Shown one piece after another: positions 1 through 64,000 of a stretch of 64,000 nucleotides of DNA. The DNA comes from Gymnopilus junonius (taxonomy: Eukaryota > Basidiomycota > Agaricomycetes > Agaricales > Galerinaceae). Each line of letters starts with the position of its first letter. Positions within the stretch are counted from its first letter, which is position 1. Both the position numbers and the translations under genes were made by a program. Where the stretch lies: assembly GCA_015501075.1 (NCBI GenBank), contig JADNYJ010000002.1:62001-126000 (forward strand). Reading direction: 5' to 3'. Below the pieces are notes generated by a model that was not told the origin of the DNA, made no database searches, and saw only the letters and a program-made list of their open reading frames with translations.

Positions 1-1595
1 ACCAAATCGACAAGGCGCCCGAAGAGAAAGCTCGTGGCATCACCATTAACTCTTCTCACGTCGAATATGAGACATCCAACCGTCATTATGGTCACATTGA
101 CTGCCCTGGACATGCTGATTGTTTGTCTTTTTTTCTCCGTCCATTTACTTGTCTGATAATGGTGTACAGACATAAAAAACATGATTACTGGAGCTGCTCA
201 AATGGATGGTGCTATCATTGTTGTGTCTGCTACGGACGGTCAAATGCCTCAAACTCGTGAACATCTGCTCCTCGCTCGTCAGGTTGGTATCAAGCGCTTG
301 GTTGTTTTCATCAACAAAGTCGATCAAATCTCGGACCCCGAAATGCTGGAACTCGTCGAAATGGAAATGCGTGAGCTGTTGTCTGCATATGAATTCGATG
401 GCGAGAACACCCCGATTGTCATGGGATCTGCTCTGGCTGCCCTTGAAGGACGCGATGACAAAGTCGGTCTTGAGAAGATCGTTGAACTTACAAAGGCTTG
501 CGACGAATGGCTCGAACTCCCTGCCCGTGGGTCCTTTTTGGTTATTAGCAAATTGTGCGGGGCTGAAATTTCATGTCAGGCGATCTGGAGAAGCCTTTCT
601 TGATGCCCATCGAAGGTCTGAAAATAATCTAGTCTGCTTGGAGCCTTGGACTGAATTGTGTCATAGATGTTTTCTCTATCTCTGGTCGTGGAACGGTCGC
701 CACTGGTCGCGTAAGGTTTCGTCCTCTTATATACCATTCAGAACTCTTACATTTTTACATAGGTCGAGCGTGGTATTGCTAACAAGGGAACCGATGTTGA
801 GATCGTTGGCTTTGGCTCAGACTTGAAGACAACCCTCACTGGCATTGGTTAGTTCATCTCCGCTCTCTTGTTGCGAGGAACGTTGATTGTTTGTCCGACA
901 GAAATGTTCCACAAGGAACTTGACCGCGTATGTTTTGTTGATCAATTCTATAGCGCAAATATCTTAGCAACGTATATAGGCTGAGGCTGGTGACAACATG
1001 GGCGCTTTACTCCGTGGCATCAAACGTGAACAAATTCGCCGTGGCCAAGTTCTTGCTGTTCCTGGATCCATCAAGGCTGCTAAGAAATTCAAGGCTCAAC
1101 TCTACGTATGTCAAAATTCATACAATTCTCTACTGTCCCTAATTGCTTTGAACAAAATAGATTCTCACCAAGGATGAAGGTATGATTTATAACTCACCCT
1201 CCCTCGTGCCCATTGTTAACTGACTCTTTCTAGGTGGACGCTACACTCCTTTCATGGCCAACTATAGGCCCCAGTGCTTCATTCGCACAGCCGATATCAC
1301 TGCCTCTCTCACCTTCCCTGAGGGTACACCCGACGCCGATAACAAGATGGTCATGCCCGGGGACAATGTCGAGATGGTCTGCAGCCTTGTCTTCGATGTC
1401 GCTCTCGAAGTTGGTACCAGGTGGGTAGCCATTCTTTTGTCTGTAAATCTCACTCACCTTATGATCATAGATTCACCCTGCGCGAGGCTAACAAGACCAG
1501 TGAGTTTTTTTTTCACTTTCGGCTCGTGCCCACTTCTTAAGCCATATTCTGCAGTTGGGACTGGCATTGTGACGGAGATCCTGGAATACGCTTAA
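1..1595 (+). CDS. tuf1: Mitochondrial elongation factor Tu (5' partial)
   Basis: GTPase that delivers aminoacyl-tRNA to the mitochondrial ribosome. The window opens inside the G domain (switch region RGITIN, then DCPGHADY, NKVD in place of NKCD). Nine introns are bridged by eye: 121-169, 527-579, 616-666, 711-762, 848-901, 928-979, 1106-1160, 1180-1233 and 1421-1470, plus a last one at 1500-1554; all have GT-AG ends and restore the family sequence ([25 protein letters not shown]). The protein ends ILEYA at 1595. DCPGHAD and the domain II/III spacing fit organellar or bacterial EF-Tu rather than cytosolic eEF1A, which has DAPGHRDF. The N terminus with the transit peptide and P-loop lies outside the window. 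Confidence 0.96.
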
Positions 1596-1947
1596 AAGTC
1601 AAAACATATCTGCAGCCTTTATAACCCCCACTCGTACGATAGTAGATAGTATCAAATGGTTTAAGGCTCGCCAGTATGCATTATATCTTGTGACTTGCTC
1701 ACTGGGAAAGGGTATTGTTCTAATCAACAGGAGTTTCCTGCTCCTCTTAATAGTTATATAGTCATATGTATTCATGGAAGCCATTTTCAAATTAGAGAAG
1801 GATTGCTGCAACATTTTGTCCTGGAGCTTGAGTGTAATAACATTGAATAGGCAGGCCTAGGCTAAGGCAGGGTTGATGTCACCAAATAGGGAAGTAGAAA
1901 AAATATCTTGAATCACCTCAGTTCGTCTTTCTCCGCACAATTACAAA

Positions 1948-2717
1948 ATGCAGTCTGGTCTTCGAGTAATGTTCCGTTCAAGGGTTCTGCTGGCACCATA
2001 TCGACCGAGAGTTTCGTCTGCTCCCCGGGCTCTGCGAGCTAGCACTGTTTTCTCCCGACTTGCACACAGTACGTTCCGGTTATCATGTCCGCGGCGACTT
2101 CTCACTTTTGCATGTCCAGCGAAAAGGTACACTGCAGAACATGAAGTTGTGAACTTTGACGACGCGACTGGCGTTGGCATTGTCTCGATTACAGACCATG
2201 CCCAATCCGTTCTGGGAGATGTGGTGTTCGTGGAGCTGCCGAAGGTGGGCAGCAAGTTTACCCAAGGAGGTTAGATCATGAAAACTTTTCTTTCTTTCGA
2301 TACGTGCTGAGCATATTTTCAACTACTTAAGACCAACTTGGTGCTGTAGAGAGCGTTAAGGCTGCTTCCGACATTGTACGTTGACTGCTTCTCTAACAAA
2401 ACGCGTCTCGGAAATCATTTTTCATGGACAGTATGCTCCCGTGTCGGGGACGGTCGAAGAGATCAACGAAACACTAGCAGGCGAACCTGGACTGCTTAAC
2501 AAATCCGCCGAAGACAAGGGTGAGTCCCGTTACAAGTTCACCCGATCCCTATGCTAACTTTTCAAAGGATGGCTTTGCAAAATCAAATTGTCTGATCCAT
2601 CTGAGGTGAGTTGAGTTATAGGTTTCATCATCATTGTTATGCAACGCCGTGCTGAGAGGCACCCAGGTGGACAAGCTGATGACATTCGAAGAGTACAAGT
2701 CAACCTATGAAGAGTAA
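1948..2717 (+). CDS. gcv3: Glycine cleavage system H protein, mitochondrial
   Basis: Lipoyl carrier protein that shuttles the aminomethyl group between the P, T and L proteins of the mitochondrial glycine decarboxylase. The first about 65 residues are Arg/Ser/Ala-rich without acidic residues, as in a matrix targeting signal. The core starts at RYTAEHE, followed by [10 protein letters not shown] and the lipoylation motif ESVKAASD (the lysine is present), and ends with [14 protein letters not shown]. Several short introns follow, the first with donor at 2270. One oddity is that the usual Trp after EHE is Val here. The ATG at 1948 is the only start that gives the presequence in frame. The family assignment is secure. 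Confidence 0.94.
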
Positions 2718-2843
2718 TGCTTCACGTCCTATGACCTTACGTTGAGGATAGTTGCGTCCAAGTTAAATATAGACTATAGAAATCTAGCTCGTTCCAATTA
2801 TCATTTAGCTTGAATAATCCAGAGTCTAGGGAATATTGAGGCT

Positions 2844-3306
2844 TCAAGCAGATGAAGAGGATTCGGGTTCATATTGGAATTTCTCGCCTCGAGCTTCCAT
2901 TCTTTCCTTCGCTTCCCGGAGGGCCCATGACTGCACACTATTTTCAAAAGTTCAATTTCAATAAATAAGAAAAATATGACATTGAGGTTACGTACCTTGT
3001 GTCAGGCTTGTAGTACAGCATCACTGAGGCAAAGGCCATCGTCCCGAACATTCCGATATACCACACATTCTCCCAATCTTCCTTCACTCTTTTCTGCCCT
3101 GGAGGTGGAGGCTATACGTGTAGTGTACAAAGACTGTCAGTCATAGAATAGAATGGCCTCTTTTTAATGGTAACTCTTACCTTCTCTCCGAAGAGCCAGC
3201 CGGAAGGCTCGTTGTAGTGCGGTGCCTCATGAGACGCAAATCGTTTGCATTGTAAACGCGAAGAACTGACGCGGAGTCCTTTCACTAGGGTTGAAGAGGA
3301 CAACAT
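2844..3306 (-). CDS. NADH:ubiquinone oxidoreductase ESSS (NDUFB11-type) subunit
   Basis: Small accessory membrane-arm subunit of respiratory complex I in the mitochondrial inner membrane. Three exons (3181-3306, 2996-3111, 2844-2937) sum to 336 nt, giving 111 residues. The N terminus (MLSSSTLVKGLRVSS) is a basic, hydroxylated presequence. Then come a Pro-rich GEKPPPPGQKR stretch, one hydrophobic segment (YIGMFGTMAFASVMLYY) and the family C terminus WALREAKERMEARGE. The ATG at 3306 is preferred over an upstream one at 3327 because the presequence begins there. It is transcribed away from NatD, with its 3' end close to that of the H-protein gene. The assignment rests on the single membrane helix plus the REA-rich tail. 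Confidence 0.85.
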
Positions 3307-3580
3307 GTAAGGGGACAAAGGGTACAACCCTTTAGGTATTTGGGATCGGTTTAGTCGTAGATACTAGAGGCCGTGGGCGTTGCAGACACCTGTTTACCTT
3401 TACCTCTTCAAAGCTTGTAGCAAGCAAGACCAAATACGGTCCTTTTCATCCTCGCATTTGCATATCATGTATGCACTCTCAAATTGCATTTCCTCTCCAT
3501 ATTGTACTATATCAATTATCAAAATATACAAATTCATGTGTGGGCCCTTCGGCAACCGATCTTTTTGTTCAGTGGCCAAG

Positions 3581-4370
3581 CTATGCAACACTTCTGGACA
3601 GAATTTGATAGTCGACTTCAGCGACTTCCTCTTCTCCAATGTGACCTTCATGATCAGGAGATGTGGGGTCAAGAACGAAGCTATCGGAACACTTTAGCTG
3701 AGTAAATCTATAAAGTAGAAAGCGCCTACCCAACGGCTTTGTAGAACGCGACAGCTTCTACATTTGCTTCAAACAGAATCAGACTTAGCAAGGATAAAAT
3801 CAAGAAATATGACGGACTTTTCAGCACGGTGAGTATGACCTTTTCCAAGTGAAATGCTTTACCAAGTTTTGTCAATTCGTTCAACAATTTTCGGCCCAGT
3901 CTTAGGCCTTGGTGAGCCTTGGAAACTTGGAGGTCATAACTAAAGAACACAGCATGAGAGGAAACAGATCGAGACAGCTAGTAAACTCACCAATATACAA
4001 TGTCCTCGTCTTCGTCGAATTCAAAGCGGAACATTGTGAATGCAAGCAAATTCATACTGTCGGCTTGGTATACTAGGACGAAGCGAGAAAAAGAATGGAA
4101 CAATTCCTTCTTTTTCCTTGGTGGGTCCCATCCAAAAGACGAATCCTTATAACTAGAAGCAAATGTATGAACTCGCGTGCCGGCAAGTTAGAGGATACTC
4201 CGATTCTTACAGCTCGTACATATTTGTTTCAAATAACGACCATATGGACTCTCGCTGACCTTCATCCAGGGATTTGGCGTGGAGGTACTGGACACGACCT
4301 TTCCTAAGGAAGAACTAAATCATGAACAAGTCTGCTTATAAAATTTATACTTGCATTGAAGGGAGCTCAT
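3581..4370 (-). CDS. naa40: N-alpha-acetyltransferase 40 (NatD)
   Basis: GNAT-fold enzyme that acetylates the N-terminal serine of histones H4 and H2A; usually found in nucleus and cytosol. Six exons can be joined into MSSLQCKKGRVQ.., ETNMYELYKDSSFGWD (family motif around MYE and GW), FEFDEDEDIVYCYDLQV, the acetyl-CoA loop HQGLRLGRKLLNEL, LTVLKANVEAVAFYKAVGF and the end YQILSRSVA. The acetyl-CoA signature is Q-G-L-R-L-G, a variant of R/Q-x-x-G-x-G/A. An in-frame TGA lies just upstream of the ATG at 4370, which fixes the start unless there is an undetected upstream exon. The protein is slightly short at the N terminus compared with the human protein. The gene shares a 347-bp divergent promoter with RIO2. 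Confidence 0.9.
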
Positions 4371-4717
4371 ATTCGCTGCTGATCAAGCTTGTAAGTTGCT
4401 CTGCGGTTGCCTGACGCGTCGAGCATGAACAGACGCGTCGAGGAAGCAATAGGCGAGCGTATGGCTACCTTATTAGCAAGTCTCACCACCTTTGAAGTGG
4501 GCATATCAAATATGAGCTGCTGGATGTCGCTTAATTATAAAGATGTCGAGCAGGAAGGTCATAGACTGAGATAGAGAGTGGCAAATGCTGAGTGGCACTG
4601 TGGCAACCTGCAGGCAGCCTCACCACTTGATCACGTCTTTCTAATTTTAGGTCACGATCACACTTTTCATTCTGATACACTTCACAAAAAGAATCGTAGA
4701 TCCTTCTACGATTCGAC
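4371..4717. promoter_or_regulatory. Divergent intergenic region between NatD and RIO2
   Basis: This 347-bp gap separates two genes transcribed away from each other and must carry both promoters. It holds no open frame of note. Two direct copies of the 9-mer GACGCGTCG (4413-4421 and 4432-4440) lie near the NatD end. I recognise no named regulatory element. Confidence 0.45.
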
Positions 4718-6617
<1,900 letters not shown>

Positions 6618-6888
6618 AAATTTAAAATTGCCAGTGGTTGATGAATACGTATAAATGCATCAATGAGTCTTTCTAGATCTAGAAAATACACCGTTATTTA
6701 TCTATTTCCATTGAGTCTCCATAAAGATCCGAAACTATCGATCCAGCATCTACAGCTAGTACTTTGAGTGTTTCTCAATCTGGCCGAAGGGCCAGTTCCC
6801 ACGCTGGTAATGAGGCGCGGCAGGTCACTCCTTACCATTTACGCTCTTGACTCTGACATTCCTGCTTCTCGTTGTATACCTTCTGACC

Positions 6889-7665
6889 ATGGATAGAACT
6901 GATCTCGAGACCTACCAAGTACAGCTCTCTCAAGTAGAGTTAGCTCTCTCTGCCGACCCTTCCAATACCGAACTTGCCTCACTGCGAGATGAATTAAAGG
7001 AATTGATTGGCCTTGCACAAGCAGCCATTGCCCAGGCTGAAGCAGCTTCTTCATCGAAGAGTGAAAGTCGAAAGAGCACGACGGCGACACCAACGCATAC
7101 ATTATCTGCTGGTGATGAATGCTTAGCCAAGTACTCTGGCGACGGCGCTTGGTACCCTGCTCGTATCACTTCTATTGGAGGGGCGACGGAGAACCCTGTA
7201 TATAGCATCGTGTTCAAAGGCTACAACACAACAGAACTTGTAAAAGGCAACGAGATAAAGCCTTTACCACCCAACTATGCGAACACTCCTGCACCGTCTT
7301 CTAATAAACGGAAATTGACGAAGGCAGAAGAAGAAGAAAGGGAAAAGAAGAAGAAGAAGAATGAAAAGAAGCTAGAGGTCAAAGCAGCTAAGGCAAAAGA
7401 GCAATTAGCCAAACAGGCAACATGGCAGAAATTCGCAAAGAAGTCGGAGAAGAAAGGAGTGCATATTGCAGGCGTCGCGGGTACGAGTATCTTCAAGACG
7501 CCTGATAACCCGCTTGGCAAAGGTAGGACCGTTGATTGTTTCTTTCTCGTTTTACTATAATTAATTTATGTCTTAGTCGGTGTCACCGGAAGTGGGAAAG
7601 GTATGACGGAGGTGGCAGGCAAGACCAAACACAAGTTCGAGGCTAAGGACGATGAGGGCCTATAG
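6889..7665 (+). CDS. SPF30/SMNDC1-like Tudor splicing factor
   Basis: Nuclear protein needed for tri-snRNP recruitment during spliceosome assembly. Two exons (6889-7522, 7577-7665) give 240 residues. The N terminus (about residues 3-45) is a helical LETYQVQLSQVELAL region typical of SMNDC1. A Tudor domain at about residues 80-130 (AGDECLAKYSGDGAWYPARI) binds symmetric dimethylarginine. A Lys/Glu-rich coiled coil follows, and the C terminus is the conserved SIFKTPDNPLGKVGVTGSGKGMT. ATG 6889 was chosen because the longer upstream frame lacks family similarity. The gene is only about 270 bp downstream of RIO2 on the same strand. Confidence 0.9.
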
Positions 7666-9023
7666 GTATGTGCTTTCGCCTTCATCGGAGCAGCCTGTTG
7701 CTGATTGCGTTTGCAGTTGTAAATTTTGGACCATTGCCAAATTGTGATACGTTAATAACTTCATCCTTCTTGAAGCCCAGGCATGTTACGCATTCTTAAC
7801 CCCGCCGTTATACCGGAGTCGATGACACATTAAGTGACTTCATCTTCTAGTTATCTCCATCATTGTAGACCCTATTTCTGACTTCTTGCCTTCTTCCGAT
7901 TTCTACTATTCCAACGTGCGCCGTTGGCTTTCGCCATCTGATTCGGGGAGAGAAGGATACGGCCCGATCGAGAATTCGCAAGGCTGGTTTGCGGCACTCA
8001 GTCCTTTGCAGTCGCTTAACTCTGTTTTTCAGTCCAGTTGTCTCCTAGGTTTTGTGGTATATCCATACATGCCAGTTGTAAGTAATTAAGATGGCGATGA
8101 ATACATTTTTCGTGAAACGCGAATAGGGAGATAATCAAGAAGCGGAGAAGACCGAAACTGAATTATAGGTAGGTTATTTTTTGGTGGTGGACTTTGGCCC
8201 AATGACGGTTGTCCATATTGTGGGCTTTTTAAGGAGGATCTTTTGTAGGGGTGCCCACTTTGGATAGCGAGTTGAGCAAGATTTGCACACACCCTGGTGG
8301 GATTTATGGGATGGTCGGCGCACTTCGTACTTTGATGTTCCAGAAAAAAGGCTGTTTTCATATAACGAGTTGCTTCTTGAGCTTTTTTGCGTAGGTTGGC
8401 CCTTATGGGGCATATTTCGTCTTACTCGGAAGTGGAGGGTTAAGCTACGTATTCCCAGTGGGGTTCTGGTATACCTAGCCAGCCTGGTTGTCCAGCTTTG
8501 GGTAAAAATATTCCCTTTGACAGAGTTCTCAATCGAGTACGTCCTTGGGTGAGTTTCGCGACGCTAAGTAGTCGGCTACTCCGCCATTTTGGTCTCTCAG
8601 GGCCTTAGTTTATATATGTTTTCAACTTCAGAATGGCTTCGCTTCGGGCTTGCGTATCCAAGGTCTTCTTCTCATCACACAGTGTCTACGTCTACCATTG
8701 GAGACTTCTTGTCTCACATGAATCTCGTTATCATCTTTGTAATGATTTTGTCTTGGACTCGAGTCAAGTACTGAGCGCCAGTTTATTATCATTATCATCA
8801 TCATATTACATTATGGCTCCATTCATCTCTATAAACGGTCTCGCTGTGTTCGTTAGAACCGTTACGAAGAGCCTTGGAGGGTGGAAGTACGTAAAGGAAC
8901 TTGCAATTTGCCAAAACCAGGTCGGGCAAGAAAATTAGGTAGAAGTAAGGAACATTTGGGAGGACTCTTGGAACACAGTCCGGTACCGGTCCTGAAAGAT
9001 ATTCCAAAGCTGCGAAATAAAGC
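7666..9023. other. Gap with no recognised gene; one orphan spliceable ORF
   Basis: I recognise no family here. On the plus strand an open frame from 8266 reaches a perfect GTGAGT donor at 8549. A 52-nt intron ending CTCTCAG at 8600 then keeps the frame open to TGA at 8719-8721. The encoded segment is hydrophobic and aromatic (two stretches of about 18 residues without charges) but has no ATG in that frame, so it would need an upstream exon. Other open frames on both strands (7886-8089 plus, 8174-8413 minus) overlap or flank it without supporting features. It may be a decayed gene, a lineage-specific membrane protein or chance. Confidence 0.3.
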
Positions 9024-9892
9024 TCAAGTTTCCAAAGGAAAATTAAAGAGCATCTTTTGCAAATCGTCGTTCTAAATTTGACAGGGCAACTCAGATATTA
9101 GACTTTCAAGGGCAAGTGTAAAGCTTACCGCGCGTTCGAGCTCTAATAGCTTCAGTCTGGATATAGAAGCGTCGTACTGTAGGCCTGCAACCATGCTCTT
9201 TAGGCGAGAAATAAAGATTAGCGCGGCGGAGGATCATGATACGTAAAAGAAGTGCACCTTTGCCGTCTTCGAATTCAGACCCTTGAACGGTTCAAGGTCT
9301 TCATGGGAGACCGGCCAGAAACCAAGTCTACAGTAATCTGGGTAAGATAAGTGAAAGGAGTGGTAGACAAGGTTAATTACTCCTCTAGTTGAGAATGAAG
9401 ACGATCAATGTGGGCTTCCAGGCTGGTGATGTATATTGTGCGTCTTTGAGGCGCACCCAGCGTAGACCTAAATCATATTTTTACTGTGAATGCTAAGGGT
9501 GCTTGAAGGTATAAGAACACTCACAACTCATATGGGGAGAAGATCAATTTCTCCAGGACATGATTCCAAATTTTTCGGCGTTTTGTTTCGTCCTTTTTAG
9601 CGAAAAGACGAGCATACGGATGAGGAATCCGGAATTTCCTCGGCTGTGCCTCGCTTTTAATCGGACGCGGTTTCGACAAACGTGGAGCAGGTTCGGTGGT
9701 AGGAGAGTCAAGGAATTGGCTCTGATGAACTTGGTACGCGGACACGGAAGGAGAGTGGAAATTGACTGGAGAAGGGGTATCATTGGTATATTGGCTGATG
9801 GTCGGGGACGGGTAATGCATCTGGCCCACTGACGGAACAGACGCTGGATACGGGGTATTATAATAGTAATGGATATCTGGCTGAGACAACAT
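9024..9892 (-). CDS. Uncharacterised fungal protein, member A of a divergent paralogous pair
   Basis: No named domain was recognised. Five exons (9525-9892, 9381-9467, 9258-9327, 9129-9197, 9024-9071) sum to 642 nt, 213 residues. Residues 1-70 are low complexity (Tyr/Pro/Ser/Gln); then comes a basic stretch (KPRPIKSEAQPRKFRIPHP) and a conserved helical block holding ITSLEAHIDRLHSQL, GLNSKTAKSMVAGL and LKLLELERANDDLQ, probably coiled coil. That block aligns gap-free with the divergently transcribed gene at 10597-11572 and shares its exon lengths. I associate the GLNSKTAKS block with many mushroom genomes, from memory only. The basic-plus-heptad pattern could mean DNA binding or dimerisation, but this is inference. 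Start: the first ATG after an in-frame upstream extension that looks non-coding. Confidence 0.8.
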
Positions 9893-10596
9893 AATAACGA
9901 CGATGGGTCGGTGAGTAGGACGACCTTTACCCAATCTATATAATAGAAATAAATTCGATCCAAATACCGATCTGGAGGGTGTTCTTGAGGTTCTTGGAAG
10001 AAAAGTTTAGACAAGATAAATTTGAATTCCTATACTGGCAGAGATCTGTGGTATGTACGATCACTGCAATTATTGGAGTACAGAGAGAAGGCGCTTGGTG
10101 TACGTACGACTGTCAGTAATTTTGGTTCCGCATGTAGATTCACAAGGGATCTTGAACCCTTGGCATTTCTCCGTAAGAGATCTGAAAATTGATATTCTGG
10201 CGAGAAAGGCTTTATAGATTAATGGCTCTCGTAAATCTTTGCTCGATACGCCGCCTAGGTTTTTGGGTATGTTAGACTATGTTGGATGGAGCATATGCAA
10301 GTACAGGCACGAGAAGCAAGATCCCGGACAGATCTGATGTCTGGTGACACGACCGCAGGATGCCTAAAAAAGGAAGACTGGTAGGTCCATCGGAGCGAAA
10401 AAGGAAACTGACAACCCACATCACAAGATCTCGCATCCTTTCATGCGCTGCAACCGTGGGAATTCCTCTCGGGCTACGGGACTACGTCCAATCCAGCAAT
10501 TTGGTATCCTTTTACAGTTGTCTGTTAAGATCGACATCCCATCCGCCTCTTTTTATATACCGCCGTAACAAATTCCAATGTCCTCGTCTCTCTCCA
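9893..10596. promoter_or_regulatory. Divergent region between the paralogous pair
   Basis: This 704-bp gap lies between two related genes that face away from each other and must include both promoters. A 130-codon plus-strand open frame at 10360-10752 overlaps the start of the downstream gene, lacks codon or family support and is judged spurious. A TTTTTATATAC stretch at 10551-10561, about 40 nt upstream of the plus-strand ATG, could serve as a TATA element. I see no operator or repeat. Confidence 0.4.
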
Positions 10597-11572
10597 ATGG
10601 ACAATTTCTCCTGCCCAGGTCTCCATTACGACTATCTCGACCTGGACAGCCTCATTAATATTCAAGAGCCATTCTCAACTGTGAGTGCCTTTTTTCCTTC
10701 TGCTATCCTGCATCTTCCTTTAATTCCTGTTTCAATTGCAGACATGCGATAATCAGGTCCGGAACCCGATCGTTAATCCGTTACCACTTTATGCTCCTGT
10801 CCCTCTTCCGATTCACGTTCCTCTCCTTTACTCTGGCTTTCAATTCGATGTGCCCTGCAGAAGCCTCCAAGAGCAACAACTGCCGCACACTGAGGATATG
10901 AGTACTAGTGTCTGCGAGCCCCAACAATCTGTAGACAATCCGGAGCATTGCATGATGGGCTCCCTCCAGCCTACTTTTCCAACACCCAGCGAACTTCTGG
11001 CAGAGCTGGCAGCCAAGGACTTACCTGCCACCAGTGACAATTTTTCGTCTGATTCACGTCCTGAGTCGGCCAGCAAAGCACGTAGGCGCGTAATAGCCAA
11101 GAACGTTGGCTTTATCCCTACAGATCCGTCAGTTACTATTATATGCTCCTATGTTCCTGCTAGCTTATTCTGATCTTCCAACATAAGGGACACCATATCT
11201 TCCCATGAAAAAAAGAGGCATTACCTGGAAAGCCTTGAACAATATATCCTTTTCTTGCACCAACAGTTTGAGCTCATTGGCGCCACTCCGGCTCATTTGG
11301 AACGTGTTTCATCCTATCGTGGCCTCACAAGCAAATCTATCAGGGTAATTTCCATATCTTTTGCAAGTCCGATCGACGTTGAGTACCTAACTGTTGGTTT
11401 TCAAGACCTTACTGGTTCATATGGAGAATACGACAAGGGCCTTGAATGTCCGTACACGAACAGAGGAACAGAAGGTATGTCTTCCTTGCCTATTTAGACT
11501 TTTGCTGAGGTTTCTTTTTAGTTCACTAAATTACGTGACGATGTTATGCTCCTGCAAAGTAGTGGATATTAG
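10597..11572 (+). CDS. Uncharacterised fungal protein, member B of a divergent paralogous pair
   Basis: No named domain was recognised. Exons 10597-10680, 10742-11127, 11188-11344, 11406-11474 and 11522-11572 sum to 747 nt, 248 residues. The N-terminal half is Pro/Leu-rich and disordered; a basic patch (KARRRVIAKN) precedes FIPTDPDTISSHEKKRHYLE, SLEQYILFLHQQFELIG, YRGLTSKSIRTLLVHM and a final helix. SSHEKKRHYLESLEQYI resembles the junction of a bZIP basic region and zipper, so a regulatory role is possible but unproven. The 157-nt third exon equals the combined second and third exons of the divergent neighbour (87+70), and the next exon is 69 nt in both genes with the same phases. The start is the first ATG that gives an uninterrupted frame. 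Confidence 0.8.
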
Positions 11573-12229
11573 TGAATCGACATGAATTCGAAGGATATGT
11601 GATTATCAGAAGGCGTCGGGGAGGTACATCATGTAACTTGTGTAAATATCAAATCAACACTTTGCAGATCGTATAAATGTTCGGTTAACCTCTAATGATG
11701 TTAAAATTGATACAAGTCTACGTCTTTCTACATCTACAGAAGGTTAATGTCCAGGCCGTTGTAATCACTGTGACTTCAAGTACCATCAACTTGTAACACA
11801 GGGGGAAAGCGGTTGTCCAATGGGCTCAAAATGAGCATTTTGTAATATAAAAGTGCTCATTTTGGGGCCGTTTGGACAGTTGCTTGCCCGTCGTGTAAGC
11901 GCGCATGTTGTAGCCGTTATAAATAGGCGCTACCAGCCGCGTACGTAATCAAATTCAGGGGCCAGATCCAGACTAGGATGATGTTGACAGAGTTCCGCTC
12001 ACGTTCGCCTTTAATCTCAGTTTTCTACTTTGCCTCCCACACATTGCGCCCAAAATTGCCAGGGAGATCCTAAAATTTTGCTTTTATCTTTGCATGCAAG
12101 GGAAGGTATGTAATTCGCTTCCAGATCTTCCTGTGCATTGTCTCTCCGATCTCATGCGCCTTCGACTTCATGCTAGCACTTACATTCTGCGTACCTAGCG
12201 AACGCGGCTGTTTCTGCAGAATCACACAC
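11573..12229. promoter_or_regulatory. Intergenic region upstream of Med5
   Basis: This gap holds the 3' flank of the preceding gene, the hairpin repeat at 11814-11878 and the Med5 promoter. A TATAAATAG sequence at 11920-11928 lies about 300 bp upstream of the Med5 ATG. No coding sequence was recognised. Confidence 0.4.
11814..11878. repeat. Imperfect 28/30-nt inverted repeat (hairpin)
   Basis: The left arm 11814-11841 begins TGTCCAA and contains CAAAATGAGCA. After a 7-nt spacer (GTAATAT) the right arm 11849-11878 is its imperfect reverse complement and ends TTGGACA. The outermost 7 bp and the inner CAAAATGAGCA/TGCTCATTTTG block pair perfectly. It could be a tiny solo MITE or a hairpin in the 3' flank of the upstream gene. 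A target-site duplication is not convincing. Confidence 0.6.
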
Positions 12230-15200
12230 ATGTATTTGACGGATTTGACGCGGAACTCCTTTCAGAGTGGCGTGTCCGCAGCGAAGGTGGTTGTTCTTCC
12301 TCGACTTATCTCACTCCATTTTACGCAAACTTGCGACCGTAGTGGCTTGCACTTTGCAAACTTTTGATAGAAAAAATGCCAGCAGTTCAGCTGGAAGGGT
12401 CGGGAGATGTTGGAAGAAATCTTAGCAGTGTGTGCTCCGTCCATTGCCCTCAGTTCTACCGTCTTGTCTCATACGATCATGTCTTCCTTCCAACAGACTC
12501 CGTTCTCGTGCTCTATCGCTCATACCCAGGAGATCCGGGCCTACAAGATTATTTGAAAGCTGCTATACAAGATGGGATATTGCCAGTTTCAACATTCGTT
12601 GCGACTTTGCTCCAAGCGGCTCGTTCATCAAATCTACATATACCAGCCACTTTGGATACCCTTTGCCGGATTGCACTTGATGCCCATTACTCGTCGGGGA
12701 AGCCTCCCACAGGATCTGTAGTCCCGTTGCACGACTCTCCAACCGTGATTTTAGGAACAGTGCATGATGCGTTGGCACTTCTTCGAACAGCCTACTCGCT
12801 ACCCATCTCCCACTTTCATCAGCTAACCACATCTGTGTCGGAGCTTGTTATCCTTCTTCTTTCATGTGTTTCTGACTTGTCGCAAGTTTCTAACGCGCAG
12901 GCCATGGTACATTTTTCGGATGTCAACGATCTGTTGACAAATTACCGCTTGACACCAGACGTGCGACAGGTTCTCGACGCCTTCGTCCTTTCCCTCTCGC
13001 TTCTAATCGGAGACGACGTGAAAGCTTCACGAGAGGCGCAAATGATGCATACTATGCAGTTTTCCTTGGGTAAAGGAGATATATTAGGTCCAAGTTCAGA
13101 TACAGATGTAATAACGTTGGGGCTCTTACTCAATTACATGGTAATCAACTTCTTCCGCTTGCAGAGGATCTCATCTTTCGACATATGTTCCTTATACAGG
13201 TCAAATACAGAGCACATGAATTCGGTGCGGGCGACACCAAGAACGCGGTGGCGCTGCTTGTCGCCTACTTCCGCTGGTCGTCTTGGACGCCAACAGTCTA
13301 TTACACTCAACTGTTGTTCGCTGCATTTACTTGTCTTTCTCAGAATGGGCAGAATTCGAGATTATGGAAAGCCTTCATAGTCGGTCGCGTGAGTCGTGCT
13401 TGCCTGACCACGTCGAACGAAGCCTTGTCTGAAAAGCTGCCCTATTTAACCCACAGCTTCCCGTCTTACTGGTTTCCATTGGAGAGATAGTCAGCGCTGA
13501 TGTATCGACGAACGCAGATCTAGTGGGCATCTCATCATCCGTATGCCTTTCCAGTACTTACCTTGCAACGAGGCCAGTGCACTCTATGCAGGTCTCACGT
13601 TTCTTTTCAGACGTCCAGATATTATTGTTCAGGGAGAACAGATACTCTCACGAGATGCTGATTCTACTAGCGAGGAAGAGACGTAAGTTGTCATAAAAAC
13701 ATCGCCTCTACCAACCATCTGAACACACGGGAAAGCAACTCTCGATCTTTTACACGCGAATTTTTACAACAAATAGTAAAATATGACCTTCTGAGCCAAC
13801 AGCTAGCTTTACAGCTTGATCCTAGGGTTTCGAACGAAAGCCCGCCAAAATGGCATACGGAAGCCAACGACACGGGGCTCGATTTAGCCGTAAGGCGCAT
13901 TTATAACGAATCTTTCTCGATGCTGATTCAATTCACGGCTCTGAAGGCATTCATGGAGTCCAAATTACTACAGGATAGTGGTGGCGAAGGAGAAACCCAA
14001 AGCTGGATTGATCGGATTTGGAGAGACCCGAGCTGTCATATGACGTTCGCAAATCTCGTCCTCAAGGTGAATAACGAATAATAAACCAGTCCTAGTATGA
14101 GCGTCCGACTTTCTGACTTTCACAATGCCAGCGCTTCTCAGTGCTATCTGCTTCCCAAGACGTTGACGCCTTCGGTCAACTTTGCAAAATTTTGCACACA
14201 TTCGAAAACGCTCTAGACGTTGTAGCTCTGCACGAGCCATTGGCAGATCTGATCTTTTATGCACTTGCATTCCTGGAGGATTACGATTGCGAGACTGTTG
14301 GTGAGTCGTCATGTTGTGCCTTTCCTCCTCGGGCTTAGTGCATTCAGGCGATCCACAGACCGCTGTTGGTCACCTCGGCGACGTATTCTTATTTCTGCAA
14401 CATACAATCACAAGGTTTAAGGTTCATTCCAAGTACACTTCACTTCATCACATTGTACCAACTGCATTCTTTTCAGTTCGGAAATAAGGATATCACAAAG
14501 AATAGCAGGACAATTTCGCCGTCTTACCTAATGAAACCAGAATTTATGCCCCGGGTGTTCGAACGGCCCCAAGAAGATTTCGCGTCCCTGAATGCATGGT
14601 TTAAAGCACTTTTTGACAGCAACAGTTTAGGCATAGAAGATAACATTCTCCGGTTAGTCCCTACGTTTGACTAACTGCCTTACCATCTACTGAAGGATCA
14701 AGTTGCCTGCAGGACGACAAAACCAAAAACGCTTCTTCGGATTGCACCACCTTTGTTTTACCAAGCAATTTCACTATCCTTGATGAACAAGCTAGATAAA
14801 GATGCTCTGATGAATGGGATTTCATACTTTACAGGACCTCTATTGAACTGGACTTTAGTGGGGGTTATCAGAGCCCTTATCAGGGACATGCAAGTCCGAC
14901 AGTAAGTAAGTTACTCCTAGAGAAAGCTATAAGAGTTAGACTGAAACCTTACCAGATTCGCGGTACCCCCAGTCTATTACGACATTCTTCAACTACTTAT
15001 TTTATCGCCGTCATGTCCTAAATCGGTTCTAGCCCTTTGCAGCCCTCAGATCACGTCGTTGGTCCCTGAGCGAAAGCGTCTACCGCCATCTGCACCGCCC
15101 AGTTCATTCAACATGTCCGCTGTTCGGCAGGCGCTGGCAGATGCGATCAACTTAAAGAGTGGCGGTGGTAAGTTGGCACTAGCGGCCCATTAACGTGGTG

Positions 15201-15862
15201 CCGTCGTGGATCTCCCTGTTTCGCGGACTTCTAACTGAGATTATGTCCCAGATTCCATGGCCACCAACATCCCGGGCGGACAGGTCCCGTACCAGCAGGT
15301 CCAGCAAGCCGTTCAAAGAGCCTTTAGCATGGCTCGATCCCAAAAGCCTCCATTTTTAGATCTTAGGCGGTGCCTCGAGACTCTGCCCCCAATTAAATTT
15401 CTTCAACTCCTATGGGATGAGCTCATCGCGGCGGCCAACTTAGGAGAGTTGGAAGCCTGCCGACGCATGACGACGTTTGTTCTTACGATGCCCCAAGAAT
15501 CGACTACTCCCCCGCTTTTACCCATCTTCTTGTACATCGTCCTACCTTCCCTGATTGCAGAAGCCGATAAACAGACGCCTCCCGAACAGACTATGACCAT
15601 GGAACTTCTTGTCGCGATCATCTCCTCAGTGCTTAACGCAGCTGTCCATTTAGAGTGGGCCATGAGATCTACCTCAACATCTGAAGACGATCACCTGGTT
15701 CTTGGCCAGTCCAGCGCTGCTATGGCCCGTCGATTAGCGCAAGATCTGCGCCGGAATCGCAGCAGTGCTGTCAGCGGCATGATATCACAACGCCTTGCGT
15801 CGTCACAATCCTTCGTTGCTAATTTCCCAGCGTTTACAAGTGAATTAGGGACCATGACATAA
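12230..15862 (+). CDS. med5: Mediator complex subunit 5 (Med5/Nut1)
   Basis: Tail-module subunit of Mediator, which links activators to RNA polymerase II in the nucleus. The start MYLTDLTRNSFQSGVSAAK is spliced over intron 12287-12342 to WLALCKLLIEKMPAVQ, which matches the N-terminal Med5 signature. The rest is a long helical-repeat protein of about 1,000 residues without catalytic motifs. Numerous short introns occur, for example 13141-13200 and 13389-13445. The C-terminal exon (15257-15862) carries QVPYQQVQQAVQRAFSMARS and ends ELGTMT. A larger first open frame to 12367 only runs into intron 1. The gene converges on the zinc transporter with 64 bp between their stops. Confidence 0.85.
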
Positions 15863-15926
15863 TGTAAATAGCATAGCAGGTGTTATAATAATAGTAAGTA
15901 CATGTCCATTTCGTATGCTTGAGTAA

Positions 15927-17844
15927 TTACACCTCCACAGAGGTCGGTGCTGTTGAAAAAAAGAAATTACGACATGCATGAACGGAGAATCGGTGAACTC
16001 ACGGCAGCATGCGTCTGATGGGTCACAGGATTGGTCGGCGGGGCACATTATGAGACAAAGAGTGTCCCCATTTGCCTAACGAAATTTAGGGCGTGGTGTA
16101 AGTGTGAAAGTTTAAAAAATACAAATTGATTAGCACCTTGATAAACTCGTCGGGGATCGAGTTGCTCGGCTGATGATATTCTGGCTGTATAGTGCAAGAA
16201 TGTATACCGAAATTGTGGAGCAAGTTCCGAATTTTCACGGCCACAGGCATGAAGTCGTGATTACGAGATGTAAGAACGTGAACAGAGGCTACGATCTTGT
16301 TCTCTGATAATTGCCAGACGTGCAACTCGTGCAATGAATGTACGCCCTCAACGTTCAGTATAGCTTCTCGTACTTCTTCCAAGTCTACGGTTGGTGGTAC
16401 GCCTTGGAGCAGAATGAAAGAAGTGCTTCGAACTGGAAATTAAGGAGGTGAGGATTAATGCGTCATGCATTAGACTGGGCATACCTAAGGGCAAAGCACT
16501 GGAAAAGATGATCACGGTAATCACCAAACTAATGAACGGATCAAAGTAATACTTGTACTGCCAAGTTGTTTGCCATATGACCAGGCCAGTGGCAATAACA
16601 CCAACGTTCCCCAGAGCATCTCCGAAAACATGAAGAAGAAGAGCACGCATGTTCATGGATCCGTGAGCATGTCCATGATCATGACCATGACCGATTTCAT
16701 GCTTGTCGGCCTGGCGATCTACATTAAGAAGGGGTGTCGTTTCATGTGGTTCTGAAACATCTCCAGGGGCTGCGGGTATAGTGGGAGTTGGCTGATGAGG
16801 AACCAACGGCGAAGAAGGCACATCAATAGATAAGCGATGAGGTCGTGTTGGTGAAGGTGAGCGGGCAGATGCCATGTCAGCCATGTCTTGTGCAGTCTGG
16901 ACAAATGCAGCGCGAGTCGCGGCGGGATGACCATAAAAGGAATCGGAGGGAGAAGGAGGGATGGTATACTGGCGAGAGAGCGACCGACTGCGGCGGATCG
17001 GGACATTTTGTTTTTGCGTAGGAGTTACATCTCCGCGAGCTGCGTTCTCAGCACTGATAGAGGAGGCACTGGAAGAGGGTGGTGAAGCTTTGGGGATAGC
17101 AGGTGCGTGTTCGTGTTCTGGATGGGAATGAGTTGAGCATAATTCTTATTATTCCATGAGCATCACAAACACACCGTGGAATAAGAATAGGCCAACAATG
17201 TTAGATGCCAGACCCAATGACCCTACGACAACGACAAGTTTGGGGTTCGATATTTCTGCGGACACTTGTCAGAAAAAAAAGGGCTTCTGGAAAACAGAGA
17301 TACACACCTGGTTCGGAAAAGAACCTCCCTATCGCCTCCAAGGAAATCGAGAAACAAAGGGCGAGAAGGAAGACGCCATTGATGAGTGCCGCGAGGATTT
17401 CAGCCCTATGCCAGCCATATGAATATCGCGAGTCGGAAGACCGGTTCCCGTCAGTAAGCTATACACAAAGCGTTCGTAAAGAGTAAGTAAGATACTCTGA
17501 AGGAAGTATGCGCACCCTGATGGCATAGAGAGCCACTACAAGGCTCATGACATCACTGCGAGCCGGCTAAAGTTGAGCAAGGGGCAAGGCTGGACGCGCA
17601 GGGCAGTGTGCACGTACTTGAGCATATGAAAACTGTCCGCAATGAGGGCAAGCGAGCCGACAGCGTAGCCTGGAGTGTGGCATGAGTTGGTGAAGCAATG
17701 GAGATTGAGAGAAGTCGGAAGGGCAGGGGTGGAATTGATGAAGGACGGCAGGGACGAATGCTCACCGACTATTAACTCTACGAAGAAGAAAAGCACATCA
17801 ATGATCAAAAGGAGTGTTATTCTTGCAGAACGCGACAACGCCAT
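15927..17844 (-). CDS. zrc1: Cation diffusion facilitator zinc transporter (Zrc1/Cot1 type)
   Basis: Proton-coupled exporter that moves zinc out of the cytosol, typically into the vacuole. The first helix (ARITLLLIIDVLFFFVELIVG) is followed by LIADSFHMLNDVMSLVVALYA with the HxxxD metal site. After a long Ser/Pro-rich loop with the His-rich tract HGHDHGHAHGS comes LLHVFGDALGNVGV, the second HxxxD site. The cytosolic C-terminal domain has VHSLHELHVWQLSENKIVASVH. The protein ends in a Cys-rich tail (CPADQSCDPSDACCPPTSVEV) joined over two introns. The start at 17844 is the first Met before helix 1. It shares a 319-bp divergent promoter with eIF3h. Confidence 0.92.
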
Positions 17845-18163
17845 GGTGGAAGAGATGAAAAAAAGGAGGACAACTTAGGAAGAGGCACAGAACATATGAT
17901 TATATAATACTCGATGGCCTTCCGCCTCCGAAAAATGTTTTTGTAGAAAAACTTATTGTTCTTTGATCTTGGATAGGATTTCAGTAGATTCAATACTTAA
18001 GATACTGCATAGTATAATATCTCTACTTCCCGCGTAGCAGATGAGGGGAATTAATTATCAGGGATATCGAGTTTGTTTACACGTATTTTGCAAAGGCTTG
18101 ACGTTTTTCGAGATTGGAAGCACTCCCGCCGCTGCTCACCCGTCTTCGATTGCATACTCAAAA
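17845..18163. promoter_or_regulatory. Divergent promoter region, zinc transporter and eIF3h
   Basis: This 319-bp gap lies between two divergently transcribed genes. It includes an AT-rich stretch with ATTATATAATA at 17899-17909 and GTATAATATC at 18011-18020. No zinc-response element can be claimed from the sequence. Confidence 0.4.
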
Positions 18164-19527
18164 ATGGCTGCAACATCCATGGCTGCTGCCCTGGCGGCAT
18201 CCCTGCCAGCTCCTTCTACCGCAGCGCCAGCGCCAACCCCCACCTACGAGGCCATTCCTGCCTCCATGGCCAAAGTTATCGACATAGAAGCTGAAATACC
18301 ACTCACTTTCGTGCAGCTCGACGGATTGGTACATTTTGTCAAGCAGAACATATCCGAGGCCTTTGCATGCTGACTTTATATTCTACGCAGGTAGTTTCCA
18401 AAATTATTAAACACGCCCGAGAAGCGCCCTCCTCGACTGCTCATGGGCTTCTGTTGGGCCTTGATCTCGATGGAATCCTCGAAGTGTCCAACTCATTCGC
18501 CTTACCCCACCATGTGGGGGACGAGGACGACAAGTCCGCAAAGTCTAGTGGTATGTATGAAATGGGTTCATTCATATTGGAAGACTCTGAACGAATTGTA
18601 GCACGCCACCAGGCAGCTATGCTTCGTTCCTTGAAAGAGGTTCAAGCAGACGACAGCGTTATTGGATTCTATCAAGCCACAACGTTGGGGGCATTTTTCA
18701 ATCAGACACTTGTTGACACCCAGGCGATTCATCAAGAAAAGCTTCGACACGGGGGAATTGTCATTGTTCACGGTAAGCACGATGCATTCAAATTTCCCAT
18801 GTTTACCACATTAAAAAAAACTGCAGATCTGTCACTTACAGCACGAGGAAATGCCTCGTTCCGAGCATACCGACTGACGGCTGCCTTCATGGATGCTTAT
18901 AAAAAATCAAACTTTAGCACATCGAGGTGAGCATCATCGATGTCGAAAGTGGCAGGTTTCATTGATGAGGGTCCTTTTTTTTTTGCCAGTCTGATGAGCC
19001 ACCGATTAACGTTTTCATCAATATTGGAGGAAGTGCCACTTAAAATCCGAACTAACCCCTTGCTGAGTGCATTCCTCGGAACGCTAACAGAAACGAACGC
19101 AGGAAGCATTTCAGGGGCGGGCGGAGAGCGGACAGGGGGCTCCTCACTTGGACGGTCATTCTCGGTGCTTGATCTCGGAACAGGAGGAGTGACGCGGAAT
19201 CTGGAGCAGATCGTGGAGGCGGTGGACAACTATCGAACAGAAGAAGGAAATCTCTCGTACTTAAGCCGGCAGATTGCGCGGGAGAGGGCCAAGGCGGAGA
19301 ACTACATAGCGAAGCGCAAGGAGGAGAACCAGGCTCGGGTTGGGCAAGGGCTTGCGCCGCTGCCGGAGGAGGATGTGTCGAGGTTGTTCAAGATACCGGC
19401 GGAACCGAGCCGACTGGAAAGCCTGCTGCTGCTTGGGCAGATTGACGGATACGGAAAGAGTCTCGAGTCGGTTGCAAGCACGGGGCTGGTGAAGATGTAC
19501 GCAGCGCAGGGAGGAGTAGATATTTAG
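18164..19527 (+). CDS. eif3h: Translation initiation factor eIF3 subunit h
   Basis: MPN-domain subunit of the eIF3 complex, which loads mRNA on the 40S ribosome. An Ala/Pro-rich leader (residues 1-40) is followed over an intron (donor GTACAT near 18328) by VVSKIIKHAREAPSSTAHGL, the MPN core. Further on are VIGFYQATTLGAFFNQTLVD, SLTARGNASFRAYRLT and a C-terminal helix-rich tail with DNYRTEEGNLSYLSRQIARE. The JAMM metal residues are not conserved, as expected for the inactive MPN- class. The start at 18164 gives the only complete MPN frame. Confidence 0.93.
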
Positions 19528-19658
19528 GGTTTGTTACGTAATTGATGACAATCATGAAAAGGAAATTGATAGCCCTCGTTCTCTTTCACTCATTCTTTTA
19601 AAAGGCTCGAGTTTGCAGACCTTCCTTTCGTTTGGCTTACCCTGTCGGTCTCTCCACC

Positions 19659-20590
19659 ATGTCCTTCGCAAAGTCCTTATTCTTGTCCTCTCCCTCATCG
19701 CCACCGCCCAGGCCCTCGCCACTCCCCATGCCGTCAGGTCCCCCCACCACCACCGCGCCATTGCTGCACGCGTTGCCGCCCCTGCCCCCGTAGACATCCC
19801 CCTCGCCCCCCTCCGCAAGCGCCAGAACACCAGGCGTTGCGACAGCGACCCGTCTCTTCTTCCGCCGTGCAGGGTCCCCCCTCCCCCTCCCCCTCCAAGG
19901 CCTCTGTCCCCGTCGTCACCAAGCCAACCACCACCTCTCATCCCCCTCCCCTCCGAGTCCCACTACCAAGAAAGAGTCCTCCACCCCTCCTCCGGCTCCC
20001 ACCACCACTCACGCAGCCCCTCCCCCCGCTACCACCAAAGCCGCGTCCGGCGGTAATTCTGGTGCTAGCAGCAGCAATCTGCCAAGCTTCCTGGTCGGTC
20101 CTCAGACTGGCGAAGGCACTTTCTACGCTAGTCCGTTCTCTCCTGTCCTCGCCCTTACTCTCATTGACCCCATATTGTTTCCTAGCTGGTTTGGGTGCGT
20201 GCGGCATCACCAACACTGATACCGATCACATCGCCGCTGTCTCTCACCTTCTATTCGACCAATTCCCGTGCGTTCATCCATCGGCCATTTTAGACCGTTC
20301 ATCGTTGACTTTTTTTTTTTCAGCGGTTCTGGTGTCAATCCCAACCTCAATCCTGTGTGCGGCAAAAAGATCACAGCCACATGTAAGTTTTTTCAGCATC
20401 GCGACTCCTCCGCAGTCACTAATAGTTTGCTCCACTCTCAGATCAAGGAAAGAGCGTTACGATCACTGTTACGGACCGTTGCACGGGTTGCGCCCTTACC
20501 GACCTCGACTTCTCGCCGTCAGCTTTCGATCAACTTGCTAGCGAGTCCGTTGGCCGTCTCTTCGGCATGACCTGGGTATGGGACGACTAG
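19659..20590 (+). pseudogene. Expansin-like secreted DPBB protein with three frame breaks
   Basis: Family: small secreted double-psi beta-barrel proteins (RlpA/expansin-like, plant-wall or fungal-wall associated). The C-terminal half is intact over three introns: PSFLVGPQTGEGTFY, LGACGITNTDTDHIAAVSH, VTITVTDRCTGCALTDLDFS and the end GMTWVWDD at 20590. The N-terminal half is split over three frames. ATG 19659 starts in one frame; the signal peptide (LILVLSLIATAQA) and propeptide ending in KRQNTRRC lie in a second; SSSAVQGPPSPSPSKASVPV lies in a third; and the Ser/Thr/Pro linker returns to the first. Breaks fall near 19672, 19840 and 19950, and each equals one missing base. It may be a recent pseudogene or a sequencing artefact. 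Confidence 0.75.
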
Positions 20591-20986
20591 TCGTCCCATA
20601 ACATGTTCTTATGGTCGGCGATGAGCGGCGCCCGTGGCGCCTATATTCCCTTTTCTGTTTTCATGCAAGCTTCATAAGATACCGAAAAGGCTGGTCATAA
20701 GTTCATTCTCATCGCCGCTTGTCTTTTTATATCCCTTTTTATACTCTATTTGATACCTTTCAAACTCGAGCTTGCTCCTCTCTACTTATCGATACTTGCT
20801 TTGGTCATGTATTCTTTATTGCTTTTTGTACTGCCGTCCTGGTTCGCAAGTCGGCCAAGGTATCTTTTCTTTCGAATGAAATAAAGCAAATCTCGAATTC
20901 TCAACTCATCCTTCTTGCATTTTATAAAAAGACGCCTGTCAATTAACTCCCCGAGCCACTCAACGTGTTCCCTTTCACAAAAGGTT
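20591..20986. other. Convergent 3' region, no gene seen
   Basis: This 396-bp gap lies between the stops of the expansin-like gene and IPI1. It is T/C-rich in its first half. The only open frame (20719-20946) has no support. It probably holds 3' untranslated regions and poly(A) signals. Confidence 0.4.
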
Positions 20987-23883
20987 TCATCGTTTATTCA
21001 TTGAGAGCGTACCAAATATATGAGTCCAATAATCGTACTCTTCTTCTCCGGCGACTGCTAATCCGACTGAGCGCGAGAGCCCCTCAAAGTTTAGTCCTTC
21101 AAGCTTGCCCAACGCCAGGATAGTAGCAGCTACATCCAGAGCGAGAAGACGCACCCGTGATACTGAAGAAGAGGGGAGCTTTTTAAAGGGGCCCGGCACA
21201 GCTCCGCGGTGTGGATGGTCGATATGAAAATATGGAACGAGCCGCGACTGAAGGAAAGCCAGGATCTACATTAACTAAGCGTAAGTAAGGTGGCCACTTG
21301 CAAAGTAGGAAGCATCTGCACCAACCTCTGATTGTCCAGATTTCGGGCGTCGTTGGAGGACGCGCAGTAAAACCCTCAAGATAGTCTAAAGAAAGTCGAA
21401 AGTCAATTATGGCTCCGTGAGTAGAAGAATATGCGCCTACTTCTGTGCAAGGCACGTTTGTGCTGCCAAGCTCCCAAATCACTTGAGGGAGGTGTAGAAG
21501 CCACTCGTCAAATTTCGCCTTTATGTCTGAATCTTTGTCTATCGCGAAAAGGCTCTCCCGATGCGGGTCCAGGCCCAACTAGTCATTCAAAAAAAAAGTG
21601 AGCCTTTCGTTCTTTACAGATGTGAAAAGCGTACCATTAAGAGCCGAGCGACAAACTCGACCGTTAGACGCTTACATGCCGACTTTGAAGATGCTTTGAC
21701 TGCATGATCAAGCGTCGCGTGGAACACCCCATCAACTTCTGCCGCATTACCATCCCTGCTGTTGATCAAAGCCCATATGGTTGGCAGCAGCGCATTGTAA
21801 GCTGTTGGATTGATCGCGACGCCAATCTGAGAAGATGACGCTGCTTCTCCACGAAGACGACGTGCAATGTATCGAGTCACTTGTTCCGTATGGGTTGAAT
21901 TATTGCTAGAACGGTTTCGTGTCTTCCGTTTCTGATAGCGCCGAGGGGAGTCAGCATGTGTGGCGATGATAAGTAACGCTGTTAGCTGGCAGAAAATGAG
22001 GTTAAATTCCTCATAAGAAGATTCGAACTGCGCACACCGATCAGCACGGCAAATCTCAGAATGAAAAAGAGCTGGAAACAACCTTGCTATCTCTACTTGA
22101 CGCTGGAAAGTAGGGAGCCATGTAATTTACGATGCTTTCAAGATGCGAGATATGCTCATGATCGACCTGTGTATTTGATTAGATTCAAGAAAAGAAAGGT
22201 CGTGCAACATAAACGTACGTTCTCTGAAGAGTGCATGACAATATGATATAAGCTCTGCGCTATCCGAGCAACAGTCAAGATAAGCTGCAGCTCTGTCTCG
22301 GAAGGACTTGAACCGGGTGAGAAAACGGAAGGGGCGCAGTCTAGGTAGGTCTCAATAATCGTTGAATGCAATGTATTTGCGAGATGCTGTACAAGTTTAT
22401 CGTGAGCATATATCTGTAGAATGCAGGACGTGGCCATACCGCTATGAAATTGATGTTCCCTTGTTGCGACTGACTTGAGTTAGATGCACCTTGGGTGATT
22501 ACCAATTCCTGCAAGGTCCAAAGTTCACCTGCCACTTGCTCAAGTAAAGGAAAAGATTGTGTGAATATATCCCCCATTTCATCGTCTATTGCGACTTCAG
22601 GCCGCCAATTGAAGAGAACAGTCTTTGCCTGACCTGTGGGGCTGAAAAGAGATTCAAACGAATAATATGCGTCCATAGACGAGAACACGCTTCTCATGAA
22701 GAATGGGTCAAAAGTGACATTGGTGCTTGCCATACGTTTTTCCCTCCCTGATGCCGACACACTTTCCAGAGGAAACAAAGCTTTTTGAAGGAATGTCGAA
22801 AGAGAGCGAAGGACAACAAGTTTCGACTTGCATTCAAAAAGTAAGTTTTTGGGAACATGAAGTACATGGAAGACTCACTGCAGGGGTCAGAACGACGCTT
22901 GCCGTAGATGTTGCCCTCAGCGGTCCTGGAATTGCATAACTACGTGCCTCAGATGCCAGGAGGGTTATGAAAAGGCTTACCTTCAGATTCTCCGTACCTC
23001 GTCCCAGCATTCAAAATACCGAGGTAACCTTCGAGAACCCGGCTGCCATGTCTGTGGGTCGTTTCGCCCCATCCGTCTACCGTACTTTCTGGGATGCAAT
23101 CGAGCAAAATATCAAGCAAGCGTACAGCATCGATTCTAATCTCAGGGAAAATGTGTGTTTGTGAGGAAGTGGTGAACAGCAGAAGCAAGGATGAATGTGG
23201 CGCAAGGTCGTCCTAGAGTTTTGTTAGCAACTATTGCGCTGTGAAAGAGACAACATACCGAAGGAATCCGAGGCAGCAACCAGGCTAAGAACGACAGCAG
23301 CTGCTTACGAACACTCGCATCCTAAAATTCCGTTAGAAATATCGTACATAATAATGGTGCTACTGCGTACGCGCCTCGTCGCTGATTAGCCGCACCAAGG
23401 CATTTAGAAGAGAAGTCAGACAAGAGTCGATCATCTCCCAATTCGAGTCGAGCAATTCCCGCAAACCAAGTACAGCGTCTAGTGAATGAATAAGTTGACA
23501 GAATCAGAATACTGCTATGCAAAGTACGCACCCTTGCGTGTCCCAGCATTATAGTGTTTGAGGTGAGATATCAGGTCTCCGAATGTTAATTGCCTCTTGG
23601 TGATCGGCTCCGACGCATCTTTCTCGACTACAATGCTTTGAGAGGGTAGAGCGATCGCTGACCTGACATATCAGAAGATTCCAGAGAGCGTAAGGTAGTT
23701 GTACAGACATCTCGCTTTGAAAGAGGTATCTATCGCATTTGTTGCAGGTGCTTTCCCTTTTCCTAGCTTGAGTTTTGCTTTCTGAATTTGAAAGTGAGCA
23801 AAGAATGACCGTTAATTGAATGGTAAAATGGTCACCGAAAAGTCTGCGACTTTCTCTTTTCTCTTCTTAGAGCTTTTTGGCAT
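20987..23883 (-). CDS. ipi1: Pre-rRNA processing protein IPI1 (Rix1 complex)
   Basis: Nuclear subunit of the Rix1-Ipi1-Ipi3 complex (TEX10 in animals), needed for ITS2 processing of the 60S precursor. The start MPKSSKKRKEKVADFSKAKL, then KLGKGKAPATNAIDTSFKAR and SIALPSQSI, is the family N-terminal signature. HEAT/ARM-type repeats follow (ELLDSNWEMIDSCLTSLLNA, KQLLSFLAWLLPRI, DAVRLLDILLDCIPE). About ten short introns are needed. The C terminus ends SMNKR at 20987. The remainder is poorly conserved helical sequence, as in other fungi. Confidence 0.88.
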
Positions 23884-24369
23884 TTTAATCTATATCTGAG
23901 AAACACAGCTAGGTAGTGAGTCTTGATTCTTGGGACGATTGAAGCCCAACGTTGGATGCAGAGGTGGACAAAAATGTGTACCGCGGCCCGGATGACCCGC
24001 AGGTGCTAATGATCAAATTATGTACGTAAGTTCATCAACCTCGCTGCTCTGCTGGAATTCCGAACAATTTATGTATAAATATCAACTCTTCCGGTACCCA
24101 CTTCTTGCTAGTGAAAGCAGACTATGAATTGCTTTGATTAGAAACCATTGACAATGAAAGGAATGTAGCATTATCCGACGTCATTGGGGTGTTAGTTGAA
24201 GGACACTCTTTTGTTTGAACGATGACAGGCAAAAACGAGTTCATGGCAATGTCGTAGGTATATTGAAAAGATATTACAGTGCACAAGACATCCCCAGAAA
24301 TGGAAGTATGGGCGAAATGGATCAATCTTACGGTAAATGGCAAGCAAGCGTTCATGTCAGGTGGGGAAT
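23884..24369. other. IPI1 upstream region and NPC2 3' flank
   Basis: This 486-bp gap contains the IPI1 promoter (just above 23883) and the 3' flank of the NPC2-like gene. A TGTATAAATAT motif at 24071-24081 is AT-rich but in no clear promoter position. No coding sequence was recognised. Confidence 0.35.
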
Positions 24370-25109
24370 TTACCAGAAAGGAGGGAAAGGACGCTTCATA
24401 AAGTCCACGTATAACTGGAGGCACATCATATCGTCGTCGTCGACGGTGTATCCGTTGACTGCAATAACGAATTTGGCTATCGGACGGGAGTGTCATTGAA
24501 ACATCATAATATATCGCCCCTATACTTACCTTTGGGTATTTCTTTGGGGAGTGCAACTGTTTGTTCCACTGTATAAGTTCCCTTGTCAACCGGGCACTGA
24601 ACAGACGCATTGGCAGAGCGGCTAGAGAGAAAGGTTAATGGAACTGTAAATGGAATATATTAACTACGTACGCTTCCTCGCAAACATCGAATCGCTTCTG
24701 CAGAATCTTCACAAGTCCAAGCTTAACAGAGACATCTGCGTAAGCTCCGTCCTGAATAAGTTGTTAGGCTGAGCTATCATGGTAATGATCGTTGAAATGA
24801 CCCACCGCTATTTCTTCAACTACATTGCCCTTGACGGTGACAGTCAAATCCTGACCAGGTTGAGGGGGATCCGGAAAAACTTGGATGGAATCAATCCTTA
24901 TAGGGTCGGTGTCCAGACCTAGAGCTCTCGTGTTTAGATAAGGAGACAACTTGAATTGTTATTCACTAACCGCAATCTTGCCAACTCCAACTGTCAGTAG
25001 TGTGTACTGGGCCCGCAATGTCTTGGAGTGGCTGCTGCTGGGGCATAGACAGAGCAACTGAACGAGCAACAAGGCCAAGACCAGCTAGAGCAAGGTAGAA
25101 TCGACGCAT
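24370..25109 (-). CDS. npc2: NPC2/ML-domain phosphatidylglycerol/phosphatidylinositol transfer protein
   Basis: Secreted or vacuolar lipid-binding protein of the MD-2-related lipid recognition (ML) family. A signal peptide (MRRFYLALAGLGLVARSVAL) is followed by WSWQDCG, DPIRIDSIQVFPDPPQPGQ, then the conserved GAYADVSVKLGLVKILQKRF with DVCEEA, QCPVDKGTYTVEQTVALP and the last strand NGYTVDDDDMMCLQLYVDF, ending FPPFW. The disulphide cysteines of the fold are present. Four exons are read. The long in-frame upstream extension to 25466 is rejected because it precedes the signal peptide and overlaps the divergent neighbour. Confidence 0.93.
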
Positions 25110-25233
25110 GATGGGTGGTGGTAGTCTCGGTTCAAAGCCCCTTGGAAGACGTAAAGGGTACCATGAGTCACATTCTGTCACCGCCACTCTGACGTACATT
25201 GTCACGCTTCTTCCAAGCTTCCTTACTGCCATC
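25110..25233. promoter_or_regulatory. Short divergent promoter (124 bp)
   Basis: Only 124 bp separate the ATGs of the NPC2-like gene and the four-helix membrane protein, so both promoters must overlap. A TGACGTA sequence lies at 25189-25195. No clear TATA element was seen. Confidence 0.45.
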
Positions 25234-26329
25234 ATGAAACCCCGAGAGTATTGCTGTTGTGCCATTCCTATGGTCAATGCTGGCATATATGCCACTTTGA
25301 TAGAACAGACCGCTCTTGGTATCTTGGTAGGGACACTTTCAGTAGGCACACCATTCAGTAAGCGCCCTGCATTCTGGTCTGCCGCGACTTGACCCTTAAA
25401 CATCCTGTTCAGTTGTTGGTGCTTCGACACCTTCTTTCGCAAAGTGGATTCTGGCAATCTTGGCATATGTGGGTGCTGCAGTCCAAATTTTAGGTTTCAT
25501 TGGTGTCTCCAGGGTACGTATTGAATTTCGCTTCTGATGTGCTGCGCATTTATTCGGGGGGCGTAACAGGAGAAGCCTACGACGTATAGAAGATATGTTA
25601 CCTTCCACGGGTTGATTTCGTCTGCCGCATTTGCGGTCGCTGCTGCTTGGATAATCGTATCAGCTTCCAGGCATTCTAATGCCGAAGCTAAATGCCTTGC
25701 AACTTTCTTTGGTGCTGCAAATTCAAGTACTGGTCAAGCAGATACCCTTTGTAACATCTTTCCCTGGGTTGATGTTGGAATTATGGGCGGTCTTTGGGTT
25801 GTTCTTGCCGTCCTTCATGTAGGTAACAGATACTCTGAGTTACTGGTGTTTCGGCGACTCATTCATATTCTTCCAGGCATACTTGTTTTTCGTTCTCTCA
25901 TCCTATGGAACTTCTCAGCGCGTTGATCATGACCAATATGACAAAGTTTACGACCCTACACAGCCTCTAACAGCTGAAAATATTCCCCTTGGTGCAACAA
26001 GTGATCCTTGGGACTCTCGGCCATCCGGTGAGTATGCTCCCAACGGCGTACAAGACCGTAACTACAAACATGTGCGACAACAAAGCACCATGAGTACTTC
26101 TGAGGTGCTCGGCCAGGCTTATCAAGAGCCCAGAGATGGATTTTCGTCCTCCAACTACGAGTATTCTGCAAATCCTCCGAATTCCGTCGACAAAGGCAAC
26201 GTGGCCTATCCGTCATATGCTCGTACTCATCAAGCTATGCCAACCCCGACCGATAATTATTACAGCATTCCAAATGATTCACAGGTCGAGCGACCCGGGC
26301 AGGTTCAACCTCATCCAGGTCAGTATTGA
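25234..26329 (+). CDS. Four-helix membrane protein (MARVEL/tetraspan-like), uncharacterised
   Basis: Predicted integral membrane protein with four hydrophobic segments: about residues 8-35 (AIPMVNAGIYATLIEQTALG), the second exon (WILAILAYVGAAVQILGFIG), SAAFAVAAAWIIVSA and VGIMGGLWVVLAVLHAYLFFV. A Cys-Cys-Cys motif follows the start MKPREY. The extramembrane loop between helices 3 and 4 has two cysteines, and the tail of about 140 residues is hydrophilic, Tyr/Ser/Pro/Asn-rich and probably cytosolic. Four exons are read, with introns at 25359-25408, 25500-25569 and 25819-25877 (approximate ends). I associate it with mushroom genomes but know no function. Alternative: another four-helix family of similar topology. 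Confidence 0.82.
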
Positions 26330-27120
26330 GTCTGCCCAGAGCTGATATTGGAGCCGGTGTACTCTGCCTCTTCCTTAATTATCATGCTGACCTACACAGC
26401 AGCAGAGGGTTCCTTCGGACGCAAGACTCCGCGACTTGGCAGCGCATGATCTTGAATGATGTATGATATCTCTTCACTTCGGATTCACGGACTTTATTTA
26501 TGACCATTTGAAGCCCTCGGACAATTTGTACATTAGTTAGTTTGATAATAAAGCTGTTACAAGACTGCGAGGCGAGACCATGTGATGGGGCAGATTAGAT
26601 GAAGAGTTTCGGGCCGGTCCTGAAATTTGTCAAGATTCTCTGTCTACTGTCATTCTCAGCCTTCCTGTAGAAATCTGTCCTGCCTCGTTGTACCTGCATG
26701 GACACCTTTCTTGACATAGTCCGCGTTGTGCCAGTTCTCTGCCGCGATCTCGCCTTTGGTCCCTGTGACACGGATGATCTTCTCACTCCGGTCAAGACAA
26801 TAAGCTGAACGTGGAAATCCCAACTCGTATCTCGATTCTTTTCCCTTTTTGTATCGAACAGCACTATTGTCGGTGTCTAATCAATTTTTGGAACGTACAT
26901 TATTGTATCCTATCCAATATCAATTGTATAGGAAATTGCCCACATCCTACATATCTCGGGATCGGGCATCTAGAGTTGGGCTTAAATACGCAAAACACAG
27001 AGCATAAACTGGTTCTTCCTCTCTAATTACTCACTCGGCTGATTTGTATTTTTATTCCTTCTCCCTTACTTCACAGCCGCGTCCGGAACGCCTCTCTTAT
27101 TTTCCTTCTTGAAAACCACC
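26330..27120. other. Gap with no recognised gene (791 bp)
   Basis: This is the 3' flank of the membrane protein followed by the promoter of the small gene at 27121. A minus-strand open frame (26595-26864) has no family support. C/T-rich sequence with few purines (27040-27110) lies directly before the downstream ATG, as is common for fungal 5' leaders. Confidence 0.35.
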
Positions 27121-27537
27121 ATGCCAGCCCTGGAAAGCTATGATATACTCCTAGACCTCACGAACGATATGCACGACTCCGTTTCCATTCAGCCCCTCCG
27201 AGACTACGGTAGCCAAACTAGCCGCGTGGTTTTGCTGCTCCCCGCAGAGAGCCTCACGCTCATTCTTGAGTCTGGGTCCTCATATCAATACGCGGTCAAA
27301 TTTCGCACCAAGGTCGCCAATGTGACGTGAGTCCGTCCGCACAACACCCACAAATCATTTTATTGACAATATGCCAGTGCGAGATCATGGAGAGACATAA
27401 ATTGCTCTGTATCTCAACTTTTCAGGTGTACACCGTCGGCGGATTCGTTGGCATCCAGCGTTTCTTCCGCATCGAATGGCGTGAGCGTTGATCGCCTCTG
27501 GAGGGATTATAGATATAGTATGTGGAACGAGACATGA
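27121..27537 (+). CDS. Small uncharacterised protein (121 residues)
   Basis: No family was recognised. Two exons, 27121-27326 and 27378-27537, with a 51-nt GTGAGT..CCAG intron, sum to 366 nt. The first exon encodes a hydrophobic, beta-rich segment (RVVLLLPAESLTLIL). The second encodes ARSWRDINCSVSQLF, a Ser/Ala-rich linker and the end SVDRLWRDYRYSMWNET. A pyrimidine-rich leader ending ACCACC precedes the ATG, a good fungal start context. Using the later acceptor at 27425 instead drops 48 nt in the same frame, so both isoforms are possible. Confidence 0.6.
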
Positions 27538-28031
27538 GTTTTGATGGTTAGTTAGTTTCGCCCGATCCGTGAAGCATATCTAAACCTATCCTAGCTTTGT
27601 AATTCACGGACAGGGATATTCATGGCGAGCGAATACCTTATTGTACGATATTCTTAATTATTTGGAGAGCAAGAGTACAAATTCTGGGCATATTTCTCTC
27701 TTGATGAGATCCTTGGCCATTGCAATAATCTGAGAGTTCTTCAAACGAGCTGATCGTGTGCATTGTAACAATCCCTTTAACTTCAGCGAGGCAAGAAACG
27801 GCCTCTAATATCTTAGAGCTTGAATGAGGTAGATTTTGTCGCAGCGCACCTTTAAAGAAATGAAGAGCGCCCGACTTGGTGCCTATATATTTTTGCGTGT
27901 GTTACATCCAAAGTTCCCGCATTTTTTATTGAGCAGCACGACAGAGAAAGATTATCATTGGGAGAAGAACACGCTATTAGTTATAAACATATATGTCACC
28001 TCTACAAATTCGAAGGGGAAGATTTAGTAAG
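27538..28031. other. Convergent 3' region, no gene seen
   Basis: This 494-bp gap lies between the stops of the small gene and bL17m. It is AT-rich. The open frame 27836-28027 has no support. Confidence 0.35.
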
Positions 28032-29027
28032 TTAAGGATATTTAAAGCCTTCTGTGAGCGCGTTCTCCATGTTGTATACGTATCTCCGCTTGGTCGGAGG
28101 AGGCGCGCCACGTCCGAATGCACCCTGTGCAACGACAAGTGCAGGCCGCTCTTCGCCTAATCGCTTGTGACCAGCAGGACGACGAGAAGGACGGGTGTAA
28201 CGGTCTTGTTCTTTCAAATCCTCATGAACAGATTTGAAAGCCATGGGAGCGGCCAATAGTTCATCCTATAGATTTGCCAATAAAAAAGGGCGATGGTTTA
28301 GGTGAATTCATAGCACATACAGCATAATCAGCGGCCTTGTGGCTAAGTTCAGTAAGAGCCTCTTCCCCGCGGTAACGTAAAACCTTTTGTACGTTCCACC
28401 GCGTCTTTGATCGCAGAATGCCCTTTTCGTCCACATCCATGCTCCTTTCGGACTGCAGAACTTGAAGAGCGCCGCTACCACCTTCATTTAGGATGTTTTC
28501 GAAACTGTCTTTTCGCAAGTTATTTTTCACTATTTCTCGACCAACTGCCCTTGAAGTCATTTCCCATCGAAGGTCTCTCGGATTGTCAACGAGTTCAAGG
28601 ATGGCGTGTGGTGCATTATCGCCCTTACGATTCCCAAATTTATGTATACGCGTATAACCACCTGGGCGATCTGCATATCTTTGGGCAAAAGTTGAAAAGA
28701 GTTTTGGCAAGACTGTCGGCTTCAACAGGAATGCAGAGGCGCGTTCACGGGCACCATTATCGCCCTTCTTGCCCATGGTAATGATCTAAGGCCCGGTAAG
28801 AAGAGAACAAGAAGATTGGAGGCGGAGTAACCTTCTCCGCCAGCCTGGCGGTATCTCGGGCTTTCGGTAGGGTGGTCTTAATTTGTTCATGTTCGAATAG
28901 CGAGGTGACAAGGTTTCTGCAAACTTATCAGAGCACATCAGTATTGATTATGGATGACAGACCTCAACATCAGCATTCGGTGAGATGAAGTTCTTGAAAA
29001 CTTGCGGAACGAGATTCCATGCTTCAT
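28032..29027 (-). CDS. mrpl8: Mitochondrial large-subunit ribosomal protein bL17m
   Basis: Component of the mitochondrial 54S subunit. The start MKHGISFRKFSRTSSHRMLM continues over an intron to LRNLVTSLFEHEQIKTTLPK and ARDTARLAEKIITMGKKGDN, the diagnostic L17 block. RPGGYTRIHKFGNRKGDNAP follows. Fungal-specific extensions (ERSMDVDEKGILRSKTRWNV and an Arg/Pro-rich tail) make it longer than the bacterial protein. Four exons are read. An internal Met at 28776 starts a long open frame but would lose the conserved N terminus. No separate presequence is seen, as in many bL17m proteins. Confidence 0.93.
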
Positions 29028-29272
29028 GATGCTCAGCTGTCCTCGGAGGTGAAGTAGTCGCTTGACGCTTGATGCAAATTCAATGTCCAAAAATGATTGT
29101 TTACGTCATCAATACTCAGCCACTCACGCGACTGTCTTAAATGAGGTTACAGTGGCACTTGCCGTTCGAGATATATCAGCTAAAAGATCGCTCGAAGATT
29201 GCCCTATGCAACGTTTACACAACAAAAACCAGCTGTGCCCTAACTTAAACGAACCCCCAAATCATAACTATT

Positions 29273-30559
29273 TTATGCTGCAAACCTGAAGCGTTCTAAA
29301 CCTCTGAACAGCCCAGACAAATCAGCCAAGAAAATATGGCCAGAGTCGGGGTAGTTTCCTTGTCGACTCTCATCCCCGCCGTTGGCACTGCAGTGGGCCG
29401 TAGTAATATACATCTGGTCGTTGTTTGGTCCTTCGAAGAGCCACTTTAGTAAAGAGTCAATCGCCTGGCTTTAAAACACACCTCCAAAACAGCAGGAGGT
29501 AACGTTCAAGGCAGTGGGAATATGGATCTGGAAATCCACGTTGCCGGATCTATCAAAGCGTACGACTCGAGAACCTCCCCATCTCCATTTTGTCAGCACT
29601 AAACCAGGTCATAAACGACTTGAGGTACCTGGCACTCCAAATCCCGCCCTCCTCGTCGATGCACAAGCCATCGCAGTAGGTTTTTTCCGCAAAGCCCCTT
29701 TCAATGGCATCGACGAAAACTTGCCTATTGCCTAAATTTCCATCTCCGTAGTCGTAGGCATAGATTTTATTTACTAAAGAATCAGTGAAATAACTGAACC
29801 GATAATTAGTCATTTGATTTGACTGCAAGGCAAGTAATCCTTACAAAATCTTTTCGTCGGGACTCCAGCCTAAGCCGTTAGAGTCCTAGAACAGAAGGAA
29901 CATCAGATAAGCATGCCACAATAAGATGGGAGCCAACATACCGTAAAAGGACCTTCATCGACAATGTCGCACGCGTGTTTTATGGGGTCGTACCTGTAAA
30001 GTTTGCCTGGAAGATCCTTCTCTGGGTTGCAAATGGTGCCAGCAAAGAAGCGACCTTGACTATCGCAAGCACCATCATTGAAGCGCGTAAAAGGCATCTC
30101 CTGGGGTGTGAGAGGCTTGCAGAGGTAAGTGATCGTTGAATTCCCTTCTAACAGAGCAAATCCTTCAGCCGTGGTGCAGCCCAACTAAAGTAACATAAGA
30201 CAAAGACCAGGCATAAAGATTTATATCACTGACCCCGACACCATTACGTCGCAAGGCCAAGCAAGATATTGGCACTGTAAATTCTTCCACGGATAATTCA
30301 AAGCTTCGAGTATTCAAATGAAAAACCTAGATTTGAAGGATGATGAAAGGAGATTAGCCAAATGGGTAAAAGAGACATGGTCACCTTTTTTTCAGATATA
30401 TCGACAAAATGAAGAAGGGATGTCGTTGGATCATATAGCGGACCTACCGTCCATGAACTCAAAGGAGATGTTTGGCAACTTAAAGGACATACCCTCTCCA
30501 AGAATGCAACCGGCTTTAAACCAGGGGTCTTTGATGATGACGGTTCGTTCTTCTGCCAT
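29273..30559 (-). CDS. SMP-30/gluconolactonase-family protein
   Basis: Six-bladed beta-propeller, metal-dependent lactonase-type enzyme; the substrate cannot be told from sequence. Exons join to MAEERTVIIKDPWFKAG, GCILGEGPLYDP (metal-binding Glu), HFVDISEKKVFHLNTRSFE, FTRFNDGACDSQGRFFAG (metal Asn), DSNGLGWSPDEK, YFTDSLVNKIYAYDY, YCDGLCIDEEGGIW (metal Asp) and the end LSGLFRGLERFRFAA. Spacing fits SMP-30 with no missing metal ligand. The ATG at 30559 opens the family N terminus; longer upstream frames are unlikely. No signal peptide is present, suggesting a cytosolic enzyme. Confidence 0.9.
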
Positions 30560-30985
30560 AGCTCTTCCTGTGCTCAAGTAGGGATTAAGTTCATGCATGA
30601 TTTCAAAACCATTCTTATATGTCCTGAGAGAAGACTTCTGACTGAAATCCCAATGCGTGCCAGGGGTTCCAAAAGCGGAAACCAGAAGCGAGTTGAGGCG
30701 AACCCATCGACTCATGCGACCAGGTTAAAGCAGATGTTTTGACGGGATTCGGCCCCCAGCTTCCATCTTTGAAAATGGCAGGAAGGGACACAGCTCTGCT
30801 GATCTTAACGGGACACATCAAACGTCTATGGAGTCAAGAGATTTCCAGAATAGCTATTTGAGAAAATCAGGATTGGTGGAAGCAACGTAAAATACGGATT
30901 ATTCCGAGCCGCCGCATTATTTTTCTCCGACGTTCTAGTGCGCTGCGAAGGCAATGGCATATGGTCAACCGAAAAGAGGGATATG
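30560..30985. other. SMP-30 upstream region
   Basis: This 426-bp gap lies between two minus-strand genes and holds the SMP-30 promoter and the acyl carrier protein 3' flank. No gene was recognised. Confidence 0.35.
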
Positions 30986-31519
30986 CTAATGAAAGAGGGA
31001 CGGACCTTCTGGGGTTTTAGCGATGTAGTCAATGGCTGTAGAAAGGGTTAATGTGTATTTCCGCCGTGCAACGTGTAAGAAACACACCTTGCTGGACAGT
31101 CTGAATTTCATCTGCTTCGGCATCAGGAATCTCAATGGAGAATTCCTACAAAACATAGAGGATTTATATACTGCAAGTGCACTATAGACAAGACATTACC
31201 TCTTCCACAGCCATCATGACCTCGACAGCGTCCAAGCTGTCAAGACCAAGGTCCTTACTAAATGAAGCATTGAGACTGAGCTAAAGACGCGTTGCATTGG
31301 TTTGGCGTCCTATAGAGTACCGTGGAGGCGTACCTTGGCCGGGTCGACCTTCTCGTAGCCTTTGAGAGTCTCCAAGATTCGAGAGGTAATGACGTCTTTA
31401 GAGAGCGCGCCACCTTCGGAATACATGGCACGGGGCACCCATCTTCTGTGCAGGTACTGTGTGCTACGGGCAACGCGCGAAAGGGCAGCAGCACTCGGAA
31501 GCAGACGGGACAGAGACAT
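30986..31519 (-). CDS. acp1: Mitochondrial acyl carrier protein (NDUFAB1/ACP1)
   Basis: Small acidic carrier that holds acyl chains on a 4'-phosphopantetheine arm for mitochondrial fatty acid and lipoate synthesis; it is also a complex I subunit and an LYR-protein partner. A basic presequence (MSLSRLLPSAAALSRVARST) precedes the ACP fold. ILETLKGYEKVDPAK is helix 1, and SKDLGLDSLDAVEVMMAVEE contains the modified serine. EFSIEIPDAEADEIQTVQQ and the C terminus AIDYIAKTPEGPSLFH complete it. Exons are short, with introns of about 50-70 nt. It shares a 513-bp divergent region with ribosomal protein L16. Confidence 0.94.
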
Positions 31520-32032
31520 TGTAACTTGGTTGTTGGAATACGGCCTTCAAAAGAGAAACGCGCTGGGAATGAACGTGACCAATTATTTAATATTTTACGT
31601 AATAGTGCTAATACTCAAAGCGGATCTAATAAGCAGCTGAGTCTGAACTGAGGAAGAAATACCAACAGAATATTGCACAACCTCATACAAAAGAGGTTTG
31701 AAAGGGAGTAGCGCCAAAGGGAGTCTTTAACTTGCAATGAAAATGACCAGAGAGGTAAATTGGGCTAACGGAGCGCAGAAATGAATGGGAAAGAGAGAAT
31801 CGGGAGATGCCGAGAAGAACTATGCAGTACGCAGATAAGGTTTGAAGACGGTAAAGCCACATTGGTTGCTCTAAGTCGCCGTAAACGCTCAACTCCTCAA
31901 GGTGAGAGTCGCCTAGCCGCCTGATACTTTCTTTGCTAAATTATACCCCTCTCTCGTCCCTATAGGTCCGTTCTTGCCCTCCGAACAGCGCTGTGCAAAA
32001 GTTGACTCGTCTCCCAACCGTAGATTCCGACA
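31520..32032. promoter_or_regulatory. Divergent region, ACP and ribosomal protein L16
   Basis: This 513-bp region has two divergent promoters. The L16 side ends in a pyrimidine-rich leader before ATG 32033. Minus-strand open frame 31683-31892 has no support. Confidence 0.4.
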
Positions 32033-32816
32033 ATGGCCACCTTCTCGTCGACGCCCATCGTCATTGATGGCAAGGGTCACCTCCTTGGTCGATTGGCCTC
32101 GATAATTTCGAAGCAGATCCTTTCCGGCCAGAAAATTGTGGTGGTCAGATGCGAGGAAATCAACATTTCCGGCAGCTTCTTCCGGAACAAGGTGTGTATC
32201 ATATGCTATATCTTGCAGGTTGCAATAATATTGAAATGTCTGCCTGTACAGCTCCGCTACCACAACTTCCTCCACAAGCGCCACATTGTCAACCCCAAAA
32301 AGTCTGGCCCCTTCCACCACCGTGCCCCTTCTAAGATTCTCTATCGAGCTATCCGGGGTATGACCCCACACAAGAGCGCCCGCGGCGCTGCTGCTCTTGA
32401 AAGACTCAAGCTCTTCGAAGGTGTCCCCCCTCCATACGACAAGAAGAAGCGAATGGTCGTTCCTGAGGCTCTGCGGGTGTTGAGGTTGAAGCCAGGTCGC
32501 AAGTACTGCACCGTCAAGGTATCTTGAACGTGCTTTTTCGCGTGTCAATTGATATTGAGGCATTACCTAGCGTCTCTCACACGAGGTCGGCTGGGGTTAC
32601 AAGGATGTTGTGGACCGCCTTGAGGAGAAGAGGAAGATTAAGGCCCAGGCATTCCACGAACGCAAGGTACGTGATTTTTTGGGCTTTTGCGTGTGTCCAG
32701 ACTTGATGCTTACCCCGCGAATCAGTTGGCTGCCATCAAGTTGCGTCAAAAGGCTGTTGCGGAGGTTGCACCACAGTTCCCCCAGCTTGCAGCGCTGGGA
32801 TTCTAGAGTAGTTTTT
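32033..32816 (+). CDS. rpl16: 60S ribosomal protein L16 (uL13)
   Basis: Structural protein of the cytosolic large ribosomal subunit. [20 protein letters not shown] and [19 protein letters not shown] open the protein. Over the first intron follow [40 protein letters not shown] and [20 protein letters not shown]. Two further introns lead to [20 protein letters not shown] and the end [12 protein letters not shown]. The full eukaryotic length of about 200 residues is preserved. Confidence 0.97.
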
Positions 32817-33097
32817 TTTTGCTAATTCGAGACGCTTCTGCATTATGCAACCATATGTACTACACTAGGCTGCTGGGCCCATTGACGATATGACATATAC
32901 GCACTGCCATGCTGAATGAATGGAAATAAATTATGAGTCAAGGCTGACTGGGCGCGCCCGAGGTGATGATGTTCGGCCAACTCCGAGAGAAAAAGAGTTT
33001 TCGCCGCGATAAATTAATTAGGTTTTACTCTTTTACTCTTACCTGCCATCCTCGCATTTCTTTTCCTCCTCCTCCTCCCTCCAATTCCCTCTCTGCC

Positions 33098-34220
33098 ATG
33101 CCTTCCGACTCCTCCAGACACGAAAATGGTCTTTCTCTTCTTTTCCTCCCTTTTTCCCCTTGCTCACCTCTTTTTTCTAGCCTCTCCAACCCAGTCTCGA
33201 TCTCCTTCTCCTTCTCCTCACGACACTCTGACTTTACGTGCCCTCGTTAGCACAAAGGACGCCGGCGTCATCATAGGCAAGGCTGGAAAAAATGTGGCCG
33301 ATCTGCGAGAACAGACTGGGGTCAAGGCTGGTGTCAGCAAGGTCATCCCAGGTGTCCATGAACGTGTTCTCACAGTAACAGGCTCCGTTGAAGCTGTCTC
33401 TAAAGTTCGTCAAAGTCGTCCATTCCATCTTGTGCTCTTCCTAATCTCTGTTTAGGCATACAACCACATCATTTCGCAACTTGTCGCTTCAGCTCCCTCC
33501 TCTCCCATCTCAACTTCGTCCCCTCCCCTTCACACCTCTATCCGACTCTTGATCTCGCATAACTTGATGGGTACCATCATTGGTCGCAGTGGTCTCAAAA
33601 TAAAAGCTATTCAAGATGGCTCTGGTGCCCGCATGGTGGCCTCCAAGGAGATGTTGCCTCAGTCTACCGAGCGTATTGTTGAGGTGCAGGGGTCTCCCGA
33701 GGCCATCGGCAGGGCCGTTGAGGAGATCGGCAAATGCTTGTTGGAAGACTGGGAACGAGGCCAGGGTACCGTTCTTTTCCATCCGGGACCGAATGATGAA
33801 CGTGTGGGCAATCGCCGTGCCCACAGCTATTCTTCATCCTATACCGGATCTCGTCGAGGTAACGGCGATGCCAACACCCGAGGCCGCTCACCCCCTCCTG
33901 GATCTCCCAACGCCCATTCACCTGTCTCGACTCCGCCTGCAGCCAACCTGCGTACCCAAAATATTTCCATTCCTTCCGACATGGTTGGCTGCATCATCGG
34001 GAGGAGCGGTACCAAAATCACCGAGATACGTCGTCTCTCTGGATCCAAAATCTCCATCGCCAAAGCTCCGCATGACGAGACTGGTGAAAGGATGTTCACC
34101 ATTGTAGGCACCCCCGAGGCTAACGAAAAGGCTCTATTTTTGCTCTACAACCAGTTGGAGAGCGAGAAAGAAAGAAGAGTGGGCAGGGAAGCCCAACAGC
34201 AAGCTGACCTGCAGGATTGA
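33098..34220 (+). CDS. Triple KH-domain RNA-binding protein (PCBP/Rnc1/Hek2 type)
   Basis: RNA-binding protein of the poly(rC)-binding family, usually acting in mRNA stability, localisation or translation. A short Ser-rich N terminus is spliced over a GTCTTT..TCTAG intron. Three KH domains follow: VIIGKAGKNVADLREQTG (GKAG loop), TIIGRSGLKIKAIQDGSG (GRSG) and CIIGRSGTKITEIRRLSG (GRSG). A Ser/Arg/Pro-rich linker with RRGNGDANTRGRSPPPGSP lies between KH2 and KH3. The second intron has the donor GTTCGT. The protein ends in a Glu/Arg/Gln-rich helix (stop at 34218-34220). Confidence 0.92.
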
Positions 34221-34760
34221 TATCCCCAAAGCTTGTCAAGAGACCCAAAGCCTCCCACTCTCTAGATGAGACTGTGGTGAGACGAACTCAGTGGGATTGG
34301 GTATGCTCGAAAGCACTGCCCATCGGCGCTTTGGTTTCTCCCTCCCCACTCTCCAATCTTCTTGACCGCTCTTTGCACCGCTTTCTTCACCCGTCGTCTG
34401 CCCTCCTAGCACCTTACAACCGTCCTTTTCTTGGTCCGAATTCTACCTACCTAACCACCGAACTTTCATGTACTCCTCATTTCGATTCGCATTTCCTCGC
34501 CTTACTGTTCCTTGTCCTGACTACGTACTCCCTTCTTCATTTACGATACTGCTGTCGTCGTGCACTCTCGTTGCGTATCGTAAATTAGTCGTCCAAAATG
34601 CTATGCAAAGTCCCCCTTTCCTCTTTAGAGAACATTTACCGTAGATCTTGTTTCTATTGTGTAAGTAAACTAAATATGTTGTACGCGTTTTCGAGAGATA
34701 TCATGTGACGGTTTCGGAAACGCTATGTATTGAATTTCAATTTGAATTTTATTCTTAGCG
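34221..34760. other. Gap between KH and NUFIP1-like genes
   Basis: The first 350 bp are pyrimidine-rich and probably the 3' untranslated part of the KH gene. The last 100 bp (AT-rich, TTTGAATTTTATTC at 34741-34754) hold the next promoter. No gene was recognised. Confidence 0.35.
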
Positions 34761-36001
34761 ATGCATTCTCCTCATCCTACACAATCGTCAAGCAACCTAT
34801 ATGAGAATGTTCAACATAACTTTGCCTATCCCGCCTATTACAACTCCCATTATGTCCAGGCTTACGCGCAGCAAAACGTGAGAACTGACTTGAATAGCAG
34901 CACTGGCCAGGGCACACCTACAAACTATGCTATCCAAGGAAGTTGTGGTAGTAGAGAAGTTAGTTCTAGCCACCGACCCTTTTGGTACCAGCCAGGGAAT
35001 AGTCGTTGCTCACATCCGGGGTGCGCCTTCACTGGATCTTCAAAACAATCGAAGTTCATATGATGGACCGTCACCTAATTTACCCCCCTGGTTGGGAAAA
35101 ACGGAAGAACAAGCCTGAATGGGATGCTGATCCTAGTTTGAAAGGGTGCGCATATATCCAACTTTTCTCTGCGTTTTCAATGTTCATGATGATCTTCACC
35201 TGCTGTAGGAAACCCATTCCCATCCAGGGTACAAACATCATTCTGGACACGCCTGAGATTCTAGACGCCTGGATAAAAGAGCGAAAGAGTCGGTTCCCAA
35301 CCGGTGCTCGGGTTGCAGATAAGAAACGTAAAATCGAGGAAGCAGTAGCTCGCGGTCAACTAGATCTATCCGACTCCAGGTGGCCGAATAAACGTCGAAA
35401 TATCGGTGTCTCTTTCTCATCTAGCATTGAGCAAGGAAGGACGCCAAGGCACAATAATATTCATGAACCGCGTCACCCAGGTCTGCGCAATAGAGGCAAA
35501 GCTGCAGTTAACTTGAGCCTCCCTCAAAGGCCAGAGGTTAAAATATCTCAGAAAACAAGACGACATGAATCGCCTGCTTCTGTTTCTTCTGACTCCCAGT
35601 CTGATTCCGACCATGACAATGAAGAGCCTGAGGTGATATCTTCAAAACTTCTACCTGCCGATCGCATGCCTCCGGATAATGAAACAGTGCATATCCCGAA
35701 AGTTGCATTCACCGACACCTCTGTTATTAAGAAGGTTCCTTTGCAACCTAGAATGCCACCAAAAAACCCATTCGCTTCCCGGCCGACGCTGCTGCGTAAT
35801 GTGAGCTTTTCTCAGTCCCCCTTTCTCAGCGTACACTAACTTAGCTACTGATAGCTGCTTCTTCCGGAAATACGTGTGACGATTTCAAATCTCTCTCAAG
35901 CCATTCGATTTCTAGTGGATAACGATTTCCTCCGTGAAGTGGAACTGAAGCCTGGACAAGCATCTGAGGCGCACAAAATAGAAGTCATGAAGCCCGAATG
36001 A
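34761..36001 (+). CDS. NUFIP1-domain snoRNP assembly factor, frameshifted in its zinc finger
   Basis: NUFIP1/Rsa1-type proteins help assemble box C/D snoRNPs with the R2TP machinery. Exon 1 encodes a Tyr/Asn/Gln-rich leader, then FWYQPGNSRCSHPGCAFTGS, the first half of a C2H2 finger. The second half (EVHMMDRHLIYPPGWEKRKN) lies in the -1 frame; one base seems missing near 35046-35050. Downstream the frame is open: PIPIQGTNIILDTPEILDAW, the NUFIP1 core, then ERKSRFPTGARVADKKRKIE. The last exon after an intron (35801-35853, approximate) ends VMKPE at 36001. The upstream intron is GTGCGC..CTGTAG. Either an assembly indel or a real lesion; everything else looks functional. Confidence 0.85.
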
Positions 36002-36083
36002 AGTACGCAAAGCGAATATATTGATATTACGTGAATTATTGTCTAGATTTACACCTTTATTAATTTATCCGCAATTGATGGGT

Positions 36084-39000
36084 TCATCGGCTGGATGAAT
36101 CGCTGTCGCTGTCATCGCTTTCACTCTCGCCATCTTCTTCCATCTCGGTAGGGTCGACTTCCAAGGCTTTTTGTTCGACTTCGAAACCAACGGCTTTAAG
36201 TCCTTCTCCAATTTCATCCGCCTTCCCAGGTGCTGTGACTACTACTGCAGCGGAAGATGAGGAATCAAACAGAGGTAAGAAATGCGTCTGCAAAGCGTCC
36301 AGAACATCCGCTTTTGTGATGATCTGGTACTTCTCAAGCAAACCGATTTGATGGGTCCTTGAAATGCCTTTCAGGGCTTGATTCGTGAAGGAGACCATAG
36401 CCTATAATGAAGGCTGAACACAGATCTCGGACGTAGAGAATTTAGAACTTACGGCTCTTCCAGCAGTAGAGACATTCTTCGCAACTCCATATACAATGGT
36501 ACTCTTTGCGGCATCAAGGATAGTTTCGTCAAATTCAATCTGGCCAATCGTCCCGGATATCAATGGAGTGTCTGCAAACAACAAGACAGAAGGCAACATA
36601 CCGAACCATCCACAAGACCCCTGATCACTTTGGCAGCTTCTTCATAGGCCTTTAGACTGTTTGAACTCTTGAGGGTGATCATGTTAACAGACAGATATCA
36701 AGATTAATTATTATACTTACTCGGTAAAGGGAAAAGGAAAGGAAACCAGCCTCCACATCTAGTGATGCGTAGGCACCGTAAGCCAACCCGGAGCCACGAA
36801 TATAACGCTGCAAGTGTTACGTTACGTATCAGATGAAGATTCGAACGAGTAGGATATCACTTGCCCAGAGGTAGCTTTCCGTTGCATTGAGGACCTCTAG
36901 GGCGACGCGAATGGCGGGGTATTCGGGATGATTAAATCCTTGAATTCCTTTGGCCGTGTGAGTGGCAAAAGAGCTTTCAATGGTGGGTAGGCTCATCACT
37001 ACTGCCTGTCGAATCCCTTAGTTTGAATAAAGTATATTCACTGGACTGCTTACCTTTCGCGATATATTCTTTCCAAGATCGCTAAGAGTTTCCGATGCCA
37101 GAGGGACAGGTGATAAGGTAACACTCTGTGGCTTGTGAGCACAAAACAGAGGCAGAAAGCTCATAAAGACACACCGGGATTGCAGACGAGAAGTGCTTTC
37201 CCCATGTGCTCCTTGGTTCCTTTAAACCGAGAACGTTGCCGGTTACTGAAAATCTTATTCCCGTTGGGTCGATAACTAAGGTAGCTGCAGTTAACATTGT
37301 CCTCACGGCCGTAAAGTAAAATGCACACTCACTGTGCGTCCGGATTTCCTCGAAATCTGCTATGACTTGTTCGGGATTTTCTTGTAACTCTTTAATGACT
37401 TTTGGTACGAACTCCGCTTGCGGAAGAACACCTCCAGACCTGGAAGTCGAGTTTTCGGCATAAAACAAGGTCGTCCAAAGGGATGAAAGGACATTGCTTC
37501 CATCTCTCTTCATCTCTGGGAGGGACTGTTGAATTTTGGCCAAAACAACTTGTATCCTTTTTTTATTTCATGTCTTGAGTAAAAAATCAAAAGTAGGAGG
37601 AAATCATGCCCCACCTCTCTTTATCAAACTCTGATCCATAAACCAGATCCTTCAGCCAAGCGACTGCATTTTCATACAGAGCAGTTTCTACTTTGATGCT
37701 GACACGGAAGGTATCTGTAAATGCATTTGATATACCCAGTCCGATTTCGTAAGATACCGTTTCGTTGTCCAATTGGTTGATAACTTCTTCGTGAGATAAC
37801 TTGACTCCTGACTGCCTCTTCACTGGCAATGAGAAGAACGAAGAAAGGTAAGCAGGTATGTATCTGATTGTTTGTAAGAATCCAGGGCGGAAGGAAATCG
37901 AAAATCTCGCTTACGCTCGAAGTCGATTGGGCAATTTAGCCAGTGCAAACAAAGCATGAATGGATACAAAGTCGGACTGCAAAAAGGAAGGTATAAGCCT
38001 TGACTGTGTGCACAGAAAAGCCAATTTAACCGAACCTCTACGTGATCATATTCAACAAAGAAAGATAACGGATCTCCATCAGATTGAATATGTCTGAGCA
38101 GGGGATCAACAACAGAGGGCGGGTAGTCGATTTTTCGGCCGTGTCCTGGCTCCTGCACGCTTTGCACTGGAATCCATGATATACTCTTCACGTTTGGTAC
38201 AGGGAAAGACGTAAGAATATCAGTAGGGACTGGCCTACTGTGCTCTGCCTTGGCTTCTTCTAACTCCGCTTCTGCTTTCTTGAGTCCTTCAGGGCCTAGT
38301 CGCTCGACTTGAGCAGTGATTCTTGCCTTTTCCTCCTTTTCCAGTTTGTCGGCTAGCTTGGCAGATGGCTTTCCGATAATCACAACAGAAGACGGTTCAA
38401 CATAGTACCTATGATCCATAAATGACTGCGAAAACGGCAGAATGAATACACATACTTTGTAAGAAGACCTGTCCATTGGTCACTTGTCCAAGATCGCATC
38501 TGGATGTAATAATTGATTTCGTCCATCGAGCTATGGAGTTCAGAACCATCTTGGGCACCGTATAAAAAGTCACTGATGATCGTTCCGGAAAAGGTATCGC
38601 CCTTGGCCGACTCGAGTTTACTACGAAGCTTAAAATTTCCAGGGTTAGAGATTGTACGAATTTGAGAAAGACTCAATATCTCACTTGACGCTCATCTCGG
38701 CTCAGGACCATGGTCATCCGTTTCATGTCGATACCATCCTCAACGATTTTTTGCAAGCTTGCTTTCAACTTCTCGTTGAAAGTGGAAAGGTGTTCTGTTG
38801 GAACTGAACCGACATAAATAGGAAGATTTACACTGGTTGCGCGGGTATCTTCGCTGAAGTATATATACGAACTAAAAAAAAAATCAGTGATGCATCAAAA
38901 AGGGAATTAACTCTAACTTACCAAAGCGGAGATTCTATTTCAACGAATTCTTTGTTAAGTGGGGCGACCGCAGATGAAGTGAGGTAAGTGCCCAAGATAT

Positions 39001-40368
39001 CTAGCGCCTTTCGTTCAAGGAATTGATTCGGAGCTGGGCCCAAGACGTTGATGATGAGTTCGCCCATAGCTGGGGTCCCGAAATACATTAGCAAGAGTTC
39101 AAAGAAGAGACAAGACACGTACTCTCATCTTTCTCCGGAAATTCTACAGTTTCTTTGATTGTCTTTGGTATGGGTTTTCGTAACGCACTTGGTGTTTCCA
39201 CAAAGGGCCGCTTCCAGCCTGATGGTCTTTCTCCTTTATTTTGCTTGTGATCAATGATACTAGGTTCAACCTGCTCTTGCACGACCTGCAACAAAGACGA
39301 TGTCCCACTCGAAAGCTTCCCGGCAACGATGAGGGCAAGATTATGGGGGACATAGTAGTTTGCATGGTACTGTCGAACTGTAATAGGTGCGATAAGCGGA
39401 TGTACCTTCCAGCTTGAGACGTAGAGCATTTACTTTGTTCTGGTGCCAATACTCGAAGAGCAGACATCAAACCTCCCGTTTCACTACGATAGCCACTTCC
39501 AGGGGGGTCTAATAGTCGCTGCAGACTTAAAATATGCTTAGATAGGCGGGAGTACCTCGTAATGAGGAAACACGAACCGAAGGGCCATGAGATCGCCAGA
39601 AGTGTTCTCCCTGCCTTGCATTTCACTGTAAACAACACCGGAATCATGTCCTTTGGGATCAATATGGTGAACCTGCACAAAGTTAATCGCATCAGATCAC
39701 GAATTGAAATACTTATAAACGATGGAAGATTAACCTCCGTCACGAAACTAGATGATAATGTCAGAACATCGCGAAGAATTTGCTCAAATCACTTACCCAG
39801 CCTTCGTGATCGTAGGATATAAGATGTGATCGACGTATATTGGAAGAAGTTGGAGGAAGCCCTGCTCTCCTGCAGTTGAAATGGTATATGCAGTGTGATC
39901 GGTGTCCGTCCATGCATTTGTTCCGTTTGAAAAGCCGCGATTAGCGAGGAGATCCAGTACACCTTTGTAAGGGTACTTTTGTGAGCCCATAAACACAAGA
40001 CTGTCCGCTATGTCATAAGTTGCATCGATGTAAAATTGAATGTATTACTTACTGTTCCAGAGTGTGAGGGCATCCGGAATCGTCGAAAACTTTCCTGAAG
40101 ATGTGAGGGTCTGACGGGTATCCAAGCAGGAAGTTACTTACTCTCCGTCGCAACAACGAAATATCCATTGACAATGGGTGCTGTAACTCGTCATGAGAAA
40201 TCATTTTGACCATATTCAAAAGCCTGATCGCGCACCTTCGTAATCGAGGTGAATAACTGTCAGACCTGTCTCTCTGCTCTTCCATTTGGAGACGACGACA
40301 TCTGTAAAATCAAGCTTGACCCGTTTGACCAAGTTAAAGTTTCCAAATTGCTCTGTAGACTGCGCCAT
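36084..40368 (-). CDS. M16-family zinc metallopeptidase (pitrilysin/YOL098C type)
   Basis: Large inverzincin-type metallopeptidase of about 1,000 residues. MAQSTEQFGNFNLVKRVKLD opens it, followed by SRETGLTVIHLDYEGAPIVN. SGCPHTLEHLVFMGSQKYPY carries the HxxEH zinc motif, split by an intron after GAA CA. NAWTDTDHTAYTISTAGEQG, IYVDHILYPTITKAGFVTEV and YHANYYVPHNLALIVAGKLS match the M16C fungal group. The C terminus is acidic and Asp/Ser-rich. More than ten introns occur. The start at 40368 fits the family; an in-frame ATG at 40536 would add 56 residues rich in Arg, His and Leu without acidic residues, like a mitochondrial targeting signal. Confidence 0.9.
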
Positions 40369-40635
40369 TGGTGTGGGTGGAAGCGAAGGCTGGCTGTGGA
40401 TGCCCAGAGATGCTGTGTGTGCTGGCCTTAAAGGGAAACCCACACGATTTACTAATTTTAAACGATGGCGATGAGAGGCCTGTCGAAGAGTCCCTCGAAT
40501 TGGCAAGTGTCTTAAGAAAGGAAAGAGAGGTAGCATAAAGCACCTAGGAGGAGAAACCAAGGAAAGAAATTCAGCTCTTCCACTAATTACGTCCACGTGC
40601 TCATTATAACCTCTCCGAATCCCAGAACATTTGAA
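40369..40635. promoter_or_regulatory. Divergent region between M16 peptidase and Ccr4-family nuclease
   Basis: Only 267 bp (or 99 bp if the peptidase starts at 40536) separate the two ATGs. The peptidase frame stays open through almost the whole gap, so the transcription start may decide which Met is used. Confidence 0.45.
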
Positions 40636-42319
40636 ATGCAAACATCTCGTAAAAAATATGTGCCCACTCCAGAAGATCTTGCACTTGCCAAGGCCCGGAA
40701 GGAGAAGAAGGATAGACTTGCAGCCGAGGCTCTGCTGAATCCCAGTACACTTTTGCCTCGCACCTGGCTGTCACTATTGCCCAATCAGATATCTGGACAT
40801 CAGACTCTACAACGAGTTAAAATATTCACTTGGAATGTTCGTGCCTTGTCCTCCCCTGTCTCTTTGCGAGAGAACTGAAGGCCGTTGGTAAAGCTCCTTG
40901 CCCAAAGCTTGATTCGTAGGATGCGTGTTCATTTTAGAGTGCAAAGTTGTCTTACGATTATCAGGAAGAGAGCTGTTCCCAAACAGTGACTGTCTGAAAG
41001 CTGGCCAGAGGGAGTCTTTGATTCACGAAGAAATGCGTAGGCAAGATGCAGATGTCCTCTGTCTCCAAGTATTCGGTTTACTTCTTTCTTTCCCTCCGTG
41101 CCGCAATTGAGGCGTTCTTCTAGGAAGTAGACCGCTTGGAAAAGCTTCTGCCTATGTTGGAGGGGCTTGGATACTCTCATCATTATGCATCAGGCCCTCG
41201 TAAACTTCATGGGTGCTTGATTGCCTTCAAGGAGGGCTTGTTTACAATGCTTGCAGACAAAGTGATATTCTATGACGATCAGAGCATGGGGATAGACTCG
41301 GAAAGCTCACGGATAGGCTCTTCATTCAAAACAAGAAATATTGGCTATCTTCTCGCGTTGCAGAATAACTCGAACGCGAAAGAAGGCATGGTGGTAGCAA
41401 CATCTCACCTCTTCTGGCACCCAAGGTCGGTCATCGTACTCCTTTTCAAAATACCAGCCACTGAGTTGACCGCAGGTATACATATGAAAGAATAAGGTCA
41501 GCTGGTATATATTCAGTCGTTGGGAGTTCTCAAGTTGAATTCTCAACAGGCAGTTAGCTATCTTGTTGAGAGAGGTTGTTGCCTTCCGGAAAGGACTCTC
41601 AGCTGATCGCTGGCCCTGCATATTAGCAGGAGGTAAGTCTAAAAAAAAGTTCAGTCACTGTGACTCCATTGCTTTTGCTGCTCCCTAGACTTCAATTTTT
41701 CGCCCGCCGACCCAGCATATTCTCTAGCCACTGGTGATCCTCTTCTTGTGAAGCAAGAAGAAACGATAACACCATCTTTGGTTGTCCACTCCTCACGCGA
41801 CCCCCGTATCTTGGAGAATCCCAAGGCAGCAGTAGAAGACGAGTCCGAGGACGCCGACCCAGACCGAGTCATCACTAACGCGAGACCCGCGACAGCAGAA
41901 GATGGGCTGTTGTCCATTCCCGAATTAGTCGATTGGTTTTCAGTGCTTCCGACACTTCGGAGCGCTTATAGCGACGGACTACACGAAGCACTAAGGCGTG
42001 GTTACAATCTTCCAACATACGGAACCCGTGTGTCGCTGGCGCCTGGGAGACGAGGGTCAGATGAACCTGAGTATACAAGCTATACTCACTATTGGCAGGC
42101 AGTCCTAGGTTTGTTTCCTCAACCTGCTTCCGGATAGAGTCAGTCGCACTGAAAGGGTATTCATTAGATTATATTTTTTTTATTGATTCTCCAGAGAGGC
42201 CTATCAGCGTCCTCGGTTTATTGACACCACTCAGCGGACCTGATCTGCATCCCGGGCTTCCACAGAAACGTGTTTCTGGAAGTGATCACACTTGCCTCGT
42301 CACTGAATTATGTTGGTAG
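40636..42319 (+). CDS. ngl2: Ccr4/Ngl2-family exonuclease (EEP superfamily)
   Basis: Magnesium-dependent RNase of the endonuclease/exonuclease/phosphatase superfamily; Ngl2 trims 5.8S rRNA ends. After an Ala/Lys-rich leader the nuclease core runs FTWNLLAQSLIRRELFPNSD, ADVLCLQEVDRLEKLLPMLE (catalytic Glu), SHHYASGPRKLHGCLIAFKE, TSHLFWHPRYTYERIRS, WPCILAGDFNFSPADPAYS (catalytic Asp/Asn) and the terminal SGSDHTCLVTELCW with the SDH triad. A stop at about 41605 is avoided by the 53-nt intron 41505-41557, which restores AAILLREVVAFRKGLS. The last intron joins HYWQAVL to DYIFFIDSPERP. All EEP catalytic residues are present. Confidence 0.92.
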
Positions 42320-42518
42320 TGTATAGAGTGAAGCAATTACAAGTTGGGAAGGAAAAGTCAAGTGCATAAAGCAAGTGTCCGGCAAGTTGGAAGTGCAAAT
42401 AAAGAGCGATATGTAGAATAAGAGGTATGCGGCAAATTAATGAATGAATGTCAATGCGAAAAGGGTACATCTAATGAGGACAGCAACATTAACTAAAGAA
42501 TCCTGAAATATTGGGTCC

Positions 42519-45515
42519 TCAAGCTCGTGTTGCCCTATCAGAGCCTGCCAGAAGACTGTCAAATAGTCCGCCGGCCGAAGACTCGTTTCGTAATTGTATC
42601 ATGTAGATAATCCCTGTCCGGGCACCCTTGTCGCTCAATTCAATAGCAACTCCGGTCTTCCCCACCCTTTCCACTCCATCGGTAAGGACGATGGTTGAAA
42701 TCAGGACAGACTTGTCCTTGTTGTCTGCTTCAACAACAAGTTGCTTGATGTTTGTTGGTTCCTGACAATATAGTTTGAGCTTGGCAGACCCCAATGACTT
42801 CCATTGAGCATGGTGTTGCTGTAGAAAGACTTTGCATTTCATCTGAGCGGAGATAGTGGAAACTACAGGGCCAAGGTTTTGAGGTTCCTGGATAGGTGAG
42901 TTGGGTGGACTTGGTTCGTTGAACGGTACCTCTGCCATGGACACCGCACGAGCTTGAGCGGATGGCAAGAGGGGACGAGCTTGTGGCACGGTTAGGCCAC
43001 CACTGAAAGAGTTGTTTCTTGGAAGGGCGTTGGGATGGAAAGGAGGTAAAGGAGGGGCATAGTTCATTGGTAAATCTTGGTGGGAATACTGGGAACCAAG
43101 AGAGCGAATAGAAGGTGCTTTGTGAACGCTTGGTACCTGAGAGGATGGCTGTGAAGGAGGCCTCGGTGGGGGGGCAAACCCTCCTTGCGGGAACTGAGAA
43201 CGGGTACCTGGGTTGAGAGGATACATTTGTTGCTGAAATGGAGGATGGGTATTATTTCCAGGGAACGGGCCTGGCCCATGGCCATAGAGACCATTCTGAG
43301 GAGGAAAGCTCGGTCCAGGTTGCATATCACTATTGGGCCCAGGAAGATGGCTAGTACTTCGAGCTGGGGGTATTATTCCGTGCGCCTCGAAAGAAGGGCC
43401 TCTATGGAGAGGTTGCGCAGAAGCAGATGGCCGCAAAGGGGTAGCTGGTAAAGAGGGTAATGGGGGATCCAAGCGTTCTGGCCGAGGCCTGTTGTCTGGC
43501 AGTTGGTATGCCGGAGGTGGCAATTCTGTCGAATTCCCCGTTTGGTTGGGAGGAGATACAGATCGTCTCCTGTTTAAACCGGTGATACCATTCGAGCTTA
43601 GGGGAGAAGAATCGTTAACGTGGTCAGCTTGCAAGCGGGGAATTTGGTTCAAGGATGGTAGAGGTGGAGGCGGTTGCTTGGATTGTGGCGGTACTAGGCA
43701 TTGTCACAGCAATGCGTCAGTCCCAGGAGCTTAGGGTTAAAAGTCTTTCGTACGTACATGACCCAGCAAATTCAGTGCATTCTTTGAAATGTGTGATCAG
43801 CCGGTTTCTCTCTTCCATCGAGCCTGTTTCGACAAGGAGAAATTCCTTTCTCATGATAGCTATTTGGAGCACATTGTCTGGAGGAAGTTTGGTCAGCAGC
43901 CTGCACCACGAAAACAAGTATAGGGTCGACCTTGACCGTCCACTTCTGATACTCTCAAGACTTTCCCAGACAAAGGAGGGTAGCAAAGCCACATATCGGC
44001 GCCACCAGACGCACGTTTATCTCGTTCTTCTGGGGTCATTTTGTCGCATACTAGAAATAGATCAGAAAGAAGAAAAATGTGCCCTCGTTGGTGGGTGACT
44101 TCAACGCCTGTAGCCCGGGGGGTGAATCGAATGACAACGTCAACCGATGTCCGCATTTCACGAGTGAAGGTCAACGAAGGAGGAGACATTTGCAGCTTGA
44201 CAGCCTAGAGCAATGTTCGTCACTGACGTTGTTGATCAGCAAAAGCAGATTGACAAACCTTGGGTGCCATAGTAAATATATCGAGAGTGCGTTCTGTGGA
44301 AAGTCGTCGCTCAAGATCTGAGATGGGCATGGAGAGCGTCTGGGTAGAGGCACGGCTGAGTGACGTGGATTCAGAGGCATGAGAAGAACGTTCGCTAAAG
44401 AAAGTGAGTACCAGGACCGAAGGAATAAGGCCAAATGACGTACCCTCCTGATATACTGCCAGGGTTGGAGCTCGTCTCACTGCCAGATTTCGTCTCACTT
44501 TCCGATGGATGTAAAGCAGTAGGGGGCGGCTTCGGGGGGCTAAGCGTTTGAGTCCGCATGTCAATAACGACTTCATCCTCGGTTTCCACTGGCGGTGGTA
44601 TCCCGGAGGACTCCAGTCCTTGATCGCCAACTGTGACTGAACTTCGATTCTCCAAAGTATCCATCAGATGATTGAGTGTGCCGACAGCACCATCGAGAAG
44701 GCGATTATCCGTGTTCTTCAAGAGGCGGTTGTAGAGTTTGAGATAATATTTCAAACGAGCTTTTGGAAGGAGAAAGAGAGCATCAAGCGTCCATATTCCG
44801 GCGTTCGAAGGAGCTGGATGAGTGGAAGAGAACTGGGCAAGAATAGGACCCAGCTTTGAATTCGATTGGACGGGCTGCCAGGTATCGAAACCGGAGCGAT
44901 ATTTGGTGCAGTAATTTTCGTAAGGCTTCTTGAGATCATCGACCTGGGATAGATGAGTAAACGCGAAGAGAGAGAACAAGGGGGACACATACCCATTTGA
45001 TGAGCAGCCCACCCAGTTCACCTGCCGACCTAGGGTCTGCACTGATGTCCTTTAGTTTCTGATATTTACGTAAGGGACATGGTCAAATGGAATGAGGGCT
45101 CAAGGGAGACACGCACGGCATGCAGGCTGCGATTTGCCTTGTAGATGCCTTCGATGCTCCTGAACATGGTGTCAAGCTCTGGCGGGGGGAGATTGGAGCG
45201 AGACCAGGCAGCGGCGACTTTCTGGGAAATGGATGAGAACGGGGAGAAGGGAGAGGGACGGGGCGGTTACCCGTATGATTGCAGTGAGCTGGTCGACGAA
45301 GACCTTCTCGGTGTCGACGAGATCGGTGAGAGGGTTTGCTCGTTTCTGCTTTGCATCCGGGGCAGGTGTGGTGGGGGTGGATGGTGCGGTGAGACCTGTG
45401 AGAGAGAGATGAGGGGGGAAATAGAGAGAAGAGAAAGAGGGAGAGGCAGAACCTGCAAGATCAAAGGGCTGGGAAGGGTCCAAGGAGAGCTTGGGAGGAG
45501 GCGGCGGCGGATCAT
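42519..45515 (-). CDS. Rho guanine nucleotide exchange factor (DH-PH) with uncertain start
   Basis: Activates Rho-family GTPases by nucleotide exchange. The DH domain includes ANPLTDLVDTEKVFVDQLTA, GIYKANRSLHAKLKDISA, LGGLLIKWVDDLKKPYENYC and ARLKYYLKLYNRLLKNTD. A PH domain follows (GHIFLLSDLFLVCDKMTPEE, FLLVETGSMEERNRLI). A long Pro-rich linker leads to a conserved C-terminal globular region (CKVFLQQHHAQWKSLGSAKL, SVLISTIVLTDGVERVGKTG, YMIQLRN). The coding frame at the 5' end (DPPPPPKLS) has no in-frame ATG; the ATG at 45515 sits one base out of frame just before it, so one base may be missing. The partner could be Rac1 at 61-62 kb, which is inference. Confidence 0.8.
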
Positions 45516-45636
45516 AGAGCTGAGGAGTGCACTAGTTCATTCACGAAATTTGATCACTACCTCTGCCGCCCATGTTCTCACCACGTGATACCCCTCTTCC
45601 TCCTCATGCCCACCAAGCCCAACACTCTCTCCTACA
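45516..45636. promoter_or_regulatory. Short divergent promoter (121 bp)
   Basis: Only 121 bp separate the RhoGEF and the plus-strand OCIA-like gene. CACGTG, an E-box-type palindrome, lies at 45580-45585. An ATG at 45572 in another frame does not join the coding frame. Confidence 0.4.
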
Positions 45637-46408
45637 ATGTCACCTGGAGCACCCGCGTCTTCTCTTCCAGAGCAGCAACAGAGTCTCTCCTCGCTCCAGA
45701 GCACGAAGACGGCAATCTCACCACCAACGACTACAATGCCTCTCTCCACTTTCTCCCCGGTTATCATCGCTACTACCCTGTTCGTTCTCCCCTTGCTCCC
45801 TTGTCCCCCCACTCACCCTGCTTCCCTCCCCAGATCGTAGGCGTTCTCATCGCAACCGCACCTCTCGCTCTCCGCACCCGCAAGTGGTCTTCGCGCAGAG
45901 CTCTCACTGCTTTCACCCTCGGCTTCACCGGTCACCTCTTCGGCAAGCTCACTGTCCTCAACGCCCACTACAACTATGTCCGCTCCCTAGAAAACCCTGC
46001 TGGCTTTTCGAAAGCCATGCAAAATATACAGGCAAAGCTTGGAGGCCCTGTCCCCCAAGGCTTCATCATCGAACGCGCATATGAGCCATCGCCAGATGAC
46101 CAGAACGGTATTCTGTCTTCCTCTCTATCTTTTTTTGTTTTGTCTAACCTGCCTTAGAAACCATCTCCTCAGATAGCTTGTCCACAAATCAGCAAACCAA
46201 TCAACCCTTGAACCAGTCTCCTCTGACCAAATGGGATCAGATCCGGAAGATGAACGACAACACAGCCAAAAATTCCTCATGGGATAGCATTCGCCAGAAA
46301 CACGAGAGATCAAGTTCCATTGTAAAATCTCCAAGTAGTGATCAAGGCTCTGAACTCTTTTGGGACGATGCTGCCAACTCGGACTTGGACAACGCTCCAA
46401 CCCAGTAA
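45637..46408 (+). CDS. Small membrane protein, OCIA-like (tentative)
   Basis: Exons 45637-45783, 45834-46107 and 46158-46408 sum to 672 nt, 223 residues. A Ser/Pro/Thr leader precedes a first hydrophobic segment (SPVIIATTLFIVGVLIATAP), then LTAFTLGFTGHLFGKLTVLN. The block GHLFGKL..YNYVRSLENPAG resembles the end of the OCIA domain (YFAGKLSY, KLENSPLG), found in mitochondrial membrane proteins. The C terminus is hydrophilic, with KWDQIRKMN and SSWDSIRQKHER. The resemblance is from memory and short, so the family is tentative; the gene structure is convincing because all three exons keep frame. Confidence 0.65.
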
Positions 46409-46604
46409 TCCCAAATGCTTCAAAATCAAAACATACATAATACATCGCGATTTAGTAAACCAAAATTGTAGAAGGGAGAAAATTGTAACAGGCAATGTAA
46501 TCTTACAAGTCTTTACAAATTAAATGTCGTTATCTCCCGAAGGAAGTAATACTACAGAAAGCACAGAAGCAATGATCGTCCAAGGAGCGCATATTCTAGA
46601 CAAA

Positions 46605-49375
46605 CTAAACTCCATAGTTATTAGTGATAGGGGATCCCAGGGGCCATGTCGTTCCACCAGGAGACACAGAATGGCCAGCGGGCATACGACCAGGTAGAGA
46701 GTGTTGCTCGTAAGGGGGGCTAACTGGCAACGGTGCAGTACTTGAACCTTCCTCAGTTGGTGCGCTGGGTGGTTGATCTTTCCTGAAAAGCGTCGTGTGT
46801 GAGAAAGGATAGAGGGGCACACCGACTTCAAGCGGTTGCTTTTGCGCTGTCATACGGACAATTTCCCTCATGAGGCCTTGCAACAGCCTCTCCTGTCGAG
46901 CTATCGTGATATGTCAAAAAAGACAGACCGTGGGCAGATATCAAGAACCTACTTCCGATGGGCGACCGTTGTCCATATTCCATCATAGCAAAGCTAGTCA
47001 CAAACCAAGTCATCAGAAACGCAATGATCATCATACCGCGCTCGAACCACTGTACCGCAGAACATTGATCTCGCCCCATACGGTTGATTCTTCAGAGTCA
47101 TTGACTTCAATAAAATACTTGCAGAGCTGAACTTGGACCACAGCAGCAAGGTACCAGCATATCTACAAAACTTGGAGGTCAGAAAGAAATCATATAATGT
47201 GAAACACGCACTGTTACGAATGGGTGGAGCCTCGTAATATCCATAGACGTCGCATTTAACGCATAACATGCACTGAGAATACATCGCGCTGCGTGGAGAC
47301 ATCGCATTGTGGACACATTTCCCGGATCTGCAAAATCTATGTAGGGGTTGTGCAGAGTAATGGTCGCCCTATTCTTGTTTCAGCAAGTCGCAGTGGAAAG
47401 ACAAAAGTTCAGCTTACGCATGCGGAATAATGTGAACCATGTATAGATCGGTGTCTAGAGAACTGCCATTGGGCCCATCTACTATCCCGGTATTATTTCT
47501 GAAGATTGGAGGCAAACTGTCAAGAAAATCAGAATAAACTAATTTATCTAGCTCTGTGAAGCCAGGCAAAAAGAAAGGGTTTTGGTTCTTGCTGGGAGGA
47601 GTTGGAGCCCTCAGGTTCCCCCTAACGTTGAAGTCGGTCACTCTGCCGAATAACATCACGGCTTTAATGAGAAGAAGAAAAGAGTCTGTATACTGGGAGG
47701 GATGCCGCGTAAAAATATCGGGTGAAGAAATATCTTGCGGGTTGCTCGGCAGCTGTGTCTGATAAAAAAAAAGGTTGGAAATCATAGCATAAAGATCTAT
47801 TGCAGTCAACGTACCTCTGATTCAAAATCTTCCGTTCTTAGGGGTAGCTCCGTGCCAATGTCTCTTTCGTCGACTGCATGGATCCAGCCACCAACGGATG
47901 CAATGCGGTCAAAGATTATGGTCATCCACCAAGTTCGTCGCCTTGATTCTAGATCGCGCAGGTCTTTGGGAGGCGCTAGATACGCACCCGGAGAACTGTT
48001 TCCATGCGTTGAAAAGGTTCCAGGGTAATTGAGGCGGAGCGGAACCGCGACTCGAGTTTGAAAAGCTGCGAAAATCCATACTTCAACCCATCGGCCTTCC
48101 TGGTAAAAATACCACGAGAGAAGTGTGCATGCCTGCATCACAGAGAAAATATCCTCGCCACTCGCCATTGTTTTGTCAATGTATTGGCGAGTTTTACTGG
48201 CGTGGAACTCTGCGAACTGGTCTCGCCGAGTGCCATCAGGCAACGTCACTATATTTTGGGAGGACCACCTCGAGGCAGCTGCACACTAGATCAAGAATGA
48301 GTATGCCGTCGTGTGAGGAAGAAAGAACACTCAACAATTGCATGAAGAACAGCTGAGTGAGGAAAACCTGGATCTCGAGGAGATAGATGCATAGAAGCCA
48401 TAAATGAGGGTTTGTGAAGTACACGAGACCCGCAAGGATCACATCTAAAGAAAACATCAATGCTAATGACAGATGAGATTTCATGAAAGAATGGATAAAA
48501 AAATGAAACACTCACTAATGGTTCAAAGTTGCCGGGTCAGGCAAGTCAGGGTTCCAGCCCGAAAATAATAGATCCATGAACTGATCAGCGTTGGATCTCA
48601 CATTGACATTCTGCAATTCCGGACTTAAACTTGAGCGAAAGCGGCTGTCAGGGGTGTCAGGATCGATGAGAGTCATCAAGTTGAGTGAAGGCAAGGCAAT
48701 CCCTCCAGTATCAGATTGACGACTCTCAGTACCCACTGCGTTCGAAGGAGGAGTAGAGCGAGAAGCGTTTGGGGGACTTGGCAAAATTGTTTGCTTCTCG
48801 TACAGCTTGCTTTTCAATTCAGCTTTGCCACACATCAGTAATAGTCGGAAGCATATCTGAGGTTCCTGACCTATCTGTTCTTCCAATTCCTTGATCTTTT
48901 CGACTGGGTCGGTATCCGGGGCCAATCTCAGCCCGTCAACAGGATCGTATGAGCATTGTGGTTCCGTCGGGTGACTAGCTCCGTAAGTTATTTAACCTCA
49001 TATACCAGGTGGCTGCCACTTACGCATAACCAACTGGAGCTGGAACGCTGACGAGGGCTTGCCACTGCCTATCGGTATCAAAATCTCAGCCAGGGGCTCA
49101 CCGACAGGTCTGGAGCATAAACTAACTTGACACAAGTCCCGCAGTGCGGGCGTGCAGCGTCACATTTCTGGGCGTTCCATCAGGCCAAAGATGCAGCGTT
49201 AAGCGGAGAGAATTGATGCAACTTGAACGCACGAGTTTTCTTTTCCGACACGAACGACAAGCCTAAGTGCCACTTCGTTCAGCCCAAGATGGTTTAGTTC
49301 CACATTCAAAAAGCAGCATACCTGATTTCTGCGAAGTGCTGGACGAGTGGGGTTTGCGCTAGGTGCCTTGGGCAT
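46605..49375 (-). CDS. Zn2Cys6 transcription factor with fungal_trans region (TF1)
   Basis: Predicted nuclear regulator. Exon 1 (MPKAPSANPTRPALRRNQ) is followed by a 30-nt exon at 49233-49262 (ACRSCRKRKL) and an exon from 49167 (KCDAARPHCGTC), forming the binuclear zinc cluster; the sixth Cys lies in QCSYDPVDG. A coiled coil (VEKIKELEEQI, AELKSKLYEKQ) follows for dimerisation. The middle region has FHTD/HKPSFMASMHL, LLSWYFYQEGRWVEVWIFAA, ESRRRTWWMTIIFDR and WIHAVDERDIGTELPLRTED, typical of the fungal-specific transcription factor domain (PF04082). Exon joins between the fifth and sixth Cys remain unresolved. Similar in organisation and intron positions to the factor at 53881-56881. Confidence 0.85.
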
Positions 49376-50043
49376 CTTTCAATTTCAGGATCGAGACTAG
49401 GGAGGGCAGGCGCCCAGGTGCGTGGAGTGGTTAATTGCTTTGAATTCGCTGCTGAGCAGAGAAGGCGCGTCAATTCCTAGATATCTCCGTGGTTCAGACA
49501 CCGCAGCTTACGGGGATATAAAGAACAACGAAGTTATATGTTGTTTGTCAGTAGATACGAGAGAGGAATCTGTTGGTCACATTGATCGGAGTCAGTTCAT
49601 TATTTAAAGCAATGCGTAAGATCAAGATCCCACCATACTTCAACCTTATCGTTCTAGAAAACTCATTTCTCGATTCCGGTATCAGAATACCAGTTCTCAT
49701 TCTCAAAATTTTTTTAATCATGCAGAATCTCACAGGTGCATCAAGTTTCACAGGCGTTGCACGGCAACGGGCGCTACAGAAATCAAAACTTGGAAGACAC
49801 TACAGGCTTTCACGTGGGCGACTCGTCGGTGAATATGGGGATCATGATCAGTGGCGTCAGGTTGTTGTGTCATAGGTATGGCAGCAGTGCACACATTGTC
49901 TGGCGACGAAAGTCTGCAGTCGAATACCGTCCTTTTTAAACCACTACATGTACAATTGCTCACTCGAAAGTGGGTGCTACAAAAGAGATTCTCCTATATC
50001 CCCGACCGAAGTTTGTATGTAGCCGTACTTCTCACAGAAATAT
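49376..50043. other. Gap with no recognised gene (668 bp)
   Basis: This contains the TF1 upstream region and the 3' flank of the YjbQ-like gene. Plus-strand open frames 49573-49875 and 49736-49939 overlap and read as short hydrophilic peptides without known relatives. They could be remnants of a secreted-protein gene, but no signal or intron model supports this. Confidence 0.3.
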
Positions 50044-50936
50044 TCAGGATCTAAGGGAAACTAAGTCATCGAGCCATAACGCAGTCTGACTTGAAGCAAC
50101 ATACAAGATAGTTGCAACAATACGCCGACCGCGCGGAAGGTGTCTGAATTCTGTGAGGTATATTCCTGCCGTAACAACAATTAACATGCAGACTTCAACT
50201 TAACGACAACTTCACCTTGCCAAGTCCCAAGGTTGAGGCTACCATCTGTAATAGGGATTGTGATTGATGAGCCGACTAGTGATGATTTAGTATGCGAAAC
50301 ACTGTAGATAGTGTCATGCAGATTAACAACAATTCCCATAACGCGCTTGAAAACACGGTCTTACGAGTCGCTGAGAATAAGTAAGTCAGAATGGATATTA
50401 CTTAGGCGGGACAGGCAGGGTCAAATGTTAAACGTTGAGTACTCACTCTGGGCCTTCATCTGTGTGGCGCCAATTCAAAGTCTCGGGGATGATGTGATCC
50501 AATGCCATGTCCATATCTACTAAGAATTGAAATTAAGCAGATTAACGCAACTTAAGAAGCAGAACTCGCCTCTTCGCACGTCTTATTTAACACGCAACAC
50601 TTGAATGAATCTAGAAAGAAATGCTAGCAGAGTGTAATACCTTTGTCAGAGTTTTCATTGATAGTCAGAGCCGCCGAGGTATGTTGACTGCAGCGATAGA
50701 ACCTTTGGCATTTGTAATGCATTCTTTCAATCCAAAAATTGAACCTACATGAATAAATACAACATCCCGACCTGCGATGGTGTCAGATGGAGGTTTCGCG
50801 ATATGCATGTAAAAAGAGGGAAAGAACTAGCCTTTACCCCCTCTAGACCAGGCCGAATTTGAGCAAGCACCTCATCCGTTACCAAATGACAGCCTTTGTC
50901 TCTCTGTGATAAAGTGAATGTATGTTGCCAACCCAT
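50044..50936 (-). CDS. YjbQ/UPF0047-family protein in eight exons
   Basis: Conserved enzyme-like family; the bacterial members have thiamin-phosphate synthase activity in vitro but the true role is unclear. Exons 50838-50936, 50749-50771, 50641-50687, 50570-50581, 50447-50516, 50365-50370, 50216-50301 and 50044-50165 sum to exactly 465 nt (154 residues). They join to [20 protein letters not shown], then [20 protein letters not shown] (the active-site block), [51 protein letters not shown]. Two exons are only 12 and 6 nt. The intron 50517-50569 needs a GCGAGT donor. No single open frame shows this gene; recognition depends on the exon chain. Confidence 0.88.
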
Positions 50937-51288
50937 GAGTACTTAGATTCAAAGGAACTTCGGAGTCCCAACGTATGCTGAGAAGATAAGATGTAGCCCC
51001 AAGGTGCTATTTGGATGTAACAAACAATTGCTAAAGTTTCCTTGTTACAATTGTTACAAATTGACATCTATCTACGCCTATTAAAGACTAAGGTTGGTAA
51101 TCACTAACCTCGATAGACCGGTTGGTATGTACTAAATGGTAAACATAAGTTCGTAAGAAAGGCAGTAGCTCTGGGTGCATCAAAACCCTATCAGGGAAAA
51201 AGCTACCAACTATAGTTACATTTCATTACTACATATGATAATAATTACAAATGGTGAAGTAGTGGGTGTCCACCAAGCGAGTGTTGGC
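50937..51288. other. YjbQ upstream region and Yth1 3' flank
   Basis: This 352-bp gap between two minus-strand genes holds the YjbQ promoter. It is AT-rich, with TTGTTACAATTGTTACAAATTG around 51040-51062 containing a tandem TTGTTACAA. No gene was recognised. Confidence 0.35.
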
Positions 51289-52379
51289 CTACTCTCCGTA
51301 TCTTTTTACCCTTTCACTGCCACCACGATTTCCAGGAACATTACGATTACGGCAATGATTAGCATAGTGCCCCTTTTCCCCACACTGCGAAAAAGCATTT
51401 TTGTTAGCAATTATAACAAATTGAAAATAATAGGTGCTGCCATACCTTAAAGCATAAAACCTCATCTAAATTGCGTCTCGGTGGCCCAGTCATAAGATTG
51501 GTGGGCCCACCTGGTCCAGCTGAACCAATTGCCCCCCTTTCCACATCAGCATATCGACCATATCCCGGTGGAGGTGGTCCCAAATCCTTCGCTGATGGAG
51601 ATGGAGGGTCATAGGCTTTTGGCGGAGGCAGACTGGGCTTCGGACTGTTGATTCTCAGTCAGTGGGAAGCAACAACTCAGAAAAAAAGATACATACTGGC
51701 CTCGAGGGCATTCCGGACCCAGAGGACAAAATCCTGTCAAATAAGACTGACAAGCCACCTTTCGTATGTGTTTGCGAGGACATGTAGGGCCTAAACTGGA
51801 TTGTCAGCAAAATTTAAATTGACCGAAACACTCAGACATGCCTAGCTTGCAGAATCCACGGTTATAATCAGGACATTCTACGCGACGTTCTTTGGGGTGG
51901 GCATAAAGACACTCATCGCCTGCAGAACAATAACCATATTTTGCGAACCACCAACACTCAGGCATTCTTCGCAGATTATACTCATGCAGAAATTCACATG
52001 CGTCGCCCTTTTTGCATAAACCCCTTAACCAATGCTTGCACACGGTTGAAAGTCGTTCTCGTTCACGAGGGTGGCTGGGAAGTTGCCTTGGTGGTTGGAA
52101 GTTCTGAACAGAGGGTGTAGTATGGCGTAGAGGACAGTGTAGAGGCCCAAGAGGACAGCCCGCGGGTGTTAGAGCAAGCCTGCAAATCTGATCATCTACA
52201 TATTCATTAGTGAGACTGAACGAAGGAAGAATGGGGTCTCTGGAAAACTGACCTTTGTCAAGTTTCAAGCCGAGCTCGGTTTTGACGTGTGCCTCTGCAG
52301 GGAAATTGTTCTGGTGAAATTGGGGATTTATAACATCTCTCAGAGCTGACGGCCCAGCTAGAGTATTAACGAGAGCCAT
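51289..52379 (-). CDS. yth1: Polyadenylation factor Yth1/CPSF30
   Basis: RNA-binding subunit of the cleavage and polyadenylation factor that helps recognise the poly(A) signal. Five CCCH fingers are visible: CRLALTPAGCPLGPLHCPLR followed by H, VCKHWLRGLCKKGDACEFLH, ECWWFAKYGYCSAGDECLYA followed by H, ECPDYNRGFCKLGPTCPRKH and CQSYLTGFCPLGPECPRGH, the last split by an intron after CGA GGC CA. A Pro-rich linker then leads to a CCHC knuckle, CFKCGEKGHYANHC, as in animal and plant CPSF30; yeast Yth1 lacks it. Start MALVNTLAGPSALRD is at 52379 and the stop at 51289. Confidence 0.95.
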
Positions 52380-52548
52380 CCTCAGCGACAGTGTGGAATG
52401 TCAATGATGATGGTTAGAGTAAAGCAACAGACTCATTTGAAACTGAGTAGTGCTCCAATTATATAAGCAATGATGACTACCAAATTGACTGCTTTCTTTC
52501 AAACCTTGCGTCACTACTTTATACAAAAGTCTTTCTATTCTGCTGGAA

Positions 52549-53669
52549 TCACCAGATGCCGATAACATTTGCCTTGCCACCACTGCTATTCACTCTCGAC
52601 ACTGAATCCTCCACATCTTCGGTCCACCCTTCGAGTACTTTTTCATCTGAATGCCGCCCCCTGTTCGAACACCTCTGAACCTCTACGAAATATATGCTTC
52701 CGAAGGGGACAACACTAGGCGAAGGTCGGCGATCTATACGTGTCACAAAAAGATCTAGCAACTTGAGATATTTCATGATATCAAGGGAGACAGACGTGTC
52801 CATTTCCGAAGAAGAACGGTTTAACGTCGATAGGACAATCAGGCCCTTCGTTTGGAATTTGTCTCTAAGGACGGAGGGTATACTTGTGTGTTGAGAATGA
52901 GCGATCACCAAAAACCTAGTGAAATTAGCTAACATACAATAAGTTCAGCATACTGTGGAAGAGAAGGGAAGGGCTTGCATTGTTCGTTCTGAATATTTGT
53001 CAAGAGGATTTCTAATCCTTCTAGCAAAGTAGCACATATAGTCGAGCAAATAGCGGCACAGTCTGGTGGGCTACGCAACAGTGCCTTGGCTGCTGCAGCT
53101 GTGGAAGGCGTCTTCACTGTATAAGCCGTTGGTAAATTTCGAGCAATGAAATCGCGACATTGTCCTAAAGCCTGGCAAGGAAATTTTTTTTTTTGAGTAA
53201 TTGCTCTTCTCTGAGAACGTCAGTTGATCTCACCTGCTCGTGGCTCATGATTCTTTTTATTTCTCCCAGCTTGACGCCTTTCCTGACCAAGAGACAATGC
53301 TCGACTTTGAGAGTTATTTCTCCTCGAATGAATGTTCTATGCGGTTCTCTCAACGCGTCATAAGTTTCGATGACGGCCCCGAAGATGGAATTTTCCTGAG
53401 GAACGACTCCGAAAGGGATTTGTGGAGAAAGAGCGTCGAAAACATCTTGAAGCCAATTAGTGTCTAGTGCGAGGGCTATCCAGGATGGGCATCCATACCA
53501 GTGATTGAATTCTGTTCCTCATATGATGCTCCATGGCCGAATTCCTTGAAAGCAGCCTTTCTTTCTTTTAATTCCGCGGTCCATATGTCGAATCGACAAG
53601 CAGACTTGCCTCGTGAGTGTAAGTCCCAAGAGGACCGAGTACAGCGACCGTTAGTTTCTCATCGCTCAT
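52549..53669 (-). CDS. pha2: Prephenate dehydratase (Pha2)
   Basis: Converts prephenate to phenylpyruvate in phenylalanine biosynthesis. Exons 53610-53669, 53499-53556, 53234-53445, 52979-53171 and 52549-52928 sum to 903 nt, 300 residues. MSDEKLTVAVLGPLGTYTHE is the first exon; AAFKEFGHGAS, DVFDALSPQIPFGVVPQENS, EGLEILLTNIQNEQSNFTRF (catalytic TRF) and then a C-terminal ACT-type regulatory region with VLRDKFQTKGLIVL and VTRIDRRPSPS follow. Two of the four introns have GC-AG borders (53557-53609, 52929-52978). The exon sum and the family sequence both require them. Confidence 0.93.
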
Positions 53670-53880
53670 GGTGAGGCCGTGAGATGCAATCAAGTTTTGG
53701 CATCGTTTTCTCATGATGAGGTCACCGGGTCATCCGCTAAAGCATAACTAGAGAGGTATGTAATATGTATGTATGTACAAGATATTTACGATATTACAGA
53801 AAGCTAAACTGAGCAAAGTAAGGAGGCAGTAATGTGAAGAAGTTACAAAATAATTGATAATATCGTAATATTCATAATGT

Positions 53881-56800
53881 TCACGCCAGAGACAGGAAAG
53901 AACCTGGTTCATGGAGACTTTCGTGTAAGCTAATGTTGTTGTCCGACTGCGCACTTTCTTCGAACAAAGTATGAAGCACATGGGGCTCAAGCGGACGAGG
54001 AAATGTGATTTGCACTGGTATTCTTGGCGCAGATCCGCAATGCTTCACAATCAAGTCGTCCAACATCTTGGCAAATCGGTGTGCTAACGGAATGCGTTGA
54101 CCAACCTTTGCGATAGCCGAACTACAGATGTGGGTCACTATGAGTCGCAAGAATACAAGGAAGAATAAACTTACTGGACGAAATCGATTTCCGCACGCAA
54201 GGTAGAAACCTGATCTATACTGTTGGCGTCCAGTGCAGCCTGCAAGAACCGAACGAGCACACGGCCGGCAACAAACCAACAGAACTACATTTGCTCAGCA
54301 TCTCGGGGCACTCAGGAGAAGTGAAGTGTTCTCACAGAGCAGAACGAGTCTAGAAGGGTGATGTCATAGCTTGTTGACCATACACTATAGATTAAGTCCA
54401 AGATTGCTCTTGCAGCTGTAAGAATTTTCAAGGCAGATATACACCCAGACTGTCGGACTTCGGCGTGCGGGTCATGGAGCACAACAGTCGCCCTGGAAAT
54501 CGTAAGAAGTGAAGGCGTTAACGGACAATAAGAAAATGTTACATACACATGCGGTATGAGACAGGTGGTATAAAGATGGTTGTCCACAACGTTATCATTT
54601 ATGGGGTTTCTGAGATGACTAGGAAACGAGGCACGGAAGGATGAGACGATGTGATCTAATTCAATGAACGCAGCTGAGCCTCGAGGATCTACTGGTTCGT
54701 CTGAAGATAATGGATCGTCGCTGTAAACTGTTGCAACAGATGGGTCACCCGCAAAATGCTTGGACCTAAAACGTAGATTGAATGCCTTGACCTGGGCTTT
54801 GGGGCAGATTGATCGGTATTCGCAAAATGTAGAACTAAAGTCACTCACAAATCAAGATGGTGCCTTTGATATATAGGATGAAGGAATCTGTTTGGTTCTC
54901 TGGATGCACAAGAAGAAGATCACGGGATTGAGCCCATTGTCGATCTATGGGCTGAACAAGGGTCTGCAAAGTCACTCATGAACACAATGTAAATATTGTG
55001 AAATACTGGCTTACCCCTTGCAAAAATTGGTCTCCTCTGAGAGGCAGCAGCTGAGAAACGTCTTGATTATCAAGACTCAGTGCCCAACCGTTGCCGCAGC
55101 CGTGCTGACGTTCTGTAGCGTAAGCCAACCAGAATGAATTTCTTCTCGTTTCATCCTCAATCACAGTCCTGGCTGGAGGGAGGATAGATGGAGGTCTCTC
55201 TGACTTCGTTATCGAATGAAACGGTGGGCACATATTGAGCCCGAGAGGTACTGCCAACCGCATCGAATGAGCTGATGAGAGAAAAATCTGAAACGACGTT
55301 AGTAGCAAAAGTCACTTTCTTGAACAATACACACATCGACCCATCTTGTCGTGAAAGTCGTTAAGCACTGGCTCAGTTAGGAAATGGGATTGGAACTTAC
55401 CTTCCGTGCGACCAATAGAACCAAGTTAGGATGATATTAGCTGCAACGACGTTTATATTAATTGAAATTAAAGACAAGATAAATGAAATACTGACCCTGC
55501 AAGACTTGAAAGAGGTCCTCTCCTAGTGCATTAAGTCGTTCTGCTGTCTCCTTAGCTAATTTAGCCTGCTGCTCCGCAAACGAATCTGGTCGATTTTGCT
55601 TAATTCGATATTTCTCCAAGAATATTTCATCTGCATTGTTTGTCAGTTATTATTGAGATTATTAGATTATTACGCAGTTTCATACCCGGTGATACTTCAT
55701 CGTAATTTGGGAGAGGGGGAGAGGTCACGGCAGCCGTATACAGACTACCAATAGCACATATGGCATGTAGAACGGGAGCAGAAGGGAATTTATGATGGCT
55801 TGGAGGTAATGAAAGCGAGTTCATGAAAGTTGGGGCATGGAATAGACGGTTTGCATGGGGGTGAAACATAAAAAAAACTTCGACCCTGTTGGAAGTCATC
55901 AAGGATCGTGTAAGTATGTCCAAATTCCCAAAACTCACAGATGTCTGAGTAATTCTGGACCAGGGAGGCCGGGAGGCCAATTAGGCCACATGATATCAGA
56001 ACCGACAGAACTAATGGTGGTGTCACCGACTGATAATGGTGTGGTGCTGGCATGTTGAGGAGGAGAGTGAGAAAAATGGCTCGTCGATGAGGTGCCGTCT
56101 GAATCATTGTGCTGAGGATAGTGAGAGGATGGCGAATCAATTGGATGACTGCTCGACCTGTTTTCAGAGTAATACAAGGATGAGTTGTTTGAATTATTCG
56201 CTGCATTCTCCTTCTGTCGCAAAAGCATTTCAAGCTCATCTAAAAGGCATGATCAAGGGAGGAAAAGGTAGGTGATTGCAGCCGACGGACTTATCCTGTT
56301 TTCCAACCTCTCGTACCGGTTCTTTGGGCCCTCTGGAACATGAGTGTTTACCTCGGCGACTAAAGCAACATTTCAGAATAATAACCACAAATTCTACTCT
56401 CATTAGCATACCATCGTCAAACGTGCATTCAGGCTGGGGTGGCATGGTTACTCCAGGTGGTGCATGAGACACTGCATGTGCATGAGACCGCAGACAGGTT
56501 GAACATGGCCGTTTGGCATCACTAGACAGTCAAATTCGACTTTAGGATACTTTGGAAGATTAAAAGGAAAGATACCATTTCTGAATTCAAGATTAGGCGG
56601 GAAATAGAAGGGGTTTATTCGACGCTCACCAGCTTTCTTCTCCGGCACTTGGGTGGAAATACCGAGGGTCAATACAACTCCGTGGCGTAAGTACCTAGAT
56701 AAAGAACTCACTTGATGACAGGCCTAGCAAACAGGGTGCGTAGAGGTTCAGTATGCTAGAGATCGAACACCGAGATAGCACGGCTTGCCTGGTTCCGCTT

Positions 56801-56881
56801 CAGAACATTGGGATGAGAGCTGAGTGTCATCAGGGGATTCGATGACGTGCGATTAGAGGGCTGCTGGGGTGCTCGGGGCAT
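53881..56881 (-). CDS. Zn2Cys6 transcription factor with fungal_trans region (TF2)
   Basis: Predicted nuclear regulator related to TF1. The zinc cluster is split over five pieces: MPRAPQQPSNRTSSNPLM..KRNQ, then ACHQ (12-nt exon 56712-56723), CRRRKL (18-nt exon 56630-56647), a 5-nt exon 56576-56580 that completes KC, and DAKRPCSTCLRSHAHA..ECTFDD (56412-56521). A coiled coil (LENRVKLQALLTELEMLLRQ) and Ser/His-rich region follow. The fungal_trans region has VFFMFHPHANRLFHAPTFMN, PVLHAICAIGSLYTA, EDETRRNSFWLAYATERQ and LSLDNQDVSQLLPLRGDQF. The C terminus is HESLHEPGSFLSLA. The first intron has a GCAAGC donor. Boundaries of the middle exons are approximate. Confidence 0.85.
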
Positions 56882-57197
56882 TCTAAGGGACAGAAATCGG
56901 GGACTGATGCTAGAGTAGAGCGCAAGCACAACGCTGTGTCAGGCGCAAGGTGGGATCATTTGTGTCAGCTCCACCGAGCGCCTCTCCATTATCCAGCGCC
57001 CACGTGCACATCTTCACCCGCAGATAGCACTTTAAAATTATAGTAGTGAGTTGAGCCTTAAACTTGGTCTCGCAAATTAAAGATGAACAATTCTCCTCAT
57101 TGTGAAAATTCCACAAAACATAGATAAAGATAGGACTATAACTGGATGCAACCTACGAAAGAACGAAATATAAAATGATAGAACCTTAGTAATAATA
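56882..57197. other. TF2 upstream region
   Basis: This 316-bp gap between two minus-strand genes carries the TF2 promoter. Minus-strand open frame 56910-57116 has no support. CCACGTGCAC at 56999-57008 contains an E-box-type CACGTG. Confidence 0.35.
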
Positions 57198-60100
57198 TTA
57201 AGGAGAAAAATCACCGGTTTTCTCAAACGTAGATGTGATATTCGGGAGGCCTATACCTTTTATATGATTCGCAATAGCTAAGGAAATAGCATCCCAGGTC
57301 TGTGTTATAGTCGTGTCCCCAAGGGACTTGTCATGAACAACAATTGGAGAGGTTGCATTCTGTGTCCAGACAGCAGAACCACTTAGAGTGTTGATAGTCC
57401 AGTTCCTCATGGCACTGCCATCATCGGAACCGAAAAAAAGGGAGCCAGAAGGGTTTGTGAATGTTGACACGGTGGAAATCAAATCCGTATGCTGGACGTC
57501 ACCGAAGACAGCGACTTCTAAGACTGGGAGAGAAGGTAGAGATTGAAAAAGGATGGATGAGCTGGTAGGTGGGACAGGAAGTTGAGCTGCCGTGGCAAGA
57601 ACAAATTGCACCAGAGCAGTCGCAACGGTGGCATTCGCAATCGACAAGAGATATTGGAGGACGACATGATCGCAGAGGCTCATGGTTCCGTACTGCCGGG
57701 GATCCAGTTGAGGAGAATTGAATGTTGTTCTCGACGCCGTACCATTGAGCATATTGCTCATGAGCACTCCGTTGTAAAGCACGACTCTTGGAGTTACATC
57801 TCTAGCAAGGACAGCGGCTTGCCTCAAAACACCATTCTCAACGTCGAGAAATGGTAGTCGGAGGTGCAGAACATCCAAAATTCCATAGACAGGGCGGTCC
57901 CGATAGCACGAAGGGTTGAATTGAGTGGCACTGATGACCGGTGGCAAACCGAAAACACTGGTTTCAACAGCATTCACCTGTTGCAGGACTGCACTGCTGA
58001 TGCCTGGGAAACACGACAACGGCGGAGGAAATGGCGAAGATGGAGTAGAAATGTAGAGATTCCGAGTAGAAGGAGAAGTAGCATTAAAGGGGAGCATTAT
58101 GGGAGAAACACTGAGAGCTGCCTTGAATGTCGCAAGATCAGCTGGTCGCTGGAGTAAAACAGTCGTCCAATATGTCTTGAGAGCTGTTGATTGTTGCGTA
58201 GAAGACGCTGTGAACACAGCAAGTCAGTTTAACCGTGACGCCGAAGTCAATAATGCGTATACATACACTGCGCATATGCGTACATCCTGTTTAGAGTGGA
58301 TAATGCATTGGTACTCACTTGCGCTATTTGCGCGTTGGTTGGCTGGCCTAGCGTCACAAATGAAGCAAATGGTGCAGTCACAGTTTGAGAAGCGAAGTTG
58401 TAACTGAAGCCGGCTATTGTCGTTGAAAAGGCGCTACTTGAGGTGTTTACAGGGCCGTCGGCAGTGTTCAATTGACTCCATGGCAAAGACTGTACAAAAT
58501 TTTTCATGCTTTGCGATGCAATTGTATCCTGCGTCTGTAAAGCGTTCCAAAGCATTGCAGCTTGGACCCACTGAGTCCGATTCGGATATGTGGTATGGTT
58601 AATTCCATTTCCAATATCAATTAAGAGGGCTTGGGAAGCGCAGTTACTTGTTGCTGGACTGCCTTCTAGAATCCAGATATCCAAGTATGCAGAGGATGTT
58701 GAAAAATTGGCGCTGAACTGTTGATTGACAGTAGGGAGGAGATCGACTAGAGTTCGTGCAAGGCCATTGCACGGTGAAACTGACGTGCAGATGCAGGTGG
58801 CGTCTACGAAGCGGGTTAAGTCGGACGGCTTAGGGAGTCATCGAAAAGCAGAGGCTTACCAAGGTTACACCCGGAACCGGTGAAATTGCCTGAACAACTG
58901 GGTTGCGTATGCTTCTTATGCCCAATAGAGACCCCAACCCCAGCGCCAATAGCTGCCAAGACTGCAATCAAAATTATTGAAAACAAGAGGTACAGTCTTT
59001 TTCTGGGAGCCAAGAAGATGCCAGTTGTGCCACGACGTGAGGGATGTGTCACATTATTGGCCAGCGGTGTCTGGAATGCAAACGCATTGGAACGGGCATT
59101 GAAAAGGCCGGATTTTTTCGCATCAGCTTCATCCTGTGGCATTTGCGGAGCACTGTGCAATTCCTGATAAGTGCTGAGACTCTGATGTGGATGGTGACCC
59201 CCGTTTAATAGGTCGTGCAAGGCACCTGCTCGGTTTACAAGCTCGGGTAAAGGAGTCAGCTCTTCTTCTTTTCTGTAGTGGTCATCAACGGCAAGTGGGA
59301 TGCTAGGGATAGCTGGGACAGGTGGGAGGGGTTTAATCCGCCAGGGTAGAACATGTCGCAGGGAAAAACCAGATATCCGAGAAATAAAAGAAGGCGAGGC
59401 ACTCTGGCTCGAATGAATCGAATCGTGTCGCCGTCGTTCTCTTGGGAGACTCTCTCTCGGAAAACGCTTATTTGTTCCGGCTGTGGAAGGCAAGGCGGGG
59501 CTATAGGCAGGATTGAACGCCTTATAGTCGACCATTAATTCGTCGCCGCTTTCATAAGTCGTGGAAAGTTTCTTGTGATACTCATAACCATTTTTATCAT
59601 TGCTGCGAAGAGTGTCAGAGTCGAACGTGGATGAGATCTGGCTGGCAGCCGACTCGCTGGGCTTTGAACCAAAGCCTGCAGAACGAACACCATAGGATGG
59701 GCTAACAGTGTAGCCTTGCATAGAATGAAGAGTCTCAGAATCCCCAGACATACGATCTGGAGACTGAATGGACCGAGGGAATGAACTAGGGGGGGGACGA
59801 GCATCAGGATGCAACTTCTGGTTTGTTAACAAAGACTGGTTATGATTCAGGATGGGTGGATATGTCATTTCAGAGATACCACTGAAAGCGTCACTGGCAT
59901 ATGACATCCGTTTGGTTTTTCGTAACTCCTTGTTCTCTTGTAGCAACGAGGTGATGAAGGATGTCGGTAACAAACGGTCTTCGTCAGCATCGACGTCAAT
60001 ATTAGAACGACTATCCTGCCAGTCGAAACTCGCAGCAGAAGATTGTGGCGGGCCTTCGAGCGGTACGTGATTGGAGTCGGAGGGTTCGAAAGATGGACTA

Positions 60101-60396
60101 CGGTGAGTGAAGTGAGAGAAAGTTGTTGGGGGGTTGGATGGTTTTTCTTGCGGAGGGAGCTTGCGCAGAGGGGCAATGAGAGAAAATTTTGGTTGAGTGA
60201 TCTTGCTCGGTGAGGAAGAGTCAAAGTTGGATCGCAATGGAGTAGATGGGATGGAAGAAGGGGGCTCTGGAAATCTTGATAACCCCAGACTGATGGTACT
60301 CTCAGCAATACCGGATGCATTGGTATCTAGAGAAACTCGAGGAATATGTCGAGAGGTATGCGAGTCACGTTGCGTCTTCTCCGTGTGCTGCGACAT
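57198..60396 (-). CDS. Large type II membrane glycoprotein, uncharacterised
   Basis: No family with known function was recognised. About 500 N-terminal residues are Ser/Pro-rich and disordered with Arg-rich patches. One hydrophobic helix (LYLLFSIILIAVLAAIGAG) follows a basic RKR motif, so the N terminus should be cytosolic. The outer domain begins with the Cys-rich CSGNFTGSGCNLG and DATCICTSVSPCNG, then a helical and hydrophobic ectodomain of about 450 residues with many N-x-S/T sites (for example NHTT, NRTQ, NATS). Three exons are read; introns are near 58797-58860 and 58208-58270. The ATG at 60396 is chosen; a GTG slightly upstream is not a likely start. Confidence 0.85.
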
Positions 60397-61107
60397 AACT
60401 TGCTGCACACTAAGAAGGCACTAAATTATGATAACACCTGGTGACGAAGGGGTTGTACTAGGCGGAAACCGTCCAGGTTGTGAGGACCGGCTATCTGCAT
60501 GCCCCAAGCTTGAGAGCAGCGCGACAGGACAGACGCACTAGATAAAAGCCTGTTATGAAAGACACGACAGCAGTAACTGCACTGGCCAAAGCAAGAGGAA
60601 AGGGAAGGCGAGAGAAAGGCCTTAGATGGAATGCTAACGGGCCTGCCAGTGCCCATCAATTCTATTCTTGATCCAGACAACCACGCTCTCACACCACAGG
60701 AGCAGAGGGTCCGGAATATGTGGCTTGTATAAAAAGGTGACAGCTCACAAAGCAAAACATAAACATATTGTCATATAGGTCAGTCGCGAAGAGGCAGGTC
60801 ATCTATGCTCGCAGGCAATGTCACTTGGCACAGTGTGTGACCCGAAAAGCACAAACTTTAGAATCTTTAGGGAATAAGAGCTTGATGGACGTTCAAGAAT
60901 CTAATTCAATGGTGAAGAACAGAAACCATGACCAGAGGAAAAAAGTAGAGCAGAAGGATATTTGGTATCCAGGTTAATGCATGGATCCCAAAATCCGAGA
61001 AAAACATAAGTACAAAGTCGTAACAGGCTGAGCAGAAACATAAATGGCATGATATGATAAAGAGACTGAAAGATCCAGGATTCCAAACAGGTAAGAAGGT
61101 CCAACTT
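60397..61107. other. Gap between membrane protein and Rac1
   Basis: This 711-bp gap holds the promoter of the membrane glycoprotein gene (upstream of 60396) and the Rac1 3' flank. Open frames on both strands (60426-60755 minus, 60768-60977 plus) have no support. Confidence 0.35.
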
Positions 61108-62083
61108 TCATGCAATTATGCATGACCTCTTGCTGCCCTTCTTAACTTGCGGGGGAGGATTCACTGAGGATAGAAAGTAAGACCATTGCTATTCCAAATT
61201 GGTTTGCAATACTCACAGACAGCTCGAATAGCCTCGTCGAATACAGTTTTCAACCCCTTCTGAGTGAGTGCAGAGCACTCGAGGTATTTCACAGCCCTGA
61301 TATCTTTACACATCGCAACTCCTTGTGAGTAGGTTATAGGTGCCATACGACTGCAAATTGACCGGTCAAGACGCAGGATGGAGAAGTTCAGGGAAGGCTA
61401 TTTACCGATCTCTCAACTTCTCAATGGTAGCCGGATCTTCACGCAAGTCCAGCTTGGTACCGACCAAAACGATGGAAGTCGAAGGTGCATGATGGGATAT
61501 TTCAGGGTACCACTAGGAGATATTGAGTCGTAAAATTTAATGATCAAAAAAAAAGAGTACACACCTTCGTCCTTACATTCTCATAGCTGGGAGGACTGAC
61601 TAACGAAAAGCAAATCAAGAAAACATCGGTTTGAGGGTATGATAGGGGGCGAAGACGGTCGTAGTCTTCTTGTCCAGCGGTATCCCATAAACCAAGCGAG
61701 ATCGTCTTGCCGTCGACCATTACATTTGCCGAGTAATTGTCAAATACTGTGGAAATGAAATTCATCTGGATGAGTCTCCCTGGTGATAGTGGGCACGAAA
61801 AACCAACCAGTTGGTATATACTCTCCCTACAGCAGAGGTAGTCAGTATCAGCGACTCTGGCTGAAAGAGAGGGTGGCGTACAGGAAAGGCATTAGTCGTA
61901 TATGATATGAGAAGACACGTCTGGCAAGAAGAAATCAATAAGTTGTGGAAGATTAAGAGAGTTCAAGTATGGCACACCTTCCCAACAGCGCCGTCCCCTA
62001 CAACAACACCTGTGAAATACGAGTTGATCGGTCAGGGCTCGGTCGTATAGAAGCCAAAAGGTCAAACATTTGATGGCCTGCAT
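61108..62083 (-). CDS. rac1: Rho-family GTPase Rac1
   Basis: Membrane-anchored GTPase controlling actin, polarity and NADPH oxidase. Exons join to [20 protein letters not shown] (P-loop GDGAVGKT), [20 protein letters not shown] (effector loop), [20 protein letters not shown] (switch II), [20 protein letters not shown] (TKLD base motif), [20 protein letters not shown] (SAL) and [18 protein letters not shown], with a polybasic stretch and the CIIA prenylation box. The first exon is only 16 nt. TLKTV-type differences and the tail favour Rac over Cdc42 and Rho. All introns have GT-AG ends. Confidence 0.95.
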
Positions 62084-62637
62084 GTTATGAGGTCGTATAA
62101 TATTCGGTTGAGCTGAAATATAGTCAAGGTCGTTTCGAGAGATTGTACAAGAGAAATTCCAGAGAGAGAAGAAGCGTGCTGGTGACAAGAAATGATGTTG
62201 AACGTTAGCGGTTATGATCACTGTTTGGCGTCGACACAAATAACACCTGTACACAACGGATAACGACTAACTGATTGTAACCACCTCAATGGCCCAGGCA
62301 AGAGCATACAATGTCACATCCTTAGATCGCCAAAGGGAATAAATAATTATCGACAGTCCGAGTGTAATTACTCGTATACCATACTGAATCCTGTTTATAC
62401 AGTTGCCTAGCGCAAGATTCATAGAAAACAGCTAAAAGATCAGAAGTAGATGTACATACGCCAAAAAAAAAGATATATAACACAGAAGAACAGAAAAAAA
62501 CTACCAAACAAAAGGCCGCGAGATGATATCAAGAAAAACAAGAGATTTAAAATGAAAACATACGTTACAATGGAATTTGACAGAGCAAAATACGATAGCA
62601 GATAACGAAAGCGATCTGAGGACACGGCCTGCGGTGC
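62084..62637. other. Rac1 upstream region
   Basis: This 554-bp gap contains the Rac1 promoter and the 3' flank of the last gene. It is AT-rich around 62460-62560. No gene was recognised. Confidence 0.35.
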
Positions 62638-64000
62638 CTACACGTCTGTAGATTCTTTAGACAACCTCCTCTTCTTCAATGGAGGACTGGTGTTGCTTTG
62701 ACTGTCACTCTCCTGCGTAGCTGACCTCTTCCCGTCAAGGTGGATAACCTTTTCCTCAGGCTGCAAGAGATCTGCATCAATTGAGTTGAAGGGCTCTTCC
62801 TTAGAGAAAGTAAATGGTTCGAGCAATCCTAATCCCAGGGATACGACCGTTGGCAAAGTGCCGTTCCGGAGAACTGGGCTTTCGGGTTCCGAAGGACCCT
62901 TGGGAATACGCACCGGAGAAATGGGAGAGTCCTCAACTGTAGACCATGACCCATAGATATAGAAAGGGTCGCTTGACGAAGCAGGAGCAAGAGAATCTTC
63001 AGAAAACCAGGCTTCCGAGAGATCAGAATGCTGCCTATTATGTAGCGTCCCAAGAGGCTTTTTGATAAGAGGCGAGCCATGGCTCTCGCGATACCGTCTT
63101 GACGGATTCAATGGGGATGACACTGGACCTTTAATGAATTGGGGTCGGTTGATTGTTTTAGGAAACAAGATCTTTGAGTGACCTGGTGTCTCAAAAGCAG
63201 CAGAACTGGAAGGAGCCCCAGAAGGACTAGACAATGGAGAGGAGTGCATCGCCAGCATGGGTCCCAGCGGTCCTGTTTTGATGGGACTTGCCAAAGGCGC
63301 AAGCATAGTAAGTGATATGTCGCGTGTGGTGGAAAGAGGGTGACTAGGACTGGCAAAACGCCATGGTTGGTCAGAAGGAAGTGGGGGAGGGGAGTGCCGG
63401 AAAGCGGGAGTTTGAAGTGGATTGTATGGCGATTCAGGAATGACTGGAACGGGGAGGACTGGTGATTTGACAAGGTGTTCAGCAGAGCTAGAAGTGATAA
63501 CAAAGGTAGAATCTGAAGATATGCCCCCGTGCGGAGTGAGCGGAGGGCTAATTATTTCGGCTGGGGGATCATGATCGCTTTCGTCTTCGGCATGATCAGT
63601 GAGACCCCGCTGCAATGGCCCAGACGAGGCAAATGATGGCGGTTGGTCGTCTGTATCCTTTTGCTTCTGCGTCTCACGGTCACGGCGACGTTTAGGAATT
63701 TGAGTTGGTTTAACTGTACGGAATCGGGACTTATGAGAGGTCATTTCTGGAGCTGTCTGTGGAGTAACGACCATGCTAACAAGACTGTCATGAACCTCGT
63801 CGTGAGATTTGGTCGACACATGGTGTCTATTTTCCTCTGAAATATTCAATTAGGAAAATGGTAAAAGAGAATGAAAATGGAGGACCAACTTCCTGATCCA
63901 CGGCCCCGTGGTCGGTCGAGATTCCCGTCTCTCCTGTTGGACATGGCAATTTTATGTTTCTCAAAGACATGTCGCCGCCACATGCTCTTCGCATTGACAC
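62638..64000 (-). CDS. Ser/Pro-rich nuclear-type protein, 5' part outside window
   Basis: The main exon (62638-63837 or so) encodes about 400 disordered residues rich in Ser and Pro, with basic clusters (KPTQIPKRRRDRETQKQKD) and the end PPLKKRRLSKESTDV, which reads as a nuclear localisation signal. An upstream exon joined by a GTTGGT..TTTCAG intron encodes MWRRHVFEKHKIAMSNRRDG, with an H-x3-H spacing like the second half of a C2H2 finger; the cysteines would lie beyond 64000. A zinc-finger regulator is a reasonable guess, not proof. Confidence 0.7.

What the first reader, a model, noticed from the sequence alone, without database searches (positions are those of the whole stretch)
56576..56580. 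Five-nucleotide exon inside a Zn2Cys6 DNA-binding domain
In TF2 the zinc cluster is cut into exons of 12, 18 and 5 nt. The 5-nt exon (AAATG) supplies the Lys and the first two bases of the third Cys codon. It is flanked by clean GAATTCAG and GTATC borders. TF1 codes ACRSCRKRKL in a single 30-nt exon, equal to 12+18 in TF2, and continues KCD without a break. TF2 therefore seems to have gained two introns within the domain. Gene finders will miss this and delete the zinc ligand.
Basis: partly seen in the sequence, partly recalled or inferred. Interest (0 to 1): 0.75.

Follow-up and report, generated by a model that had tools for sequence, protein, structure and literature searches.

The report
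Conserved five-base exon in fungal regulator
A mushroom gene regulator needs an exon only five bases long to complete its zinc-binding DNA-contact domain; this tiny exon appears to be old and shared by other mushrooms, and the public annotation of the gene misses it.

Summary
The window is from Gymnopilus junonius (Agaricales). TF2 (56881-53881, minus strand) reads as a 17-exon, 712-aa Zn2Cys6/Fungal_trans regulator. Its zinc cluster is split into exons of 12, 18 and 5 nt, and the 5-nt exon AAATG lies at 56580-56576. Of 17,128 proteins from the splice paths tried, three have the six-Cys signature, and all three use this exon. A comparable mini-exon arises in 32 of 200,000 shuffles. The public protein equals this model except that CHQCRRRKLKC is replaced by SRAISV, so three zinc ligands and the Pfam domain vanish.

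The idea of a gain special to this gene is only half right. The splits are extra relative to TF1, but 20 of 25 broken TF2-family models that keep the second half resume exactly at the same TG^T boundary (16 Agaricales including this gene, 3 Gloeophyllales, 1 Boletales), against 0 of 5 for TF1. The intron that makes the 5-nt exon is therefore probably old. Skipping the exon puts TGA at the junction, so the DNA-binding protein needs it. No G. junonius RNA or orthologue DNA could be seen. New member of a known kind: motif-completing micro-exons.

The parts
56789..56881 (-). TF2 exon 1, 93 nt, ATG to ...LKRNQ
   Evidence: same N-terminus in public protein P0001
56724..56788 (-). TF2 intron 1, GC-AG, 65 nt (NQ^A); the matching TF1 intron is GT-AG
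56712..56723 (-). TF2 exon 2, 12 nt, ACHQ (first Cys)
56648..56711 (-). TF2 intron 2, GT-AG, 64 nt (HQ^C), absent from TF1
56630..56647 (-). TF2 exon 3, 18 nt, CRRRKL (second Cys)
56581..56629 (-). TF2 intron 3, 49 nt (KL^K), position shared with TF1; YTNAY branch-like site 11 nt from its end
56576..56580 (-). TF2 exon 4, 5 nt AAATG: Lys and first two bases of the third Cys codon
56522..56575 (-). TF2 intron 4, 54 nt, phase 2 (TG^T), absent from TF1; weak donor GTATCT
56412..56521 (-). TF2 exon 5, 110 nt, completes the third Cys codon and carries DAKRPCSTC...PEC
55335..55344 (-). TF2 exon 11, 10 nt; its residues are present in the public model
53881..56881 (-). TF2 gene, 17 exons, 712 aa, Zn_clus + Fungal_trans
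46605..49375 (-). TF1 gene, neighbouring paralogue, 13 exons, 706 aa, identical to public P0121; comparison gene

Best explanation
TF2 is a functional Zn2Cys6 transcription factor whose mature mRNA must include the 5-nt exon AAATG. Shown by the sequence: of the splice paths tried, only those with this exon give the six-Cys cluster, and it joins the 18-nt exon to the 110-nt exon with the right phase (0 in, 2 out) for K-C-D. Inferred: in a short-intron fungus the spliceosome pairs sites across each intron (intron definition), so introns 3 and 4 (49 and 54 nt) are removed one after the other and no exon-spanning recognition is needed. Inferred from the genetic code and the sequence: skipping the exon, or keeping either flanking intron, gives a stop inside the zinc cluster, so such mis-spliced RNA cannot give a DNA-binding protein from the normal start. 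The TG^T intron that created the 5-nt exon probably arose early in the TF2 lineage and is kept because the motif it cuts cannot change.
For: Splice-path test: 3 of 17,128 proteins keep six Cys, all 3 with this exon. Shuffles: 32 of 200,000. The whole gene is open in the model, with Zn_clus at 31.9 bits against a cut-off of 21 and Fungal_trans at 38.8 against 23. The public protein agrees with the model everywhere except this spot, so the gene does not look decayed. Of the best 120 of 266 TF2-family proteins, 74 have an intact cluster, and 71 of these 74 read KLKCD. Five of the 15 proteins listed only under the source code 'lgn' (P0019, P0026, P0027, P0097, P0120) lie on contigs with only 27-280 nt outside the CDS, too short for the 862 nt of intron seen in TF2; they look like transcripts, and all five read K-C-D. 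Age: 20 of 25 broken TF2-family models that keep the second half resume exactly at D (19 of 24 without P0001, which is this gene itself), against 0 of 5 TF1-family models (Fisher p = 0.0018 for 20/25), with Ser before D in 15 of the 24 that have a residue there, as reading through AG|T would give. The five models that read K-W after KL (P0033, P0037, P0056, P0084, P0085) all continue with Y, F or W, which T-initial codons code, as reading through AAATG|GT would give. Mis-splicing outcomes: exon 4 skipped, stop at codon 42; intron 3 kept, 46; intron 4 kept, 48.
Against: No RNA from G. junonius was available. The donor after the exon (GTATCT) is weak: 52 of 171 decoy GTs in the gene region score as well, although TF1 introns 7 and 11, which the public TF1 protein supports, score lower. 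The orthologue intron positions are inferred from faulty protein models, not DNA. Outside Agaricales the age evidence is thin: one Boletales model (P0088) and three Gloeophyllales models (P0083, P0085, P0092), of which P0083 and P0085 belong to a second, more distant copy (51-52% identity) while the closer copies of the same species (P0071, P0070) are intact. When TF1 and TF2 are compared on the same contig, TF2 is broken and TF1 intact in 8 of 36 pairs, the reverse in 4 of 36 (p = 0.39), so a higher error rate for TF2 is not significant in paired data. Two Hymenochaetales models (P0105, P0117) read into KCD unbroken, so the TG^T intron does not look universal.
Confidence: 0.9

Rival explanations
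1. The exon is a regulated switch. Including AAATG gives the DNA-binding form; skipping it, or keeping a neighbouring intron, gives a truncated product or, from a downstream Met (residue 69 of TF2), a 644-aa form without the DNA-binding domain, as reported for Trichoderma Xlr2.
For: A 20-nt micro-exon in the Zn2Cys6 domain of T. virens Xlr2 is reported as included without glucose and not with glucose (PMC11121469). The donor after the 5-nt exon is weak. P0004, an 84%-identical relative on a 2,375-nt contig, starts at the matching Met and has no cluster.
Against: The downstream Met is found in only 5 of 73 intact models in which that stretch could be located, of 74. P0004 may simply be a contig cut short at its 5' end. 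No expression data were available.
Confidence: 0.12
2. The 5-nt exon is recent and special to this gene, gained by two intron insertions after the TF1/TF2 duplication.
For: TF1, its neighbour, has neither HQ^C nor TG^T. Five other Zn2Cys6 loci of the same genome (L002-L006, of the eight loci held) read K-C or R-C unbroken; the exon-wise search that found them favours unbroken ones.
Against: TF2-family models in three orders fail at the same phase-2 point (orders of Serpula, Neolentinus, Heliocybe, Gloeophyllum and Gymnopilus; the other genera are Agaricales by recall). Skips of exactly ACHQ (P0037, P0065, P0079, P0086) and HQV read-through (P0014, P0029, P0090) suggest the HQ^C split elsewhere too.
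Confidence: 0.07
3. The stretch 56629-56522 is one intron, AAATG is chance, and TF2 makes a protein without a normal zinc cluster, as the public model has it.
For: The public model P0001 has no Zn_clus match.
Against: Joining exon 3 to exon 5 gives TGA at once. The public model replaces the most conserved part of the cluster by SRAISV, which occurs in none of the other 239 proteins held. Shuffle and path tests.
Confidence: 0.03

Closest known systems
CYP621A one-nucleotide exon of Fusarium (PMC12940212; parts 1 and 2 of 3 of the text read)
   Same: Ultra-small exon inside an invariant protein motif, needed to restore phase, conserved among orthologues, missed by gene models
   Different: P450 gene, ascomycetes, 1 nt, backed by RNA reads; here 5 nt, a basidiomycete transcription factor, no RNA seen
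Xlr2 20-nt micro-exon of Trichoderma (PMC11121469; abstract, introduction, part 1 of 2 of the Results, and passages read)
   Same: Micro-exon in a Zn2Cys6 domain of a Fungal_trans protein, missed in JGI models
   Different: 20 nt coding PCRRCE with two Cys; inclusion reported to depend on glucose; different gene and an ascomycete; regulation not shown here
Micro-exons of Phanerochaete chrysosporium P450 genes (PMC1184071; three passages read)
   Same: Agaricomycete (recalled), frequent introns of 45-55 bp, tiny exons (shortest 6 bp)
   Different: P450 genes; the passages read do not describe a phase-restoring exon inside a metal-binding motif
4-bp micro-exon of MPC1 (PMC9929638; start of abstract in search listing only)
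   Same: Constitutively included micro-exon whose length is not a multiple of three
   Different: Animal gene, different splicing context (recalled)

Membership tests
Zn2Cys6 (GAL4-type) fungal transcription factor | Six-Cys cluster (Pfam Zn_clus) over its curated cut-off | tested here: met
   31.9 bits against 21 for the spliced TF2
Zn2Cys6 (GAL4-type) fungal transcription factor | Middle homology region (Fungal_trans) | tested here: met
   38.8 bits against 23
Micro-exon | Internal exon of about 30 nt or less bounded by spliceosomal splice sites | tested here: met
   5 nt, AG|AAATG|GT, by sequence and path test
Micro-exon | Present in mature transcripts | not testable with these tools
   No G. 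junonius RNA; likely orthologue transcripts read K-C-D but their exon borders are unseen
Switch-like micro-exon (Xlr2 type) | Condition-dependent inclusion giving forms with and without the DNA-binding domain | not testable with these tools
   No expression data
Switch-like micro-exon (Xlr2 type) | Conserved downstream start for a form without the DNA-binding domain | tested here: not met
   Met near that position in 5 of 73 intact models; other possible downstream starts were not tested

The most novel reading that the evidence does not exclude
An ancient, frame-breaking 5-nt exon that carries part of a zinc-ligand codon has been kept across several orders of mushroom-forming fungi because it works as a fail-safe: its inclusion decides whether the DNA-binding domain exists at all, so splicing controls the factor's activity.
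Probability: 0.12. Interest if true: 0.75.

Novelty: new member of a known kind. Interest (0 to 1): 0.48.

Why it matters
It is a clear case of a near-minimal exon cutting the codon of a metal ligand in a DNA-binding domain. It also helps explain why public records of a widely shared Agaricomycete regulator often lack an intact DNA-binding domain: 46 of the 120 listed TF2-family models are not intact, though not all of these need have the same cause. An RNA check per species could correct many records, and the family offers a natural series for asking how the spliceosome handles exons too short for both ends to be bound at once.

Tried and rejected
Searches for orthologue DNA in genome contigs and viral contigs found no relatives. 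The own-genome protein search showed no further copy besides TF1 (11 matches, all on the window's contig). I considered twin introns (stwintrons; search listing only), but AAATG is needed in the mRNA, so it is an exon and not part of a nested intron. I considered that TF2 is a pseudogene and rejected it, because the model is open through 17 exons and agrees with the public protein outside the cluster. I expected TF2 to be broken more often than TF1 in paired contigs: 46 of 120 against 12 of 120 overall (each the best 120 of a longer list, 266 and 229), but paired 8 against 4 of 36, p = 0.39, so I do not claim it. The 36 pairs were picked by eye from equal contig lengths in the tables, so some pairs may be missing. 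Class labels: 21 TF2 models and 7 TF1 models were filed as 'cluster absent' and left out of the resume-at-D test; 8 of the 21 keep parts of the N-terminus or cluster and break off differently (P0018, P0021, P0037, P0056, P0061, P0065, P0086, P0113), P0058 breaks off after NQ, and 12 start after the cluster. KLVCD in place of KLKCD (P0023, P0094, P0095) may be a gene-caller's substitute for the mini-exon; not tested. The literature searches listed no report of this exon; they cover one open-licence library, and most subscription journals are not in it.

Full report
Setting. The window lies in an unnamed 58-Mb genome. Its TF1 protein is identical to the Gymnopilus junonius protein CPB84DRAFT_1885361 (P0121), and TF2 matches CPB84DRAFT_1670239 (P0001) except in one place, so the source is G. 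junonius or a near-identical strain, an agaric. Both genes are on the minus strand.

Observation. TF2 reads 93-12-18-5-110... nt. The 12-nt exon codes ACHQ, the 18-nt exon CRRRKL, and the 5-nt exon AAATG gives Lys plus TG of the third Cys; the next exon starts T-GAT-GCC. The model has 17 exons and 712 aa, with Zn_clus and Fungal_trans over their cut-offs. The first intron is GC-AG and exon 11 has 10 nt.

Chance and alternatives. Splice paths over 56881-56412 were listed: 17,179 stop-free, in-phase paths and 17,128 distinct proteins, of which 1,328 use the 5-nt exon. Scored with a profile of 73 intact orthologue N-termini (built, from P0001-P0120, P0001 not among them), the best is the proposed one (129.3 bits); the best without the 5-nt exon scores 101.5. 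The six-Cys signature occurs in 3 of the 1,328 and in 0 of the other 15,800. Limits: at most 4 introns of 38-300 nt, donors GT or AG|GC. In 200,000 shuffles of the 108 nt between exons 3 and 5, a suitably placed AG|AARTG|GT arose 32 times.

Splice signals. With a small matrix from 24 other introns of TF1 and TF2, the acceptor before the exon scores 6.3 (7 of 169 decoys as good) and the acceptor of intron 4 scores 6.4 (6 of 169). The donor of intron 3 scores 6.3 (0 of 171 decoys); the donor right after the 5-nt exon, GTATCT, scores 2.1 (52 of 171 as good). Both introns have a YTNAY site near the end (11 and 7 nt away). YTNAY as a branch consensus is recalled, not from a call.

What the public model does. 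P0001 equals one intron, 56768-56522, that starts inside the GC-AG intron and deletes exons 2-4. Outside that spot it equals the model, including the residues of the 10-nt exon 11. It has no Zn_clus match. So the warning about gene finders holds for this gene, and the loss is three ligands rather than one.

Age of the exon. No orthologue DNA could be reached, so I read the errors of orthologue models. Among the best 120 TF2-family proteins (of 266), 74 have an intact cluster, 25 keep only the second half, 21 neither; for TF1 (best 120 of 229), 108, 5 and 7. Of the 25, 20 resume exactly at the Asp after the third Cys, 2 at that Cys, 3 at the Lys; of TF1's 5, all keep Lys-Cys (Fisher p = 0.0018). 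One of the 20 is P0001, this gene itself, and one (P0092) is a partial protein that begins at that Asp. Related species share history, so the counts are not independent. The residue before Asp is Ser in 15 of the 24 that have one, as reading through AG|T gives. Five models read K-W and then Y, F or W (P0033, P0037, P0056, P0084, P0085), as reading through AAATG|GT gives. By order, the 20 are 1 Boletales (Serpula, P0088), 3 Gloeophyllales (P0083, P0085, P0092) and 16 with genus names that I take to be Agaricales (Gymnopilus, the others recalled). P0083 and P0085 are a second, more distant copy in their species; the closer copies P0071 and P0070 are intact. Coniferiporia (P0105) and Sanghuangporus (P0117), both Hymenochaetales, read into KCD unbroken. 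Reading: the TG^T intron is old in the TF2 lineage, well supported within Agaricales, thinly outside, and not universal. TF1 and TF2 models share a contig length in at least 36 cases, so the pair is old as well. Against: in those 36 pairs the excess of broken TF2 models is 8 against 4 (p = 0.39).

Transcript-like evidence. Of 15 listed TF2-family proteins whose only source is 'lgn', 10 are intact and 5 lack the cluster. Five of the 10 lie on contigs with 27-280 nt outside the CDS; introns in TF2 sum to 862 nt (3,001 minus 2,139), so these are probably spliced transcripts, and all 5 read K-C-D; two of them (P0097, P0120) are only 50-52% identical. One close relative, P0004 (84%), starts after the cluster on a contig with 458 nt to spare, which may be a cut contig or a form without the DNA-binding domain.

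Mechanism. Skipping exon 4 gives CTG-TGA, a stop at codon 42; keeping intron 3 or 4 stops at codon 46 or 48; skipping exon 2, or exons 2 and 3, stays in frame without the first ligands. I infer constitutive, stepwise splicing by intron definition. A regulated switch, as in Trichoderma Xlr2 (PMC11121469), remains possible but lacks a conserved downstream Met (5 of 73).

Novelty. Exons of 1 nt (Fusarium CYP621A, PMC12940212), 6 bp (Phanerochaete P450s, PMC1184071) and a 20-nt exon in a Zn2Cys6 domain (Xlr2) are in print. A Ganoderma annotation paper also notes trouble with very short exons (PMC11590231, one passage). This 5-nt exon is a new, apparently old and often mis-annotated member of that kind; the eight literature searches listed no report of it.

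Noticed in passing
window 56788-56724 (-): GC-AG intron in TF2 at the position where TF1 has a GT-AG intron; the public model's false donor lies inside it.
   Followed up: partly
window 55344-55335 (-): 10-nt exon 11 of TF2 (WVD region), its residues present in the public model; TF1 has no intron at this place.
   Followed up: partly
window 53740-52500 (-): Gene just downstream of TF2 looks like a prephenate dehydratase (recalled from the translation); four listed orthologue models (P0008, P0030, P0035, P0058) are fused with PF00800, which suggests conserved gene order.
   Followed up: no
P0059, P0106, P0115 (Mycena): TF2-like models carry the name eIF3 subunit H, probably neighbouring genes merged by annotation.
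   Followed up: no
P0023, P0094, P0095: Models read KLVCD in place of KLKCD, possibly a gene-caller's substitute for the mini-exon by the first bases of the intron.
   Followed up: no
window 52400-51804 (-): CCCH zinc-finger protein resembling CPSF30/Yth1 (name recalled, from the translation).
   Followed up: no
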